Source: Noviherbaspirillum sp. Root189 (GTDB taxonomy: Bacteria > Pseudomonadota > Gammaproteobacteria > Burkholderiales > Burkholderiaceae_D). From it: a stretch of 64,000 nt of DNA. The stretch covers positions 62,001-126,000 of the forward strand of contig NZ_LMHZ01000089.1 of NCBI RefSeq assembly GCF_001428545.1. Reading direction: 5' to 3'. This document shows, piece by piece, positions 1 to 64,000 of the stretch. The notes beneath the pieces are model-generated. The model saw nothing but the letters and a program-made list of their open reading frames with translations. It made no database searches and was not told the origin of the DNA. How positions within the stretch are numbered: the first letter of the stretch is position 1; every line of letters begins with the position of its first letter. The translations under genes were made by a program, and so were the position numbers.

Positions 1-633
1 ACGCGGTGTCTCTTCACCGTCATCCAGTCCCCATCCATGTTTATAGGAAAAATACAGGGTCGGAATCACCAGTGATATACCGGCAAGCATGCCCGGCACC
101 ACGCCGCCCGCGAACAGCGCAGGGACCGATGCCGCAGGGACCAGGACGCTATAGACGATCAGTGCGATCGAGGGCGGTATCAGAATGGCAGTTGAACCGG
201 CTGCCGCAATCAGCGTGGCTGAAAACTCTTTCGGATACCCCTGGCGCAGCATGCCCGGAATCATGACCATTGCGACGGCGGCCGCATCGGCGGGGCCCGA
301 ACCCGATATGCCGCCGAGGAACATGCACACAAGGATGGCGACTATTCCCTGCGCGCCACGCCGTTTGCCGACCACTGCAGAAGCAAAGCGGACAATACGC
401 AGAGCGACGCCGGCCCGTTCGAATATCATGCCGGCCAGCACGAATACAGGCAGGGCGAGCAACGGATATTTGGCAATGCCGTTATAGGCATTGGTCGGGA
501 CCGACATGATGCCAAGGCCTTCAATCAGGATGACGGCCGTGCCGCTGATCCCGAGCGCAACCGCGAGCGGCGCACCCAGTGCGAGCAGCAAGGCAAAGCC
601 GAGGAAGAGAATGACGCTGCCTTCTGCAATCAT
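1..633 (-). CDS. TRAP transporter large permease (DctM family), C-terminus cut by window edge
   Basis: The reverse strand is open from an ATG at 633 to the first base of the window, giving 211 residues of a family that is usually about 425 long. The visible part is strongly hydrophobic and carries typical DctM features: a small-residue-rich N-terminal membrane segment, a GGISGSGPADAAA stretch and an ILIPPSIALI segment. DctM proteins are the sodium- or proton-coupled membrane channel of TRAP importers. The start codon overlaps the stop of the small-permease gene by 4 bases, so the two are translationally coupled. The substrate cannot be read from this subunit; the divergent eutBC genes make an amine or related compound possible, but that is inference. 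Confidence 0.9.
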   Translation of the reverse strand, partial: MIAEGSVILFLGFALLLALGAPLAVALGISGTAVILIEGLGIMSVPTNAYNGIAKYPLLALPVFVLAGMIFERAGVALRIVRFASAVVGKRRGAQGIVAILVCMFLGGISGSGPADAAAVAMVMIPGMLRQGYPKEFSATLIAAAGSTAILIPPSIALIVYSVLVPAASVPALFAGGVVPGMLAGISLVIPTLYFSYKHGWGLDDGEETPR

Positions 634-1148
634 GAAGCGCTCCCGGTGGTGTCGCGCGCGAGGCGAACGATGCGGCCAATGATGCGCAGCAGGATGACGG
701 CCGACAGCACGGGCAGCCACAGGGTATAGATCCATTGTGGAATGCCGATGCCCGGCGACGTGGTGTCGTACTGCCAGTCATCCCAGAACAGGAAGCTGCC
801 ATACCATGCCATCACGGCAAACATGACGGCGCTCAGCAGCATGACAAAGAACTCCACGCCACGCGCAATGCCTGAAGGCAGGCGCTCGGTAATGAAGGTC
901 ATGCGGATATGCTGATTACGGACAAACGCAGCGGATGCGCCGGCCAGCGTCAGCACCACCATCAGGAAGATTGAAAACTCTTCCGTGAAGGCGAACGATA
1001 CATCCGTGAAATAGCGCACCAGTACGTTGGCAAAGGTGATGCAGCATATGAGCCCCATCGACAGGGCGGCGCAAAATTCTTCTATCTTGACTGGCACACG
1101 CGGTGGCGCCTCGCCTTGCGATTCGGCGGTTTCAGGGAGTTCACTCAT
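630..1148 (-). CDS. TRAP transporter small permease (DctQ family)
   Basis: A 172-residue protein with four hydrophobic segments, the size and layout of DctQ subunits, which join the DctM channel in the inner membrane. The N-terminal 15 residues are polar and the tail is arginine-rich. It lies between the binding protein gene (205-bp gap upstream) and the DctM gene (4-base overlap downstream), the common order for a P-Q-M TRAP operon. Identification rests on size, hydrophobic profile and position rather than on a catalytic motif. Confidence 0.85.
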   Translation of the reverse strand: MSELPETAESQGEAPPRVPVKIEEFCAALSMGLICCITFANVLVRYFTDVSFAFTEEFSIFLMVVLTLAGASAAFVRNQHIRMTFITERLPSGIARGVEFFVMLLSAVMFAVMAWYGSFLFWDDWQYDTTSPGIGIPQWIYTLWLPVLSAVILLRIIGRIVRLARDTTGSAS

Positions 1149-1313
1149 AGGACTATTCTGATGATACGAAAGGGTGGCCGCATAGTGCGGTCATGATTGA
1201 CTTTTGACTTACTTTTGATTGGGTTTCAACTCAACAACACATGGCGGCGAATGCGGAGAAAGCGTTCTTATGAATTTATGAATTCGAGCACCGTTCCAAC
1301 ACCCGCCGTCATG

Positions 1314-1339
1314 TTCCCTCCCCGGCAAAGGGGAAGGAG
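1314..1339. repeat. C/G-rich hairpin, CCCTCCCC...GGGGAAGG type
   Basis: Between the TRAP binding protein and small permease genes lies CCCTCCCC, a 6-base loop and GGGGAAGG, an imperfect hairpin. A close relative is found at 61596-61617 between boxB and boxA. Such CCCTCCCC/GGGGAGGG hairpins are known to me as scattered intergenic repeats in beta- and gammaproteobacteria. Here it could lower expression of the permeases relative to the binding protein, but that is inference. Confidence 0.4.
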
Positions 1340-1353
1340 TTACCACCGACTTC

Positions 1354-2376
1354 CTACTTGCGCGCGGCAATCGCCGTTTCGGCTTTCTTGACAAGTCCGC
1401 TGCCAATAGTCTTCGACCACTTGTCGTAGACCGGGCGTGTCAGCTTGCGGAATTCGTCGATTTCGGCCGGCGTCAGGCGGGTCACCTTGACGCCCTGTGC
1501 CTCGACTTCCTTGTAAAGGCTGTTGTCGCTTGCCGTCAGGCCTTTGCGTGCAATTGCGGTTTCTTCCTTGCCGGCTTGTATCGCGGCGGCACGCACTGCC
1601 TCCTGGTCTTCCTTGCTCCAGCTTTCCCACACTTTGCGGTTAACCACAAAGATCAGCGGGTCGGCGACATAGCCCCATTGGGTCAGGTGCTTCTGGCCAA
1701 CGGTGGCGATCTTGGCACCGAGGAACACGGAAATCGGATTTTCCTGGCCGTCCACCGCGCCGGATGCCAGCGCCGGTTGCGCATCGGCCCAGCTCATCTG
1801 CGTCGGGTTGGCGCCGAGCGCGGTAAACGTATCGTTGAACAGCGGCGAGCCGACGACACGGAACTTCATGCCTTTCATGTCAGCCGGTGTACGGATGTCG
1901 CGCTTGGAATTGCTGATTTCGCGGTAACCGTTCTCGCCCCAGGCAAGCGGCACCACGCCGTTCTTTTCGATGACCTTGAAAATGTCGGCGCCGACTTCGC
2001 CCTGTGTCAATGCATCCATCGCCTTGTAATCAGGCAGCAGGAAGGGGAGCGAAAACAGGTTGAGTTCCTTGATCTGCGGTGACCAGTTGATCGACGAGCC
2101 AACCGCCAGGTCAATGACGCCCTGGCGAATTGCAGTAAATTCACGTGTCTGGTCGCCGGCAACCAGCGACGTGCCCGGGTACATCTTGATGTTGATGCGG
2201 CCCTGGGTCTTTTCCTTCACAAGTTCCGCCCAGCGTTCGCCACCCTTGCCCCACGGGAAAGCGTTGCCGAGAACTGTCGACAGACGGTATTCAGGCTGGT
2301 ATTTCTGCTGCGCGACGGCGGGAAGGCTGAGTGCGAGCGCGGCGCCGACGGCGAGCGCGAGGAATGATCTACGCAA
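1354..2376 (-). CDS. TRAP transporter substrate-binding protein (DctP family)
   Basis: Periplasmic solute-binding subunit of the TRAP importer, 340 residues from the chosen start. The N-terminus is a clear signal peptide (RRSFLALAVGAALALSLPAVAQQ). The mature part has the DctP features: an AFPWGKGGERWAELV segment, a GVIDLAVGS stretch, and the conserved arginine region MKFRVVGSPLF near residue 165. An upstream in-frame ATG at 2415 exists, but a TTG at 2376 follows AAGGAG at ideal distance and puts the signal peptide at the N-terminus, so TTG is preferred. First gene of the leftward TRAP operon and divergent from eutB, which suggests that the cargo and ethanolamine metabolism may be linked. Confidence 0.9.
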   Translation of the reverse strand: MRRSFLALAVGAALALSLPAVAQQKYQPEYRLSTVLGNAFPWGKGGERWAELVKEKTQGRINIKMYPGTSLVAGDQTREFTAIRQGVIDLAVGSSINWSPQIKELNLFSLPFLLPDYKAMDALTQGEVGADIFKVIEKNGVVPLAWGENGYREISNSKRDIRTPADMKGMKFRVVGSPLFNDTFTALGANPTQMSWADAQPALASGAVDGQENPISVFLGAKIATVGQKHLTQWGYVADPLIFVVNRKVWESWSKEDQEAVRAAAIQAGKEETAIARKGLTASDNSLYKEVEAQGVKVTRLTPAEIDEFRKLTRPVYDKWSKTIGSGLVKKAETAIAARK

Positions 2377-2621
2377 GATGTCTCCTTTTAAGGTGAAGGA
2401 AGGCAGCCGGATCATTGCTGATGGCTGCTCAGGTGGTTAAATTATGGTGCATGCACTTTACCGCAAATTGCGCAAGGTTGTCAGAAGCTCTTGCATTTCG
2501 GAAAGCGGCCATGGCGGTTGTATGCGAGACAGGATGCCATCTGACAGGCATGATTACTGTAGCGGCAGGTTTGCTTTACTCAATACCGAATTCAACACTG
2601 CAGCCGACATGGAGATGCCAG
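2377..2621. promoter_or_regulatory. Divergent promoter region between TRAP operon and eutBC
   Basis: This 245-bp gap must hold the promoters of both units. It contains a 10-bp palindrome GTGCATGCAC at 2447-2456 and an 8-bp palindrome TTGCGCAA at 2468-2475, 12 bases apart. Either could be a regulator site. No cobalamin riboswitch core (GCCACTG box) was found, although EutBC needs adenosylcobalamin. GGAG at 2611-2614 serves as eutB ribosome site. Confidence 0.35.
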
Positions 2622-4016
2622 ATGGGATACCGTACCAGCGCAGGAAGTAAGACCTATGTCTTCCCTGACCTTGCAACCCTGATGGCAAAGGCCAGTCCGG
2701 CCCGTTCGGGCGATTATCTCGCCGGGGTGGCCGCACTCAGTTACGAAGAGCGCATGGCCGCAAAGATGGCGCTGGCCGATGTGCCCCTGCGCGCCTTTCT
2801 GAACCATGCGCTGATTCCTTATGAATGCGATGAAGTCACCCGGCTGATTCTGGATACGCACCAGGCGGAAGCATTCGCACCGATTGCTCATCTGACTGTA
2901 GGCGATTTTCGCGACTGGCTATTGCTGGACGCCACGGATAGCGACACCCTGACCGCCTGCGCTCGCGGCATCACGCCGGAAATGGCGGCGGCCGTCAGCA
3001 AGCTGATGCGCAACCAGGACCTTGTCCTCGTGGCAAGAAAATGCCGCGTCGTGACACGTTTCCGGAACACGCTCGGCCTGCCTGGGCATCTTGCCGTGCG
3101 CCTGCAACCCAATCATCCGACCGATGACTTGCACGGCATTGCCGCCAGCATGCTTGATGGCTTGTTGTACGGCGCGGGCGATGCGGTCGTCGGCATCAAT
3201 CCCGCCAGCGATTCGCTAGACACGATGATGGGTTTGTGGCGCATGATGGATGAACTGCGCTGCCGCTTCGACATACCCATGCAAACTTGTGTGCTGACCC
3301 ATGTCACCACCCAGATCAAGGCGATCGAGCGCGGCGCCCCAGTTGATCTGGTGTTTCAGTCTGTGGCGGGGACGGAGAAAGCCAATGCCGGATTCGGTGT
3401 CAATTTGTCATTGCTGCGGGAAGCACGTGATGCCGCACGCGGATTACAGCGAGGGACTGTGGGCGACAATGTCATGTATCTGGAAACCGGGCAGGGCAGT
3501 GCGCTATCCGCCAACGCACACCACGGCATCGACCAGCAAACCTGTGAGGCACGCGCGTATGCGGTGGCACGCGAGCTCGATCCGCTGCTGACCAATACCG
3601 TGGTCGGTTTCATCGGCCCGGAATACCTGTTCGACGGCAAGCAAATCATTCGCGCGGGCCTGGAAGACCATTTCTGCGGCAAGCTGCTCGGTGTGCCGAT
3701 GGGCTGCGATATCTGCTACACCAATCATGCGGAAGCCGACCAGGACGACATGGACACCTTGCTGACCCTGCTCGGAGCGGCAGGCGTCAACTTCATCATG
3801 GGCGTGCCGGGCGCGGACGACATCATGCTCAATTACCAGAGCACATCGTTTCATGATGCCCTGTATCTGCGCAGCGTCCTCGGGCTGGGGCGTGCACCGG
3901 AGTTCGAGCAGTGGCTGGAACGGATGCAGTTGACCGATACCGCGGGCAGGCTCCGCTCCCCGGGCAGTAGCCATCCTTTGCTGCAGTCGGCGCTGTCATC
4001 CGCATCGCCACGCTGA
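2622..4016 (+). CDS. eutB: Ethanolamine ammonia-lyase large subunit EutB
   Basis: Catalytic subunit of adenosylcobalamin-dependent ethanolamine ammonia-lyase, which splits ethanolamine into acetaldehyde and ammonia. The 464 residues match the usual length of about 455. Typical segments are ARSGDYLAGVAALSYEERMAAK near the N-terminus, VGINPASDSLDTM, MQTCVLTHVTTQ and GTEKANAGFGVN in the TIM barrel, and GVPMGCDICYTNHAEADQDD near the end. The frame is open further upstream to 2415, but the ATG at 2622 has GGAG seven bases before it and starts the conserved domain. eutC follows after 32 bases. No microcompartment, reactivase or aldehyde dehydrogenase genes are adjacent, so this is the short, shell-free form of the pathway. 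Confidence 0.95.
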   Translation: MGYRTSAGSKTYVFPDLATLMAKASPARSGDYLAGVAALSYEERMAAKMALADVPLRAFLNHALIPYECDEVTRLILDTHQAEAFAPIAHLTVGDFRDWLLLDATDSDTLTACARGITPEMAAAVSKLMRNQDLVLVARKCRVVTRFRNTLGLPGHLAVRLQPNHPTDDLHGIAASMLDGLLYGAGDAVVGINPASDSLDTMMGLWRMMDELRCRFDIPMQTCVLTHVTTQIKAIERGAPVDLVFQSVAGTEKANAGFGVNLSLLREARDAARGLQRGTVGDNVMYLETGQGSALSANAHHGIDQQTCEARAYAVARELDPLLTNTVVGFIGPEYLFDGKQIIRAGLEDHFCGKLLGVPMGCDICYTNHAEADQDDMDTLLTLLGAAGVNFIMGVPGADDIMLNYQSTSFHDALYLRSVLGLGRAPEFEQWLERMQLTDTAGRLRSPGSSHPLLQSALSSASPR

Positions 4017-4048
4017 ATGCGTAAAGCGAAAATCAGAAGGGAAACCAC

Positions 4049-4858
4049 ATGGGAAACAACAAGGAAAAGACCAGGCAGGATTCCGCTGCACTGGTCCACC
4101 AGGACCCCTGGCAAGAACTGCGATCGCATACGAGTGCCCGTGTTGCGCTTGGTCGCGTTGGCATCAGCCTGCCGACTGCCGAAGTCCTGCGCTTTGGTCT
4201 GGCTCATGCACAAGCCCGCGATGCGGTGCATCATCCACTTGATGTAGACGCGCTTCAAGATGCGCTTGCAGCAGCAGGCTTTTCATCGCTGCGTGTAAAC
4301 AGCAAGGCGGACAGCCGCCATACCTATCTGCTGCGGCCGGATCTCGGACGCCGGCTGGACGAGGCAAGCGTTGAGCGGCTCGGACAGGCACCGCAACACG
4401 CCGAACTGGTGGTCGTTATTGCTGACGGTCTCTCTTCGATTGCGGTAACGCGACACGCCGTACCGCTACTGACACAACTGCGTGATGCCTTTGTGACGGA
4501 TTGGCATCGCACGCCGGTGGTGATTGCCAGCCAGGGACGGGTAGCGATCGGCGACGACATCGGTGCGGCACTCAAGGCGCGGCTGGTCGTGGTACTGATC
4601 GGCGAGCGGCCGGGGCTTACTTCTCCGGATAGCCTGGGCATCTACCTGACTTACGCACCGCGTATCGGCCGCATGGACAGCGAACGCAATTGCATTTCGA
4701 ATGTGCGGCCGGAAGGCCTGCGGTATGAAGCAGCGGTGCATAAACTGGCCAGCCTGATAAAGCGGTCCCTGCATTTGCGCCTGTCCGGTATCGGTCTCAA
4801 GGATGAAAGCGGAGCGCTGCTCGCTTCTCGGCCAGGCGAAATTTCGGCCGGAGGATGA
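4049..4858 (+). CDS. eutC: Ethanolamine ammonia-lyase small subunit EutC
   Basis: Small subunit of ethanolamine ammonia-lyase, 269 residues. It contributes to the cobalamin-binding site of the EutB6C6 complex. Recognisable segments are TSARVALGRVG, the FGLAHAQARDAVH stretch, VVVIADGLSS, and ERPGLTSPDSLGIYLTY followed by ERNCISNVRPEGLRY, which are hallmarks of the family. The N-terminal 25 residues are polar and variable as usual. It lies directly behind eutB and is surely co-transcribed. No clear terminator follows it. Confidence 0.95.
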   Translation: MGNNKEKTRQDSAALVHQDPWQELRSHTSARVALGRVGISLPTAEVLRFGLAHAQARDAVHHPLDVDALQDALAAAGFSSLRVNSKADSRHTYLLRPDLGRRLDEASVERLGQAPQHAELVVVIADGLSSIAVTRHAVPLLTQLRDAFVTDWHRTPVVIASQGRVAIGDDIGAALKARLVVVLIGERPGLTSPDSLGIYLTYAPRIGRMDSERNCISNVRPEGLRYEAAVHKLASLIKRSLHLRLSGIGLKDESGALLASRPGEISAGG

Positions 4859-5289
4859 CAAAATCAAAAGATTGTTGCCTGATATGCGCGTTGGAAGCCA
4901 TTGTCGATATGGCAATCGGCTTGCAACCCGGGAGCGCTCGAACTCCTCTCTACCACACACCTCCAACCCGATCTGCCGTCCACTGGGATAAACCTGTTCG
5001 ACGGCGGGAACGGATCGCCTGCTAACGGCTCATTATTTCCCACAAGCGTCTACAATGTTCCGGCATCGTTACTTTTTTTGCAATTTGAAGTGTGGCAAAC
5101 ACTTCGATACAAATAGCGCCGGTGCAGACAACATAACGATACATTGCGCTGGCAACATGATGCCCAGAATAGCCGTGGCAGCGGTTGCGCCCGGATGTCG
5201 GTTCCGGTAGCAGCGTCCGCCACGTGCAGTGCAGACCAGATTGTGTAAAACGCCGGTGACCGACGATGCCGGAATAGAAAGAAATCTTC
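4859..5289. other. Intergenic region before the RND efflux operon
   Basis: No convincing gene in these 431 bases; short ORFs lack homology-like features and ribosome sites. The only clear structure is the inverted repeat at 5087-5105 listed separately, 185 bases before mdtA. The region should contain the promoter of the efflux operon. Confidence 0.5.
5087..5105. promoter_or_regulatory. Inverted repeat GAAGTGT-N5-ACACTTC, possible operator of the efflux operon
   Basis: A perfect 7-bp dyad with a 5-base centre, in AT-rich DNA after a T-run and 185 bp upstream of mdtA. Efflux operons are often controlled by TetR or two-component regulators binding such dyads, but no regulator gene lies next to this operon, so the binding protein is unknown. 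It could also be a simple hairpin. Confidence 0.3.
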
Positions 5290-6684
5290 ATGGATCAAAG
5301 AGCCGAACCGCCCCTCCCGCAAGTTGAAACAAAAGTACGCAAGCGGAAGTCGCTGCTGGGCAGCATCATTGCGCTGATTGCGCTGGCTCTTCTGGTTGGG
5401 CTTGCCTGGTACCTCACCCACCCGGCGTCCGAAAGTGCCGGCGGGCCTGCGGCTCAGGCCGGACCCGGAGGTCCGGGGGCAAGGCGCGGACCTGCGACGA
5501 CAACGGTCGGCGTTGCAAGTGTCGAGCGCGCCGACATACCTGTCACAGTGGAAGCACTCGGCACGGTCACCGCATCCGCAATCGCGGTGGTTCGCCCGCA
5601 GGTATCCGGTGTGTTGAAGGAAGTTCTGTTCACCGAGGGCCAGGCGGTACGCGCCGGCCAGCTACTGGCCGTTATCGACCCGCGACAGTTCGAAACCGCA
5701 TTGCTGCAGGCCAGCGGGCAACGGCAGCGCGACGAAGCGCAATTGCAGAATGCCAGGGTCATGCTGGAGCGCTTCAAGACTCTGCTTGAACAGGACTCCA
5801 TCGCACGCCAGGAGGTCGATACACAGGCGGCCCTCGTCAAGCAACTGGAAGGTACGGTGGCTATCGACAAAGCAGCGGAAGCAGCGGCGAAACTCAATCT
5901 CAGCTACACCAGAATCACCGCGCCGATCAGCGGCCGTGTCGGCCTCAGGGCGGTTGACGTCGGTAATCTCGTCGGCTCGAACGACGCCAATGGCATTGCC
6001 GACATCACGCAAGTGTCGCCGGTCGATGTCGAATTCTCCTTGCCGCAAGACCTGGTGTCCGACGTGCGCGCACGGATCAACGACGAAGCCAGCCTGCCGG
6101 TCACCGTCCTCGACCGCAATCGCCAGAAGGAACTGGACACCGGAAAATTCCTGGCGCTGGATAACCAGGTCGATACGCAAACCGGTACTGTCAAAGCCAA
6201 GGCGCGGTTCGCCAATGCCAAAGCGGCGCTCTTTCCAAGCCAGTTTGTCAACGTCCGGCTGCTGCTGCGTACGATACAGGGTGCCGCGGTGGTGCCGGTC
6301 TCTGCGGTCCGGCATGGCGGCAACGGCGATTTCGTCTATGTGCTGAATGCGGCCGAGCGCACGGTCGCGCTGCGTAATGTCAAGGCAGGACAAATGATCG
6401 GTGAAAAAGTTGAAATTACTTTCGGACTCAAGCCCGGGGAACAAGTCATCACCGAAGGGGCGGACCGTCTGAAGGATGGCGCGAAGGTCACCTTACCGAC
6501 AGATCGGCCGGGCGGTAATCGTGCACCGGGGGAACGCCGCGGCAATGGACAGGGGCAGGGTCGGCAACCAGCCCAGGGTACACAAAGCAGTAACAGCGCC
6601 AACGGCGCGGCGTCTCCGAACGCCGGGGCGCAGCGTGAGCCTGGCGAGCGCCGCCGACGCAATCCTGACGCGGCAACGCAATGA
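5290..6684 (+). CDS. mdtA: RND efflux periplasmic adaptor (MdtA-like membrane fusion protein)
   Basis: Membrane fusion protein of a tripartite drug efflux pump, 464 residues. One N-terminal membrane helix (about 18-40) anchors it. It has the lipoyl half-motif VRPQVSGVLKEVLFTEGQAVRAGQLLAVIDPRQ near 100-130, a coiled-coil hairpin (about 135-200), the second half ITAPISGRVGLRAVDVGN, and the beta-barrel segment ADITQVSPVDVEFSLPQ. The MdtA-type order with two different RND pumps behind it supports the name. The last 60 residues are a disordered Gly/Arg/Asn/Gln-rich tail not found in E. coli MdtA. It is the first gene of the operon; only a weak ribosome site precedes the ATG. Confidence 0.9.
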   Translation: MDQRAEPPLPQVETKVRKRKSLLGSIIALIALALLVGLAWYLTHPASESAGGPAAQAGPGGPGARRGPATTTVGVASVERADIPVTVEALGTVTASAIAVVRPQVSGVLKEVLFTEGQAVRAGQLLAVIDPRQFETALLQASGQRQRDEAQLQNARVMLERFKTLLEQDSIARQEVDTQAALVKQLEGTVAIDKAAEAAAKLNLSYTRITAPISGRVGLRAVDVGNLVGSNDANGIADITQVSPVDVEFSLPQDLVSDVRARINDEASLPVTVLDRNRQKELDTGKFLALDNQVDTQTGTVKAKARFANAKAALFPSQFVNVRLLLRTIQGAAVVPVSAVRHGGNGDFVYVLNAAERTVALRNVKAGQMIGEKVEITFGLKPGEQVITEGADRLKDGAKVTLPTDRPGGNRAPGERRGNGQGQGRQPAQGTQSSNSANGAASPNAGAQREPGERRRRNPDAATQ

Positions 6685-6754
6685 TTTGCCCAATGATGTG
6701 CATAGGGAGCTGCGTTAGCCGCGCTTCCCCGCAAACGACAATGGAAATTACACA

Positions 6755-9700
6755 ATGAGCCCTTCCCGGCCATTCATTCAGCGGCCGGTCGCCACGTCGC
6801 TGTTCATGCTGGCGATTGTGCTCGCCGGCATCATCGGATTTCGATTCCTGCCGCTATCTGCGCTGCCGCAGGTCGATTTCCCGACCATCCAGGTACAGAC
6901 CCTGTATCCGGGCGCCAGTCCTGAGGTCATGAGCCAGACTGTCACCGCACCGCTGGAACGGCAGTTCGGCCAGATGTCCGGCCTGCAGCGGATGAGTTCG
7001 ACCAGCGCTGCCGGCGTGTCCATCGTCACGCTGCAGTTCGGCCTGGGACAGACACTCGATGTCGCCGAGCAGGAAGTCCAGGCGGCCATCAACGCCGGCG
7101 GCTCGCTGCTGCCGGCCGATCTGCCCGCGCCACCAGTTTATGCAAAGATCAACCCGGCTGATGCACCGGTGCTGACACTGGCAATAACCTCCGATACCTT
7201 GCCGCTGACTGAAGTGCAGAACATCGTCAACACCCGGCTGGCACTGAAGATCAGCCAGGTGGCGGGCGTTGGCCTGGTCACCCTGAATGGCGGCCAGCGT
7301 CCTGCAATGCGCATCCAGGCCGATACCCAGGCGCTGGCGTCGTATGGTCTCGGACTCGATACCCTGCGTACCGCGATTGCGGCGGCCAATGCCAACGGTG
7401 CCAAAGGCAGCTTCGATGGACCCACACGTTCGTACAGTATCAATTCGAATGATCAATTATTGACGGTTGCCGATTACCAGAACCTGATCGTTGCCTATCG
7501 CAACGACGCGCCGGTACGCCTGTCGAATGTCGCCCAGGTGGTAGAAAGTGCGGAGAACAGCCGCCTCGGCGCCTGGGCCGGCATGAAGCCGGCCATCATC
7601 CTGAATGTACAGCGCCAGCCAGGCGCCAATGTGATTGCGACCGTCGATGCAATCAAGGCCAGGCTGCCCGAGCTTCAGGAAGGCCTGCCCGAGTCGCTGC
7701 GCGTCGAGGTGCTAAGCGACCGCACGACCGGCATCCGTGCATCGGTAGAACATGTCGAGATGGAACTGATCCTCGCCGTGTTGCTGGTAGTGCTGGTGAT
7801 CTTTGCATTCCTGCATGACCTAAGGGCGACCGTCATCGCCAGCCTGGCCGTGCCGATATCGCTGATCGGCACCTGTGGCGCGATGTACCTGCTGGGATAC
7901 AGCCTGAACAATCTCAGCCTGATGGCACTGACGATTGCGACCGGCTTTGTGGTCGATGACGCGATCGTGATGATAGAAAACATCGCGCGCTATATCGAGG
8001 AAGGCGAGACGCCGATGGCAGCTGCATTGAAGGGTGCGACGCAGATCGGTTTTACCATCATTTCGCTGACGGTTTCGCTGATCGCGGTGCTGATCCCTTT
8101 GCTGTTCATGGGAGACGTGGTCGGGCGGCTGTTCCGTGAATTTGCAGTGACCTTGTCGATCACCATCCTGATTTCCGGCCTGGTCTCGCTGACGCTGGTG
8201 CCGATGATGTCCGGGCGCTGGCTGCACGGGCCAGGCGAAGACCGCAAGGAAAGCCGGCTGCAGCGCATGTTCGACGGCGTGATTGTGCGCTACGACAGAG
8301 GATTGCACTGGGTGCTGGCGCGGCAGGGTATGACACTGGTCGTTGCCTTGCTGACGCTGGGCCTGACCGTGCTGTTGTATATCCTGATCCCGAAGGGCCT
8401 GTTTCCGGTGCAGGATACCGGGCAGCTGCAGGCGCGGCTTGAAGCCACCCAGTCCGTGTCTTATCAACGCATGGCCGAGTTGCAACAAGACGCGGCTGCC
8501 GCGATCCTTGAAGACCCGGACGTGGCAACGCTCAGTTCGGTGGTCGGCGTCGATGCCGCCAACAACACCATGCTGCATACCGGCAGCATGCTCATTAATC
8601 TGAAGCGTGGCCGTAGCGGCTCGCAACAGGAAACCATGGATAGGCTGCGCGAGCGCGTCAGCCGTATCCCCGGGCTTACCCTGTATTTGCAGCCGACGCA
8701 GGACCTGACCATTGATGCCGAGACCGGACCGACGCAGTTCCGTGTTTCGCTCGAAGGCGCCGACAACGCAACAGTCGTGCAGTGGGCGAACAAGCTGGAG
8801 CAGCGCATGGCTAGTGCACCGGAACTGCGTAATGTGGTGTCCGATGCGGGTGCAACCGGGGTATCGGCCTTCGTCAAGATTGATCGCGATACCGCATCGC
8901 GCTTATCCGTCACGGCGGCGTCGATCGACGACGCCCTGTATAGCGCATTCGGCCAGCGCATCGTATCCACGATCTTTACCGAAACCAACCAGTACCGCGT
9001 GATCCTCGAAGCCAGGCCAGGGTTGTTGTCCACTCCCGAAACCCTCGGCTTGCTGCCATTGCGTACCGGATCGGGCAAGCCGACACCGCTGGCCGCGGTG
9101 GCCAGCATCACTGAACGTCCGGCGCCGCTGCAGATCACTCACGTCGCTCAGTTTCCGGCGACCACGCTCGGCTTCGATACCGCGCCCGGCGTCTCGCTAG
9201 GCAAGGCGGTGGACACGGTGCGGCAAGCAGCAAAGGAGATCGGCATGCCGGGCGCGGTTACCCTCAGTTTCCTTGGTGCGGCTGGTGCCTATGAAGCCTC
9301 GCTGACCAACCAGTTATGGCTGATCCTTGCTGCGCTGGTCTGTGTCTACATCGTGCTGGGCGTCCTGTACGAGAGCTACATTCATCCGCTGACGATTCTG
9401 TCGACCTTGCCCTCGGCTGGCGTCGGCGCCTTGCTGGCGTTGATGGTGACCGGCAATGACCTCGGCGTGATCGGCATCATCGGCATCATTCTCCTGATCG
9501 GTATCGTGAAGAAGAATGCGATCATGATGATCGACTTTGCCATCGATGCCGAACGCAATCAGGGCAAGTCGCCGCGGGAAGCGATCCATCAGGCCGCGTT
9601 ACTGCGCTTTCGTCCGATCCTGATGACCACGCTGGCAGCCCTGTTCGCCGCCGTACCACTGATGCTGGGTTGGGGCGAGGGTGCTGAGCTGCGTAGGCCG

Positions 9701-9835
9701 CTGGGCCTTGCGATCTTCGGCGGCCTGATCGTCAGCCAGATCCTGACCTTGTTTACCACGCCGGTGATTTATCTGGCTTTCGACAGGTTAGGTCGGCGCT
9801 GGACCGGGCGCGGATCCAATGAGGTAGCCGCGTGA
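6755..9835 (+). CDS. mdtB: RND multidrug efflux transporter subunit MdtB
   Basis: Inner-membrane proton-driven pump, 1026 residues, twelve membrane helices and two large periplasmic loops. Family signatures include [19 protein letters not shown] at the start, [22 protein letters not shown], the TM4 proton-relay segment [15 protein letters not shown], and the C-terminal [15 protein letters not shown] and [19 protein letters not shown] repeats. In the MdtABC system MdtB and MdtC form a heterotrimer (two B, one C), and the MdtB-like chain here is followed directly by an MdtC-like chain with a 4-base overlap. Substrates in E. coli include novobiocin and bile salts; here they are not predictable. 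Confidence 0.93.
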
Positions 9836-12800
9836 ACCTGTCCGAGCCATTCGTCCGGCGGCCGGTCGCCACCATCCTGCTGACCATCGGCATTGCGCTG
9901 GCGGGCATTGCGGCATTCTTTGTACTGCCAGTCTCACCGCTGCCGCAGGTGGAATATCCGTCGATCACGGTCAGCGCTTCGCTGCCCGGCGCGAGTCCCG
10001 ACACCATGGCGACCAGCGTTGCCACGCCGCTGGAACGAAGATTGGGTGTGATCGCCGGCGTCAATGAAATGACGTCGAACAGCAGTACCGGCTCGACGCG
10101 CATCAGCCTGCAGTTTGAACTCAACCGCAAGATCGATGCGGCGGCGCGTGAAGTCCAGGCAGCCATCAATGCCTCACGCGTAGACCTGCCCGCCACGCTG
10201 AAAAGCAATCCGACCTATCGCAAGGTCAGTCCCTCAGCATCGCCGGTCATCATTCTTGCGCTGACGTCACGCACCCGTTCGCCGGGCCAGATTTACGACG
10301 AGGTATCCAACCTGGTACAACAGAAACTTGCACAGGTGCCGGGTGTGGGCGACGTCGAACTCGGCGGCGGTTCGCTGCCGGCGGTGCGCGTGGAACTGCT
10401 GCCTTTTGCACTGAATAATTACGGCGTGAGCATGGAAGATGTGCGCGCCGCGATCCAGGCCAGTACGGCCAACCGGCCGAAGGGCGCAATCGAAGGCGAC
10501 GAGCGCCGCCTGCAGATCTATTCACAGGTCGGCATGGAAAATGGCGGCAAGAGCGCGTCGGACTATCGCGGACTGGTGGTGGCGTGGCGCAATGGCGCTG
10601 CGGTGCGATTGCAGGATGTCGCCAATGTGGTCGATGGCGTTGAAGACAGTCGCACCATCGGCCTCTTCAACGGGCAGCCGGCGGTGATCGTGCTGGTCAC
10701 CCAGCAGCCGGGAGCCAATGTCATCAAAACGGTTGACGGCGTACGTGCACTGCTGCCGGAACTGCAGGAGCAGTTGCCGCAGGACGTGCGTTTGCAAGTG
10801 GCGTCGGACCGCACCAACTCGATCCGCTCCTCGCTGCATGAAATTGAATTCACCCTGATCATTTCCGTGGTCCTGGTGGTCTTGGTGGTCAGCGCCTTCC
10901 TGCGCAGTTTCCGCGCGACGATCGTGCCGGCGGTTGCGACTGTGGTATCGCTGCTGGCTACTTTCGGCATCATGTACATGATGGGCTTCAGCCTTAACAA
11001 CCTGAGCCTGATGGCCCTGACCGTGGCCACCGGCTTTGTGGTCGACGATGCCATCGTGGTGCTGGAAAATACCAGCCGGCATATCGAGGCCGGCATGGAT
11101 CGATTCAAGGCGGCCCTGCTGGGCGCGCGCGAAGTCGGCTTCACGGTGCTGTCGATCAGCGTCTCGCTGGTTGCGGTTTTTATCCCCTTGTTATTTATGG
11201 GTGGCCAGATTGGTCGTCTGTTTCGCGAGTTTGCCGTAACCTTGTCGGCGGCGGTGATGATCTCGATGGTCATCTCGCTCACCACTACGCCGATGATGTG
11301 TGCATGGTTGCTGAAGCGAACGCCGGAAGGTGCGAAGACCAAGCCGCCGGGCCGGATTGCGCGCTTCTTTGAGCGCGGTTTCGACATGATGCATCGCAAC
11401 TATGCGCGCAGCCTCGATTGGGCGCTGGATAACCGTTGGCTGGTCATGTTCATCCTGGTGGTTGTCGTAGGGATGAACGTCTACCTCTTCATTGCCGCGC
11501 CCAAAGGCTTCTTTCCGCAACAGGACACCGGCCAGATCAACGGGGGCCTGCGCGCGGATCGCAGCATTTCTTTCCAGGCCATGCAGGGCAAGCTGCAACA
11601 GTTGGTCGACATCATCCAGCGTGATCCCGCAGTCGTCACCGTGGTGGGCTTTACTGGCGGACGGCGCGCGGGCGGCGGGTTCATGTTTATTAACCTCAAG
11701 CCGCGCTCCGAACGGTCTGAAGGCGGACAGGCAGTGATCGCACGCTTGCGTCCGCAACTAGCGCAGGTCACCGGCATCAGTCTTTTTCTGAACACCGTGC
11801 AAGACTTGCGCATGGGCGGGCGCCAGACCAATTCCACCTATCAGTACAGCCTGAAAAGCGACAGTAGTGCCGAACTGAAAACCTGGGCACTCAAGCTGGC
11901 AGAGGCGATGAAGCAGCAACCGGAATTGACCGATGTGGACACCGATCAGCAGGACAATGCGGTGGAAACCTTTGTCGAGGTCGACCGCACCACGGCCGCG
12001 CGCCTTGGTCTGACTTCGCGTGATGTCGACAACGCGCTGTACAACGCTTTTGGTCAACGGCAGGTAGCCACGGTTTACGGCGAGTTGAATCAGTACCACG
12101 TTGTCATGGAAGTCTCCCCGCAATTTGCGAAAAGTCCGGAAGCGCTGAAGGATATTTATGTGCCTGTGCGCAGCAGCACTAGTACCAGTAGTACCAGTAC
12201 AAGTACAGGCACGAACACGACAGCAAGCAGCACAACACGTACGGCCACATCCGCGACCACGAGTGCTACCGGGACAAGCTCTTCGGTCATCAATCCCGGC
12301 TTGCGCGATCAGTCCAGCGGTCAGGCGCTGAGCACGGCATCCACCACCATGGTGCCGCTCGCCGGCATTGCGCGTTTTACCGAAAGGCCTGCGCCTGCAT
12401 CGATCAGTCATGAAGATGCGGAACTCGAAACCACGATCTCCTTCAACCTGGCCGATGGCGCCACGCTCAGCGAAGCCCAGCAGGCGGTCAAGGCCGCCGA
12501 GGCGGCGATCAGCATGCCGACCAACGTACGCGGAAGTTTTGCCGGTGCCGCGCGCAGCTTCCAGGAGTCGCAAAACCAGCAGCCCTTGCTCATCGCTGCC
12601 GCACTGGTGGTGATTTATATCGTGCTCGGCATCCTGTATGAAAGCCTGATCCATCCGATCACGGTATTGTCGACCTTGCCGTCGGCCGGTGTCGGTGCCG
12701 TGCTGGCCCTGCTGATGTTCAAGATGGAGTTTTCCATTATCGCGTTGATTGGCGTGTTCCTGCTGATTGGCATCGTCAAAAAGAATGCGATTCTGATCAT

Positions 12801-13125
12801 CGACTTTGCCCTTGAAGCGGAGCGTTCGCGCGGCCTCAATGCGGTGGAAGCGGTACGCGAAGCATGCCTCTTGCGCTTCCGTCCGATCCTCATGACAACG
12901 CTGGCAGCCGCGCTTGGTGCGCTGCCGCTCGCCATTGGCTTCGGTGAAGGCTCGGAGCTGCGCAGGCCGCTCGGCGTGGCGATCATTGGCGGCCTGATCG
13001 CCAGCCAGGTACTGACCCTGTTGACCACACCCGTCGTCTACATCCTGATTGATAAACTCCGGCGGCGCAGTCCGGCCGAACGCGAGCTGCGCCGGATGGA
13101 TGACGCCACACCTTCTTCGACATGA
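9832..13125 (+). CDS. mdtC: RND multidrug efflux transporter subunit MdtC with a Ser/Thr-rich insertion
   Basis: Second RND chain, 1097 residues, about 70 longer than usual. It has the same landmarks as Mdt[20 protein letters not shown], the TM4 segment [16 protein letters not shown], and [19 protein letters not shown] near the end. The excess length lies around residues 781-840: a run of Ser and Thr (781-821) followed by a short unmatched stretch, inserted in the second periplasmic loop just before the conserved [15 protein letters not shown] segment. The DNA there is repetitive (AGTACCAGT units). The rest of the frame is intact, so the protein is probably functional. It overlaps both neighbours by 4 bases. 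Confidence 0.93.
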
Positions 13126-14570
13126 ATGCATCCATGATTCCAGCAAGTCGTATTGCCATTGCAGCAGCCATCGTCCTCCAGCTCGCCGGATGCGCGGTCG
13201 GCCCTGTCTATGAGCGGCCGGCGACGCCGCTGCCGGCCCAGTTCAAGGAAGCGCCCGGATGGGTGCCAGCGACGCCAGCCGACGCAGTCGACCGCGGCGC
13301 GTGGTGGTCGCTGTTCAATGATCCTGTGTTGAACCAGCTTGCGGCCGAGGTCGACGTGTCAAACCAGAACGTGGCCGCTGCCGCTGCTGCATATGAGCAG
13401 GCGCGCGCGCTGGTGCGGGAGCAGCGCGCGGCATTGTTCCCCATCGTGTCGTTGGATGGAGGCGGTTCGCGCTCCGGCGGAAGCCGCAGCGGCACCAGCA
13501 GCACCAGCAGCGCCACCACCACAGCGTCCGGTGTGCGTACCTCCAATTCCTATCAGGTCGGTATCGGCGGCAGTTGGGAACCGGATGTCTGGGGAAGGTT
13601 GCGTGCCTCCGTGAGCAGCGCGGGCGCCAGCGCAGAAGCGAGTGCCGCCGACCTTGCATCGGCGCGCCTCGCGGCACAGGGCGAACTGGCCGCCAATTAT
13701 TTTGCGCTGCGGCTGACTGACTTGCAGACCGCTTTGCTGCGCGACTCGATTGCCGGCTACCAGCGTGTCCTGCAGATTACGCGCAATCGCTACGCCGCTG
13801 GCATTGCGCCGAAGACGGATGTGCTGCAGTCGGAAACCCAGCTTGCCAACGCGCAGGCAGACGAGGTGGGCCTGGTCCGTCAGCGTGCGCAGCTCGAACA
13901 CGCGATTGCGGTGCTGATCGGTAAACTGCCGTCTGATTTCGCGCTCGCACCGACGCCCTGGAAAAATGTTGTTCCGGATGTGCCGGCTGTCCTGCCATCA
14001 ACACTGCTGCAGCGCCGGCCGGACATTGCTGGCGCGGAGCGTCGTGTGGCAGCAGCCAACGAACAGATTGGTATTGCCCGGACCGGCTATTTCCCCAGCG
14101 TTGGTCTTAACGCGTCGTATGGAACCGCTGCCAGCACGGTCAGCAATCTGTTTAACGCCTCCACCATGCTGTGGTCTCTGGGCCTGTCGGCGGTGCAGAC
14201 GATATTCGACGCCGGCGCGACAGGAGCCCGGATCGACGCCGTGCGTGCCGCGCATGAACAAGCGGTCGCACGTTATCGGCAGACCGTGCTGACTGCCTTC
14301 CAGGATGTGGAAGACCAACTCTCGGCGTCGCAGGTACTCGCACGCCAGGTCGAGCTGCGCCAGCAGGCATCGACTGCCGCTGACCAGGCTGAAGCGCAAA
14401 TGCTGAATCGATACCGGGCGGGGCAGGTGAACTATACCGAGGTCGTCAATGCGCAAGTCACCGCACTCAATGCTCGCCGTTCACTGGCGCAGGCGCAGGC
14501 CGACCGGCAGATGGCGGCAGTGGCGTTAATTCAGGCGTTGGGTGGTGGCTGGACACAGGCGCAATCATAG
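13122..14570 (+). CDS. Outer-membrane efflux lipoprotein (NodT/OprM family)
   Basis: Outer-membrane channel of the tripartite pump, 482 residues. The N-terminus is a lipoprotein signal with lipobox LAGC (Cys at residue 24), followed by the family start CAVGPVYERPATPLP. Two outer-membrane-efflux-protein repeats follow, with the conserved segments YFALRLTDLQTALLRDS, NRYAAGIAPKTDVLQSETQLANAQ, LLQRRPDIAGAERRVAAANEQIGIARTGYFPS (its key RRPD motif is visible) and RYRAGQVNYTEVVNAQ. Residues about 109-132 are a Gly/Ser/Thr-rich stretch in the first repeat that is longer than usual. The ATG overlaps the mdtC stop, making this the last gene of the four-gene operon. Confidence 0.92.
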   Translation: MNASMIPASRIAIAAAIVLQLAGCAVGPVYERPATPLPAQFKEAPGWVPATPADAVDRGAWWSLFNDPVLNQLAAEVDVSNQNVAAAAAAYEQARALVREQRAALFPIVSLDGGGSRSGGSRSGTSSTSSATTTASGVRTSNSYQVGIGGSWEPDVWGRLRASVSSAGASAEASAADLASARLAAQGELAANYFALRLTDLQTALLRDSIAGYQRVLQITRNRYAAGIAPKTDVLQSETQLANAQADEVGLVRQRAQLEHAIAVLIGKLPSDFALAPTPWKNVVPDVPAVLPSTLLQRRPDIAGAERRVAAANEQIGIARTGYFPSVGLNASYGTAASTVSNLFNASTMLWSLGLSAVQTIFDAGATGARIDAVRAAHEQAVARYRQTVLTAFQDVEDQLSASQVLARQVELRQQASTAADQAEAQMLNRYRAGQVNYTEVVNAQVTALNARRSLAQAQADRQMAAVALIQALGGGWTQAQS

Positions 14571-14593
14571 AAAATGAAAATTAATTTGACGTG

Positions 14594-14878
14594 TTAAGCA
14601 TGATCGATTCGCCGTCCAACGAAATAACCTACAAACGAAGCCACGCTCCACCACAATATTGTCCAAAAGATGGCAACAATCGCCCATCCGAATAACGATG
14701 GCGCAGCCCAGCCACCAGACTCCGCTGCCGTAAAAACCGGAAGGCCAAGTCCCCGCAAAAGAGTGAGCGGCACGTAGATCGACATAGCCACCGCAGGTGC
14801 AATTGCTTCCAGAGGAAATGCAACAGCAAGGAACTGGAGCATTAAGAGCAAACCCGATATGGCAAGGCGTAGTCGCAT
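14594..14878 (-). CDS. Small hypothetical membrane protein
   Basis: A 94-residue protein with an N-terminal signal-like helix (residues 5-25), a second hydrophobic stretch (about 27-50) and a third (62-85) ending in the basic VGRRIDHA. I do not recognise the family. It reads toward the efflux operon and ends 23 bases from its stop. It shares direction with the VOC gene behind it, and the two are separated by a short attC-like sequence, so both could be leftover integron cassettes. Coding is supported by the clean membrane pattern, not by homology. Confidence 0.6.
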   Translation of the reverse strand: MRLRLAISGLLLMLQFLAVAFPLEAIAPAVAMSIYVPLTLLRGLGLPVFTAAESGGWAAPSLFGWAIVAIFWTILWWSVASFVGYFVGRRIDHA

Positions 14879-14960
14879 AGTCGTTATGTTTAATGTTTAT
14901 GATGACATGCGGCACAGCCGTATATATTCACTTGCATGTCCATCCTCGCGCGACTCATCC

Positions 14961-14996
14961 AACATCGGCTTCAATGAATTTAAATGAATTGTTAGC
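14961..14996 (-). other. Partial attC-like sequence (possible integron cassette scar)
   Basis: Read on the reverse strand just behind the VOC gene, the sequence goes GCTAACAATTCATT, a 10-base duplication, then CATTGAAGCCGATG. Known attC sites of the aadA type begin with CTAACAATTCGTTCAAGCCGAC, so the left half matches well once the duplication is ignored. The right half, including the GTTRRRY cleavage motif, is not visible, and the first heptamer deviates from RYYYAAC. It is at best a decayed half-site. Confidence 0.3.
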
Positions 14997-15006
14997 ACGC
15001 ACTCGT

Positions 15007-15357
15007 CTACTGATGCTGAAGAATGTTGATGAGCTTGCCGAGCGGATCCTTCACATAGAACCGGCGAACGCCCCATGGCTCAGTGGTAGGCCCGTATTCC
15101 AAGGGGATCTTGGCGCTCTGGACTCGGCGCAACGCCTCATCAAGGTCGTCTACCTCGATCGATAGGTCAGGCACTGGAGTGCCGGAGCCACCTTGACTCG
15201 CGAAACTGATTTGTACCACCATCTTGGCGGAACCAGTATAGGTGCGAAGCCATCCATGATCCATGGCAAGCTCAAGGCCAAGAACGTTCCGATAGAAATC
15301 GTCCATTTCAGACGGCTCGGCCGTTGGGAGGTTGGCAACGATTCGTTTGACTTTCAT
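15007..15357 (-). CDS. VOC (glyoxalase/bleomycin resistance/dioxygenase) family protein
   Basis: A 116-residue vicinal-oxygen-chelate fold protein from the ATG at 15357. The pattern is typical: MKVKRIVANLPTAEPSEMDDFYRNVLGLELAMDHGW at the start, a central SIEVDDLDEALRR, and PWGVRRFYVKDPLGKLINILQ at the end. An in-frame ATG at 15477 would add 40 residues with no domain character, so the inner start is preferred. VOC proteins are metal-dependent lyases, isomerases, dioxygenases or drug-binding proteins; the activity here is not predictable. The metal-ligand pattern looks incomplete, which favours a ligand-binding role. Confidence 0.8.
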   Translation of the reverse strand: MKVKRIVANLPTAEPSEMDDFYRNVLGLELAMDHGWLRTYTGSAKMVVQISFASQGGSGTPVPDLSIEVDDLDEALRRVQSAKIPLEYGPTTEPWGVRRFYVKDPLGKLINILQHQ

Positions 15358-15674
15358 TTTCGGTCCCAAAGTGCTGGCGAAGCGCCCTAATGATGTACTT
15401 CTACAGACACCGAACGTCCGCTCCGCACGGATATGCTCCGCATCCAAGTTATTATTTTGAAAAGAGCTGTTCAACACATCCCTAATTATACGGAGATGAT
15501 TTACGCCGACGGCATGGCAGATCTCATAACGACCCCTTGGGGTTTATAAAGAATCCGGCTTTTACAAAAAAATTTTCATTTGCTGTCCGGTTAATACGCA
15601 ACGATTCTGGAATAGAACAGTCAACAAGCAAGCTACGATTCACCGTTCTTGCAATTAAGGCAATAAGGTTGAGA

Positions 15675-15690
15675 ATGGTCAATTGACCAT
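15675..15690. promoter_or_regulatory. 16-bp perfect palindrome ATGGTCAATTGACCAT
   Basis: A perfect palindrome 165 bp upstream of rsbR in AT-rich DNA. Its size and symmetry fit a dimeric regulator operator. No regulator gene is adjacent on the left, so the cognate protein could be encoded elsewhere. Confidence 0.4.
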
Positions 15691-15735
15691 AAGAATTATT
15701 GCTTTTCGCTAATATTTCCCCCGCCTACCGCACAA

Positions 15736-15757
15736 GCCCGGTGCTACACTGCCGGGC
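15736..15757. promoter_or_regulatory. GC-rich dyad GCCCGG-N10-CCGGGC upstream of rsbR
   Basis: A 6-bp GC dyad with a 10-base centre, about 100 bp before the rsbR start. It could be an operator or a leader hairpin. There is no T-run on either side, so it is not a typical intrinsic terminator. Confidence 0.25.
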
Positions 15758-15854
15758 ATAACATTTATGCAACGATTGTCGTTGTTGCAGGCGATCGAAT
15801 CTGCTTACGATACTCAAACCGACTTCAATTCTATTTAGCATCAGTGGAGCCCCA

Positions 15855-16721
15855 ATGACAAAATCTGCGACCGGACATCTGGCAAAAGTAATTCAGAACA
15901 ACCGTGAAAATTTACTTGCCGGATGGCTGGAAGGCCTGCTTTCCCGCTCCGTACGCCGTGACAAGGCCGCCGAGAAAGATGTGGCTGAACAAGCCACGCA
16001 GTTCCTGGACATCCTGCAAACAACGGTGCACAAAGGACAAAACTACGACATCGATACAGGAGCCTGGAGCGATGTACGCAGCCTGCTGTCAGGAATTTCC
16101 ATGGCACGAGTACGCCAGGGCTTTTCGCCGATTGAAACCGCGAATTTCGTTTTTTCCCTGAAAGAACCGCTGTTTGCCTTGCTGCGCAAAGAACTGGACA
16201 ACGATCCGGACGCGCTGATCGAAGAAACCGCGCAGACAGGTACGCTGTTTGACCGCCTCGGCCTGTTCACCATCGAAGAGTTTCAAAAAGGGCGCGAACA
16301 GATCATCCTCAAGCAGCAACAGGAGTTGATGGAACTGTCGACGCCGGTCGTCCAGTTATGGAAAGACGTGCTCGCACTGCCGCTGATCGGCACGCTCGAC
16401 AGCGCACGCACGCAGGTAGTGATGGAAAGCCTGCTGCAAAAGATCGTCGATACCGGCGCCTCCATCGCCATTATCGATATTACCGGTGTGCCCACAGTCG
16501 ATACGCTGGTTGCTCAGCATCTGCTCAAGACCGTCGCCGCCGCGCGCCTGATGGGTGCAGACTGCATCATCAGCGGCATCCGGCCACAAATCGCCCAGAC
16601 CATCGTGCACCTTGGCGTTAACCTGGAAGACGTCATCACCAAGGCAACCCTGGCCGATGCATTCGTCGTTGCATTGAAGCGCACCGGCGCGACGATCACC
16701 CACGCAAACCAAGAGCAGTGA
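15855..16721 (+). CDS. rsbR: RsbR-type stressosome co-antagonist (sensor domain plus STAS)
   Basis: Scaffold and sensor subunit of a stressosome, 288 residues. Residues 1-155 are a helical N-terminal sensor domain (RsbRD-type, ending KGREQIILKQQQELMELS). Residues about 165-275 are a STAS domain: STPVVQLWKDVLALPLIGTLD, then the phosphorylation loop DITGVPTVDTLVAQHL and GADCIISGIRPQIAQTIVHLG. Thr210, Thr214 and Thr217 lie in that loop, where the B. subtilis RsbR threonines are phosphorylated by RsbT. First gene of a six-gene operon; rsbS follows after 7 bases. What the sensor domain detects cannot be seen. Confidence 0.9.
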   Translation: MTKSATGHLAKVIQNNRENLLAGWLEGLLSRSVRRDKAAEKDVAEQATQFLDILQTTVHKGQNYDIDTGAWSDVRSLLSGISMARVRQGFSPIETANFVFSLKEPLFALLRKELDNDPDALIEETAQTGTLFDRLGLFTIEEFQKGREQIILKQQQELMELSTPVVQLWKDVLALPLIGTLDSARTQVVMESLLQKIVDTGASIAIIDITGVPTVDTLVAQHLLKTVAAARLMGADCIISGIRPQIAQTIVHLGVNLEDVITKATLADAFVVALKRTGATITHANQEQ

Positions 16722-16728
16722 GGCACTA

Positions 16729-17085
16729 ATGGATCGTATCCCCATCTTGAGGATGGGTCGCCTGTTGCTGGTGACCATCCAGGTCGACATGCACGACCGA
16801 CTGGCCATGACGCTTCAGGATGACCTGACTGCCCGGATCGTCAAGGACCGTGCGAACGGCGTTCTGATCGACATTTCGGCACTTGATATCGTCGACTCGT
16901 TTATCGGTCGCATGATCAGCAACACGGCGGCGATGGCCAAGATTCTTGATGCGCGCACGGTGGTGGTCGGCATGCAGCCGGCAGTCGCCATCACGCTGGT
17001 GGAACTTGGACTGACGCTGGAAGGCGTGAGTACCGCCTTGAACGTCGAGCAGGGAATCAAATTGTTGCAGCGCACCGCGGCATAA
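16729..17085 (+). CDS. rsbS: RsbS-type STAS antagonist
   Basis: Single STAS-domain protein of 118 residues, the core antagonist of the stressosome. The start IPILRMGRLLLVTIQVDMHDR and the loop DISALDIVDSFIGRMI match RsbS; Ser57 in that loop is the expected RsbT phosphorylation site (Ser59 in B. subtilis). Phosphorylated RsbS releases RsbT so that it can act on downstream partners. The gene sits between rsbR and rsbT, the standard R-S-T order. Confidence 0.92.
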   Translation: MDRIPILRMGRLLLVTIQVDMHDRLAMTLQDDLTARIVKDRANGVLIDISALDIVDSFIGRMISNTAAMAKILDARTVVVGMQPAVAITLVELGLTLEGVSTALNVEQGIKLLQRTAA

Positions 17086-17124
17086 GCCGGCGCGGCCACG
17101 ATTTGATGATCCCGTAACCGGAAC

Positions 17125-17562
17125 ATGCTCGTAAAGGCAGATGTGTTGAGTATAAATAACGCTGACAAGCTGGTGCTCCCGTTGCGCACGGATGAAGATG
17201 TCGTCCGCTTGCGGCAGGCGGTGCGCGAGGCACTGATTTCAATCGGCTTCAGCCTGATCGACCAGACCAAAATGGTGACGGCGGCCAGCGAGCTCGCGCG
17301 CAATACGCTACGCTATGGCGGCGGCGGGGAATCGCATATATTGAAGGTAACCAATGGTGGGCGGCGCGGACTGAACCTGTCGTTCATTGATCATGGTCCC
17401 GGGATTTCGGATGTTGCGCTGGCGCTGAAGGATGGCTATACGACGGGCGGCGGTCTTGGACTCGGACTGAGCGGAGCAAAGCGCCTCTCCGATGAATTTG
17501 AAATTATTACCGCTCCTGGCGAGGGCACTACCGTAAGCATTACCAAATGGAAACCATTCTAA
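17125..17562 (+). CDS. rsbT: RsbT-type serine kinase (HATPase)
   Basis: GHKL-type ATP-binding serine/threonine kinase of 145 residues. The N box is SELARNTLRYGGGG, the G1 box FIDHGPGI and the G2 box GGGLGLGLSGAKRL, all intact. RsbT phosphorylates RsbR and RsbS and, once released, activates a partner. In Firmicutes that partner is the phosphatase RsbU; here the next gene encodes a HATPase-PP2C fusion and two histidine kinases follow, so the output is probably different. The 3' end overlaps the next gene by 16 bases. Confidence 0.92.
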   Translation: MLVKADVLSINNADKLVLPLRTDEDVVRLRQAVREALISIGFSLIDQTKMVTAASELARNTLRYGGGGESHILKVTNGGRRGLNLSFIDHGPGISDVALALKDGYTTGGGLGLGLSGAKRLSDEFEIITAPGEGTTVSITKWKPF

Positions 17563-18566
17563 GCACTGCGGGCCGCCAGAAAGTCTATGCGATCGAAGAG
17601 GCCGCAGAAATCGCCGGAGTACGACGAGGTAGTGCAGAACTTGCCAGACTGCAGTCCTTTGACGAAACCGCCGCCGGCAAGGTGGCGATCGCCGTGACGG
17701 AAGCGGCGACCAATATCGTCAAGCACGCTACACGGGGGCAGATCATTCTGCGCCCGGTGGAGCAAGGCAATGCGTCGGGAATCGAAGTCATTGCGCTGGA
17801 CGCAGGACGCGGCATGACTAACGTCGCATTGCACATGAAGGATGGCGTGTCGACCGCCGGCAGCTATGGGGTCGGACTGGGTGCGATGGTGCGCCTTGCG
17901 GATGAATTCGACATCTATTCGCAAGAGGACAAAGGCACGGTAATCTACATGAAGTTCTGGAACGTCCCGCCGCCCCCCGCTTCCGGCACCTGGCAGACAG
18001 GGGTAGTCTGCCTGCCGCTTCCCAGCGAAGAAGTTTGCGGTGACGCCTGGGCTATTTGTAGCGATGCGACGCTTGCCACTGTGATGGTTGCCGACGGCTT
18101 GGGTCATGGTCCCGACGCGGCGCGTGCATCGGAAGCGGCGATCCGCCTCATCGGCAGCCATCCCGAATTGCATCCGGAAGCCGCGATCTGGGAAAGCCAT
18201 GCTTCCCTGCGCGCTACCCGAGGTGCCGCAGTGGCGGTAGCGAGGCTGGATACACTGTCGGAGGAAATGCACTTCTCCGGCGTCGGAAACATCGCGGCGG
18301 TGAGCTTCCAGGGAGGCGGCAAGCGGCAACTCATGTCCCACAATGGCATCGTCGGCAGCAATATGCGCAAAGTGCAGGAGTTCGTCTTGCCGTGGACTTC
18401 GGGCGCGATGCTGATCATGCATTCCGACGGATTGGGCACTCGCTGGAACCTCGATCATTATCCCGGCCTGGAAGCAGCACATCCGTCCTTGATCGCCGCT
18501 GTCCTGTACCGTGATTTTTGTCGACAAAGGGATGACGTGACAGTGCTTGTCATCCGTGAACAGTAA
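17547..18566 (+). CDS. HATPase-PP2C (SpoIIE/RsbX-like) fusion phosphatase
   Basis: A 339-residue two-domain protein. Residues 1-135 form a second RsbT-like HATPase domain (N box VTEAATNIVKHATRG, G1 ALDAGRGMTN, G2 STAGSYGVGLGAMVRLAD). Residues about 145-339 are a PP2C-type phosphatase resembling RsbX, with metal-binding Asp in MVADGLGHGPDAA and the C-terminal SDGLGTRW and RDDVTVLVIRE motifs. RsbX resets the stressosome by dephosphorylating RsbR/RsbS. Fusing a kinase-like and a phosphatase domain in one chain suggests a bifunctional switch, which is inference. Start overlaps rsbT by 16 bases. Confidence 0.88.
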   Translation: METILSTAGRQKVYAIEEAAEIAGVRRGSAELARLQSFDETAAGKVAIAVTEAATNIVKHATRGQIILRPVEQGNASGIEVIALDAGRGMTNVALHMKDGVSTAGSYGVGLGAMVRLADEFDIYSQEDKGTVIYMKFWNVPPPPASGTWQTGVVCLPLPSEEVCGDAWAICSDATLATVMVADGLGHGPDAARASEAAIRLIGSHPELHPEAAIWESHASLRATRGAAVAVARLDTLSEEMHFSGVGNIAAVSFQGGGKRQLMSHNGIVGSNMRKVQEFVLPWTSGAMLIMHSDGLGTRWNLDHYPGLEAAHPSLIAAVLYRDFCRQRDDVTVLVIREQ

Positions 18567-18583
18567 ACAAGCAAAGCACTGAC

Positions 18584-20422
18584 ATGAGCATGCGCATACT
18601 CACCATCGTGATCGAAACCGAACAGGACGTGGTCGCTGCGCGCCAGCGCGCCCGTCAGGTTGCGGCGGTCTGCGGCTTCTCGGCACAAGACCAGGTGCGC
18701 ATTGCCACCGCCGTCTCGGAACTGGCCCGTAACGTGTACAACTATGCGTCGCGTGGCCGCGTGGAATTCTCCATTGAAGGCAAGACCTCGCCACAAGTGC
18801 TCGTCGTCCGTATCGAAGATAGGGGACCCGGTATTGGCAACCTGGACGAAGTGTTGTCCGGCAAATACCAGTCGCCGACAGGCATGGGTGTCGGCATTAT
18901 GGGCGCACGCCGCCTGATGGATCAGTTCGACATCGTCACCGGCAAGGGAACGGGCACCACCATCACCCTCAAGAAGCTGCTGTCGGCAGCGGCGCCTACC
19001 CTGACGCCGCAATCCGTTGGCGCCATCGGTGCGGAACTGGCGTCGGCACAGCCGGTGGCAACGCTGGGTGAAGTGCAGCAGCAAAATCGCGAACTCTTGA
19101 TTACGCTGGAAGAGCTGAAGGCCAGGCAGGAAGAACTGGTCCAACTCACCCGTGAACTGGAAGATACCAATCGCGGCGTGGTGGCGCTGTATGCCGAACT
19201 CGATGAAAAGGCGGATCACCTGCGCCGTGCCGATGAAATGAAGTCACGCTTCCTGTCCAACATGAGCCATGAGTTCAGGACGCCGCTAAGTTCGATTCGC
19301 GGCCTGTCCAAGCTCCTGCTCGACCGTATTGACGGCGACCTGACGGAAGAGCAGGAAAAGCAGGTCAACTTCATTCTCAAGGGCGCCGAGTCGCTATCGG
19401 AACTCGTCAATGACTTGCTGGATCTCGCCAAGATCGAGGCCGGCAAAACGGATGTGCGGCCAACCAAGTTTGATGTTGCCGAACTGTTCAGTGCGCTGCG
19501 CGGCATGTTGCGTCCGTTGCTGGTCACCGAATCGGTCCAGCTGATTTTCGAGGAGCCCGATTTCCAGTCCACGATGTACACGGACGAGGCGAAGGTTTCG
19601 CAAATCTTGCGCAACTTTATTTCCAACGCACTGAAATTCACCGATTCGGGTGAAGTCAGAGTGTCCGCAAGCCATTTGCCTGAAGAGAGGGCGATCCGGT
19701 TTTCCGTAATCGATACCGGCCTGGGTATTGCACCGGAGCACCAGCAGATCATCTTCGAGGAGTTCGGACAAGTCGAGAACCGCTTGCAACATAAGATCAA
19801 GGGCACCGGACTGGGTCTGCCGCTTTGTCGCAAGCTGGCTGATTTGTTGGGCGGGCGCGTCGAACTTTCCAGTACACTTGATAAAGGTTCTACCTTCTCC
19901 GCGGTAATTCCGGTTACTCTTCCTAGTGAAGATACTGACGGCGAAGCTGAAATCCTGGCCGGCTCGGAGAATGGAATCGCTGACGAGCGCCTACCGGTAC
20001 TCGTTATCGAAGACCAGCAACCGGTCCGGATCATGTATGAGAAATTCCTGCGCGGTACTGCTTTCAGGGCGATTCCGGCACGTAGCTTGTGGGAAGCTGA
20101 CGAAATCTGGGCCTCGATTTCCCCGGTGGCGATCATTCTGGATATCAATCTGAATGGCGAAGATACCTGGCGGTGGCTGATGGATACGAAGAATGATGGC
20201 GTGCGCGGTCGCACGCCGATCATTGTGGCGACGGAAGTTGATGATCCCGCGAAAGCCTTTGCGCTGGGAGCGGATGCTTTCTTCGTCAAGCCGGTGGTAT
20301 GCGACGAATTGGTCGCACAGCTTACGCGATTGGTGTCGGACGAGATGGGTAACAGGAGCGTGGCGGATTCGTCGGGGGGCGACGCATTGAACCAAACTGC
20401 ACGCGGTCCGCGTGCGCATTAA
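18584..20422 (+). CDS. Hybrid histidine kinase with N-terminal RsbT-like domain
   Basis: A 612-residue protein. Residues 1-130 are a third RsbT-like HATPase domain (SELARNVYNYASRG, RIEDRGPGIGN, GMGVGIMGARRL). A coiled coil (about 160-215) leads to the HisKA domain with phospho-acceptor His229 in SNMSHEFRTPLSSIRG, then a kinase HATPase domain (about 335-445, ending KGTGLGLPLCRKLADLLGGRVEL), and a C-terminal receiver domain (about 475-590) with acceptor Asp520 in IILDINLNGED. The N-terminal domain ties it to the RsbR/S stressosome, while the rest feeds a phosphorelay. It overlaps the next ORF's upstream extension. No DNA-binding domain is present. Confidence 0.92.
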   Translation: MSMRILTIVIETEQDVVAARQRARQVAAVCGFSAQDQVRIATAVSELARNVYNYASRGRVEFSIEGKTSPQVLVVRIEDRGPGIGNLDEVLSGKYQSPTGMGVGIMGARRLMDQFDIVTGKGTGTTITLKKLLSAAAPTLTPQSVGAIGAELASAQPVATLGEVQQQNRELLITLEELKARQEELVQLTRELEDTNRGVVALYAELDEKADHLRRADEMKSRFLSNMSHEFRTPLSSIRGLSKLLLDRIDGDLTEEQEKQVNFILKGAESLSELVNDLLDLAKIEAGKTDVRPTKFDVAELFSALRGMLRPLLVTESVQLIFEEPDFQSTMYTDEAKVSQILRNFISNALKFTDSGEVRVSASHLPEERAIRFSVIDTGLGIAPEHQQIIFEEFGQVENRLQHKIKGTGLGLPLCRKLADLLGGRVELSSTLDKGSTFSAVIPVTLPSEDTDGEAEILAGSENGIADERLPVLVIEDQQPVRIMYEKFLRGTAFRAIPARSLWEADEIWASISPVAIILDINLNGEDTWRWLMDTKNDGVRGRTPIIVATEVDDPAKAFALGADAFFVKPVVCDELVAQLTRLVSDEMGNRSVADSSGGDALNQTARGPRAH

Positions 20423-20432
20423 GAGCAAGATC

Positions 20433-21965
20433 ATGTTTTCCGAAGACGATCACCTGATATTGAATGTTGACGATACGGACGCGGCGCGCTATGCGAAGTC
20501 GCGCATCCTGTCGCGTGCAGGATTCAAGGTGATCGAAGCGCCGACCGGTGGGGAAGCGCTGCGCAGGGCAAAGAGCGATAAGCCTGTACTGGTACTGCTG
20601 GATGTGAAACTGCCGGATATCAATGGTTTCGAAGTCTGCCGTCGCCTCAAGGAAGATGAAGAGACCCGCAACATTCTGGTGCTGCAAACATCGGCTTCCT
20701 ACATTGGCACCGGCGATAAAATCAGAGCCCTGGAGGGCGGCGCCGATAACTACCTGTTCGAGCCCATCGAACCGGAAGAACTCGTCGCCAACGTCCGGGC
20801 CTTATTGCGACTTGGAAGGGTAGAGCGCGAGTTGCGGGAAGTCGACCGCCGCAAGGATGAATTCCTTGCCGTGCTTGCGCACGAATTGCGCAATCCGCTC
20901 GGACCGATCCGCAATGCAGTCGAACTGCTGCAACAGTCCGGAGCGCATGAATCTGGCAAGCATGAGAGCGCGCATCAGACCATTCTGCGCCAGACCGAAC
21001 ATATGGTCAGGCTGGTCGATGATTTGCTGGACGTGGCGCGGATATCGCAAGGTAAACTCGCATTACAGAAGCAACCTGTCGAGCTCAGAACGGTCATCGA
21101 CTCCGCGATTGAAACGGCACGCCCCATGATTGAAAGCCGCCACCACACGCTGGCGACATCACTGCCTTCCGACGAAATCTGGGTCGATGGGGATAGCGTA
21201 CGTCTTTCGCAGACCATCTGCAATCTGTTAAACAATGCAGCCAAGTTTACCCGCCCGCATGGGGAAATTACCCTCAGTACGGAGCTGCGTGATGGCCAGG
21301 TGCGTATCCGGGTGAAGGATAATGGCATCGGCATTCCCTCGGAAAGCCTTGACGCCATTTTCTCGCTCTTTACGCAAGCCGGCCATGCCGCCGACCGGGT
21401 GCAGGATGGCCTGGGTATTGGACTCTCGCTTTCCAAGACTTTAGTTGAACTGCATAGTGGCTCGATCCGCGCACTGAGCGGTGGCATGGGTCTGGGAAGC
21501 GAGTTTGAAATCACGCTGCCAGTATTGGCGCCCGGCCCGCAGAAAGTGTCAAGTCAGAACAACAGCAACCCGGCGCCCGCAGGCAAGTACCGCATTTTGG
21601 TGGTCGATGATAACCGCGAAGCCGCCGATATCATTTGCGAACTGCTGAGGATGGACGGACATGAAGTTGCGTCAGCGCACAACGGCGCCGATGCGCTGAT
21701 TGCCGTGCAGCGTCACCAGCCTGACATTGTCATTCTTGATATCGGCTTGCCGGACATGGACGGTACGACGGTCGCTGGCAAGATACGCACGATTCCCGGA
21801 ATGGAGGATGCTTCTCTTATCGCGCTCACCGGTTATGGCAATTCTTCGGACATCGAGCGCACCAAGGCGGCAGGCTTCGATGACCATCTTGTCAAGCCGG
21901 CGAAGTTTGCCAATCTGCGAGAGTCGATCCGCCGGTTACGCGAAGGTGCTGTCGCCAAGCGATAG
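20433..21965 (+). CDS. Hybrid histidine kinase, REC-HisKA-HATPase-REC
   Basis: A 510-residue kinase with receiver domains at both ends. The first REC (1-125) has Asp57 in LLDVKLPDINGFEVCRRL. HisKA has His150 in AVLAHELRNPLGPIRNAVELL. The HATPase domain has ICNLLNNAAKFTRP, VKDNGIGI and DGLGIGLSLSKTLVELH. The second REC has Asp436 in VILDIGLPDMDG and the Lys in DDHLVKPAKF. The frame opens at 20412 inside the previous gene, but the ATG at 20433 begins the receiver domain and has AAGAG upstream. It is the last gene of the operon and lacks a DNA-binding output domain, so the final response regulator must be elsewhere. Confidence 0.9.
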   Translation: MFSEDDHLILNVDDTDAARYAKSRILSRAGFKVIEAPTGGEALRRAKSDKPVLVLLDVKLPDINGFEVCRRLKEDEETRNILVLQTSASYIGTGDKIRALEGGADNYLFEPIEPEELVANVRALLRLGRVERELREVDRRKDEFLAVLAHELRNPLGPIRNAVELLQQSGAHESGKHESAHQTILRQTEHMVRLVDDLLDVARISQGKLALQKQPVELRTVIDSAIETARPMIESRHHTLATSLPSDEIWVDGDSVRLSQTICNLLNNAAKFTRPHGEITLSTELRDGQVRIRVKDNGIGIPSESLDAIFSLFTQAGHAADRVQDGLGIGLSLSKTLVELHSGSIRALSGGMGLGSEFEITLPVLAPGPQKVSSQNNSNPAPAGKYRILVVDDNREAADIICELLRMDGHEVASAHNGADALIAVQRHQPDIVILDIGLPDMDGTTVAGKIRTIPGMEDASLIALTGYGNSSDIERTKAAGFDDHLVKPAKFANLRESIRRLREGAVAKR

Positions 21966-22133
21966 CGTGATGCCGTATGGAGCCGCTTGAGAACATCTTC
22001 GGACTATGCTGAGGAGTGCGCCATGACCGCTGCGATCCTGACCCACAGACTTGCTTGCCGCGATGATCTCGGTTTGCTGAACCCCCTGATCGATGCCGCG
22101 TAATGTCTGACACCTCAACGAATTCGAGGAAAA

Positions 22134-23396
22134 ATGACAACCCACCAAGGCCAACAAACCCGGCCGCAAAAGGAACCGCTCCTGCAATGGATCGACGACC
22201 ATTTTGAACAGCAGGTGACATTCCTGCAGGCATTGGTTCGCATTCCCACCGACACACCGCCGGGTAACAACGCCCCGTTCAGCGAAGCCGTCGCTGCGAT
22301 GATCGAAACCCGAGGCTGGCCGGTTGAACGGCATCCAGTGCCTGTACAGCTAGTCCATGACTACGGCATGGAAAGTATTACCAACCTCATCGTGCGTCGG
22401 CGCTATGCCGGCCAGGGACCGATTATTGCGTTGAATGCACACGGGGACGTTGTGCCTCCCGGCGACGGTTGGACCAAGCCGCCCTACGGTGGTGTCGTAG
22501 AGAATGGTCGCCTGTATGGGCGCGCGGCAGCGGTCTCCAAATCCGATTTCGCGACCTATGTGTTTGCCACGCAGGCACTGGAAGCGCTTGGCACACGGTT
22601 ACAGGGCGGTGTTGAATTGCACTTCACCGCCGATGAGGAATTTGGCGGCCTGCTCGGCCCGGGATGGCTGCTCGAAAACCAGCTCACCCGCCCGGATTAC
22701 GTGATCGGGGCCGGCTTCGGCTATAACGTTGTCACCGCACATAACGGCTGTTTGCAATTTGAGGTGACGGTACATGGCAAGGCGACGCACGGATCGATTC
22801 CCGACACCGGGCATGATGCCTTGCAAGCCGCAACCCGGGTGCTGCAGGCGATCTACGCCAGGGTGCCGGAACTGCGTCAGGTGCGATCGAAGGTACAGGG
22901 CATAACTAGTCCAACCATGATCGTCGGCCGTATCGACGGCGGCACCAACACGAATGTCGTCCCGGGCAAGGTTGTGCTCAAAATGGACCGCCGCATGATC
23001 CCTGAAGAGGATCCGGTCACGGTCGAGGCCGACGTGCGAAACATGATCGAGCAATCCGTTGCAGGAATGGAAGGTATCCGGGTCGAGATCCGGAGGCTCC
23101 TCCTGGCCGGCGCGTTGCGTCCTTTGCCGGGCCACGAAAAACTGGCCGAACGCCTGCGTAACAATGCGGCGACCGTGTTCGGCGAGCCAATTACGACCAA
23201 TGGCTCGGCCTTGTACACCGATGCCCGCTTGTATGCGGAGGCGGGAATACCCTGCGTGCTCTACGGCGCGGGACCGCGTACCGTGCTGGAATCCAATGCC
23301 AAACAGGCGGATGAATTCATAGAGCTGGAAGACCTGCGGCGGGCAACGAAGGTCGTCGCGCTGACCTTGCTCGATCTGTTAGCAAGTGACAATTAA
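22134..23396 (+). CDS. M20-family metallopeptidase/deacylase with altered metal motif
   Basis: A 420-residue M20 (ArgE/DapE/ACY1) hydrolase; GAGGAAAA precedes the ATG. Conserved parts are ALNAHGDVVPPGDGWTKPPYGG (His ligand and catalytic Asp), FTADEEFGG (catalytic and ligand Glu), the lid domain with VHGKATHGSIPDTGHDA, and YGAGPRTVL near the end. The usual bridging-Asp motif GRGxxDxKG is replaced by GRAAAVSKSDF, with Val at the Asp position. I believe a subfamily with this variant exists, so it may bind one metal or use a nearby Asp. Likely substrates are N-acyl amino acids or peptides; not further predictable. It stands alone between the kinase operon and the convergent sigma-factor operon. 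Confidence 0.85.
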   Translation: MTTHQGQQTRPQKEPLLQWIDDHFEQQVTFLQALVRIPTDTPPGNNAPFSEAVAAMIETRGWPVERHPVPVQLVHDYGMESITNLIVRRRYAGQGPIIALNAHGDVVPPGDGWTKPPYGGVVENGRLYGRAAAVSKSDFATYVFATQALEALGTRLQGGVELHFTADEEFGGLLGPGWLLENQLTRPDYVIGAGFGYNVVTAHNGCLQFEVTVHGKATHGSIPDTGHDALQAATRVLQAIYARVPELRQVRSKVQGITSPTMIVGRIDGGTNTNVVPGKVVLKMDRRMIPEEDPVTVEADVRNMIEQSVAGMEGIRVEIRRLLLAGALRPLPGHEKLAERLRNNAATVFGEPITTNGSALYTDARLYAEAGIPCVLYGAGPRTVLESNAKQADEFIELEDLRRATKVVALTLLDLLASDN

Positions 23397-23410
23397 CCGT
23401 CACCTCGCCG

Positions 23411-24685
23411 TCACCTACCCTTCAGCTTGTTCGATCGTTCAAGCAGGAGCTCACGCTCCTGCAGGTTGCGCGCGAGACTCGCGGCGCGCTCAAATTCCTG
23501 TTGTGCTTCTTCCTTGCGGCCGAGTTTTTCCAGCAGGTCGCCGCGCACGCTGGGCAGCCATTGATAGCCTTGCAAACTTTTGTCCTTGCTTAACCGATCC
23601 ACGATCTCCAGCGCGGCTGCCGGCCCAGCCGCCATGCTGACGGCGACGGCGCGATTGAGCTCGACCACCGGGGAGGGCGAGACGATGGCAAGCATGCCGT
23701 AGATGTCGGCAATGCGATGCCAGTCCGTCTCCGCGGCGGTATGCGCTTGCGCATGGCAGGCCGCGATAGCCGCCTGCAAAACATAAGGACCGGCCGTACC
23801 GCCCAGGTTTTCCGCACGTTGCAGCGCCGTCAGGCCACGACGGATCAGTAAATGATCCCAGCGTGAGCGATCCTGGTCGAGCAGCAACACCGGTCGCCCG
23901 CTAGTGCCGACCCTGGCCTTGGCGCGCGAAGCCTGCAGTTCCATCAGGGCAATCAGTCCATGCACTTCCGGCTCCTGCGGCGCCAGTTCAGCCAGCATGC
24001 GGCCGAGGCGCAACGCTTCTTCAATCAGGGTGGGGCGCATCCAGTCTTCGCCTGCGGTTGCGGTGTAGCCCTCGTTAAAGATCAGGTAGACCACCTCCAG
24101 CACTGTGGCAAGACGCTCCGCGAGCGCATCGCCCGGCGGCAGCTCGAACGGCACGCGTGCCTCGTTCAGTGTGCGTTTTGCACGCACGATACGTTGTGCA
24201 ATCGTCGGTTCCGCAACCAGAAAAGCGCGGGCAATCTCGTGCGTGGTCAGTCCGCCCAGCAGCTTCAGGGTCAGCGCGACCCTCGCTTCGGATGACAGCA
24301 CCGGATGGCAGGCGGTAAAGATCAGGCGCAGCAGATCGTCACCGATCTGATCATTCCTCACGACGTCGAGCGTGTCGACAAAGTCAGGCACGATCAAAGC
24401 CTCCTGCGCTTCGAGGTCATGGCCCATCTGCTCGAGTTTTTCGCCCAACAGCTTGTCACGGCGAAGCCGGTCGAGGGCACGGTTCTTCGCCGTCGCCATC
24501 AGCCAGGCGCCCGGATTGTCCGGCACACCATCGAGCGGCCAATGTTCAAGCGCCGACACAAGCGCATCCTGGGCCAGCTCTTCCGCCAGTCCGATGTCAC
24601 GCACCATGCGTGCGATACCGGCCACGATCTTCGCGGATTCGATGCGCCAGACGGCCGAAATCGCATGATGAGTGGCCGAATGCAT
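23411..24685 (-). CDS. ECF sigma factor with C-terminal TPR-like domain (ECF42 type)
   Basis: A 424-residue RNA polymerase sigma factor. Region 2 (about 10-80) includes DIGLAEELAQDALVSALEHWP and NPGAWLMATAKNRALDRLRR; region 4 (about 115-180) includes LTLKLLGGLTTHEIARAFLVAEPTIAQRIVRAKRTL. The long C-terminal half with LELNRAVAV-like VELNRAVAVSMAAGP and alpha-helical repeats is the mark of ECF42 sigmas, which lie next to YciI/DGPF genes as here. The frame extends upstream to 24859, but the ATG at 24685 starts the domain and shares a base with the VOC stop (TGATG), so coupling supports it. Last gene of a leftward operon. No anti-sigma factor is visible. Confidence 0.92.
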   Translation of the reverse strand: MHSATHHAISAVWRIESAKIVAGIARMVRDIGLAEELAQDALVSALEHWPLDGVPDNPGAWLMATAKNRALDRLRRDKLLGEKLEQMGHDLEAQEALIVPDFVDTLDVVRNDQIGDDLLRLIFTACHPVLSSEARVALTLKLLGGLTTHEIARAFLVAEPTIAQRIVRAKRTLNEARVPFELPPGDALAERLATVLEVVYLIFNEGYTATAGEDWMRPTLIEEALRLGRMLAELAPQEPEVHGLIALMELQASRAKARVGTSGRPVLLLDQDRSRWDHLLIRRGLTALQRAENLGGTAGPYVLQAAIAACHAQAHTAAETDWHRIADIYGMLAIVSPSPVVELNRAVAVSMAAGPAAALEIVDRLSKDKSLQGYQWLPSVRGDLLEKLGRKEEAQQEFERAASLARNLQERELLLERSNKLKGR

Positions 24686-25092
24686 CAGCCTTGACCCGCA
24701 GCGGATGGATCCATATACATCAGTTCCCAGATATGACCGTCCGGGTCCTCGAACCCATGGCTGTACATGAAGCCGTAATCCTGCGGCGCGTTGGGCGTCT
24801 TGCCCCCGGCAGCAACTGCTTTCGCAACCAGTTCGTCGACCCGTTCGCGGCTTTCGCAAGACAGGCAGGTCAGGACTTCGGTTACCTTGCTTGCATCCGC
24901 GATCGGCTTCTTTGTGAAGGTCTGGAAGAAGCTTTCGACCAGCAGCATCACGTAAATGTCATCGGAAATGACCATGCAGGCGGCTTGCTCATTCGTGAAT
25001 TGCGCATTGAATGTATAACCGAGTGACGCGAAGAATTCTTTGGTGCGTTCCAGGTTCTTGACCGGAAGATTGACGAAAATTTGCTTGTTCAT
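24685..25092 (-). CDS. VOC family protein (glyoxalase/bleomycin resistance-like)
   Basis: A 135-residue VOC protein of the type often annotated as extradiol dioxygenase or glyoxalase. It starts NKQIFVNLPVKNLERTKEFFASLGYTFN and ends GFMYSHGFEDPDGHIWELMYMDP, the classic C-terminal metal-site segment with H and E. The middle contains ISDDIYVMLLVESFFQTFTKK. The gene overlaps the sigma-factor start by one base and follows the YciI gene after 136 bases. In ECF42 loci such small proteins belong to the regulon, but their reactions are unknown. Confidence 0.88.
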   Translation of the reverse strand: MNKQIFVNLPVKNLERTKEFFASLGYTFNAQFTNEQAACMVISDDIYVMLLVESFFQTFTKKPIADASKVTEVLTCLSCESRERVDELVAKAVAAGGKTPNAPQDYGFMYSHGFEDPDGHIWELMYMDPSAAGQG

Positions 25093-25228
25093 GATGCTCC
25101 TTTACATAATGAGATTCGGTTTCCTGGTTCATTGCGGCGACCGGTAGGACGACGCTTTGCGCCATGAAATTTTCCTGAGGAAGGTCGTGTATTTGCCGAG
25201 GGGTGATGGATCGGGGGCAGTCGCCTGC

Positions 25229-25651
25229 CTACTGCGCGGCGACTGCGCCGGTACCGATGGAGCGCATCTGTTCGAGGCTTTCACTCGGCGGAAAATCATC
25301 CAGTTCGAACATCTGGCGTACCTCAATTTGCGCATCGACGTCCTCGCCGTGCGGAGCGGGAAAACGGCGTGTCCATTCGAGCGCTTCATCGCGTGAACGT
25401 ACCTGAATGATCGTGTAACCGGCAACCAACTCCTTGGCTTCGGCAAAAGGTCCGTCAATGACCGTGCGCTTGCCGCCGGAATAGTTGATGCGCCATCCCT
25501 TGGCGCTCGCCTGTAGTCCCGATCCATCGAGGAGCACGCCAGCCTTGGCTAGCTGCGCATGGTAATCGGCCATGGCGGCAATCAGTTTTTCGTCAGGCAT
25601 CACGCCGGCTTCCGACTGTGCGGACGCTTTTACAATAATCATGTATCGCAT
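25229..25651 (-). CDS. YciI/DGPF-domain protein 1
   Basis: A 140-residue YciI-family (DGPF) protein. The ATG at 25651 follows AAGGAGATCGAA, an excellent ribosome site, so the longer frame from 25729 is rejected. It starts MRYMIIVKAS and contains the family motif TVIDGPFAEAKELVAGYTIIQVRSRDEALEW, followed by EDVDAQIEVRQMFE. The fold is a ferredoxin-like dimer; enzymatic role unknown. Second gene of the leftward unit with the ECF42 sigma factor, the usual partner of DGPF proteins. Confidence 0.88.
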   Translation of the reverse strand: MRYMIIVKASAQSEAGVMPDEKLIAAMADYHAQLAKAGVLLDGSGLQASAKGWRINYSGGKRTVIDGPFAEAKELVAGYTIIQVRSRDEALEWTRRFPAPHGEDVDAQIEVRQMFELDDFPPSESLEQMRSIGTGAVAAQ

Positions 25652-25805
25652 TTCGATCTCCTTGATAGTGGGTAGCAAACACAGGTCAGGGAAGCGGTGA
25701 CGCCCATTTTTCCTGGTTTCTAACTCCACGACGATCGAGCCGACATGAAATCGACAAAGCCGGCGAAAATTTTTTATTTTTCCTATTTAACTTGTAACAA
25801 GCGCA

Positions 25806-26162
25806 TCAGGCAACATAACAGGGCGCAAGACTGCGGACCTCGACCGTACACCATTCGGCGGCCGGGCATTCGGCGGCAATTGCCAGCGCCTCCTCCCGCG
25901 TCTGGCAATTCACCATGAAAAAGCCTCCCACCATTTCCTTTGCTTCGGCAAACGGTCCATCGACGACTTTGGACTTCCCGCCCTCTACCCGAACGCGGGA
26001 GGCATGGTTGTGGGAGGCAAGCGATTCGGCGGAAAGCAGCAATCCTCGGGCTTGCAAGTCGGCGGCAAAAGACATCATGCGGTCGTAGACCGCGCGGCCT
26101 TCGGTTTCGGTGCGAGAGGCGCGTTGGTCGTTGGGTTCAATCATCAGGAGCATATAAGCCAT
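25806..26162 (-). CDS. YciI/DGPF-domain protein 2
   Basis: A 118-residue YciI-family protein starting MAYMLLMIEPNDQRA at an ATG preceded by CAGGAAA. The DGPF motif is in KVVDGPFAEAKEMVGGFFMVNCQTREEALAIAAECP, followed by EWCTVEVRSLAPC. A frame extension to 26216 lacks a ribosome site. It is the first gene of the leftward YciI-YciI-VOC-sigma unit; the 154-bp gap to the next gene is AT-rich (25741-25800) and could hold an extra promoter recognised by the ECF sigma itself. Confidence 0.88.
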   Translation of the reverse strand: MAYMLLMIEPNDQRASRTETEGRAVYDRMMSFAADLQARGLLLSAESLASHNHASRVRVEGGKSKVVDGPFAEAKEMVGGFFMVNCQTREEALAIAAECPAAEWCTVEVRSLAPCYVA

Positions 26163-27032
26163 GGATGGTTTCCTGTTTGTTCGATGAGGTGATGAAAAGC
26201 GTATTCTATGCGCCAATGACCTGAATCCCGGAAGACATTTAACGATTTGTCATCCCATTACCAACATGAGGATGGCGCTGTTTGCCGATGCGCTACGCCT
26301 GGCGGACCCGTGCCATTGCGTCGAGCACGCTTGCGCGCACTGCGTGTACGCAGCGCCGCTGAATACTTCTAGAAGAAATTGGGGAATTGAGATGTGGAAC
26401 GATCGCCGGAAGCGGGCTGTTCGCTCCAGCGCAAGGGATCTCGGACGGCAGGGGAGCCATCATTGGTATCGAGCCGGTACCGACCGTTACCGCGCAATGG
26501 AGCCCAGTAGAAATCTGGGTACGGCCGGTACAGGGACCTCCACCGGCCGTACAAAAACGCTATCAGGCGGCGGCGTATTTGGCTAGTACAACGGCAAGAA
26601 ACGACACGGCGACTGCGGCTGCAGTGGCACGAAACATAATGGCGGCGAGGTCACGAATAAGCATGGCGATGAAGGAAAAGAGTGGCGGTGCAGTTGGAAC
26701 GATAGCACTCGGATTTCCACTCGTAAACATAGGTTGCAGGAATGTGTGCCCGTCGCAACATATTCTTTGCGGCATGTCATTGTTCGTTATTCTTTCGTCG
26801 TCGTTTGGGGCTTGAGGCAGGAGAGAAATCAATACACAAACGCTCTCGCAAAAGTTTTGCATGCGAGAACGGGTGGGGCGAACATGCCCTGGCTTATAAG
26901 ACGTCCGCCTGCATTTGAAAAGAATTTTTTGACTGCCCAAACGGGGCGCAAAGCGCTGAACTTCGATCCCTGCGATGAGGAAAAATTAGAAAATTGGCTG
27001 GCGATGCATAACAACGAGAGCCTTCAACTTGA
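26163..27032. other. Gene-poor stretch, no supported gene
   Basis: About 870 bases upstream of the YciI operon. Several ORFs of 60-140 codons exist on both strands, but none shows a recognisable domain with a ribosome site. The best small candidate is a reverse frame at 26563-26730 (55 residues, one strongly hydrophobic segment MLIRDLAAIMFRATAAAVAV) without a clear ribosome site. The region ends at a sigma-factor scrap, so it may be decayed DNA. Confidence 0.4.
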
Positions 27033-27279
27033 GCTGATCGGATGGCAGCGTTCGAGGCCCTGCCGGAACATTATCGTAATGTCATTTTGCTATGTGATTT
27101 CGGAGAGTTGGGCATCGAAGAAATAGCAGAACGCCTTGAGTTGACAACTGCGCGCGACAATTCACGCGGGCATATCTGCTCGACTAAATGCCCAGCTCAA
27201 GTGGGTGAATAAAGGTGTTAGACGCCTATTTGAAGGGCATTTTTTTCATGCGACGTCGTGGAACGAATTCGACAGATAA
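27033..27279 (+). pseudogene. ECF sigma factor region 4 remnant with a frameshift
   Basis: Translation from 27033 gives ADRMAAFEALPEHYRNVILLCDFGELGIEEIAERLELTTA, which fits sigma region 4 (ALPxxYRxVxxLxDxxGxxxxEIAexL). After about 27150 the frame must shift by one base to continue as ATIHAGISARLNAQLKW, which matches the second helix of the helix-turn-helix. The shifted frame then runs to a TAA at 27277. Region 2 is not visible upstream. The combination of missing N-terminus and internal frameshift marks a decayed gene, unless a sequencing error is present. Confidence 0.5.
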
Positions 27280-27677
27280 TGTCTATGGAGGGTAAGGAAG
27301 CCGCTTCGCTAAAGGGCGAAATGAAGCGTGACATTACAGGCCAACGAGCCGGAACGCGCATGAACAAGCGCATGCTTACGCGCGCATGACGGTATATCCT
27401 GCTGGTATCAGGCCTCTGAATATCTGCTATCACCATTCGGAAGCAGACTATCCCGCTCCATGGTTGTAGTATCTGGTTGTCTCCTCCAACTCTTCTTGAA
27501 TTGGATTCGCCCGCAACCGAAAGGTCTGCGGGCTTTTTTCTGCGTAATTGGTTTCCTGCGTTTTTCTTGCGACGGACCGGGCGCGAAAATAAGCGACTTC
27601 GTGTGCATATGCCTTCAGGCTAATGCAACTTGTCGTCCGGTTGATCGCTCCAACGTACTTTTCAGACAGGGTAACAA
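27280..27677. other. Intergenic stretch with one terminator
   Basis: About 400 bases with no supported gene. It contains three loosely spaced GCGCATG words (27356-27388) and the strong terminator at 27509-27539. The terminator has no gene directly upstream on its strand other than the sigma remnant, so it may close the remnant's old transcript or a small RNA. Confidence 0.4.
27509..27539 (+). terminator. Intrinsic terminator with GAAA tetraloop
   Basis: The stem GCCCGCA (27509-27515) pairs with TGCGGGC (27527-27533); inside it ACC-GAAA-GGT forms a second short stem with a GNRA-type loop. Six T follow at 27534-27539. This is a textbook rho-independent terminator for rightward transcription. 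Confidence 0.8.
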
Positions 27678-28070
27678 GTGGCAAGCAACGGATGTGAAAA
27701 GGTGGATGTCTCCCGCGTCCTGATCCAGCGTACAAAAGGTCTTCATTCCAAGGCGCGTGTCTCGTCGATACAGGCCGCCGACATGGTCCTGAAGAACTGG
27801 GCCGATGATGGCATGCCGATCGCTGAAGATGATCAGTGCGATGTCCAGGTGATATTTGAAGACGGCTTTCGCTATCGTGGCAAGTTCGGCCTCAAGCGCA
27901 CCGACAAGCGCATTTCACTGGCACGCCATATTCGGCGACAGCTGACCGCGCTTGCTGCGGCCAAGCGCTGCAGCAATGCGTCGACAGCAAGTGAGGAACC
28001 GGTCATCAGCCTGATCGGTACCGATATCGCCGACTCGGCGAGAATCGCGCTGGACCAATACGATATCTGA
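27678..28070 (+). CDS. Hypothetical protein, 130 residues
   Basis: Starts at a GTG with AGGG nearby. The sequence is well-composed for a soluble protein: a basic start, a middle WADDGMPIAEDDQCDVQVIFEDGFRYRGKFGLKRTDKRISLARHIRRQL and an acidic end. The beta-strand-like centre is reminiscent of small conserved proteins of Burkholderiales, but I do not recognise a named family. No operon partner; the terminator at 27509-27539 lies upstream and a 20-bp palindrome lies downstream. Codon use looks like that of neighbouring real genes. Confidence 0.6.
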   Translation: MASNGCEKVDVSRVLIQRTKGLHSKARVSSIQAADMVLKNWADDGMPIAEDDQCDVQVIFEDGFRYRGKFGLKRTDKRISLARHIRRQLTALAAAKRCSNASTASEEPVISLIGTDIADSARIALDQYDI

Positions 28071-28103
28071 GGGCGGCCCCCCGGGTCCTTGCAGTTAAGT
28101 TGG

Positions 28104-28123
28104 TAAATGCACAAGTGCATTTA
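28104..28123. repeat. 20-bp perfect palindrome TAAATGCACAAGTGCATTTA
   Basis: Lies 33 bases behind the hypothetical gene and 100 bases behind the convergent DedA gene. It could fold as a hairpin (9-bp arms, AA centre) or bind a dimeric regulator. There is no T-run, so it is not a normal terminator. Two copies of ATCGGCTAA follow in tandem at about 28138-28156. Confidence 0.45.
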
Positions 28124-28221
28124 GGATCATCAGGATAATCGGCTAAATCGGCTAATCAGCCAGTCTGGCAAATTGGCCCGTGTGGCGTGTCGTCACCGGC
28201 ATCTCGTTGGGTGAGTCGTCC

Positions 28222-28782
28222 TTACTGTCCTTGATTCTTTTTACGATGACGCATGGCATAAGCGATGGTCACGCATAACAGCACCGTCGTCGCCACCGCC
28301 GCCTGCGTCACGCCCGAAGTCTCACCAAGAAACTGCAAGCCGTAGCCGGCACCGAATCCGATCAGGGCGAAAGCCAGCGCCCATACCAGGGCACTCACCA
28401 GATTCAGCATCTGGAAAGGCAAAGTGGCGATACCGCTCATGCCGAAGGCGATCAGCCCGACCATACGCAACCCGTATAAAAAACGTAGCGTCGGGACCAA
28501 CAGCATATGATGTCGCAGTATCAACTCGTCAATTCTGGATTTTCGCGATTGTAAGGACGGAAAACGTCCTAGCAACGATGCGCCATATTTTCGTCCCGCA
28601 TAGAAATAGGGTTGATCGCCTAAAAAGCTGGCGATCGCAGCAATAACGATGACCGCTGGCAATGCCAGGTGATTGTGATAAGCGGCCAACCCCGCTGCCA
28701 TGACAATGGCCTCGCCTTCAAGAAAGCTGCCAAGTGCCAATGCAAAGTAACCGTATTGCTGAATAAAACCGATTAAACTCAT
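28222..28782 (-). CDS. DedA-family membrane protein
   Basis: A 186-residue inner-membrane protein of the DedA/SNARE-associated (VTT) family. It begins SLIGFIQQYGYFALALGSFLEGEAIVMAAGLAA, with the family glutamate in FLEGE, and has FLGDQPYFYAGRKYGASLL, RFLYGLRMVGLIAFGMSG (the conserved FxGxR-like segment) and a C-terminal helix ending in basic RHRKKNQGQ. DedA proteins are lipid-carrier flippases (undecaprenyl phosphate or phospholipid) needed for envelope homeostasis. An alternative ATG at 28842 adds 20 residues that do not fit the family start. It is a single-gene unit. Confidence 0.9.
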   Translation of the reverse strand: MSLIGFIQQYGYFALALGSFLEGEAIVMAAGLAAYHNHLALPAVIVIAAIASFLGDQPYFYAGRKYGASLLGRFPSLQSRKSRIDELILRHHMLLVPTLRFLYGLRMVGLIAFGMSGIATLPFQMLNLVSALVWALAFALIGFGAGYGLQFLGETSGVTQAAVATTVLLCVTIAYAMRHRKKNQGQ

Positions 28783-28926
28783 AGTTTTGTCGTCGCTTTC
28801 CAAGATGGCTAGATAGAGCGCGTACGACTCAGGAAGTTGCATTGTTGCCCATTGTTACCTTAACGCCGGAATCATTCGATTCATTCCAAAGATTACAGGT
28901 TTTGCAACTTTCCGGGAGTTGCTAGT

Positions 28927-29871
28927 TTAGCGGGACAGATAACGAGCAGTTTGCGAGGCACACAGTTCCACTGCGGCATTAGCTTCATCAATCACTCGAC
29001 CCATCGTAATAAATCCATGAATCTGGCGTTCGAAGCAAATATGCGTTGCCCGATTTCCCGATTCGCTCAGGCGTTGCGAGTACATCAAACCCTCATCACG
29101 CAACGGATCGTATCCTGCTGTCAGCACAATTGACGGCGGCAGGTTGGTCAGGTCAGGATGCAATAACGGCGATGCGCGCCAGTCAAGGTCATGGGTCGCG
29201 TCGTCGATGTAATGATCATGGAAATACGTAATCGTATCGCTGGTCAGCAAGTAACCCTGACCGTTGGTGGTATGTGACGGTGCGCCGCGGCGCATGTCAG
29301 TGGCAGGATAAATCAGGAGCTGGAAGGCGATCGGGACATCACCCGCGTCACGCAAGGCAATCGCAACGACAGCGGCGAGATTGCCCCCCGCACTATCGCC
29401 GCCTACGGCAAGCCGCGATGCATCCAGGCCCAGCTTAGGTGCTTCCTTGTGAATCCAGCGGGTTGCCGCAATGCTGTCGTCCACCGCAGCAGGAAAGCGA
29501 TGCTCGGGACCGAGTCGATAATCAACGGACACAATTGCGCACTTTGAAGCGTTCGCAAGCTGTCGGCACAACGAATCATGCGTATCAAGGTCACCAATGA
29601 CCCAGCCTCCGCCATGGAAGTACACCAGCACCGGCAGCAAGCCTCTATCCATGTCGCCACCAAGCGGTTTATAGAGGCGTAATGGAATCGCTCCATGTGG
29701 CCCTTCGGCCTGAAGGTTACGAACTTCCGCAACTTCGACGGGGTCTGGCTGGGTAAAGCCGCGCCGTTCACGGTAGAAGGTACGTGCATCGGTGACGCTG
29801 AGCGTGTGCGTTGCTGGTACGCCGCGTTGTTCAATGAGATCGAGAAGCGCTTTTGCCTGTGGATGCAACAT
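28927..29871 (-). CDS. Alpha/beta hydrolase, hormone-sensitive-lipase family esterase
   Basis: A 314-residue carboxylesterase of bacterial family IV. The oxyanion motif is VYFHGGGWVIGDLDTHD, the nucleophile is Ser in VGGDSAGGNLAA, the acid is Asp in TAGYDPLRDEG and the His is in ERQIHGFI, so the triad is complete. Such enzymes hydrolyse short-chain esters in the cytoplasm. The gene is monocistronic; the terminator at 30006-30030 isolates it from upstream leftward transcription. Its own promoter would have to lie between 29872 and 30005. Confidence 0.9.
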   Translation of the reverse strand: MLHPQAKALLDLIEQRGVPATHTLSVTDARTFYRERRGFTQPDPVEVAEVRNLQAEGPHGAIPLRLYKPLGGDMDRGLLPVLVYFHGGGWVIGDLDTHDSLCRQLANASKCAIVSVDYRLGPEHRFPAAVDDSIAATRWIHKEAPKLGLDASRLAVGGDSAGGNLAAVVAIALRDAGDVPIAFQLLIYPATDMRRGAPSHTTNGQGYLLTSDTITYFHDHYIDDATHDLDWRASPLLHPDLTNLPPSIVLTAGYDPLRDEGLMYSQRLSESGNRATHICFERQIHGFITMGRVIDEANAAVELCASQTARYLSR

Positions 29872-30005
29872 GTTGTCTCCTTAAATTGTCCGCTACTCTG
29901 TCGGCGCGTAGCGCTTGCAAGTATAGGACCCGATGGAAAATTTTGCAGGAGGCTGGATTGAAGGTCTTGCAATCAGTCGCAGCCTCATAATAAGGCCAAA
30001 AAAAA

Positions 30006-30030
30006 GCCCGCAAACAAAACCTTTGCGGGC
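30006..30030 (-). terminator. Intrinsic terminator, leftward
   Basis: GCCCGCAAA, a 7-base loop and TTTGCGGGC make a perfect 9-bp stem. On the reverse strand it is followed directly by eight T (A-run 29998-30005). On the forward strand only a broken T-run follows, so the main direction is leftward. It ends a short transcript starting somewhere below 30290. Confidence 0.8.
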
Positions 30031-30067
30031 TAAGCTTTTTCAAGCAAGAGAGGAGACAATCAGGATG

Positions 30068-30157
30068 CTACGCTGCTTTCATTGTGAAAGCCTGACAAGC
30101 AGCTGACACCACGGTGACTATGAATACATAGCCTAAAAAGGCCTGTCGCGTCAGCAA
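30068..30157 (-). CDS. Possible small membrane peptide, 29 residues
   Basis: A reverse frame beginning TTG CTG ACG encodes a short peptide with a single hydrophobic helix, FLGYVFIVTVVSAACQAF, ending TMKAA. Its stop is 38 bases before a strong leftward terminator, which supports a short transcript here. There is no ATG start and no good ribosome site, so it may instead be a small RNA or simply untranslated. Confidence 0.2.
   Translation of the reverse strand: MLTRQAFLGYVFIVTVVSAACQAFTMKAA
30092..30119. promoter_or_regulatory. Triple TGAC direct repeat at 11-bp spacing
   Basis: CTGACA at 30092 and 30103 and GTGACT at 30114 are spaced exactly 11 bp, the spacing used by OmpR/PhoB-family regulators. 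The same CTGACA-N5-CTGACA arrangement occurs upstream of tctD at 32721-32737. It could be a second binding site of TctD, but it also overlaps the possible small ORF, so codon coincidence is not excluded. Confidence 0.35.
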
Positions 30158-30286
30158 TGGTATGCCGCCGTTGTCAAAAATACGCCTTAGGATTTGTGGA
30201 ATACCCTACACAGGATCGAAGTCGTTTCGTCATTTGGCAAAGATCAAGAACGGCCAACGGGATCTGATTACACTAATAATCACGAT

Positions 30287-30362
30287 GCCGGCTTAGCTCA
30301 TCTGGTAGAGCGGTTCAACTGTAATGAACAGGTGGGGGGTTCGAGGCCTTCAGCTGGCACCA
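30287..30362 (+). tRNA. tRNA-Thr (TGT anticodon), sequence-divergent
   Basis: A full 76-base cloverleaf including CCA. Acceptor arm GCCGGCT/AGCTGGC (one G-T pair), D-arm GCTC...GAGC, anticodon stem GTTCA/TGAAC, loop ACTGTAA with anticodon TGT, T-arm GGGGG/CCTTC (two G-T pairs) with TTCGAGG loop. It resembles betaproteobacterial tRNA-Thr(UGU), but position 33 is C, where almost all tRNAs have U, and several stem pairs are weakened. A strong terminator follows 12 bases later. It may be a decayed copy or a variant; the rest of the genome would decide. Confidence 0.75.
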
Positions 30363-30374
30363 GATATTCAGTAA

Positions 30375-30408
30375 AAAAGGGTTGCGACTTCCTTGTCGCA
30401 ACCCTTTT
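30375..30408 (+). terminator. Intrinsic terminator behind tRNA-Thr
   Basis: A perfect 14-bp stem, AAAAGGGTTGCGAC and GTCGCAACCCTTTT, with loop TTCCTT. The T-rich right arm serves as the T-run for rightward transcripts, and the A-rich left arm does the same for leftward ones, so it can also end the tctBA transcript whose last gene stops at 30504. Confidence 0.85.
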
Positions 30409-30503
30409 CATTTCTTGCTATGCAGTGTCTGGCGATATGCGACGACGTATACAAGCTCGTCCGGATAATCCACCTGTCTTTGCGAAAGGCTGAGCCGGGC
30501 TTA

Positions 30504-32003
30504 TCACTCCACAAACGCCTCTTCACGTTTCTGGCGCAAGGAAGGCAGCAACACCACCGCAAGGGCAAGCGCCGACATCACCAGCATGGTGGCGCTGATC
30601 GGCCGCTGCAGGAAAACTAACGGATCGCTGCGCGACAACAACAGTGAGCGACGCAGATATTCTTCCATCATCGGCCCGATAATGAAGGCCAGCATCATCG
30701 GTGCGGCTTCCATCTTAAGCTTGGCGCAGATATAGCCGGCCAGGCCAAAGCCCGCCATCAGGAACACATCGAATTCGCTGTTGTTCAGACTGAACACACC
30801 GATGGCGCAGAACACCAGGATGCCAGGGAACAGGAAGTGGTACGGCACCATGATCATGCGCACCCACAAGCCGATCATCGGCAGATTCAGCACGACCAGG
30901 AAGAAGTTACCAATCCACATCGAGGCGATGATGCCCCAGAACAGGGTAGGCTGTTCCGTCATTACCGCAGGTCCCGGCTGAATGCCCTGGATGATCATTG
31001 CACCAATCATCAGCGCCATCACTGGATTCGATGGGATGCCAAGCGTGAGCATCGGGATGAAGGATGTCTGTGCACCGGCATTGTTGGCCGATTCCGGCGC
31101 AGCCACGCCTTCGATGGCGCCTTTGCCGAACTGTGCCGAATTCTTCGACACCTTCTTCTCGATCGAATAAGCAGCAAACGACGAGAGCATCGCGCCACCG
31201 CCGGGCAGGATGCCCAATGCCGAGCCGAGGACAGTGCCGCGCAGGACTGGGGCGACCATGCGTTTGAAGTCGTCCTTGTTCGGCATGAGGCTGCCGACTT
31301 TCATCGACAGCATCGAGCGCGTCTCTTCATTGTCCAGATTGGAGATGATTTCTCCAAGGCCGAACATACCCATGGCAACGACGACGAAGTTAATACCGTC
31401 GGCGAGTTGCGGCACATCGAAGGTATAGCGCGGCGTGCCTGAATTGACGTCGGTGCCGATCAGGCCCAGCAGGAGACCGACAATGATCATGCCAATCGCG
31501 CGCAGCAGCGAACCGTGCGCCAGCACCACCGAGGCCACCAGGCCCAGCACCATCAGTGAAAAGTATTCGGCAGGGCCAAACTTCAATGCCAGTTCTGCCA
31601 GCGGGGGCGCAAACATGGCAAGCAGAAAGGTGGCGACTGTCCCGGCGAAGAAGGAACCGAGAGCGGCGGTGGCAAGTGCCTTACCCGCCCGACCCTGGCG
31701 CGCCATCTGGTAGCCGTCGATGGCGGTGACCACCGACGATGATTCTCCCGGCAGGTTGACCAGAATCGCGGTGGTGGAACCGCCGTACTGCGCGCCGTAA
31801 TAAATGCCCGACAACATGATCAGCGAAGCGATCGGGGGCAGCGAGAAGGTGGCAGGCAATAACATCGCGATGGTTGCTACCGGGCCAAGACCGGGCAGCA
31901 CACCAATGGCCGTACCGAGAAACACGCCGATCAGGCAATACAGCAGGTTATTGAGCGACAGCGCGGTTTCGAAACCGAGTGCAAGATGACTGAGGATTTC
32001 CAT
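30504..32003 (-). CDS. tctA: Tripartite tricarboxylate transporter permease TctA
   Basis: Large membrane subunit of a TctABC importer, 499 residues, about twelve helices. Family motifs are present: [21 protein letters not shown] near the start, [40 protein letters not shown], and the second conserved repeat [23 protein letters not shown] followed by [38 protein letters not shown]. The system imports citrate or other carboxylates with a periplasmic binding protein. It lies 9 bases behind tctB. No tctC gene is present beside it, so the binding protein must be encoded elsewhere. Confidence 0.94.
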
Positions 32004-32012
32004 GGTAGTTCC

Positions 32013-32486
32013 TTAATATCCAAACCAGGAGCCGAGGATCGGCATTGGCAGGCCAAGCCCTACCACGAAGACCAGGGCGCTGAACGCCGCGAGGCCAACC
32101 GCCACAGTGAGGAACGGCAGTACACGGAATTTCTGGCTTGCGAAGCCGCTCAGCATCACCAGGACGATGACGGCAATTACCAGCCCGGCGCCGCGGATCA
32201 GCAGGCCGAACAACACGACGGCCACGAGAATAATGAGGAGATTCTTGATCGCGATGCGCTCAATCGGTTCGCCGGAGCGGAACATCGACCGACCGACCGA
32301 AATGGCACCAATCACTGCAAGTAATCCGCCGAGAAAGCTAGGGAAGTATGCAGGGCCCATTCGGCCCGCGCTTCCCATTGCATATTCGCGACCGATCAGG
32401 ACTGCGGCAAGTCCGAGAACAAGAAAAATGACACCCGACCAGAAATCCTGGGGGTTCCTTATGAAGTTAGGCACACCGGTCTCCAA
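32013..32486 (-). CDS. tctB: Tripartite tricarboxylate transporter small subunit TctB
   Basis: Small membrane subunit, 157 residues, four hydrophobic segments. It starts METGVPNFIRNPQDFWSGVIFLVLGLAAVLIG, with the common TctB pattern DFWSGxxFLxxGxxA and the YAMGSAGRMGPAYFPSFLGGLLAVIG segment that carries the family GPGxFP-like loop. First gene of the leftward tctBA unit; the divergent tctDE regulators lie 406 bp away. Confidence 0.92.
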   Translation of the reverse strand: METGVPNFIRNPQDFWSGVIFLVLGLAAVLIGREYAMGSAGRMGPAYFPSFLGGLLAVIGAISVGRSMFRSGEPIERIAIKNLLIILVAVVLFGLLIRGAGLVIAVIVLVMLSGFASQKFRVLPFLTVAVGLAAFSALVFVVGLGLPMPILGSWFGY

Positions 32487-32892
32487 TGTTGTTAATCCTG
32501 CCTTCGTTGAGGAGGATAGGTTTTAAAATTGCATCGCACAGTCGTACGCGATCGCATTGAACCGCTTCAAAACGCGGCCGGCAAAACCCGCCGGTTTCCG
32601 AACGTCTTTACCTGCCTGCGTCTCAATGGGATTCAGCCTTTTGCACACGACACTATCCGGCGATACGCTCCTGGGAGCCGTGACTATAAGTACCGCTGCT
32701 GTCAGCAACCTGAAGAATTCCTGACAACAAGCTGACATGGGGTGGGTCTTCACTAAGGAAAATATTTCTTCAAGGGCCCGCATTGCCCGATTTTCCAATA
32801 CCATTAGCCGCAAGAGAAAACCTTATCCAATCCAGGACGCGCTATGACATGCACAACGGTAGTGCGATGGATGTAACCGAACGTTAACAACA
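32487..32892. other. Divergent tctBA / tctDE control region
   Basis: These 406 bases contain no gene. The main feature is the array of four 11-bp-spaced half-sites at 32699-32737. Promoters for both directions must lie here; the region next to tctD (32790-32890) is AT-rich. Confidence 0.5.
32699..32742. promoter_or_regulatory. Four CTGACA-like direct repeats at 11-bp spacing, candidate TctD operator
   Basis: CTGTCA (32699), CTGAAG (32710), CTGACA (32721) and CTGACA (32732) are spaced exactly 11 bp. OmpR-family response regulators bind head-to-tail half-sites at this spacing, and PhoB uses closely related CTGTCA repeats. The array is 155 bp upstream of tctD and 215 bp upstream of tctB, so TctD is the natural candidate binder, controlling the transporter and itself. 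Identity of the binder is inference. Confidence 0.55.
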
Positions 32893-33561
32893 ATGCATGT
32901 TTTACTGGTAGAAGACGACGCGGTGCTCGCCGATGGCATCTCCCGTATCCTCAAGGGCTACGGGATGGTGGTCGATGTGACGTCCAATGGTTCGGATGCC
33001 GATGCACTACTCAAACGCAGTGAACTGGCGGTCGTGGTGCTCGACATCGGGCTGCCGGGCATTGATGGCTTTGAAGTTGTCCGCCGCCTTCGGGCGCGGG
33101 GAAGCAATGTTCCGGTACTACTGCTTACCGCGCGCGACGCCATCGAGGATCGGGTAAGGGGTCTTGAACTCGGCGCCGACGATTACCTGGTGAAGCCTTT
33201 TGCCGCGCCAGAACTGGCCGCACGCATCCGCGCCCTGGTCCGGCGCAGCAGTCCACGCCCATCGGAGCTGCAATTGATGGGGCTGACGCTCGACATGCAT
33301 GCGAAGCGCGCGAGGGTTAACGACAAAGTGATCGAATTGTCAGCGCGAGAGTGGGCAGTGCTGGAATACCTGCTACAGCAAGCAACCCGAGTCGTGTCGA
33401 AAGAACAGATCCTGGATGCCATCCTTCCCTGGGGTGAAGAGCTTACCCTGAATGCGGTCGAGGTGTATGTTTCGCGCATCCGCATCAAGATCGCGGGAGC
33501 GGGAATCGTGATCCGGACCATACGCGGCTTCGGCTACATGCTCGACGCGAGCAAGGAATGA
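32893..33561 (+). CDS. tctD: Response regulator TctD (OmpR family)
   Basis: A 222-residue response regulator. The receiver domain (1-115) has EDD near the N-terminus, acceptor Asp51 in VVLDIGLPGIDGFEVVRRLRARG, and Lys in DDYLVKPFAAPELAARI. The winged-helix domain (about 125-220) has the recognition region SAREWAVLEYLLQQATRVVSKEQIL and VEVYVSRIRIKIAGAGIVIRTIRGFGYML. It is paired by a 4-base overlap with the kinase gene tctE and divergent from tctBA, matching the TctD role of activating tricarboxylate uptake. Confidence 0.93.
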   Translation: MHVLLVEDDAVLADGISRILKGYGMVVDVTSNGSDADALLKRSELAVVVLDIGLPGIDGFEVVRRLRARGSNVPVLLLTARDAIEDRVRGLELGADDYLVKPFAAPELAARIRALVRRSSPRPSELQLMGLTLDMHAKRARVNDKVIELSAREWAVLEYLLQQATRVVSKEQILDAILPWGEELTLNAVEVYVSRIRIKIAGAGIVIRTIRGFGYMLDASKE

Positions 33562-34919
33562 CGACCAGCATCCGGGCGGACCTTCTGAAATGGCTGATCG
33601 CACCACTTTTTGTCATCAGTCTGGTCGGTGCCTTGCTGATTTATATGCTGGCGTGGTCACCTGCGCAAGATGCGCTTGATCGAAATCTGGTGGATACCGT
33701 GCATGACCTGAGTGAGCACATCGAGCTTGTCGATGGAAAGATCACGCTGAATCTTTCGGATCAGGCGGAACGCATGTTGCGCGTCAATCAGACGGATTCG
33801 GTGTTTTACGCAGTGCGGGACCTCGCCGGCGTCACCTTGGCCGGTGATACGGATTTTCCACCCTTTCTTCTCTTCGCCGGCAGAAATAATGAGCCGATTG
33901 CCTACATGGCCAATCTACGGGATCTGCATGTCCGTGTCGTTGCAATGAAGGTCGTGGTGGCGGGAGAGCATCTATGGATCGGCGTTGCGGAAACCCTCAC
34001 TGCGCGGCGACAGATTCAGTCGCGCATCCTGTTTGCCCTGATCGGACTGGAAACCATATTGTTCATCGCGTCACTGGCAATCGTATGGTTTGCGGTCACT
34101 GAAGGTCTCTTTCCTTTACAAAAAATCCGTAGTCGTCTCGACACGCGTCATGTCAATGATCTGGCACCAACCGAAGAGCACGATATGCCGGCTGAATTAC
34201 GTCCACTGGTGCGCGCGATCAACGGCCTGCTGGCGCGCGCGCAAGACGATAGCCGCGCCCGACAGTCCTTCCTTGCCGACATTGCACATCAGTTGCGCAC
34301 GCCGCTCGCAGGTTTCAAGACTCAGCTTGAGCTACTGCGCACGAGCCATGGATTGAGCCGGGAAGCAGAACAATCGGCACAACTCATGACAGACTCTGTC
34401 AACAGGATGATCCGGCAGACCAATCAATTGTTGTCGCTGGCGCGTGCCGAGCCGGGACAGGTTGAAAACAGGCGTTTCGAGATTGTCGAACTCGACAAAT
34501 TGATGACGGAGTCGATCCAATATTTTGTGCAGGAAGCAGACAAGAAGAATATTGATATTGGTTTCGAACTGCAGCCGGCCAGAATCATGGGGGATCGCTT
34601 TCTGTTGCGCGATCTGATTGAAAACCTCGTCGACAATGCCGTGCGCTATTGTTACGCCAACGGCAGAATCACGGTGAAGTGTTTTCAGGAAATCGACATC
34701 GTGACAATCGTGGTTGAAGATTCAGGTCCCGGCGTGCCCGTGGCAGACCGGGAAAAGATATTCAAGCGTTTCATACGTCTGGACGATAAAACCAGCGGTA
34801 CAGGACTGGGGCTTGCGATCGTGCATGACATCGCGAAAATCCACGATGCCAGTATCGTGGTTGACACCGGCCCGGAGGGCAAGGGTACGCGCTTTGCCGT
34901 GCACTTCAAGACAGCATGA
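33558..34919 (+). CDS. tctE: Sensor histidine kinase TctE
   Basis: A 453-residue membrane sensor kinase. Two membrane helices (about 12-32 and 158-182) flank a periplasmic domain of the TctE N-terminal type (WSPAQDALDRNLVDTVHDLSEHI). HAMP-like linker, then HisKA with His in FLADIAHQLRTPLAGFKTQLELL, N box ENLVDNAVRYC, G1 VEDSGPGVPV and G2 SGTGLGLAIVHDIAK. The periplasmic start typical for TctE senses the carboxylate, perhaps with the binding protein. The dyad behind the stop has its T-run for the opposite strand. Confidence 0.93.
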   Translation: MTTSIRADLLKWLIAPLFVISLVGALLIYMLAWSPAQDALDRNLVDTVHDLSEHIELVDGKITLNLSDQAERMLRVNQTDSVFYAVRDLAGVTLAGDTDFPPFLLFAGRNNEPIAYMANLRDLHVRVVAMKVVVAGEHLWIGVAETLTARRQIQSRILFALIGLETILFIASLAIVWFAVTEGLFPLQKIRSRLDTRHVNDLAPTEEHDMPAELRPLVRAINGLLARAQDDSRARQSFLADIAHQLRTPLAGFKTQLELLRTSHGLSREAEQSAQLMTDSVNRMIRQTNQLLSLARAEPGQVENRRFEIVELDKLMTESIQYFVQEADKKNIDIGFELQPARIMGDRFLLRDLIENLVDNAVRYCYANGRITVKCFQEIDIVTIVVEDSGPGVPVADREKIFKRFIRLDDKTSGTGLGLAIVHDIAKIHDASIVVDTGPEGKGTRFAVHFKTA

Positions 34920-34928
34920 GGGAAAAAA

Positions 34929-34951
34929 CCGCCCGGCTTTATGCCGGGCGG
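34929..34951 (-). terminator. Intrinsic terminator for the DUF4142 gene (bidirectional stem)
   Basis: CCGCCCGGC-TTTAT-GCCGGGCGG is a 9-bp stem 29 bases behind the leftward DUF4142 gene. On the reverse strand TTTTTT follows. On the forward strand the T-run is poor, so tctE transcripts are ended less well. Confidence 0.8.
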
Positions 34952-34979
34952 CCAGTCCTTGTTTCGCCTCTTGCTTGAC

Positions 34980-37031
34980 TCAGGTACCAGTTGTTGCAGT
35001 GTCAGTTACAGCGGTGTCAGTCGCTGCACCATCGGTTGCAGTGGTAGTGGTATCCGCAGCGGATCCTGTACCGGAGGTGGGAGTATCGGTACCAGTAGTA
35101 CCCGTCGCGCCTGCATCAGCACCGGCTGTGGTGTCCGCATCAGCACCGGTTGTGGCGCCTGTACCGGTTTCTGTCGTGCCGGTTCCGGTAGTGTCGGTAG
35201 GCCCGGTCGTTCCAGTCGAGTTCGGGATCGTTGAGCTACCTCCAACGCTTGCGCTGATTGTTTGCGATTGCGTCAGGTGTCCCTGCAGTATTGGCAGAGT
35301 CGACTGTGCAAACTGTTTCTGTTCGGGGTCGGTTTCATTCTGCGCACGATCCGTGAACAAGTTGACAGTAGCCGTATGGGCTTCCACATTCGTCGTCATG
35401 TAAGCACGGTCGAACTCTTCACCGCTCAGGGGCCAGAGGGTACGGAACGCTAGAACCGCTTCTGCGGGCAGGACTTCCGGCAGCCGGACATTTTCTTGCG
35501 CTGCCAATGTGGCTACCAGTGCGTTGGCATTGGCATGGTCAGTAATCATTTGCTGTGCAAATGAAAGAACCGCCGCGTTAGTTGCCCTTGGTATGGTTGC
35601 TGGACTCTGGGCTTGGCCCTGTGGTGCGCCTGTGCCTGTAGTTGTACCTGTGCCCGTGGCGGTGGCTCCGGCGTCGCTCGGTGCCGCTGGTTGGGATGAT
35701 GTCGCGAGTTTAGCCAGCAGAATTTCAGTGATGTTGCCCTGATAGGCCGAAACCAGGAACGATGCGCTTAGCGTTTGATAGAGTTGCTTGGCACTGTCAA
35801 AGTGCATTGTCAGCCGAGGCAGGGACTCTGTTGCCAATGCCCGTACTTCAGCATCGGCTCCCGATTGGGACTGTATCGTCGTGGCGTTCACGTCGGCAAG
35901 ATGAACGATGACGTTGTGGCTCATATACGCCTTGTCGAAGTCGTTGCCAGTAAGCTGCAACAAGCTGTTCTGTACAATCTGATGTTCGGCCGGCAATGCG
36001 GTCGCGGCATTGTCGGCCGGGAGAGTGACACCTTTCGCAGTCGCCAGGGTTTTAATCGTGTTGTTCAGCGCGGTATGTTCGTTCACCATCATCGTTGCAA
36101 ATGCCTTCACTTCGGCATTGCTTGCCTTCTGCGCGGCGAGCTGTCCTAGCGCGATTTCAGCCAGTCCATCTTCATACGCGGCAAGGAGATAGGCGGCGGG
36201 ATCGATCGAGCCGCTGATTTCCTTAGCCAGCAGTAAATGTGTATTGAGCACAGGTAATGCGTTCATGGCAAAGGTTTGCGTCTGCGTTTGCGCAGCGCTG
36301 GTCGCAGTGGCGGGGCCGGCCCCGGCTGTCGGTGTAGCTGTCAGGCTGCTCGGTGTTGTCGTTCCAGTGCCGGTGGTAGTGCCTGTACCAGTTGTACCAG
36401 TTGTACCAGTAGCACCAGTCGTCCCTGTCCCAGTAGCCGTGAGTGTCGAATTCAGGTTTGCCTGCTGCTGGAATAGCGCAAGGTCCTGGCGATGTGCACC
36501 GAGATGATGTTGCATGTACAGCCGATCAAAATCGGCTGCTTGTACAGAAGTCAGTGATGTCAGCAACGCCGCATCCTCCGCATTTGCAGCTGACGGCAAA
36601 GCAATGGCATTGGCCTGTGCAAGCTGCGAGAGCGTTGCCTTCATTTGCGTATGGTGGTCAATTAGCGTCTGCGCAAAACGACGTACATCCGGATTCGTTG
36701 CGCGTTGTAACGCTAATTGAGCGAGCTGCAATTCGCCAACTCCCGATTGGTATACTTCAGAAAGGAAAGAACTGCCTGGATTAGCATTGTCAGTTGTATC
36801 GAAGTTAGCAACTGGTGGCGTTGTAGCAGCCGGTGTTGGCGGAGCAGCTGATGGAGCAGGTGTGGTATCTGTCGCGCCTGGCGTTGCCCCTGTCGTTATA
36901 GCTGAATCTGCGGGAGTAGCGCCGGCAGCTGGAGTATTAGTCTGCGCATTCGCGACCGTTGCATCATCGTTATTGTCTCCGCCGCAAGCTGCAAGAAACG
37001 CCGTCAACACGATAGGTATCACCTTTTTCAT
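34980..37031 (-). CDS. Large lipoprotein with three DUF4142 domains and Thr/Gly-rich insertions
   Basis: A 683-residue envelope protein. The signal ends in a lipobox LAAC (Cys16, followed by GGDNNDD). Three DUF4142 (ferritin-like helical) repeats follow: about 88-273, 280-421 and 424-597. Each shows the pattern FLSEVYQSGVGELQLAQLA, NPDVRRFAQTLIDHHTQMK, DFDRLYMQHHLGAHRQDL. Thr/Gly-rich stretches interrupt repeat 1 (about 198-252) and repeat 3 (446-483) and make up the tail (600-683) and the N-terminal linker. Most DUF4142 proteins have one domain in about 170-200 residues. Function unknown; the family is periplasmic. Single gene with its own terminator. Confidence 0.88.
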   Translation of the reverse strand: MKKVIPIVLTAFLAACGGDNNDDATVANAQTNTPAAGATPADSAITTGATPGATDTTPAPSAAPPTPAATTPPVANFDTTDNANPGSSFLSEVYQSGVGELQLAQLALQRATNPDVRRFAQTLIDHHTQMKATLSQLAQANAIALPSAANAEDAALLTSLTSVQAADFDRLYMQHHLGAHRQDLALFQQQANLNSTLTATGTGTTGATGTTGTTGTGTTTGTGTTTPSSLTATPTAGAGPATATSAAQTQTQTFAMNALPVLNTHLLLAKEISGSIDPAAYLLAAYEDGLAEIALGQLAAQKASNAEVKAFATMMVNEHTALNNTIKTLATAKGVTLPADNAATALPAEHQIVQNSLLQLTGNDFDKAYMSHNVIVHLADVNATTIQSQSGADAEVRALATESLPRLTMHFDSAKQLYQTLSASFLVSAYQGNITEILLAKLATSSQPAAPSDAGATATGTGTTTGTGAPQGQAQSPATIPRATNAAVLSFAQQMITDHANANALVATLAAQENVRLPEVLPAEAVLAFRTLWPLSGEEFDRAYMTTNVEAHTATVNLFTDRAQNETDPEQKQFAQSTLPILQGHLTQSQTISASVGGSSTIPNSTGTTGPTDTTGTGTTETGTGATTGADADTTAGADAGATGTTGTDTPTSGTGSAADTTTTATDGAATDTAVTDTATTGT

Positions 37032-37286
37032 TACGAAATCTCCGAGGTAGAATCAATCAGGACGGTTTCGACGATAAGTAAATGACACATGTTTCAACGG
37101 ATTCGCCTTCATTCCCTTTCGCTTGGTCTATATCAAACATCTTTGCAATGCACGAAATCAATCGACGACATGTGGAATCAAGTCACAAATGTGCTGGTAC
37201 ATGCCGGTATAGGCAAAGCGGCCAAAGCCCATGCTTACAGTGTGAATGCAAGGGGATATCCTCAACGATGTAACGATGCAGCCGCG

Positions 37287-38174
37287 TTACGACGTTTGCA
37301 AAGTACGCAAAAACTCTTCAAACGCCGGGGTGCGAAATCCTGCCCGAGTGACCAGCAAGGTGTCGACCTCCATCAATGGTACTGCCTGCAATCGCAGTGG
37401 TTCGCTGCGCAGATCGAGCACCGACTGCGGTACGATGCCGACACACGAGCCCGAGGCGACACAGGCCAGAATCGCGTGATAGGAATTAACCGGAAGCACC
37501 CTGAGTTTTTGATCGGGTGTTGTTGTCGCGCCGGCGAACCAGTCTTCCGCGATTTCGCGATAGGTACATCCTTGCCCGAAGCCCGCAAGCGTCCGCACCT
37601 TTATCTTTTCAGGCGCGCTTACCGGCTCATGGTGTGCCGGCAGTACAAGCATCAACTGTTCGGTGTACAAGCGGATCCAGTCGAGGTTCTCTTCTTTGAC
37701 AGTATGGGCAAAGCTGCAGGATGGCAGGGCCGCCGGGTCCGCCACAAGCGCACAGTCCAGGCGGCGATCACGAACCGCATCAATCAGGTCTTCCGAGGTG
37801 CCGGTCGTAATTGCGAGACTTACTTCCGGCCAATGCGCGTGGAATGCTGCAAGAGGTTTCGGCAACCGCGTCGCGGCGGTACTCTCCATGGCGCCTATCC
37901 TGAGGGTGCCATGCGGCTGTCCGGGATGCAACGACTGCTTCGCCTCTTCGGCAAGCGAAAGCAGTTTGTCCGCATAACTAAGGAAACGCTTGCCTTCAGC
38001 GGTCAGCAGCATACGCTTGCCTTCACGCAAAAAAAGCGCCGCACCCAACTCTTCCTCAAGCTGCTTGATGCGTGTAGTGACGTTCGACTGCACACGGTCG
38101 AGAAGTTGCGCGGCGCGCGTGACGCTTTTCTCCTGCGCAACGGCACGAAATATTTCGAGGACAGCCAGATCCAT
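37287..38174 (-). CDS. LysR-family transcriptional regulator
   Basis: A 295-residue LysR regulator. The winged helix-turn-helix is at 1-60 (LEIFRAVAQEKSVTRAAQLLDRVQSNVTTRIKQLEEELGAALF), followed by the linker helix and a periplasmic-binding-like effector domain (about 90-290, with LRIGAMESTAATRLP and RLDCALVADPA). It is divergent from the nitronate monooxygenase gene, with a long dyad in the 126-bp gap, so it very likely controls that gene and itself. The effector is unknown. Confidence 0.93.
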   Translation of the reverse strand: MDLAVLEIFRAVAQEKSVTRAAQLLDRVQSNVTTRIKQLEEELGAALFLREGKRMLLTAEGKRFLSYADKLLSLAEEAKQSLHPGQPHGTLRIGAMESTAATRLPKPLAAFHAHWPEVSLAITTGTSEDLIDAVRDRRLDCALVADPAALPSCSFAHTVKEENLDWIRLYTEQLMLVLPAHHEPVSAPEKIKVRTLAGFGQGCTYREIAEDWFAGATTTPDQKLRVLPVNSYHAILACVASGSCVGIVPQSVLDLRSEPLRLQAVPLMEVDTLLVTRAGFRTPAFEEFLRTLQTS

Positions 38175-38190
38175 CGGATTTTTAATCTTA

Positions 38191-38225
38191 AAAAGAGAAT
38201 GATATGGTTAAAATCATCTTCTTTT
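38191..38225. promoter_or_regulatory. Long dyad, candidate LysR operator
   Basis: AAAAGAGAATGAT, a 9-base centre and ATCATCTTCTTTT form an inverted repeat with 11 of 13 positions symmetric. It lies 17 bp upstream of the LysR start and 76 bp upstream of the nitronate monooxygenase start, the usual place for a LysR recognition site. Confidence 0.55.
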
Positions 38226-38300
38226 GGAATAGAATAGTCAAGCAGGCAGTAAAGAAATCGTCGTCGAATTCAGTCAACCCGGAAACCAGAAAGGTGAAGT

Positions 38301-39368
38301 ATGACAAGCGCGCTCTTTTCCAAGCTCGGGATTCGTATTCCCATCATTCAGGCGCCGATGGCAGGCGTCTCGACCGTCAGACTTGCCGCAGAGGTTTGTA
38401 ACGCTGGCGCGCTTGGTTCGCTGCCGCTCGGTACCAGCACGGCCGAACAGGCGATGACCCAGATTGCCGAGATGCGCGCACTGACGGACAAGCCTTTCAA
38501 TGTGAATGTGTTTTGCCACCGCCCGGCGCAATCTGACGCCGAACGCGAAGCACGATGGCTCGCGCATTTGAGGCCGCACTTTGACAAGTTGGGCGCTGCT
38601 CCGCCGGAAAGCCTGAAGGAAATTTACAAGAGTTTTGTCGAGGATGAAGCCATGCTCGAGGTTTTCTTGTCACAGCGTCCGGCGATTGTCAGCTTTCATT
38701 TCGGCCTTCCGTCGCAGCGCTATATCGAAGCACTCAAGGCCGCAGGCATCATCCTGATGGCGAGCGCAACAACGCCGGCGGAGGCGAGGCTGATCGAGCA
38801 GGCAGGCATTGATGTCATCGTGGCGCAGGGCGTGGAAGCCGGTGGGCATCGAGGAGTTTTCGATCCTGAGCAAGGCGATGCTGGTATCGGAACCTTTGCA
38901 CTGGTGCGCCTGTTGGCCAAATCTTCGACACTGCCGATCGTCGCTGCAGGCGGCATCATGGACGGCCAGGGCATCGCCGCCGCCATGGCCCTGGGGGCAA
39001 GTGCGGTGCAATTGGGGACGGCCTTCGTGCTCTGTCCCGAATCGTCCGCCAATGCGGTTTACCGCGGCCTGTTCAGGAGCGAGCATGTCCATCGGACCGA
39101 ACTGACGGATGCTATCTCAGGCAGATCTGCGCGAGGTTTCATGAACCGCTTTGTTACCGACATCGGCGCAAGCGGCCATCCGCCGATTCCCGATTACCCA
39201 ATTGCTTATGATGCCGCCAAGGCCTTGACCGCTGCTGCAGCGCAAAAAGGCGTACAGGGCTATGCAGTGACGTGGGCCGGGCAGGGCGCGGCGCTGGCAC
39301 GGGAGTTACCTGCGGCGGACCTGGTCAATGTGCTTGCGGAAGAGCTTGCCGCGGCGCGGCGACATTGA
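38301..39368 (+). CDS. Nitronate monooxygenase (2-nitropropane dioxygenase family)
   Basis: A 355-residue FMN-dependent TIM-barrel enzyme; AAGGTGAAGT precedes the ATG. Signatures: [34 protein letters not shown] at the start, [23 protein letters not shown] with the catalytic-type His, and [37 protein letters not shown]. This family oxidises alkyl nitronates to carbonyl compounds and nitrite, and so removes 3-nitropropionate-like toxins. The divergent LysR gene is its likely regulator. Stands alone in transcription. Confidence 0.92.
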
Positions 39369-39572
39369 TTCGCTACTGATTCACTACTGATTCATTGAGC
39401 GAGGCGGCTCGTCATCAACAGGCCGCTCATGTGAGCAGAACGCTTCGTTACTTCTTCTGCGCGCTTCATGATGCACAAGACCGCGGATGACGCTGCGCCG
39501 TCTTCCCTTTCTTCCATTCAACACCTTCCATCATTCTCAAGACTTCGCGCAAAAATCGGCCGCAAATAATCC

Positions 39573-39601
39573 TTGAAGTTAAAATAGTTTAGGTTTAAAG
39601 T
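39573..39601 (+). promoter_or_regulatory. Candidate sigma-70 promoter of the 2-aminobenzoate cluster
   Basis: TTGAAG and TAAAGT are 17 bases apart in an AT-rich patch 66 bp upstream of the ligase start. Each hexamer matches consensus in four of six bases. The spacer contains TTAAAATAGTTTAGGTTT, AT-rich DNA of the sort bound by MarR regulators such as the one in this cluster, but no perfect dyad is present. The other ~200 bases of the gap 39369-39572 show nothing clear. Confidence 0.35.
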
Positions 39602-39666
39602 AATTTCGCAACGACGCGGCGACACAATCGCTTGCGTTTTTCCGGCCGGTGACCGAAGGAGCGGAT

Positions 39667-41280
39667 ATGAATGAAACTGCGCATGTGGACAGCTTTGCCA
39701 AAGACAATCTCCCTCCGCGCGAACAATGGCCGACGCTTGTTTTTGAATTGCCCGAACTGCAGTATCCACCCCGAGTGAATTGCGCTGTCGAATTGCTCGA
39801 CAAGATGGTGGAGAATGGGTTTGCGGATAAGCCAGCGGTGTGTAACCGCACTGTTGCCTGGACCTACCGCGCACTGCTTGAAAATGCGAACCGCATTGCC
39901 GCCGTATTACAGGATGACATGAAGCTGGTCCCTGGTAATCGCGTGCTATTGCGCGGGGCAAACCATCCCATGCTGGCGGCGGCGATACTTGGCGTCTGGA
40001 AGGCTGGATGCATCGCCGTGCCTACCATGCCTCTGCTGCGCGCCAAGGAACTGTCGGTCATCATCGACAAGGCGCAAGTCGGCGCCGCGTTATGCGCATC
40101 CGAGCTCAAGGAAGAAATGGCGCTCGCGAGAGAGCAGTCGCCGGTGCTGCGTCAGGTCATGTATTACGGCGGCACGCAGGGTGCGCTGGAGCAGGCGATG
40201 GCATCCAAATCCGGCGTTTTCCGGTCCGTTGATACTTCCGCCGAAGATGTTTGCCTGATCGGGTTTACGTCGGGTACCACTGGTAGACCAAAGGGCACGA
40301 TGCATTTCCATCGTGACATCCTAGCCGTCTGCGATTGCTTTCCACGTTCCACACTGCAATCGAGCGCCGACGATGTTTTTATCGGTACGCCTCCACTGGC
40401 GTTCACGTTCGGTCTCGGCGGTCTTCTGTTGTTTCCGTTGCGCGTCGGTGCGTCAACCATCCTGCTGGAAAAGCTGACCCCGGAAACCCTGATGCAGGCG
40501 ATCCAGGAGTTCAGGCCGACAGTATGCTTTACCGCGCCCACCTTTTACCGACAGATGGCACCCCTCGCGTCAAAGTACGATATCAACAGCCTGAAGAAAA
40601 CCGTATCCGCAGGCGAAGCCTTGCCCACCGCTACGCGCGATGCCTGGCAACGCGCAACGGGAATCTCCATGATAGACGGCATCGGCGCAACGGAAATGCT
40701 GCATATCTTTATCTCCGCCGCCGGCGATGCGGTCCGGCCAGGTGCGACCGGCAAGCCCATTCCCGGATATCGTGCGTGTATTCTCGATGACGACAGCCGT
40801 CCGGCTGGTCCAGGTGTCGTTGGCCGGCTGGCCGTCATGGGGCCGACCGGTTGCCGTTATCTTGCCGACCCGCGGCAGGCCGATTATGTCCATGACGGCT
40901 GGAACCTGACCGGCGATGCCTTCGAGATGGATGCCGATGGTTATTTCTGGTACCGCGCCCGTACCGACGACATGATCATCTCTGCTGGCTATAACATAGC
41001 TGGTCCGGAAGTCGAGGACGCCTTGCTTAAACATGAGGCCGTCGCGGAATGCGCGGTGATCGGCGTGCCGGACGACGAACGCGGTCAGATCGTCAAGGCG
41101 TTTGTCGTGCTGAAGCCGGGTATCGAGCCGGGCGATGCGACAACGAAACAACTACAGGAATTCGTCAAGCAGAGTATCGCTCCTTACAAATATCCTCGCG
41201 CGATTGAATACCGCGATTCACTGCCGCGCACGGAGACCGGCAAGTTGCAGCGGTTTAAGTTACGTGAACAAGCGACGTAG
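39667..41280 (+). CDS. abmG: 2-aminobenzoate-CoA ligase (AMP-forming)
   Basis: A 537-residue acyl-adenylate-forming ligase that activates an aromatic acid to its CoA thioester. The ATP motif is IGFTSGTTGRPKGTMHFH; further motifs are IGATEMLHIF, GYFWYRARTDDMIISAGYNIAGPEVEDAL, and the C-terminal catalytic Lys in RTETGKLQRFKL. The ATG at 39667 follows AAGGAG; an ATG six codons earlier lacks a site. It is closely related to benzoate-CoA ligases (compare the one at 54375), but its neighbour is the anthraniloyl-CoA monooxygenase, which points to 2-aminobenzoate. Substrate choice rests on that context. Confidence 0.88.
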   Translation: MNETAHVDSFAKDNLPPREQWPTLVFELPELQYPPRVNCAVELLDKMVENGFADKPAVCNRTVAWTYRALLENANRIAAVLQDDMKLVPGNRVLLRGANHPMLAAAILGVWKAGCIAVPTMPLLRAKELSVIIDKAQVGAALCASELKEEMALAREQSPVLRQVMYYGGTQGALEQAMASKSGVFRSVDTSAEDVCLIGFTSGTTGRPKGTMHFHRDILAVCDCFPRSTLQSSADDVFIGTPPLAFTFGLGGLLLFPLRVGASTILLEKLTPETLMQAIQEFRPTVCFTAPTFYRQMAPLASKYDINSLKKTVSAGEALPTATRDAWQRATGISMIDGIGATEMLHIFISAAGDAVRPGATGKPIPGYRACILDDDSRPAGPGVVGRLAVMGPTGCRYLADPRQADYVHDGWNLTGDAFEMDADGYFWYRARTDDMIISAGYNIAGPEVEDALLKHEAVAECAVIGVPDDERGQIVKAFVVLKPGIEPGDATTKQLQEFVKQSIAPYKYPRAIEYRDSLPRTETGKLQRFKLREQAT

Positions 41281-41350
41281 CAAAGCAGGCAGCTAAATTT
41301 GACGACGCAGCAAAAAAGTCAGAAAAAGTCAGCAAGGAACGAGGCAAGCA

Positions 41351-43750
41351 ATGAAGATTGTATGTATAGGTGGAGGCCCCGCCGGTTTGTATTTCGGCCT
41401 GCTGATGAAGAAGCGGAATCCCGCACACGATATCACTATCATTGAACGCAACCGGCCCTACGACACCTTTGGCTGGGGCGTGGTTTTTTCCAATCAGACG
41501 CTGGGTAACCTGAGCGTGGCCGATGAAGAAACGGCACGCACCATCCTGCAGTCCTTCAATCACTGGGACGACATCGACGTGCACATCAAGGGCAAGACCG
41601 TGACGTCGGGCGGTCATGGCTTTTGCGGTATCGGGCGCAAGCGGCTTCTCAACATCCTGCAAGAACGCTGCGAACAGCTTGGCGTCAAGCTCGTATTCGA
41701 AACCGATGTCGTCGACGATCAGACGGTCACGGCAGAATACGGTGCCGACCTTGTCATTGCCAGCGACGGACTGAACAGCCGCATCCGCACCCGTTATGCG
41801 GACACCTACCAGCCCGACATCGACATGCGCCAGTGCCGCTTTGTCTGGTTAGGCACCAAAAAGATGTTCGATGCCTTCACTTTCGCATTTGAACAAACCG
41901 AGCATGGATGGTTCCAGGCGCATATTTATCAGTTTGATGGCGACACCTCGACTTTCATTATCGAGGCGCCGGAAGAAACCTGGCAAAAGGCCGGCATCGA
42001 CAAGATGAGCCAGGAAGAAGGCATTGCTTACTGCGAAAAACTATTCGCCCGTTATCTTGACGGCTATCCTTTGCTAAGCAACGCCAAGCACCTGCGTGGT
42101 GCGGCCATCTGGATCAAATTCCCGCGCGTGATCTGCAACGCATGGGTGCACTGGAATCAGATCGATGGCAAGAATGTCCCCGTCGTACTGATGGGGGACG
42201 CCGCCCATAGTGCGCATTTTTCGATCGGATCAGGAACCAAGCTTGCGCTCGAAGACGCGATCGAACTGGCGCGCTGCTTCGACATGCACGGCAAGGATGG
42301 CATGGAGAAGGTACTGGACGCGTACCAGGAGTTGCGTTCGGTCGAGGTTCTCAAGATCCAGAGTGCGGCGCGCAATTCAATGGAATGGTTTGAAAACGTG
42401 CAGCGCTATGCTTATCTGGAACCTGAACAACTTGCGTATTCCATGCTGACGCGCAGCCAGCGCATCTCCCACGAAAACCTGCGCTTGCGCGATCCTGACT
42501 ATGTACAGCGTTATGAGCAATGGATTGCCGAGCGTTCTTTCGCGCAGGCCGGATTACCCATGCCGGACAATGGCAAGCAGGCGCCTCCGCCGATGCTGAC
42601 GCCGTTCAGATTGCGTGGAACCGTACTGAAGAATCGCATCGTTGTGTCACCGATGGCGCAGTACTCCGCCGTGGACGGAACGGTCGGCGATTACCATCTC
42701 GTGCATCTCGGCAGCCGGGCGATGGGTGGCGCAGGCATGGTGTTTGCGGAAATGACTTGCGTCTCCGCCGATGCGCGCATCACGCCAGGATGCCCGGGCT
42801 TGTATGCGCCCCAACATGTCACTGCATGGAAGCGTATCGTCGACTTCGTCCATACCAATACCGATGCAAAAATTGCCGTCCAGTTAGGACATGCCGGCCC
42901 CAAAGGTTCCACTCGCTGCGCATGGGATGGCATCGACCTGCCGCTGGAATCCGGAAACTGGCCCTTGGTGGCCGCCTCCGAGATGCAATATCTGGACGGC
43001 GTATCCCAGGTCGCCCGCGCGGCGACGCGTGATGACATGGAGCGCATCCAGGCCGATTTCGTCATGGCGACGCGTGCCGCTGCGGAAGCGGGATTCGACT
43101 GGCTGGAACTGCATTGCGCGCACGGCTACCTGTTGTCGAGTTTTATTTCACCTCTGACCAATCGACGCGAGGACGAGTATGGCGGGTCGCTCGAAAACCG
43201 TTGCCGTTATCCGCTGCAGATATTTGCCGCGATGCGCGAGGTGTGGCCGCAAGACAGGCCAATCAGTGTGCGCATTTCGGCGCATGACTGGGTGGAAGGC
43301 GGCATCACGCCGGACGATGCCGTGGCGATCGCGCGCTTGTTCAAGCAGGCCGGCGCCGACATGATCGACTGCTCGTCAGGCCAGGTCAGCAAAAAGGAGC
43401 AGCCGGTGTATGGCCGGATGTTCCAGACGCCTTTTGCCGATCGGGTCCGCAATGAGGCACGCATTCCTACTATTGCCGTCGGAGCGATCTATGAAGCCGA
43501 CCATGCCAACAGTATCATCGCCGCCGGCCGTGCCGACTTGTGCGCGATTGCGCGACCGCATCTGGCCAATCCGGCCTGGACCCTCAATGAAGCGGCAAAG
43601 ATCGGTTATCAGGACATGCCGTGGCCGAAACAATATCGTCCGGCCAAGGTGCAACTCGAACGCAATCTTGAACGCGACAGGCAGATGGCGGCCGCCAACA
43701 GCGGTCTTTCGCCGCAACAGATTGCCGCTCGCCTGATGGATGGATCATGA
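41351..43750 (+). CDS. Anthraniloyl-CoA monooxygenase/reductase (two-domain flavoenzyme)
   Basis: A 799-residue fusion. Residues 1-400 are a class A flavoprotein hydroxylase: [18 protein letters not shown] for [15 protein letters not shown], and the second FAD site [27 protein letters not shown]. Residues about 410-780 are an old-yellow-enzyme domain with [49 protein letters not shown] and [11 protein letters not shown]-like [11 protein letters not shown] for FMN. This matches 2-aminobenzoyl-CoA monooxygenase/reductase of Azoarcus evansii, which hydroxylates and reduces the ring at C5 without oxygenolytic cleavage. Salicylyl-CoA 5-hydroxylase is the close alternative, but it normally lacks the second domain. 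The SDR start overlaps its stop. Confidence 0.93.
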
Positions 43751-44532
43751 GCGGACTTGGACAGCCACTGGAAGGCCGGCATGCGCTGGTGACCGGCGGA
43801 GGCCGGGGCATCGGTGCGGCGATTGCGAAGGCGCTGCTCGAAAAGGGCGCGAAGCTGACCTTGCTGGGCCGCAGTGAAGCGACACTTGCCGATACTGCTG
43901 ATGCGCTCGCTTCTTGGGGGGATGTGCATTACGTCACGGCGGACGTTGCAGATCCCGGATCAATTGCGCAAGCCTTTAGCCAGGCGACCATGAAGCATGG
44001 GGAAGTCAGTATCCTGGTCAACAATGCGGGCCAGGCAAGTTCCGCTCCCTTCCTGAAAACGGATAACGAACTCTGGAACCAGATGCTGTCAGTCAACCTG
44101 AACGGAACCTTTCACTGCACGCAGGCCGCCTTGCCCGGCATGCTGCGCGCGGGTTGGGGGCGGGTAGTCAATGTCGCGAGTACCGCCGGCCTGACCGGCT
44201 ATGCATATGTCTCCGCCTATTGCGCGGCAAAGCATGGCGTGATCGGTTTGACCCGCGCGCTGGCGCTTGAGCTTGCGACCAAGGGCATTACCGTCAATGC
44301 CGTCTGTCCGGGTTATACCGATACCGATATCGTGAAGGAGACGATCGCAAACATCGTCAGCAAGACCGGGCGCAGTGCGGATGCCGCGCAGGCCGAACTC
44401 ACTGCCGGTAACCCGCAGAAGCGGCTTGTAACCCCGGAAGAGGTTGCTGCGACGGTCGCCTGGCTTTGTCTGCCACAGTCGGCCGCGATGAATGGCCAGG
44501 CCATTGCCGTTGCCGGCGGCGAAGTCATGTAA
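43747..44532 (+). CDS. Short-chain dehydrogenase/reductase
   Basis: A 261-residue classical SDR. The cofactor motif is [20 protein letters not shown], the structural motif NNAGQA, and the catalytic set Ser in NVASTAGL with [15 protein letters not shown] (YxxxK). It overlaps the monooxygenase gene by 4 bases and is followed by the MarR gene after 8 bases. In the anthraniloyl-CoA pathway a dehydrogenase is needed to process the alicyclic 5-hydroxy/oxo intermediates, and this is the likely job. Exact substrate is inferred from the neighbours. Confidence 0.9.
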
Positions 44533-44540
44533 GGAACACC

Positions 44541-45080
44541 ATGCCCCGCAAGCCCATCAATGCCGCGGACGAAGCACCCGACCAGGAATCGGCGCAGGTC
44601 TTCGATCTGGAGAGTCGTCTTGGCAAAGACCATCATCAGTCCCTGCGCGTCTGGTTGCGCATGCTGTCCTGCACCGTGCTGATCGAAGACCAGATCCGTT
44701 CACGACTGCGCAATGAATTCGGCATTACCCTGCCGCGCTTTGATCTCATGGCGCAACTGGAACGTCATCCCGAAGGCTTGCGTATGGGTGAGCTGTCCAA
44801 GCGCATGATGGTCACCGGCGGCAATATCACCGGCATCACCGATCAGCTTGAACAGGAAAAACTTGTGGTGCGCGTACCCGACCCCAATGACCGCCGTGCC
44901 TACAGCGTAAAACTGACCGCAGCGGGCCGACGCGCTTTTGAGCGCATGGCGTCGGTCCATGAAGGATGGATCGACGAACTGCTGGGCGGGCTTTCCAGTA
45001 CTGAAAAAAGCACGCTGACCGAATTGCTGTCCAAAGTTAAACAACATCTGAACGGTCCGATGACCGACAAAGAGGAATAA
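44541..45080 (+). CDS. MarR-family transcriptional regulator
   Basis: A 179-residue MarR regulator starting at the ATG after AAGGAACACC; the longer open frame from 44466 lies inside the SDR. The winged helix is at about 60-140: [74 protein letters not shown], shown here only to mark its extent. DxRxxxxxLT-type wing [13 protein letters not shown] is intact. Encoded within the catabolic operon, it probably represses it until an aromatic CoA thioester binds, as known for other MarR proteins of aromatic degradation. Confidence 0.92.
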
Positions 45081-45081
45081 C

Positions 45082-45936
45082 ATGCGCTATTTACCGGGAG
45101 AGCCGCAGCAGTTGCCGGGCAATCGTCAGGCTCTTGCAGATTACAAAGCCAGGCATTTCGATTTTTCTGTCAGGGAGCGCGTCGCGACGCTGACCTTGAA
45201 CCGGCCGGAGCGCAAGAATCCGCTGACCTTCGATTCCTATGCCGAACTGCGTGACCTGTTTCGCGCACTGGCCTACGCGGACGATGTGAACGCGGTGGTC
45301 GTCACCGGTGCGGGTGACAATTTCTGTTCCGGCGGCGATGTCCATGAAATCATCGGCCCGCTCACCAGGCTCGACATGCCCGGCTTGCTGGCATTCACCC
45401 GCATGACCGGCGATGTAGTCAAGGCCATGCGAGCCTGTCCGCAGCCGGTCATTGCCGCGATCGATGGCGTCTGTGCGGGTGCCGGCGCCATCCTTGCCTT
45501 AGCTTCCGATATTCGTTTTGGTACGGCACGCAGCAAGACAGCCTTCCTCTTCACGCGGGTTGGCCTTGCCGGATGCGATATGGGGGCGTGTGCCATCCTG
45601 CCAAGGATTATCGGACAGGGCAGGGCATCGGAGCTGTTATACACCGGTCGTGCCATGAATGGCGAGGAAGGGGAGCGCTGGGGATTCTTCAATCGACTGA
45701 GCACGCCGGAAACGGTACTGGCCGACGCCCAGCAGTTCGCGACCGATCTGGTCCGTGGTCCCACCTTTGCACACGGCATGACCAAGAAGATGCTGCAGCA
45801 GGAGTGGAATATGGGCATCGATGAAGCGATCGAGGCGGAAGCGCAGGCACAGGCCATCTGCATGATGACCAATGACTTCCATCGGGCATACCACGCCTTC
45901 GTTGCCAAACAGAAGCCGACATTTGAAGGCGACTAA
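45082..45936 (+). CDS. Enoyl-CoA hydratase/isomerase family protein
   Basis: A 284-residue crotonase-fold protein. Oxyanion-hole segments are [14 protein letters not shown] and [22 protein letters not shown]; one active-site Glu is not obvious in the usual [18 protein letters not shown] stretch, where Asp is found instead. It starts one base after the MarR stop and precedes the acyl-CoA dehydrogenase by 15 bases. It would hydrate or open the ring of a non-aromatic CoA intermediate during beta-oxidation-like degradation. Atypical N-terminus of 25 residues. Confidence 0.9.
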
Positions 45937-45951
45937 AAATAAGGAGCAGCA

Positions 45952-47127
45952 ATGGCGGATAAGAGCTATCTCGACTGGCCCTTCATGGCCGCGCAGCACA
46001 GGGAGCTGGAAGCGGCGCTCGACCGCTGGGCCAGCGCAAACATCAGTCAGGAGCATGACGCCGATGTCGATGCCGCATGCCGCCATCTGGTCCGCCAGCT
46101 TGGCGAGGCAGGATGGTTGCGACATGCGATTGGCGGTACACGCTACGGTGGCGCGTTGGATGTTATCGACACTCGCGCCATCTGCCTGATTCGCGAAACC
46201 CTGGCTCGCCATTCAGGCCTCGCCGATTTTTCCTTTGCCATGCAAGGCCTCGGTTCGGGCGCTATTACGCTGTTCGGGTCAGAGGAACAGAAAGAGCGTT
46301 ACCTTACCCGTGTCGCGAAAGGCGAAGCAATTGCGGCGTTTGCCTTGTCGGAACCGGATGCCGGGTCCGATGTCGCCGCCATGCAGTGTGCGGCTGTGGA
46401 AGACGGGCAAGACTATGTCCTCAATGGCGAAAAGACATGGATTTCCAATGGCGGTATTGCTGACTTTTATGTGGTGTTTGTGCGCACCGGCGAAGCGCCC
46501 GGAGCACGCGGCATTTCAGCCTTTGTGGTCGATGCCGATACACCGGGCTTCGAGATCGCCGAACGGATCAATGTCATTGCGCCCCATCCACTGGCGCGAT
46601 TACGCTTTTCCAATTGCCGCGTTCCTGCTTCACGCCGGCTGGGACAGCCAGGACAGGGCTTCAAGGTCGCGATGGCAACACTCGATATTTTCCGCACCTC
46701 GGTTGCCGCCGCTGCGCTCGGCTTTGCGCGGCGCGCCATGGACGAGGCGCTCGGGCGCGCAACGTCACGAAAAATGTTTGGCCGGGCCTTGGCGGATTTT
46801 CAGTTGACGCAGGCTAAACTGGCCCAGATGGCGACCGGCATCGATGCGTCGGCCTTGCTCACCTATCGCGCCGCATGGCAGCGCGATCAGGGACAGAAAG
46901 TCACCAGGGAAGCCGCGATGGCCAAGATGACCGCCACGGAGACGGCGCAGCAGGTGATCGATGCGGCGGTACAACTGTTTGGCGGGCTTGGCGTCGTGAG
47001 CGAGCAACCGGTGGAACGCCTTTACCGTGAAATCCGCTCGCTGCGTATTTATGAAGGAGCGACCGAAGTGCAGCAGCTCATTATCGCGCGTGAATTGCTG
47101 CGTGAGGCGGCAGGTCCCGAAGCATGA
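45952..47127 (+). CDS. Acyl-CoA dehydrogenase
   Basis: A 391-residue FAD-dependent acyl-CoA dehydrogenase. Typical pieces are [42 protein letters not shown], the helical C-terminal half with [43 protein letters not shown], and the end [46 protein letters not shown]. The usual catalytic Glu position corresponds to the YEGATE segment. It follows the hydratase in the same operon and oxidises a saturated or alicyclic CoA intermediate of the pathway. Confidence 0.93.
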
Positions 47128-47224
47128 ATCCGGACCGCGGCCGACTATTTGCCACGCGCATTCCGGTACGCTTTGGCGATTGCGACCCGGCTGAGCCGAC
47201 GAATTGATAAAGAAAGGAATCGTA

Positions 47225-47629
47225 ATGAAAATCCTGCAACCGCCGGACTGGATGCGCCCCAAGGGTTACTCAAACGGCATCGCGGCGAAAGGCACCATGG
47301 TGTTTGTCAGCGGCATGATCGGCTGGGACAAGGAGTGCCAGTTCCGCACCAGCGACTTTGCGGGTCAGGCAAGGCAGGCGTTGCAAAACGTGGTCGATGT
47401 ATTACGGGAAGCGAATGCGCTTCCGGAACACATTGTCCGCATGACCTGGTACGTGGTTGACAAACAGGAATATGTATCGGCTTACAAGGAAATCGGCGAC
47501 GCCTATTGTGACATCATTGGAAAGCACTATCCGGCAATGACGGCGGTGCAAGTCGTGGCATTGGTCGAGGACAAGGCGCGCGTCGAAATTGAAGTAACTG
47601 CGGTGGTCCCCGACGGACGGAATGATTAA
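47225..47629 (+). CDS. RidA-family (YjgF/YER057c/UK114) protein
   Basis: A 134-residue RidA-like protein; GAAAGGAATCGTA precedes the ATG at 47225, so the ATG at 47204 is not used. Family features are GYSNGIAAKGTMVFVSGMIGWD at the start, QARQALQNVVDVLREANALPEHIVRMTWYV in the middle and PAMTAVQVVALVEDKARVEIEVTAVV at the end. The Arg that defines true RidA deaminases (in the NIR-type end segment) is replaced by Glu-Ile-Glu, so it may belong to a subfamily. In this pathway an enamine or imine from the amino group could be the substrate. Last gene of the cluster. Confidence 0.9.
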   Translation: MKILQPPDWMRPKGYSNGIAAKGTMVFVSGMIGWDKECQFRTSDFAGQARQALQNVVDVLREANALPEHIVRMTWYVVDKQEYVSAYKEIGDAYCDIIGKHYPAMTAVQVVALVEDKARVEIEVTAVVPDGRND

Positions 47630-47674
47630 GCACCGGCCAACACGGCGCGGCAACCGATGGACGTCGATGCCTTC

Positions 47675-48712
47675 TTAATGATCGGCGATGTTGATCGCCA
47701 CCTTGCCAAACTGGCGGCCGGAGTCCAGATGGTCCAGCGCCGCATGCACATCGTCCAGCGCGTATCGCGCCGAAATGATCGGTCGCAGCGAGGTCTTGTC
47801 GACAAAACTGATCAGGTCGCGAAACTCATTGAAATTGCCAAGCGTTGAACCAATAATCTGCAGCTGCCGGATGAAGATGCGACGGATATCCGCAGGCGGC
47901 TGGTCGCCGGTGGTTGCGCCGCAAGTCACCAGGCGTCCACCACGCACCAGCGACTTCATTGCGCTCGACCAGACGGCTTGTCCTACATTTTCAATCACCA
48001 CGTCCACACCGCGTCCGGCAGTGAATTCCATCACCGTCTTTGCCACGTCCTGTGTCGCGCTGTTGATGACATGATCCGCGCCGACGGTGGCCGCGTTTTT
48101 TAGTTTCTCATCATCCCGCGACGTGACGATCACGGTCGCTCCGGTCAGCTTTGCCAGCTGCAATGCCGCCAGCGATACGCCGCCGCCGACACCGAAGATC
48201 AGTACGGTTTCCCATGGTTTCAGCTGGGCCCGCGTAAACAGCATGCGCCACGCAGTCAGGTAGGTGACGCCAAGCGACGCTGCTTCATCCGGAGCAAGCC
48301 TGCCAGGCATCGGAAATACATTGGCAGCGGGTACGGAGACGTACTCCGCCAGTGTGCCGTCTCGATGTTCTCCCAGAAAGCTCACCTTGGTGCATAGGAT
48401 GATCTCACCGCGCTGACAGAATTCACAGCGTCCGCAGACGACCGTGGGATGAATCAGGACGCGCTGGCCGACCGACAGAAATCTGTCGGCCGCATCCATT
48501 TCTTCCACTACGCCCATGCCGTCCAGGCCCATGATCTGTGGCAGGCGGTGCGTGATTCCCGCTCCGCTGTCGCGCATGTAAAGATCGACCCGATTCAGGG
48601 TGGCAGCGTGAAGCTTTACCAGCACCTCACCGGGCTGACGCGCTGGATCGGGGCGGTTGCCGATTTCAACAACTTCATTGCCGCCGTGGCCGGTGATATA
48701 GGCTGCTTTCAT
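47675..48712 (-). CDS. Medium-chain dehydrogenase/reductase (zinc-type alcohol dehydrogenase family)
   Basis: A 345-residue MDR protein with a Rossmann domain (VLIFGVGGGVSLAALQLAK). The structural zinc loop CGRCEFCQRGEIILC is intact. The catalytic-zinc ligands are missing: ATLNRVDLY replaces the Cys region and GLDGMGVV the usual GHE motif. This mix suggests a quinone-reductase- or enoyl-reductase-like activity. The gene lies 82 bases behind the LivF-type gene in the same leftward direction, and may thus be the end of the benzoate uptake/activation operon. It faces the RidA gene. The exact substrate is unknown. Confidence 0.9.
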   Translation of the reverse strand: MKAAYITGHGGNEVVEIGNRPDPARQPGEVLVKLHAATLNRVDLYMRDSGAGITHRLPQIMGLDGMGVVEEMDAADRFLSVGQRVLIHPTVVCGRCEFCQRGEIILCTKVSFLGEHRDGTLAEYVSVPAANVFPMPGRLAPDEAASLGVTYLTAWRMLFTRAQLKPWETVLIFGVGGGVSLAALQLAKLTGATVIVTSRDDEKLKNAATVGADHVINSATQDVAKTVMEFTAGRGVDVVIENVGQAVWSSAMKSLVRGGRLVTCGATTGDQPPADIRRIFIRQLQIIGSTLGNFNEFRDLISFVDKTSLRPIISARYALDDVHAALDHLDSGRQFGKVAINIADH

Positions 48713-48793
48713 GTTGGCTTTCAGTTAGTGCCGATGCAGTTAGTGCTCATGTGCCTGGCAAGGTGGTTCGGCCCTGAACGGCCAAGGTCGCGA

Positions 48794-49495
48794 TCACACG
48801 CCGAGATATTTCATGAGCAGTTCCGGTGACTGCATGAGCTCGCTCGATTCCCCTTGCAAAACGATCTTGCCCTTTTCCAGCAGGACTGCCGAATCAGTGT
48901 GCTCCAGCACCACACGATAATTACGATCGACGATCAGCGTGCTGATGCCGGTCTCGCGGATAGTGGAAATCACTTTCCATATTTCCTGCACGATCAGGGG
49001 CGCCAGGCCCTCGGTTGCTTCGTCAAGAATCATCAGGTCCGGGTTGGTCATCAGCGCACGACCGATCGACAACATCTGCTGCTCGCCACCAGAAAGTTGC
49101 TGTCCACCATGGTCAAGACGCTCCTTGAGGCGCGGGAAGGTGTCGAGTACGCGTTCATAGGTCCAATCGTTCCGTCCACCGGGGCCGGGACGGGCGCTCA
49201 TCAGCAGATTTTCGCGTACGGACAGGTTGGGAAAAATGCCGCGTCCTTCCGGCACATAGCCAATCCCGAGGCGTGCCATTTTTTCCGGTGGCTGCCCGCC
49301 GACCGGCTTGCCTTGCCATGACACTTTTCCGCTTGCGGCCGGCACGTAACCCATCAGCGAACGGATCAGGGTTGTCTTGCCCATACCGTTACGTCCGAGC
49401 AGGCCGACCGCTTTACCACGCGGTATGTGCAGGTCCACGCCATGCAGAATGTGACTGTCGCCGTAGTAGGTATTGAGTGAAGTAATCTGAAGCAC
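48794..49495 (-). CDS. ABC transporter ATP-binding protein, LivF family
   Basis: A 233-residue ATPase of a branched-chain-amino-acid-type (HAAT) importer. Walker A is GRNGMGKTT, signature LSGGEQQML, Walker B LMILDEATEGLAPL. The D-loop and switch region contains VDRNYRVVLE, where the His of the usual H-loop appears to be Arg/Asn-like, an oddity. The GTG at 49495 begins MLQITSLNTYYGDSHILHG, the usual LivF start; the ATG at 49543 would add 16 unrelated residues. It follows the LivG gene after 73 bases. Confidence 0.9.
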   Translation of the reverse strand: MLQITSLNTYYGDSHILHGVDLHIPRGKAVGLLGRNGMGKTTLIRSLMGYVPAASGKVSWQGKPVGGQPPEKMARLGIGYVPEGRGIFPNLSVRENLLMSARPGPGGRNDWTYERVLDTFPRLKERLDHGGQQLSGGEQQMLSIGRALMTNPDLMILDEATEGLAPLIVQEIWKVISTIRETGISTLIVDRNYRVVLEHTDSAVLLEKGKIVLQGESSELMQSPELLMKYLGV

Positions 49496-49568
49496 AGCTG
49501 TCCCGATAAGTGAAACCCATCCTGACCCCGGACGCAATTCCATCTTGCGTTATGGGTGGTGGATGGTA

Positions 49569-50330
49569 TTAATGGTTGCCCAAATAAGCGACTTGCACAT
49601 CGGCATTGCTGCGTATGGCAGCCGGAACGTCACTGGCAATGACTTCGCCGTTCACCATCACGGTGATCCGGTCCGCGACACGGAACACGGCGTCCATGTC
49701 ATGTTCGACGAGCAGAACGGCGTGTCCGCGTTTCAGGTTTTCCAGCAGTGCGAGCATGCGTTCCGTCTCTTCGGCCCCCATGCCTGCCAACGGTTCGTCG
49801 AGCAATAACACCTGCGGCGCCGTCGCCAGGCACATGGCGATCTCCAGTTGTCGCTTCTTGCCATGGCTCATGCTGCCTGCCGGAAGATTGGCCGCATCCG
49901 ACAGACCGGCATCATCCAGTGCGCGTCGTGCGACTGCGACCGTTTCCTTGCACTGCGCCGCAGCTTCCCACAGTGCCCAAGGCCGCTGCCGCGCCGCCTG
50001 CGCAGCCAGCCTGCAGTTTTCCAGCACAGTGAAGGAAGGGAAGATCGTGGTGCGTTGATAGCTGCGCCCGATGCCTGACCGCGCACGCTTAGGCTGTGGC
50101 AGATGCGTGACGTCCGCGCCCTTGAGCATGATCGTTCCGCTCGACACCGGGATCTCGCCGGACAGCATGTTGATCAGCGTTGACTTGCCTGCACCGTTGG
50201 TGCCGATCACCGCATGGACTTCTCCCACGTGCAGGTCGACCGAGACGTTATTGACGGCCTTGAGACCGCCAAATCGCCTGGTGAGTCCACTTGCTACCAG
50301 CAAAGGTGCGTCGCTTGCCTGGTCCATCAT
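49569..50330 (-). CDS. ABC transporter ATP-binding protein, LivG family
   Basis: A 253-residue ATPase. Walker A is GTNGAGKST, followed by the LivG-specific insertion with GIGRSYQRTTIFPSFTVLENC. The signature region is GSMSHGKKRQLEIAMCL, Walker B VLLLDEPLAGMG and the H-loop VEHDMDAVF. The gene overlaps the LivM stop by 4 bases. Together with LivF it powers the importer described at 50327-53522, probably for benzoate or a related aromatic acid. Confidence 0.92.
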   Translation of the reverse strand: MMDQASDAPLLVASGLTRRFGGLKAVNNVSVDLHVGEVHAVIGTNGAGKSTLINMLSGEIPVSSGTIMLKGADVTHLPQPKRARSGIGRSYQRTTIFPSFTVLENCRLAAQAARQRPWALWEAAAQCKETVAVARRALDDAGLSDAANLPAGSMSHGKKRQLEIAMCLATAPQVLLLDEPLAGMGAEETERMLALLENLKRGHAVLLVEHDMDAVFRVADRITVMVNGEVIASDVPAAIRSNADVQVAYLGNH

Positions 50331-51388
50331 TTTTCCGCTCCCGCCTGAATGCTGCCGCTCATCCTGCCTTTACCCGCTCGCTTGCCAAAACGAAGGGAAG
50401 CAAGTCCGATCAATCCCTTGGGAAGCAGCGCAACAAAGAAGATCATGGTCAGGCCCAGCGTCAGTTGCCAGCGCGCGGCAAACTCACCGAATATCGCTTC
50501 CGATGAATAGAATTCTTTGAGGAGCACGAACGCGATGGCGCCAATCACGGCGCCGCGCAACGAGCCGAGGCCGCCAAGGATAATCATCAGCAATACCGCG
50601 CCGGATTCATGCCAGGACAACATCTCAGGATTGACCACGCCGTTCTTGGTACCCATCAGGAAACCGGCCAGTCCCGCCAGCGTACCCGCAAGGACGAAGG
50701 CCGCAAGTTTGTACCAATAGGTCTGGAAGCCCGCTGCCCGCATGCGCTGCTCGTTGATGCGAATCCCGGCGAGGGCATGGCCAAAACGAGAACGCTGGAC
50801 GAGAGCAAGCAGGGCAAAGGTAAATACCAATGCACCCAGTGCCGTGAAATACAAATGCCGTGAATTGTCCAGGTCGATCAGCGTCGTCGATCCGAGTGTC
50901 AGTGCCGGACGCAAGGTGATATACATGCCGTCACTGCCGCCGCCGATGCCGGTGTCATGGAATACATAATAGGCCATCTGTGCAAAGGCCAGGGTTACCA
51001 TGATGAAATACACACCCTTGGTGCGGAGACTAAGCGCGCCGACAATCAGTGCATAAGCGCCGGCCGCCAGCATCGCAAGCGGTAGCAGAATCAGGATGGA
51101 CCCTGCCTCGGTTTCAGGCGATGCCAGGCCTGTGACATAGGCGGCAATGCCGAAGAAGGCGGCATGACCAAGGCTCACCAGGCCGGTTGTGCCCACGAGC
51201 AGTTCCAGGCTGAGCGCAAAGATCGCATAAATGATGATCTTGACCGCCAGGTCCTGAAAATAAGAGGAAAGGAACATCGGCAAGGCAGCCAGGATGATCA
51301 GGAATGCCAGCGGCGCAAGCCATCCGAAACGCGGCGTGTCGGCCGGCAGTACCGGTGTTGTTGCAACAATCGTCGTGCTAGTGCCCAT
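50327..51388 (-). CDS. ABC transporter permease, LivM family
   Basis: A 353-residue inner-membrane permease with about nine helices. The family signatures are ALSLELLVGTTGLVSLGHAAFFGIAAYVTGL and AGFLMGTKNGVVNPEMLSWHESGAVLLMIILGGLGSLRGAVIGA with the EAA-like loop. The C-terminus has FGKRAGKGR. It sits 3 bases behind the LivH gene and overlaps LivG. In box loci such permeases import benzoate-like compounds; here that is inferred from the adjacent ligase. Confidence 0.92.
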   Translation of the reverse strand: MGTSTTIVATTPVLPADTPRFGWLAPLAFLIILAALPMFLSSYFQDLAVKIIIYAIFALSLELLVGTTGLVSLGHAAFFGIAAYVTGLASPETEAGSILILLPLAMLAAGAYALIVGALSLRTKGVYFIMVTLAFAQMAYYVFHDTGIGGGSDGMYITLRPALTLGSTTLIDLDNSRHLYFTALGALVFTFALLALVQRSRFGHALAGIRINEQRMRAAGFQTYWYKLAAFVLAGTLAGLAGFLMGTKNGVVNPEMLSWHESGAVLLMIILGGLGSLRGAVIGAIAFVLLKEFYSSEAIFGEFAARWQLTLGLTMIFFVALLPKGLIGLASLRFGKRAGKGRMSGSIQAGAEK

Positions 51389-51391
51389 GAC

Positions 51392-52264
51392 TTAGTATCC
51401 TTTGCTCCTGAGGCCTTCCGGACGCCAGATCAGGATGATGGCCATCAGCACGTAGATGCCGATACCGCTCAACTGGGCGAAAAATACCTTGCCAAAGGTG
51501 TCGACGAAACCGACCAGCAGGGACGCGATCAGCGCGCCGGAAATGGAGCCAATCCCGCCGATCACGACGACCACGAAACAGACGATAAGGACATGCCCGC
51601 CCATGCCGGGATACACCGAGGTCATCGGCGCCGCAATCATCCCGGCCAGTGCGGCGAGCGCCACGCCGGCGGCGAAAACGATGCGATAGAGCAGGCGAAT
51701 GTTGATACCCAGGCCGCGTACCATATCGCGGTTACTGGCCCCGGCCCGGATCATCATGCCGAGACGTGTGCGGTTGACCACCAGGTACAGGCCGATAGCC
51801 ACGACGATGCAGGCCGCCGACGCAAACAGGTTGTAAACGGGATAGGTCATCACATCGCCGAGCGCCACGCCGCCTGACAACCATTCAGGCGCTTTTACGC
51901 CGTGCACGTCATTGCCGATCAGCATGCTGCGCAACTCTTCGAACACCAGGATCAGCGCATAGGTCATCAACACCTGCTGCAGGTGATCGCGCTGGTACAG
52001 GTAGCTGAAGAAAACCCACTCAAGGATAAATCCGAACAGCGCCGACAAGGCAACACCGGCGAGCAGCATGATGATGAACCGATCGCCGAAAAACGGTGCA
52101 ATCGAAAACGCCAGATACGCACCGATCATGTAGAAACTGCCGTGGGCCAGGTTGATCACACCCATGATGCCGAAGATCAGCGTCAGGCCGCTGGCAACCA
52201 GGAAAAGCAGCAATCCGTACTGGATGGAATTGAGGCACTGCACCAAGAAGGTGGAAATGTCCAT
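51392..52264 (-). CDS. ABC transporter permease, LivH family
   Basis: A 290-residue permease, eight helices. It begins DISTFLVQCLNSIQYGLLLFLVASGLTLIFGIMGVINLAHGSFYMIGAYLAF, the typical LivH start, and has GLGINIRLLYRIVFAAGVALAALAGMIAAP and GGHVLIVCFVVVVIGGIGSISGALIASLLVG. The gene starts 73 bases behind the binding-protein gene, with a strong hairpin in between. Confidence 0.92.
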   Translation of the reverse strand: MDISTFLVQCLNSIQYGLLLFLVASGLTLIFGIMGVINLAHGSFYMIGAYLAFSIAPFFGDRFIIMLLAGVALSALFGFILEWVFFSYLYQRDHLQQVLMTYALILVFEELRSMLIGNDVHGVKAPEWLSGGVALGDVMTYPVYNLFASAACIVVAIGLYLVVNRTRLGMMIRAGASNRDMVRGLGINIRLLYRIVFAAGVALAALAGMIAAPMTSVYPGMGGHVLIVCFVVVVIGGIGSISGALIASLLVGFVDTFGKVFFAQLSGIGIYVLMAIILIWRPEGLRSKGY

Positions 52265-52291
52265 GACGATCTTTGCGTGAAGAAGAGAAGA

Positions 52292-52318
52292 GCGCCGCCT
52301 CGCTGTCGCGGGCGGCGC
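52292..52318 (-). promoter_or_regulatory. GC-rich hairpin between binding protein and permease genes
   Basis: GCGCCGCC, 11 bases and GGCGGCGC form an 8-bp stem between the ABC binding-protein gene and the first permease gene. There is no T-run. Hairpins at this place in importer operons commonly protect the upstream mRNA and let the binding protein be made in excess; that role is inferred. Confidence 0.5.
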
Positions 52319-52337
52319 GGTACTACGGTGTCAACGC

Positions 52338-53522
52338 TCAGGACTGCTTGCAACCACGGGCCGGGTCTGCCAATGCCTTGATGGCCACGCCCTTGACTTC
52401 GTTGTTGATACCCTTGACTTCACGCAGGTAGATGTCCTGGATAGGATTGTGCGCGGGTGACAGGGTGAACTTGCCGCGCGGACTGTCGATCGTTGCGCTA
52501 CCCATCGCCTTCAGCATCTGGTCACGCTTGCTGAAATCGCCGTTGACCGACTTCAGCCCGGTTGCCAGCAGTTGCGCCGCGTCGTAACCTTGCACCGCAT
52601 AGACATCCGCATTGGTCTTGTAGGCCTTGGCAAAGTTGAGACGGAAGGTGTTGTCACGCGGTGTGTTCAGATTATCCGCATAGTGCAGGGTAGTGATCAT
52701 TCCTTGCGCAGCCTGTCCCTGCGCTTCAAGCGTACCGTCCGTCAGGAAGCCCGGACCATACAACGGGATGGTTTTGTTCAGACCTGCAGCGACATAGTCC
52801 TTCACGAACTTGACCGCACCACCACCGGCGAAGAATGCATACACGGCATCCGGTTTCTGCGATGCAATCTGTGTGAGCAAGGCCTGGTATTCGACATTGG
52901 GGAATGGCAGCGTCAGGCTCTCGGTCACTTTGCCGCCAGCCTTTTCAAAGCCTTCCTGGAAGCCCTTGACCGATTCATTACCTGCTGCGTAATTCCAGGT
53001 AATGGTCATGATTTTCTTGTGGCCGCGGTCAGCTGCAACCTTGCCCATCGCGTATGCCGGCTGCCAGTTGGTAAAGGAGGTACGGAAGATATTCGGTGCG
53101 CACATCGCGCCGGTAATCACGTCGGCGCCGGCGTTCGGGACGATCAGCAGGGTCTTGGTTTCACGCGCGACTTTCGCCATCGCGAGTGCGACGCCGGAGT
53201 GGACTGTACCGACCACCACATCAACCTGATCGCGCTTGATCAGCTTGTTGACGTTGTCGGTCGCTTTTGCCGGGTCGGATTCATCATCGACTTTGAAGTA
53301 CTGGATTTCGCGCCCGCCCAGTTTTCCGCCTTGTTCATTCACGTACATCTTGAAGCCGTTCTCGATCATGTTGCCGAGATTGGCGTAGGTGCCGGTTGCC
53401 GGCAGCATGAAGCCGACCTTGATCGGCGCCTGGCTTTGCGCGGCGGCGGGCACCGCGGCAAAGATGCCGGCGACTGCTGCGGCCAGACTGAGGGTAATGG
53501 CTGGCTTGATGGAATTCTTCAC
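52338..53522 (-). CDS. ABC transporter substrate-binding protein (Liv/HAAT type)
   Basis: A 394-residue periplasmic binding protein. The signal peptide is SIKPAITLSLAAAVAGIFAAVPAAAQS; the mature part starts QAPIKVGFMLPATGTYANLGNMIENGFKMYVNEQGGKLGGREI, the typical peripla_BP_6 fold, with VVVGTVHSGVALAMAKVARE and AMGKVAADRGHKKIMTITWNYAAG. Encoded directly before its permeases and behind the alpha/beta hydrolase and benzoate-CoA ligase, so an aromatic acid is the likely ligand. A second, different binding protein lies at 63277. Confidence 0.92.
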   Translation of the reverse strand: MKNSIKPAITLSLAAAVAGIFAAVPAAAQSQAPIKVGFMLPATGTYANLGNMIENGFKMYVNEQGGKLGGREIQYFKVDDESDPAKATDNVNKLIKRDQVDVVVGTVHSGVALAMAKVARETKTLLIVPNAGADVITGAMCAPNIFRTSFTNWQPAYAMGKVAADRGHKKIMTITWNYAAGNESVKGFQEGFEKAGGKVTESLTLPFPNVEYQALLTQIASQKPDAVYAFFAGGGAVKFVKDYVAAGLNKTIPLYGPGFLTDGTLEAQGQAAQGMITTLHYADNLNTPRDNTFRLNFAKAYKTNADVYAVQGYDAAQLLATGLKSVNGDFSKRDQMLKAMGSATIDSPRGKFTLSPAHNPIQDIYLREVKGINNEVKGVAIKALADPARGCKQS

Positions 53523-53556
53523 GGCTTGTCTCCTTATTTATGATGACGTACAGGTA

Positions 53557-54378
53557 TTACCGACGTATTACTGACGTATTGCTTTTGATGAATTGAGCGA
53601 CTTCTTTGGTGAGCGCTTCAGGTTGATCGCGGTGCGGCGAATGGCCGCATCGGGGCAGGATAACCAGTCGGGTTTGAGGTGCCTTTCGTTGAATTCCACG
53701 GATCTGTTCTAGCGTACCATATTCGTCATCTTCTCCCTGCACAGCCATGACCGGACAGGTAATACGGGGCAACTCGCTTTCGATGTTCCATGAGCGGAAG
53801 GCGGGATCGAGCCAGATAGTATTCCAGCCCCAGAACGCGGAGTCGGCATCGGCGTGATATCGCCCGAGCTTGCTCGGGAAGTCGGTGGAGAGGTAGGTTT
53901 CCCGCGCTTGTTCGATGCTGGTGATGCTTACATCTTCAACAAGGATATGCGGGGCGACCACGGCAATGCCGCTGACCGATTCGGGAAAATGCGCTGCATG
54001 CAACAGGGCAATCGAGCCGCCGTCACTATGGCCGAACAACCATGGTTTATGCACGCCGAGCGCGGCAAAAAACATCGGCAGCACTTCATCCGCCTGCGCA
54101 TGCATGAAGCTCACCGGCCAGCGCTCGTCATGCGGTCGCGGCGTCGAATTGCCATAGCCGTAGCGTGAAAATACCAGGCCGGTAAAGCCGTTGGCTTCAC
54201 AGAAACGTTGCGGATAGTCCTTCCACAAAGCGATCGACCCCAAGCCTTCATGCAGGAAAACTATCACCGGATACGCGGACTTGGCCGCGCCGACCCACTG
54301 GTACTCCATGCGCAGCGGCTTGTCACGCCAGGTCAAATCGATAAACTCGGTTTTCGGTTCATGCAGCATGACTGTCAT
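53557..54378 (-). CDS. Alpha/beta hydrolase of the box cluster
   Basis: A 273-residue alpha/beta hydrolase. The oxyanion region is VIFLHEGLGSIALWKDYP, the nucleophile Ser is in LFGHSDGGSIALLHA, the acid Asp near VQGEDDEYGTLEQI and the His in LPRCGHSPHRDQPE. Similar proteins occur in box clusters of Azoarcus and Burkholderia, where an enol-lactonase or thioesterase role is proposed; possibly it hydrolyses stalled CoA esters. The start overlaps the benzoate-CoA ligase stop by 4 bases. Confidence 0.9.
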   Translation of the reverse strand: MTVMLHEPKTEFIDLTWRDKPLRMEYQWVGAAKSAYPVIVFLHEGLGSIALWKDYPQRFCEANGFTGLVFSRYGYGNSTPRPHDERWPVSFMHAQADEVLPMFFAALGVHKPWLFGHSDGGSIALLHAAHFPESVSGIAVVAPHILVEDVSITSIEQARETYLSTDFPSKLGRYHADADSAFWGWNTIWLDPAFRSWNIESELPRITCPVMAVQGEDDEYGTLEQIRGIQRKAPQTRLVILPRCGHSPHRDQPEALTKEVAQFIKSNTSVIRR

Positions 54379-55964
54379 ACCGCCTGTTCCTGCAAGGCGC
54401 GCAATTTAAAGCGCTGGATTTTTCCTGTAGCCGTTTTTGGCAACTCCTGGACAAAGATGATTTCGCGTGGATATTTGTGGGGTGCGAGCTTGCCTTTGAC
54501 AAAGCTCTTGAGCTCTTCGGCAAGCGCTGGCGTTTCGGATTGGCCTTTGCCAAGCACGACGTAGGCGACGGTCTTGATGAGACCATCGCTGCCGGTCTTG
54601 CCGACCACTGCACATTCAAGGACGGCGGGATGTTCGATCATGACGTTCTCAATTTCGACGGGGGATACGTATTGTCCACTAACTTTCAGCATGTCATCAC
54701 TGCGGCCAGAATACGAATAATAACCATCGGCGTCCACGACATATTTATCGCCGCTCTTGAGCCAGTCGCCGATAAACGTGGTGCGGCTCTTTTCCCGGTT
54801 ACACCAGTACAGCAGGGCTGCACTGGGGCCACGGATGTAAAGATCGCCGATCTCGCCGATCGATACCGTCTGGCCTTTTTCGTCGCGCAGTTCGACGTCA
54901 TATCCCGGTACTGGCTGCCCCGTCGTTCCGTAACGCACGTTGCCGACGCGATTGGACAGGAAGATATGCAGCATTTCTGTCGAACCGATGCCGTCGAGTA
55001 TGTCGCAGCCAAAGCGGTTACGGAATTTTTCACCGACTTCGCGCGGCAACGCTTCGCCTGCGGAGGTGCACACGCGCAGCGCGACATCTTCCCTGGCTGG
55101 CAATTCCTCCGACGCGAGCATGGCGACATACAGGGTCGGCACCCCATAGAAGATCGTCGGCTTATGTTCGGTCAGGCGCTTGAACACCGCTGTTGGTGTC
55201 GGCCGTTCCGCCATCAGGATGACGGTGGCACCGACGCTCAGCGGGAAAGTCAAGCCGTTGCCGAGGCCATAGGCGAAGAACAACTTGGCAGCCGAGAACA
55301 CGATGTCGTCCGTCTTGATGCCAAGAATCGGCTTGCCGTATAGTTCCGCCGTCCAGAACAGGTTGGCATGGGAATGCACGGTGCCTTTCGGACGCCCGGT
55401 CGATCCGGAAGAATAAAGCCAGAATGCAAAATCATCGCCATGCGTGTTGGCCGCGGCGGTTGCAGGAAGGGGCTCGGATGCCAGCAGACTGGCGAATGTG
55501 CGCAAGCCTTCGCTGCCATTGGCGAGTTCTGCGGCAAGCGCAGGTGCGCAAACAATCAGTTCAGGCTGTGCGTCCGTTTTGCCGAGCGCTTCCTTGACGC
55601 AGGAAAGTAAAGTCTGGGATACCAGTACGGCTTTGGCTCCGCTGTGTTCGATCATGTAAGCATAGTCGTCCGCGGGGAGCAAGGTATTGACCGGAACAGG
55701 GATGATTCCGGCAAACAGGGCGCCGAGGAAGGCAACCGGCATGTCGTTGGTGTCTTGCATCACCAGAAGAATGCGCTCTTCGCGATGGATGCCGCTGGCG
55801 AGCAGACCGGCAGCGAAGCGCCTCACGCGCTGGTCAAGTTCACCATACGTCATCGCATCCTTGTCGTCGATATACGCAGTCTTGTCCGCACGTCCGGCAT
55901 TGATTTCAAGAATGTGCCGCGCAAAATTGAAGCGCTGGGGCAGCACCGTCGTTGGCTGATTCAT
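54375..55964 (-). CDS. bclA: Benzoate-CoA ligase
   Basis: A 529-residue AMP-forming ligase. It starts with the benzoate-CoA ligase pattern FNFARHILEINAGRADKTAYIDDKDAMTYGELDQRVRRFAAGL. The ATP loop is LYSSGSTGRPKGTVHSHAN; further motifs are GIGSTEMLHIFLSN, GYYSYSGRSDDMLKVSGQYVSPVEIENVM, and the catalytic Lys in KTATGKIQRFKL. GGAGAGACGAA precedes the ATG. It commits benzoate to the box pathway by forming benzoyl-CoA. It has clear kinship to the ligase at 39667, but only this one lies with the box genes. Confidence 0.94.
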   Translation of the reverse strand: MNQPTTVLPQRFNFARHILEINAGRADKTAYIDDKDAMTYGELDQRVRRFAAGLLASGIHREERILLVMQDTNDMPVAFLGALFAGIIPVPVNTLLPADDYAYMIEHSGAKAVLVSQTLLSCVKEALGKTDAQPELIVCAPALAAELANGSEGLRTFASLLASEPLPATAAANTHGDDFAFWLYSSGSTGRPKGTVHSHANLFWTAELYGKPILGIKTDDIVFSAAKLFFAYGLGNGLTFPLSVGATVILMAERPTPTAVFKRLTEHKPTIFYGVPTLYVAMLASEELPAREDVALRVCTSAGEALPREVGEKFRNRFGCDILDGIGSTEMLHIFLSNRVGNVRYGTTGQPVPGYDVELRDEKGQTVSIGEIGDLYIRGPSAALLYWCNREKSRTTFIGDWLKSGDKYVVDADGYYSYSGRSDDMLKVSGQYVSPVEIENVMIEHPAVLECAVVGKTGSDGLIKTVAYVVLGKGQSETPALAEELKSFVKGKLAPHKYPREIIFVQELPKTATGKIQRFKLRALQEQAV

Positions 55965-56288
55965 TTCGTCTCTCCATATCCCGCTGTGCTACGGCTCGCG
56001 GTTGAATTGAACATCTTGTTCAGGCGACGTGTACGCCGCTCTTGTTCTTTCGTGCTTGCCCTCTTAATCAGCCCTGTCCATCGCCTGTCGCCAGCCAGTT
56101 CCGATAGAACGCTGTAACGCGTTCGCTGAAGGTTGTAATGATGGCTCCATGTTTCCGGCAGGTGGCAGAAGCAGGCCCCGTGCTTGCGCTCCTCCACACG
56201 GCTTGAAGGAAGCCGCAAAGTTGATCGAGAGAAGAGGGCACCAGTATTCTGCAGGTTGGCTTCGCCATCGTTAAGCGAAACGACGCGG
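55965..56288. other. Gap between DUF4863 gene and benzoate-CoA ligase gene
   Basis: A 324-base stretch with no supported gene. Reverse frames of about 75-150 codons cross it but have no recognisable domain. No hairpin with T-run was found. The ligase may have its own promoter here, or the stretch may be the rest of a lost gene. Confidence 0.4.
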
Positions 56289-56762
56289 TCACGCAGCGGC
56301 TGCCGTGAACTTGATCGCGCCTTCCGGCAGCAGATAGAGCACCAGCGCACGGCCTTTGGCGACCGTTGGACGATGTGCGCTTCCTGGTTCATAAACACAC
56401 CAGCCAGCAGGATGCCCATCGAAGCTCGCACCGGCAGTCAGCGGCATGATCAAGTCGATTTCACCATTGGGATGGACATGATGCGGACCGGCGATGTCTT
56501 CCATTTCCACCACGTCGACGCTGAAGCCGTGGGTGGCTTCAGTGGCCTTCAATACGCGCCCGTAGCGAATGCCATCTGCTTCGCGATTGCACAGCCAGCC
56601 ATCGCGTACACCCACTTTGCAGGCTTCAAAGAGTTGGTCATACAGATACGTGCCAGCCCCGTGCTGAGCATTTAAATGTGATTCAAGAGAGGAATCCAGG
56701 GGCACCGAAGCGATTTCTTCGGTGAGCTGACTGATGAGGCTTTGAAAACGTGTGACGTCCAT
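56289..56762 (-). CDS. DUF4863 / 4-hydroxylaminobenzoate lyase-like cupin protein
   Basis: A 157-residue cupin-like protein of the DUF4863 family, to which the 4-hydroxylaminobenzoate lyases (PnbB) of nitrobenzoate degraders belong. The core is AGPHHVHPNGEIDLIMPLTAGASFDGHPAGWCVYEPGSAHRPTV, whose His and Glu residues could bind a metal. Members are often encoded in box clusters. First gene of the leftward benzoate unit, 17 bases behind a BoxR-type palindrome, so it is probably under BoxR control. Its real reaction here is unknown: lyase on a substituted benzoate, or a CoA-pathway accessory. Confidence 0.85.
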   Translation of the reverse strand: MDVTRFQSLISQLTEEIASVPLDSSLESHLNAQHGAGTYLYDQLFEACKVGVRDGWLCNREADGIRYGRVLKATEATHGFSVDVVEMEDIAGPHHVHPNGEIDLIMPLTAGASFDGHPAGWCVYEPGSAHRPTVAKGRALVLYLLPEGAIKFTAAAA

Positions 56763-56778
56763 GACTTACCTCGCTTCG

Positions 56779-56794
56779 ATGCACTACAGTGCAT
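56779..56794. promoter_or_regulatory. boxR operator: BoxR-type operator, ATGCACTACAGTGCAT
   Basis: A perfect 16-bp palindrome that contains TGCA-N6-TGCA (56780-56783 and 56790-56793), the pattern reported for BoxR/BzdR operators. It lies 17 bp before the DUF4863 gene and about 30 bases downstream of the inferred transcription start, a place for repression. Single TGCA words are also found at 56850 and 56902 inside the two divergent promoters. Confidence 0.6.
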
Positions 56795-56831
56795 TAGTGT
56801 GGTGAATTGGATATTTAATGCTTCTGCGGCG

Positions 56832-56861
56832 AGTTTAGGTGTACTATCTTGCATGTGTCAA
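56832..56861 (-). promoter_or_regulatory. Sigma-70 promoter of the leftward benzoate operon
   Basis: On the reverse strand TTGACA (56861-56856) and TAAACT (56837-56832) are separated by 18 bases. The -35 box is perfect, the -10 fits in four of six. A TGCA word lies in the spacer. The BoxR-type palindrome is just downstream. Confidence 0.55.
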
Positions 56862-56970
56862 GCGCTATCCGTAACTATATTTCATTTGGCTTGACGCCAC
56901 ATGCATTCGTTTTTTGAGATAATCCGCGCTGGCATATAGGCCGCGTTTAACCCCGGAGAATCGAGCTCGC

Positions 56971-57873
56971 ATGACTGCGCAAAATGTATTAGCGGAAAAC
57001 CTTGAAGAGGAAAAGGATCCTTTCCTGGTTGCATTAGGCGAACGCCTGCGCGCATTACGTTCCCGTCGCGGCTTTACCCGAAAGGCCCTTGCCAGACTCG
57101 CCAATGTGTCGGAGCGCCATCTTGCCAACGTCGAGTCCGGTGTAGGCAATGCCACGATCCAGTTTTTGCGGCAACTCACCACGGTTTTAAATTGCACCCT
57201 TGCCGAAATGATCGGCGACGAGACCGCGACGTCGCCGGAATGGCTGATGATCCGCGAAATTCTGCGTGGTCGTTCTGACGAAGAACTCGCCAAGGCACGC
57301 TCTACGCTGGCAGGCATTTTTGATGCGCCTACCAGCGAAACCGCCCGCAGGCAAAGGGTGGCGCTGATTGGCTTGAGGGGCGCCGGTAAATCGAGCCTCG
57401 GCCGGATGCTTGCCGATCAATGGATGGTGCCCTTCATTGAATTGAGTCGCCATGTGGAAACCGTGGCGGGTTGCAGTGTCGCCGAGATCCATGCACTCTA
57501 CGGTCCCAGCGCATATCGCCGTTATGAGTATCGGGCACTGGAAGACATCATCCAGCGTTTTCCGCGCGCAGTGATCGCAACGCCCGGCGGTATCGTGTCC
57601 GATCCGGCGACATTCAATCTTCTCCTTTCCCATTGCTATACCGTATGGTTGCAGGCTTCGCCGAAAGACCATATGGAGCGCGTTCTCGCCCAAGGCGATA
57701 CCCGGCCGATGTCGGGCAACCGGGAAGCGATGGAAGACTTGAAAAGCATTCTGGAAAGCCGGGCTGCCTTCTACTCCAAGGCGGACCAGACATTTAATAC
57801 CAGCGAGATGACACAAGAGACGGCTTTCTTTGGTCTCATGGACCAGTTGCGGGAAGTGATTCAACCGCACTAG
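56971..57873 (+). CDS. boxR: BoxR, XRE regulator with shikimate-kinase-like domain
   Basis: A 300-residue repressor. Residues about 18-85 are an XRE helix-turn-helix (GERLRALRSRRGFTRKALARLANVSERHLANVESGVGNATIQFLRQL). Residues about 128-295 resemble shikimate kinase, with Walker A LIGLRGAGKSSLGRML, ELSRHVE, and GGIVSDPATFNLL. This fusion is unique to BoxR/BzdR, which sense benzoyl-CoA through the kinase-like domain and release the operator. It is divergent from the DUF4863/ligase unit and precedes boxCBA by 480 bp. GGAG lies 13 bases before the ATG. Confidence 0.95.
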   Translation: MTAQNVLAENLEEEKDPFLVALGERLRALRSRRGFTRKALARLANVSERHLANVESGVGNATIQFLRQLTTVLNCTLAEMIGDETATSPEWLMIREILRGRSDEELAKARSTLAGIFDAPTSETARRQRVALIGLRGAGKSSLGRMLADQWMVPFIELSRHVETVAGCSVAEIHALYGPSAYRRYEYRALEDIIQRFPRAVIATPGGIVSDPATFNLLLSHCYTVWLQASPKDHMERVLAQGDTRPMSGNREAMEDLKSILESRAAFYSKADQTFNTSEMTQETAFFGLMDQLREVIQPH

Positions 57874-58355
57874 GCAATTCGCACCAGGCAGCTAATACTA
57901 ATCCCAACCCATAACTCGCCATGAGATCGCGTCTTTTTCTGCCTGCCGGCGTTGCACTCGTCGTCAATAGCCCGCTATTGACTCCTCCTGCGCCTTGTCA
58001 GTCAAAAAAATCCATCGATCTCATTTGTCATGTTACAGGTCGGGATTGATATCACTTGTTTTCGCGAGCCGTTCCAGGCGCTCGCCAACAAAATTTTCCG
58101 GTGCGATTTCTTTCGCGACCCGGGTTCTCTACGGCAGCGCTTTATTCTTGCCTTTACTTGCTGAGCCGTTTCAGGATCAGCATGCCAATTCCCCACATCC
58201 ATCCTTTGACGGCGACGGCCGAGTGTATTGACGTTAAAGGAAAACCGGCATCGCGCATCTGAAAATTAATGCAGTTTACATCTTGACACGGGGGTATGGC
58301 GGCAATATAGTGCGTTTAATATCACTCGAATGCATCATATTTCACCGAGGAGCCC
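57874..58355. other. Intergenic region before boxCBA
   Basis: 482 bases without a supported gene. The first 350 bases show short unconvincing frames only. The last 100 contain the sigma-70 promoter at 58283-58311 with TGCA words on either side (58270 and 58331), which are candidate BoxR contacts. Confidence 0.5.
58283..58311 (+). promoter_or_regulatory. Sigma-70 promoter of boxCBA
   Basis: TTGACA (58283-58288), exactly 17 bases, then TATAGT (58306-58311). The -35 is perfect and the -10 matches five of six, so transcription should begin near 58318, about 38 bases before the boxC ATG. TGCA words at 58270-58273 and 58331-58334 flank it. Confidence 0.75.
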
Positions 58356-60014
58356 ATGCCTACCGCACCCCAGATCCATTACGCCACTTCGCCCGACCAG
58401 TACCGGCACTGGACGCTGGCCGTCGACGGCCCGATTGCCACCCTCACCATGAACGTCAACGAGGACGGCGGCATCAGGGATGGTTACAAGCTCAAGCTCA
58501 ATTCCTATGACCTCGGCGTCGATATCGAACTTTACGACGCCGTCCAGCGCATCCGCTTCGAGCACCCGACCGTCAAGACCGTAGTGATTACCAGCAGCCG
58601 CGACCGCATCTTCTGTTCCGGCGCCAATATCTTCATGCTGGGCAAATCGTCCCATGCCTGGAAAGTCAACTTCTGCAAGTTCACCAATGAAACCCGCAAC
58701 GGCCTGGAAGACTCCAGCCGTCATGGCGGCCTGAAGTTCGTCGCCGCGGTCAACGGCGCCTGTGCCGGCGGCGGCTATGAACTGGCGGCAGCCTGCGACG
58801 AGATCATCCTGGTCGACGACCGCTCCTCATCGGTAAGCCTGCCGGAAGTGCCGCTCTTGGGCGTCTTGCCCGGCACCGGTGGCCTGACCCGCCTGACCGA
58901 CAAGCGCAAGGTACGCCACGACCATGCCGACATCTTTTGCACCACTTCCGAAGGCGTGCGCGGCCAGCGGGCCAAGGACTGGAAACTGGTCGATGAAGTG
59001 GCCAAGCCGGCCCAGTTTGCCGATACCGTGCGCCGGCATGCATTGGCACTGGCCGACAAGAGCAGCCGGCCCGACCAGGCCGCCGGCGTCAAGCTGACCC
59101 CCTTGCAGCGCGAGCTATCGGACAGCGGTGTTGCCTACGAGTTTGTCAATGTGGCCATCGACCGCGCCAACCGCACCGCAACCGTCACGGTCAAGGCGCC
59201 AACTGCGGCGCAGCCGACCGAGATGGCCGCGATCGAAGCCGCCGGGGTGCGCTGGTGGCCGTTGCAGTTTGCGCGTGAACTCGATGATGCGATATTGCAC
59301 CTGCGCACCAATGAGCTCGAGATCGGCACCTGGGTCCTCAAGTCGGCAGGGGACCCGCAAGCGGTGCTGGAGATCGATGCCACGCTGGCCGCCCATCAGG
59401 ACCACTGGCTGGTGCGGGAAACGGTCGGTTACCTGCGCCGCACGCTGGCCCGGCTGGACGTGACGTCGCGCTCGCTGTTTGCCTTCATCGACGAAGGTTC
59501 CTGTTTTGCCGGCACCCTGCTCGAAGTGGCGCTGGCGGCCGACCGCAGCTACATGCTGGCCTTGCCCGACGATGCCGACAAGACACCGAAAATCGCCGTG
59601 TCGCACCTCAACTTCGGCACCTATCCGATGGTCAGCGGCGAATCGCGCCTCGCGCGCCGCTTCTATGGCGATGACGCGGCGCTGGCCGCCGTGCACGAGC
59701 GCCAGGGACAACTGCTCGATGCCGATGCGGCCATGGCGCTGGGCCTGATCACCATGAATCCGGACGACCTGGACTGGCCGGACGAAACCCGCCTGGCGCT
59801 CGAAGAACGCGCCAGCATGTCGCCCGATGCGCTGACCGGGATGGAAGCGAACCTGCGCTTCAATGGCCGCGAAACCATGGAAACGCGCATCTTCGGCCGC
59901 CTGAGCGCCTGGCAGAACTGGATCTTCATCCGCCCCAATGCGGTCGGCGAGCTCGGTGCCTTGAAGGTGTATGGCTCCGGCAGCAAGGCCCAGTTTGATC
60001 TGAACCGCGTCTAA
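58356..60014 (+). CDS. boxC: 2,3-epoxybenzoyl-CoA dihydrolase BoxC
   Basis: A 552-residue enoyl-CoA-hydratase-like enzyme with two crotonase regions, the length typical for BoxC (about 555). The first region has TSSRDRIFCSGANIFMLG and AVNGACAGGGYELAAACDEIILVDD; the second has FIDEGSCFAGTLLEVALAADRSYML. GAGGAGCCC precedes the ATG. BoxC opens the ring of 2,3-epoxybenzoyl-CoA with two waters to 3,4-dehydroadipyl-CoA semialdehyde and formate. First gene of boxCBA. Confidence 0.96.
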   Translation: MPTAPQIHYATSPDQYRHWTLAVDGPIATLTMNVNEDGGIRDGYKLKLNSYDLGVDIELYDAVQRIRFEHPTVKTVVITSSRDRIFCSGANIFMLGKSSHAWKVNFCKFTNETRNGLEDSSRHGGLKFVAAVNGACAGGGYELAAACDEIILVDDRSSSVSLPEVPLLGVLPGTGGLTRLTDKRKVRHDHADIFCTTSEGVRGQRAKDWKLVDEVAKPAQFADTVRRHALALADKSSRPDQAAGVKLTPLQRELSDSGVAYEFVNVAIDRANRTATVTVKAPTAAQPTEMAAIEAAGVRWWPLQFARELDDAILHLRTNELEIGTWVLKSAGDPQAVLEIDATLAAHQDHWLVRETVGYLRRTLARLDVTSRSLFAFIDEGSCFAGTLLEVALAADRSYMLALPDDADKTPKIAVSHLNFGTYPMVSGESRLARRFYGDDAALAAVHERQGQLLDADAAMALGLITMNPDDLDWPDETRLALEERASMSPDALTGMEANLRFNGRETMETRIFGRLSAWQNWIFIRPNAVGELGALKVYGSGSKAQFDLNRV

Positions 60015-60036
60015 CCGACTTCAACAAGGATTCCCC

Positions 60037-61464
60037 GTGAGCACCATCAACTACAGCGACAAGATCCCCAACAACGTCAACCTGTCCGAAGACAAGACCC
60101 TGCAGCGCGCGCTCGAACACTGGCAGCCCAACTACCTGCAATGGTGGCAAGACATGGGCCCGGACGGCTCGACCAACTTCGATGTCTACCTGCGCACCGC
60201 GATCAATGTGACGCCCGAAGGCTGGGCCCATTTCGGCCATGTCAAGATGCCCGACTACCGTTGGGGCATTTTCCTGGCGCAGCAGGAAGAGGGACGCAAG
60301 GTTAATTTCGGCGAGAACAAGGGCAGCGCTGCCTGGCAGGATGTGCCGGGCGAACACCGTGCCAACCTGCGCCGCATCATCGTCACGCAAGGCGACACCG
60401 AACCGGCGTCGGTGGAGCAGCAGCGTCATCTGGGCCTGACCGCGCCGTCGCAGTACGACATGCGCAACCTGTTCCAGATCAACGTCGAAGAGGGCCGCCA
60501 CCTGTGGGCGATGGTGTACCTGCTGCATAAATATTTCGGCCGCGATGGGCGCGAGGAAGCCGAAGCGCTGCTGCAGCGCAATTCCGGCAACCAGGATAAT
60601 CCGCGCATCCTGGAAGCGTTCAACGAGGAAACGCCGGACTGGCTGGCGTTCTACATGTTCACCTACTTTACCGACCGCGACGGCAAGTTCCAGCTGAATG
60701 CGCTGGCCGAATCGGGTTTCGATCCCTTGTCGCGCACCTGCCGCTTCATGCTGACCGAAGAAGCGCACCACATGTTCGTCGGCGAATCGGGCATTTCACG
60801 GGTGATCCAGCGCACCGTCGACATCATGAAGCAGCACAGGATCGAGGACCCCAATGAAGTGCGCAAGCATGGGGTGATCGATTTGCCCACCATCCAGCGC
60901 TACCTGAACTTCCATTTCAGCGTGACCGTCGATTTGTTCGGTGCCGACCAGTCGTCGAATGCGGCGACCTTCTATAGTTCGGGGCTGAAGGGCCGTTATG
61001 AAGAAACCAAGCGCGACGACGACCATGTATTGAAGAACCACCAGTACCGAATCCTGGAGATCCAGGGCGACCGCATTGTCGAGAAGGAAGTGCCGATGCT
61101 CAATTCGCTCAATGAAGTGCTGCGCGATGACTACATCCGCGATTCGATTGCCGGTATCGGGCGCTGGAACCGCATCATCGACAAGGCGGGGCTGGCGTTC
61201 CGGCTGCAGGCGCCGCACAAGGCGTTCAACCGCCATATCGGCAGCTTTGCCGGCCACAAGGTGTCGCCGGACGGGCGGGTGATTTCGGACGCCGAATGGG
61301 CAGCCAATGTGCGCAACTGGCTGCCCAGTGAAGAGGACCGGGCCTATGTGGCATCGCTGATGGGACGGGTGATCGAGCCGGGCAGGATGGCCAACTGGAT
61401 TGCGCCGCCGCCGGTGGGCATCAACCGCCAGCCGATCGAGTTTGAGTATGTGCGGTTTAATTGA
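60037..61464 (+). CDS. boxB: Benzoyl-CoA 2,3-epoxidase subunit B (BoxB)
   Basis: A 475-residue class I di-iron oxygenase subunit (about 473 in Azoarcus). Iron ligands lie in the FQINVEEGRHLWAMVYLLH helix and the LTEEAHHMFVGE helix (ExxH pairs). The start is a GTG with AAGGA nine bases earlier, giving MSTINYSDKIPNNV, the usual BoxB start. It epoxidises benzoyl-CoA with electrons from BoxA. It follows boxC by 22 bases; boxA is separated by an unusual 252-bp gap with a hairpin repeat. Confidence 0.96.
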   Translation: MSTINYSDKIPNNVNLSEDKTLQRALEHWQPNYLQWWQDMGPDGSTNFDVYLRTAINVTPEGWAHFGHVKMPDYRWGIFLAQQEEGRKVNFGENKGSAAWQDVPGEHRANLRRIIVTQGDTEPASVEQQRHLGLTAPSQYDMRNLFQINVEEGRHLWAMVYLLHKYFGRDGREEAEALLQRNSGNQDNPRILEAFNEETPDWLAFYMFTYFTDRDGKFQLNALAESGFDPLSRTCRFMLTEEAHHMFVGESGISRVIQRTVDIMKQHRIEDPNEVRKHGVIDLPTIQRYLNFHFSVTVDLFGADQSSNAATFYSSGLKGRYEETKRDDDHVLKNHQYRILEIQGDRIVEKEVPMLNSLNEVLRDDYIRDSIAGIGRWNRIIDKAGLAFRLQAPHKAFNRHIGSFAGHKVSPDGRVISDAEWAANVRNWLPSEEDRAYVASLMGRVIEPGRMANWIAPPPVGINRQPIEFEYVRFN

Positions 61465-61595
61465 GCTGAAGCATCACGCATCGTTGGACGGCTCCTTCCT
61501 CCTGTTAGAGGGAAGGTTGGGATGGGGCGGGCCGCGTAGGCTGATGCGGTCGAGCCAGCGCAGCAGGACGATCAACCTTCACACCCCCACCCTAA

Positions 61596-61617
61596 CCCTC
61601 CCCTAGAAGGGGGAGGG
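61596..61617. repeat. C/G-rich hairpin repeat in the boxB-boxA gap
   Basis: CCCTCCCC, TAGAA and GGGGGAGGG form an 8-bp stem, preceded by CACCCCCACCCTAA and followed by GGAACCC. This is the fuller copy of the repeat also seen at 1314-1339. Such elements are spread in intergenic DNA of many Burkholderiales and Xanthomonadales. Here it splits the boxCBA operon, so boxA may be expressed differently from boxB. Confidence 0.5.
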
Positions 61618-61716
61618 AACCCGACGGAGAAGAGGGGACCTGACGGAGCACGTTGTGAACTCATCAGATCCATCGGAACGAAGCGGTAATCTCATCCCAT
61701 ACCTGAGTCAACCACC

Positions 61717-62961
61717 ATGAACGCCCCCGAACCGATCGCCATCATCCGCCAGCACCTGATCGACCCCGAGGTTTGCATCCGCTGCAACACCTGCGAAGAA
61801 ACCTGCCCGGTCGATGCGATCACCCACGACAGCCGCAACTACGTGGTCAAGGCCGATGTCTGCAATGCCTGCGGCGCCTGCATCTCGCCGTGCCCGACCG
61901 GCTCCATCGACCACTGGCACCTGGTGCCCAAGGCATCGGCCTACACCATCGAAGAGCAACTGGGCTGGGATGAACTGCCGCCGCCGCAGGACCTCGACAC
62001 TGGCGTGCTCGATCAGGCCGCAAGCGACAATGCCGCCGAGGCCGCCGGCGAGGAAGTGCAGGTCAATGCGGCCACCTCGACCACCTCGCCGACACCGCCC
62101 TGGTCGGCCGCGCATCCCTATGTGAACCTGTACACGCTCAAGAACCCGATCACCGCCACGGTGGCCGGCAACTACCGGCTGACCGATCCCAGTGTCGAGA
62201 GCGACATCCACCATATCGTGCTCGACTTCGGCACCCAGGTGTTTCCGATTCTCGAAGGCCAGTCGATCGGCATCATTCCGCCGGGGACAGATGCCAATGG
62301 CAAGCCGCATTACCTGCGCATGTACTCGGTGGCCAGTCCGAGAAGCGGCGAGCGCGAGGGCTACAACAACCTGTCGCTGACCGTCAAGCGGGTGGTCGAG
62401 GACCATGAGGGTAGGCCGACGGTGGGCGTGGCATCGAACTATCTGTGCGATCTGCCCAAGGGCGCCACGGTGCAGGTGACTGGCCCGTTCGGCGTCAATT
62501 ACCTGATGCCCAACCATGCGGGTTCGAACCTGCTGATGATCTGCACCGGCACCGGTTCGGCGCCGATGCGGGCAATGACCGAGCACCGGCGGCGGCTGGA
62601 ATCGACAGCCGGCAAGGTGGGCGGCAAGCTGATGTTGTTCTTCGGTGCGCGCAATGCGCAGGAACTGCCGTATTTCGGGCCGCTGCTGAAGCTGCCGGAG
62701 CACTTCATCGACAAGCACTTTGCGTTCTCGCGGGTCGACGGCCAGCCGAAGACGTATGTGCAGGACAAGATCCGTGCGGCCGGAGCGAAGGTGGCGGAGT
62801 TGCTGCGGGGCGATACCTACATTTACATCTGCGGCCTGAAGGGCATGGAGATGGGCGTCATGGACGCGTTGCGTGAAGTATGTGCGGCCGAGGGACTGGA
62901 CTGGACCGCACTGCTCGACAGGATGGTCAGGGAAGGCCGTTTCCATGTCGAGACGTATTAA
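61717..62961 (+). CDS. boxA: Benzoyl-CoA 2,3-epoxidase subunit A (BoxA), reductase
   Basis: A 414-residue reductase, the usual length. Residues 20-70 hold two 4Fe-4S clusters ([12 protein letters not shown] and [12 protein letters not shown]). A linker of Ala/Glu/Pro leads to the FNR-like part: [12 protein letters not shown] for [18 protein letters not shown] and [15 protein letters not shown] for NADPH, and [18 protein letters not shown]. It passes electrons from NADPH to BoxB. The terminator follows 28 bases after the stop, so boxA ends the operon. Confidence 0.96.
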
Positions 62962-62988
62962 ACCGGCTATTGAACTGATGCCCATTTC

Positions 62989-63014
62989 AAACAGGACCTC
63001 CGGGTCCTGTTTTT
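62989..63014 (+). terminator. Intrinsic terminator of boxCBA
   Basis: AAACAGGACC, loop TCCG and GGTCCTGTTT make a perfect 10-bp stem that runs into a T-run ending at 63014. It separates boxCBA from the second binding-protein gene. Confidence 0.85.
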
Positions 63015-63276
63015 ACATCTTCCAGCCGTTATGCAGAAAGTACTCGCAAGGGTATCGATTTTCCTTCTACCTATTCCAATCCAAACGCTATCCGATATTC
63101 CGATGGCATTTTTGCGGTAATACAAGAAGCTGACCGCGAACGGTCGAAGCTGAAAAAATATACTATCGAATATGTTTAATGTAGAAGTTATCTATAGTAT
63201 ATTTGTCTCGCAGCGGCACAAAACGCGATGACTACAACAAGCGGCTGCCCATCCAACCACTATCGTAGGAGGAGAC

Positions 63277-64000
63277 ATGCGCAACAAGTTCAAGGTAACC
63301 GCAGTGACGGCAGCACTTGTATTCGTCGGTATCGCCGCTCCGGCAATGGCCGATATCAATGTCGGCATTTCTGTCTGTGCGACGGGCCCAGGCGCAGCGC
63401 TGGGCATCCCCGAAAAAAACACCGTGGCGCTGCTTCCCACAACCATCGCCGGCGAGAAGGTAAATTACATCGTGCTGGACGACGGCACGGATGCCACCAT
63501 GGCCAGCAAGAATGCCCGCAAGCTGGTCAGTGAAAACAATGTGGACATCATTATTGGTTCTTCTTCGGTGCCGCCCGCCATGGCGATCGTCGAAGTCGCC
63601 AATGAAACAAAAACGCCGCAGATTTCCCTTTCGCCGATTGAATTGGCCGGCGACAAGAATACTTGGGTTTTCCGCACGCCACAGCACAATTCCGTGATGG
63701 CTAAGGCGCTCGCCGAGCATATGCAGGCCAACAAGGTCAAGACCCTCGGCTTTATCGGTTATAGCGACGGCTACGGCGAAAGCTGGCTCAAGGAAATGAC
63801 CAAGGCAGCAGAGTCAGTCGGCATCAAGGTGACTACCGTCGAACGCTTCAACCGGACCGACACCAGTGTCACCGGGCAAGCCGTCAAGCTTGCTTCGGCC
63901 AAGCCAGATGCCATCCTGGTCGCTGCGTCCGGCACGCCCTCCGCGCTGCCTCAGCTCAGCATCCTGGAGCGTGGTTACAAAGGTCAGATCTATCAGACTC
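63277..64000 (+). CDS. ABC transporter substrate-binding protein (Liv/HAAT type), cut by right edge
   Basis: The frame is open from the ATG at 63277 (AGGAGGAGAC just before it) to the window end, 241 residues. The signal peptide is RNKFKVTAVTAALVFVGIAAPAMAD; the mature start DINVGISVCATGPGAALGIPEKNTVALLP fits the peripla_BP_6 family, with IIGSSSVPPAMAIVEVANE and KVKTLGFIGYSDGYGESWLKEM. It differs from the protein at 52338, so the locus has two binding proteins. The 262-bp gap behind boxA has its own AT-rich promoter region (63150-63210). Permeases may follow outside the window. Confidence 0.92.
   Translation, partial: MRNKFKVTAVTAALVFVGIAAPAMADINVGISVCATGPGAALGIPEKNTVALLPTTIAGEKVNYIVLDDGTDATMASKNARKLVSENNVDIIIGSSSVPPAMAIVEVANETKTPQISLSPIELAGDKNTWVFRTPQHNSVMAKALAEHMQANKVKTLGFIGYSDGYGESWLKEMTKAAESVGIKVTTVERFNRTDTSVTGQAVKLASAKPDAILVAASGTPSALPQLSILERGYKGQIYQT

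Follow-up and report, generated by a model that had tools for sequence, protein, structure and literature searches.

Stressosome modules in which RsbR, RsbS, RsbT and RsbX (RSTX) are followed by HisKA- and receiver (REC)-bearing proteins have been described, and a phosphorelay output was proposed for them, with types named Dogia and Ruegeria (Heinz 2022, PMC9237108). In that account, no RsbU_N domain was detected in most of the output proteins examined (PMC9237108), and D1 and D2 of Vibrio are thought to act on c-di-GMP (PMC9237108; PMC10014275). The wiring of a stressosome to kinases is therefore not new in kind, as the general idea is in print (PMC9237108). The cluster described here bears on the route by which many Gram-negative stressosomes signal to their two-component output. 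What is new is that each cluster has three RsbT-type paralogues, that the cluster kinases share a helix, and that the second protein has a first receiver which lacks the conserved Lys and is found with kinase, GGDEF or phosphatase outputs.

A six-gene stressosome cluster

Six ORFs occupy positions 15855-21965 on the + strand of the window, the 64,000-nucleotide stretch of Noviherbaspirillum sp. Root189 DNA that was analysed, all of them where an earlier note on this DNA had placed them. That note read the genes as rsbR, rsbS and rsbT, followed by a HATPase-PP2C fusion and two hybrid kinases in one operon with overlaps. The ORFs, their spacings and the Pfam matches bear out this reading, with the operon being a predicted one. 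The spacings along the cluster are 7, 39, -16, 17 and -11 bp, and the genes are thus tightly packed with two overlaps. Sigma-70-like sites were no more frequent than expected by chance in a promoter search, and the region upstream of the cluster shows poor conservation with Noviherbaspirillum.

RsbR (15855..16721, +) carries an RsbRD_N sensor and a STAS domain, and RsbS (16729..17085, +) is a STAS scaffold protein. Both were assigned by Pfam and match solved stressosome proteins in PDB alignments (RsbS versus 6jhk, E = 2e-31). S183 of RsbR aligns with the first phosphorylation site, which is changed in PDB variants, and Vibrio 7o0i_B also has Ser there; by alignment, T217 is what we take to be the second site. 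S57 of RsbS, in the motif DSFI, aligns with the RsbS phosphoserine, and the aligned residue is Ala in the PDB variant 9o4r. The next gene encodes RsbT (17125..17562, +; Pfam HATPase), a stand-alone switch kinase in which the seven ATP-site residues of the Bergerat site are intact. It is 40.5% identical to an RsbT homologue that precedes PP2C-STAS-rsbW-sigB on a Lysinibacillus plasmid. TX (17547..18566, +; Pfam HATPase_c_2 and SpoIIE) is a fusion of an RsbT-like domain (residues ~10-139) to an RsbX-type PPM phosphatase (~152-337), and its PP2C domain matches RsbX-type phosphatases (3zt9, E = 7e-13; RsbX 3w40, E = 1e-9). The features of an RSTX module are present, namely RsbR with sensor and STAS, RsbS with its Ser, intact RsbT, and an adjoining RsbX-type PPM phosphatase.

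THK (18584..20422, +; Pfam HATPase_c_2, HisKA, HATPase and REC) has an RsbT-like domain (~1-133), a helix (E191-L206), HisKA with H229, HATPase, and REC with D520. HK2 (20412..21965, +; Pfam REC, HisKA, HATPase and REC) has REC1 (D64), HisKA (H157), HATPase, and REC2 (D443). The phosphorelay residues and HATPase motifs are thus present in both kinases. E117 stands at the position of the conserved Lys in REC1 of HK2, which makes it a Lys-less receiver. The domain make-up agrees with that given in the earlier note, except that the RsbT-type nature of the TX and THK HATPases had been missed. Scored with a profile built from kinase-fused T domains, the Lysinibacillus RsbT reaches 122 bits and the Lysinibacillus RsbW 20 bits, and the domain fused to THK is for this reason assigned to the RsbT type. 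The three RsbT-type paralogues per cluster are therefore free RsbT, the TX domain and the THK domain.

Distribution and variation of the cluster

Conserved gene order in related genomes had been proposed as a check, and the order RsbR-RsbS-RsbT-TX followed by a THK-type histidine kinase (HK) is conserved in 39/56 other loci read, which were hand-picked for diversity among positives, so that this fraction is no frequency estimate. One further locus (L033) lies on a contig that starts at the HK. The same order occurs on the Deinococcus radiodurans MP1 megaplasmid, in actinobacteria, and on Sphingomonas, Caballeronia and Variovorax plasmids. It is kept across phyla while the flanking genes change. 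Of the 245 genomes of the family, 81 contain the HK, and every one of these belongs to the 92 that have an RsbS match; the HK is found in none of the 153 without one; HK and RsbS match share a contig in 80 of the 81. The 11 RsbS-positive genomes that lack the HK have RsbS matches of E 9.5e-38 or weaker, versus 2.8e-54 or better in the 81, and weak matches to this profile may be other STAS domains. Loci fetched from five of these 11 contain R-S-T-X (L121-L123) or other kinases (L124, L126). Because the R-S-T-TX-kinase order recurs and the HK is found only in genomes with an RsbS match, a stressosome coupled to histidine kinases, not to an RsbU/RsbV/RsbW/sigma-B cascade, is supported.

The signature helix of the cluster kinases, ELEDTNRGVVALYAEL, is present in 41/41 cluster HKs versus 0/55 among the remaining HK-bearing ORFs that the fetched loci contain. 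In this contrast the pattern was derived from the cluster HKs, and HK2-type proteins from those loci count among the 55. The HK tables leave aside 15 of the 56 loci, which have other layouts (L028, L029, L034, L121-L124, L126, L139, L141-L146), and L140, whose HisKA_2-type kinase falls under the score cut. An AlphaFold model of THK has a single helix at 161-248; its confidence is moderate (mean pLDDT 72.9, pTM 0.41, 5 sequences), and it is silent on contacts. The signature helix is also kept in kinases whose T domain is missing or has no intact ATP site. All nine HKs without a T domain (L024-L027, L127-L131) retain it; these form one clade in which the rest of the cluster is present, and the absence is a single change on the tree (support 95/98). 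Free T domains (61/61) and phosphatase-fused T domains (47/47) always have all seven ATP-site residues intact, as against only 29/36 of the kinase-fused ones, a count outside which stand the actinobacterial HKs L171 and L172, judged by eye and profile. The T-domain classes are nearly separate on a tree, with 4 label changes versus a shuffled mean of 65.8.

Some loci depart from this pattern. The helix is doubled in L171 and L172, with a step of 18 residues, and L176 has a T-fused HK without the helix. Kinases with neither T domain nor helix occur in seven other stressosome loci (L028, L124, L126, L141, L142, L144, L145), which indicates that the device is not general. A T-like N-terminus of a Streptomyces phosphatase (L174) gives a weak match (E = 0.003, search space 1000) and is not claimed.

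REC1 is the constant part of the second protein, with Asp kept in 38/38 and Lys absent in 38/38. The output attached to it varies, and can be HK-REC, HK only, GAF-GGDEF or a PPM phosphatase, the second protein of actinobacterial L171 and L172 being REC-PPM. Five loci have a T-fused HK and no second protein was seen in them (L136, L138, L140, L169, L176).

The earlier note had inferred that released RsbT acts on a phosphorelay ending in a regulator coded elsewhere, and had suggested a search for a co-occurring orphan response regulator. ORFs of ≥90 aa lying up to 3.5 kb from the cluster were compared between 37 loci and the window, as far as the retrieved sequence extends, and no receiver-bearing family is found in at least three neighbourhoods. 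Flanking families are shared by at most 4 loci, and those in 3 or 4 have no match to the receiver profile. A conserved flanking response regulator was rejected for the flanks examined, in which receivers occur in single cases. The coupling of stressosome to kinase holds up, given the restriction of the HK to genomes with an RsbS match and the lack of a stand-alone RsbW-like ATPase by PF13581. The distant end point does not gain from these data, and some second proteins carry GGDEF or PPM outputs.

Several individual neighbours were recorded. A LuxR-type regulator follows HK2 in L131; the start listed for it is probably too early, with a larger true gap, and its top homologue in the genome of the window has 46% identity and lies close to another HATPase match. 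Single receivers follow HK2 in L021 and L135, as does another hybrid kinase in L108. The 'response regulator' of Paraburkholderia pBN1 (L167), where annotated pieces were searched apart, has a HATPase piece before its receiver and hence resembles the C-terminal part of a kinase that has been split.

A proposed route from RsbT to the kinases

The favoured explanation for these observations, to which we assign a probability of about 0.6 on the basis of sequence, is an RSTX stressosome with a histidine-kinase relay as output, in which RsbT-type domains would act on the helix, THK would signal to REC1 of HK2, and HK2 would serve as the output. Homology suggests that RsbR and RsbS form a STAS scaffold that holds RsbT, that RsbT phosphorylates both upon stress and is freed, and that the RsbX domain of TX resets them. 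The input of THK would be its RsbT-like domain together with the conserved helix running into the kinase. RsbT-type domains probably act on this helix by binding and not by phosphotransfer, as RsbT does on the RsbU linker; where a lineage has a T-less kinase, free RsbT would be the partner acting in trans on the helix. THK is then predicted, from gene order and domain swaps, to autophosphorylate at H229 and to donate phosphate to the Lys-less REC1. The kinase and REC2 of HK2 may pass the signal on through protein contact or a regulator coded elsewhere.

Pfam finds no RsbU_N in either kinase at E 0.001. Work by Kang in 1998 reportedly found the kinase activity of RsbT to be unnecessary for activating its target phosphatase, and ATP-site loss in 7/36 kinase-fused T domains fits a binding role for this reason. 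Since RsbT is described as activating RsbU by binding (PMC12143880), missing phosphotransfer between RsbT and kinase, which the earlier note would have held against its reading, is indecisive. Several points count against the relay. THK has its own receiver, to which phosphate may go first; a receiver without the conserved Lys may switch abnormally; and an interaction between VvRsbT and VvD1 of V. vulnificus is described as not found (PMC9237108). The five T-fused loci in which no second protein was seen, the lack of the helix in L176, and the seven stressosome loci whose kinases have neither T domain nor helix also speak against it.

The T domains of phosphatase and kinase could instead be docking tags that bind the RsbR/RsbS scaffold, so that the stressosome captures and releases both enzymes and free RsbT is only the trigger. 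The three nearly separate paralogue classes agree with this, as does the retention of the domain in the seven kinases that lack ATP-site residues, which is expected of a binding module. The phosphatase carries a T domain too, and its expected substrates sit on the scaffold. However, the nine T-less HKs of one clade lie in otherwise complete clusters, and docking via the T domain is thus not essential; we regard this scheme as possible and on balance doubtful. RsbT might also phosphorylate the histidine kinase through a Ser/Thr kinase activity, as has been suggested in print for modules without RsbU_N (Heinz 2022, PMC9237108). Free RsbT does keep its seven ATP-site residues in 61/61 cases, but an intact site is required anyway for phosphorylation of RsbS and RsbR, and RsbU, the known RsbT effector, is activated by binding (PMC12143880). 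This mode of action is improbable.

An anti-sigma role for the T-like proteins, in a partner switch whose sigma factor lies elsewhere, is suggested by the database name of such proteins, 'anti-sigma regulatory factor', and by an ECF-type sigma gene (23411-24859, strand opposite to the cluster) 1.4 kb downstream. The statement of the earlier note that no sigma or anti-sigma gene is here is true of the operon itself, from which RsbU, RsbV, RsbW and sigma B are absent by Pfam, and overlooks this neighbour. The ECF gene looks unrelated to the cluster, and a search covering fetched stretches from 67 other loci (L033 and L034 not among them) did not turn it up. A sigma/anti-sigma pair had been named as the finding that would tell against kinase output, and searches of the genome with PF13581 and PF01740 found no RsbV/RsbW-like pair. 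PF13581 revealed no stand-alone RsbW-like ATPase elsewhere in the genome, the 22 other HATPase_c_2 matches all lying in frames of 379-1161 aa, and by PF01740 the only other stand-alone STAS protein is a 99-aa ORF. On the profile scores (RsbT 122 versus RsbW 20 bits), the HATPases were rejected as anti-sigma factors, a role that we deem highly improbable. That the kinases are only co-transcribed neighbours, functionally unlinked to the stressosome, is scarcely credible given that the HK occurs only with RsbS across 245 genomes, that the order is conserved across phyla amid changing flanks, and that kinase and stressosome have an RsbT-type domain in common.

A broader and more tentative proposal can be made, which we place short of even odds. 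The RsbT domain may be a portable input module, with duplicates and one signature helix fused in several phyla to the feedback phosphatase and to output enzymes, such that the stressosome directly controls a histidine kinase (in Streptomyces possibly a phosphatase). The second protein would be a swappable output reached via its Lys-less receiver. Several lineages would now have a pseudokinase copy on the output enzyme, or none at all, with the helix left as a receptor for free RsbT. The natural T-domain variants (intact, pseudokinase, missing) provide a ready-made mutant series. The arrangement makes the stressosome-kinase connection testable, and a laboratory strain, Deinococcus radiodurans R1, has a matching gene order.

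Comparison with known systems

The RSTX modules of Vibrio vulnificus and relatives (PMC9237108; PMC10014275) share with this cluster the order RsbR-S-T-X followed by histidine kinase/receiver proteins and the lack of a sigma factor. Those described in the Heinz 2022 survey (PMC9237108) have RsbR with a globin-coupled sensor and a single-domain PP2C, whereas here the sensor is RsbRD_N and RsbX is fused to an RsbT-like domain. Unlike in the Vibrio-type RSTX (PMC9237108), an RsbT-like domain is fused to the kinase here, which also has the signature helix, and RsbU_N was not found.

The Deinococcus radiodurans MP1 operon DR_RS15570-15595 has the six genes of this cluster in identical order, and its HK2, unlike the one here, has no C-terminal receiver. 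Its two kinase genes are probably DR_B0028 and DR_B0029, for which co-regulation with the operon of an anti-sigma-factor regulation system has been suggested (PMC6501615, citing Makarova 2001). DR_B0028 is listed among proteins raised after vacuum exposure (PMC6501615), and the passages on these two kinases make no mention of an RsbT-like domain.

Bacillus subtilis RsbRST-RsbU-RsbV-RsbW-SigB has homologues of RsbR, RsbS, RsbT and the RsbX-type phosphatase. In contrast, the operon here is without RsbU, RsbV, RsbW and sigma B, and its probable output is histidine kinases. RsbK of Bacillus cereus is described as a membrane-bound hybrid kinase, in passages that mention neither a stressosome nor an RsbT-like domain (PMC7522486). 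In RsbK-RsbY, as proposed for the present cluster, a hybrid histidine kinase acts on a receiver carried by a different protein that gives the output, and the layout of RsbY is that of the REC-PPM second protein of L171 and L172.

The operon and its proteins

The operon at positions 15855-21965 on the plus strand encodes RsbR, RsbS, RsbT, TX, THK, and HK2, in that order. The six ORFs claimed in the earlier note were all confirmed at their positions, and the tight packing with overlaps that it described is borne out by intergenic distances of 7, 39, -16, 17, and -11 bp. Pfam assigns RsbRD_N and STAS domains to RsbR, a STAS domain to RsbS, and a HATPase domain to RsbT. TX, an RsbT-like domain joined to a phosphatase, matches HATPase_c_2 and SpoIIE, and THK, an RsbT-like (T) domain joined to a hybrid kinase, matches HATPase_c_2, HisKA, HATPase, and REC. 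HK2 carries a kinase (HisKA and HATPase) between two REC domains, REC1 and REC2.

In a comparison with PDB entries, both RsbR and RsbS have matches among stressosome proteins of known structure, and the phosphatase domain of TX is of the RsbX type (3zt9, E 7e-13; RsbX 3w40, E 1e-9). Residues S57 of RsbS and S183 of RsbR align with residues changed in PDB variants, which we take to be variants of Listeria proteins. T217 of RsbR presumably marks the position of the second RsbR site.

A conserved stressosome-to-kinase module

A search with RsbS gave matches in 12 of 300 genomes at the order level (including the 6.15-Mb genome of the window), 92 of 245 at the family level, and 38 of 398 at the phylum level, where weak matches in each count may be other STAS domains. 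The comparison set comprised 56 loci (51 stretches fetched from RsbS positives and five further loci), and the window was read additionally. The gene order is indeed conserved in relatives: RsbR-RsbS-RsbT-TX is followed by HK, the counterpart of THK, in 39 of the 56 loci and in the window. A REC1-bearing second protein, the counterpart of HK2, follows HK in the window and in 37 of these 39; at the other two (L026 and L032), the contig end cuts the locus there. The contig of L033 begins at HK, L140 has a variant kinase, and 15 loci have other layouts.

The helix-plus-HisKA part of THK was used as a query against the same 245 family genomes. HK is present in 81, all of them within the 92 RsbS-positive genomes, and in none of the 153 genomes lacking an RsbS match. 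HK and RsbS share one contig in 80 of the 81. In the 11 positives lacking HK, no RsbS match is better than E 9.5e-38, whereas those in the 81 are all at 2.8e-54 or better. In the window's own genome, the best hit of this query after THK itself is 42% identical. The six-gene cluster is a real, widespread, and conserved stressosome-to-kinase module.

Noviherbaspirillum provides the closest named relatives of the T domain of THK. Among the matches listed, plasmid carriers include Deinococcus radiodurans MP1 and two other Deinococcus plasmids, as well as Caballeronia, Variovorax, and Sphingomonas; two actinobacteria in the plasmid search are also carriers. RsbT-like genes in general occur on 105 of 72,556 plasmid records, most commonly from Phaeobacter (58) and Deinococcus (17). 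A decayed-looking copy on Paraburkholderia aromaticivorans pBN1 (L167, 4538-7953) has RsbS, RsbT, TX, and a kinase apparently split into two pieces; no RsbR match was found in that stretch. Two other stressosome layouts (L124, 4374-5197; L142, 4365-5221) have two consecutive stand-alone RsbT-like genes before RsbX.

The T domain and the adjoining helix

A profile built solely from kinase-fused T domains gives 122 bits to a Lysinibacillus RsbT whose gene precedes PP2C-STAS-RsbW-SigB, and 20 bits to the RsbW from that operon. In a tree of 144 T domains, many forks of which are unresolved, the copies group almost cleanly by context, whether free, fused to the phosphatase, or fused to the kinase (4 label changes versus a shuffled mean of 65.8). 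All seven ATP-site residues are kept in 61/61 free, 47/47 phosphatase-fused, and 29/36 kinase-fused copies. The seven copies with a broken site all fall within one nine-member clade (100/99) of the HK tree, and two actinobacterial HKs also have a degenerate T domain. Nine HKs in this 44-row tree lack a T domain, in a single change with support of 95/98. The root is not fixed, and loss of the domain is preferred over gain because T-fused forms are widely spread.

Between the T domain and HisKA, THK residues 191-206 form the element ELEDTNRGVVALYAEL. With small changes, it is present in all 41 kinases of such clusters, whether T-fused or T-less, and in none of 55 other histidine-kinase ORFs in the fetched loci. 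It starts at ORF residue 19, 29, or 46 in three T-less HKs, and at residue 88, counted from the earliest start, in a fourth. Neither a T-fused Paraburkholderia kinase (L176) nor the kinases in seven stressosomes of different layout contain it. A similar element lies ahead of the GAF-SpoIIE part of a Streptomyces phosphatase located behind R-S-T-TX. Two actinobacterial T-kinases (L171, 5977-7638; L172, 5881-7644) have the element doubled, with an 18-residue step. The AlphaFold model of THK predicts one helix spanning residues 161-248 (mean pLDDT 72.9).

Output and relation to known systems

All 38 second proteins (from the window and 37 loci) retain the REC1 Asp and lack the conserved Lys, which is also missing from five plasmid-borne relatives examined. 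The output behind REC1 is PAS-HK-REC or HK-REC at some loci, HK only in Deinococcus, L132-L134, and L137, GAF-GGDEF in D. psychrotolerans, and a SpoIIE-type phosphatase in Nonomuraea and Embleya. THK would thus pass phosphate to REC1 of HK2, which is taken as the acceptor mainly because it is constant while the output behind it varies.

Families of flanking genes are common to at most four of 38 neighborhoods, and those common to three or four gave no match to the receiver profile. The operon is neighbored in the window by an M20 peptidase gene and then, on the opposite strand, by a gene at 23411-24859 (minus strand) for an ECF-type sigma factor with DUF6596; a search of the stretches fetched for 67 other loci did not find this sigma gene. 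The gene shares the interval 23411-26216 on the opposite strand with a glyoxalase-like gene and two YCII-domain genes. Upstream, at 9832-14570, translations read by eye suggest a gene for an RND-type efflux pump and, after it, one for an outer-membrane channel. The genome has 25 HATPase_c_2 matches, three of them in the operon; no RsbW-like stand-alone ATPase was seen, since the other 22 lie in frames of 379-1161 aa.

A literature search of titles and abstract openings, mostly of papers available without subscription, found no description of a fusion between these kinases and an RsbT-like domain, and a text search with four spellings of the helix string gave no match. Species with globin-coupled RsbR have RSTX modules with eleven downstream module types, including HisKA/REC phosphorelays, some with RsbU_N; RsbT-dependent phosphorylation of the kinase was suggested where RsbU_N is missing (Heinz et al. 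2022, PMC9237108). Deletions of the RSTX genes and of the D1 genes of V. vulnificus give similar phenotypes (PMC10014275). Co-regulation with an operon for anti-sigma-factor regulation has been proposed for DR_B0028 and DR_B0029 (PMC6501615, citing Makarova 2001). RsbT activates RsbU by rigidifying the RsbU linker, a mechanism extended to kinases with RsbU_N (PMC12143880). The novelty of the present cluster is that of a defined variant; the underlying idea is not new.
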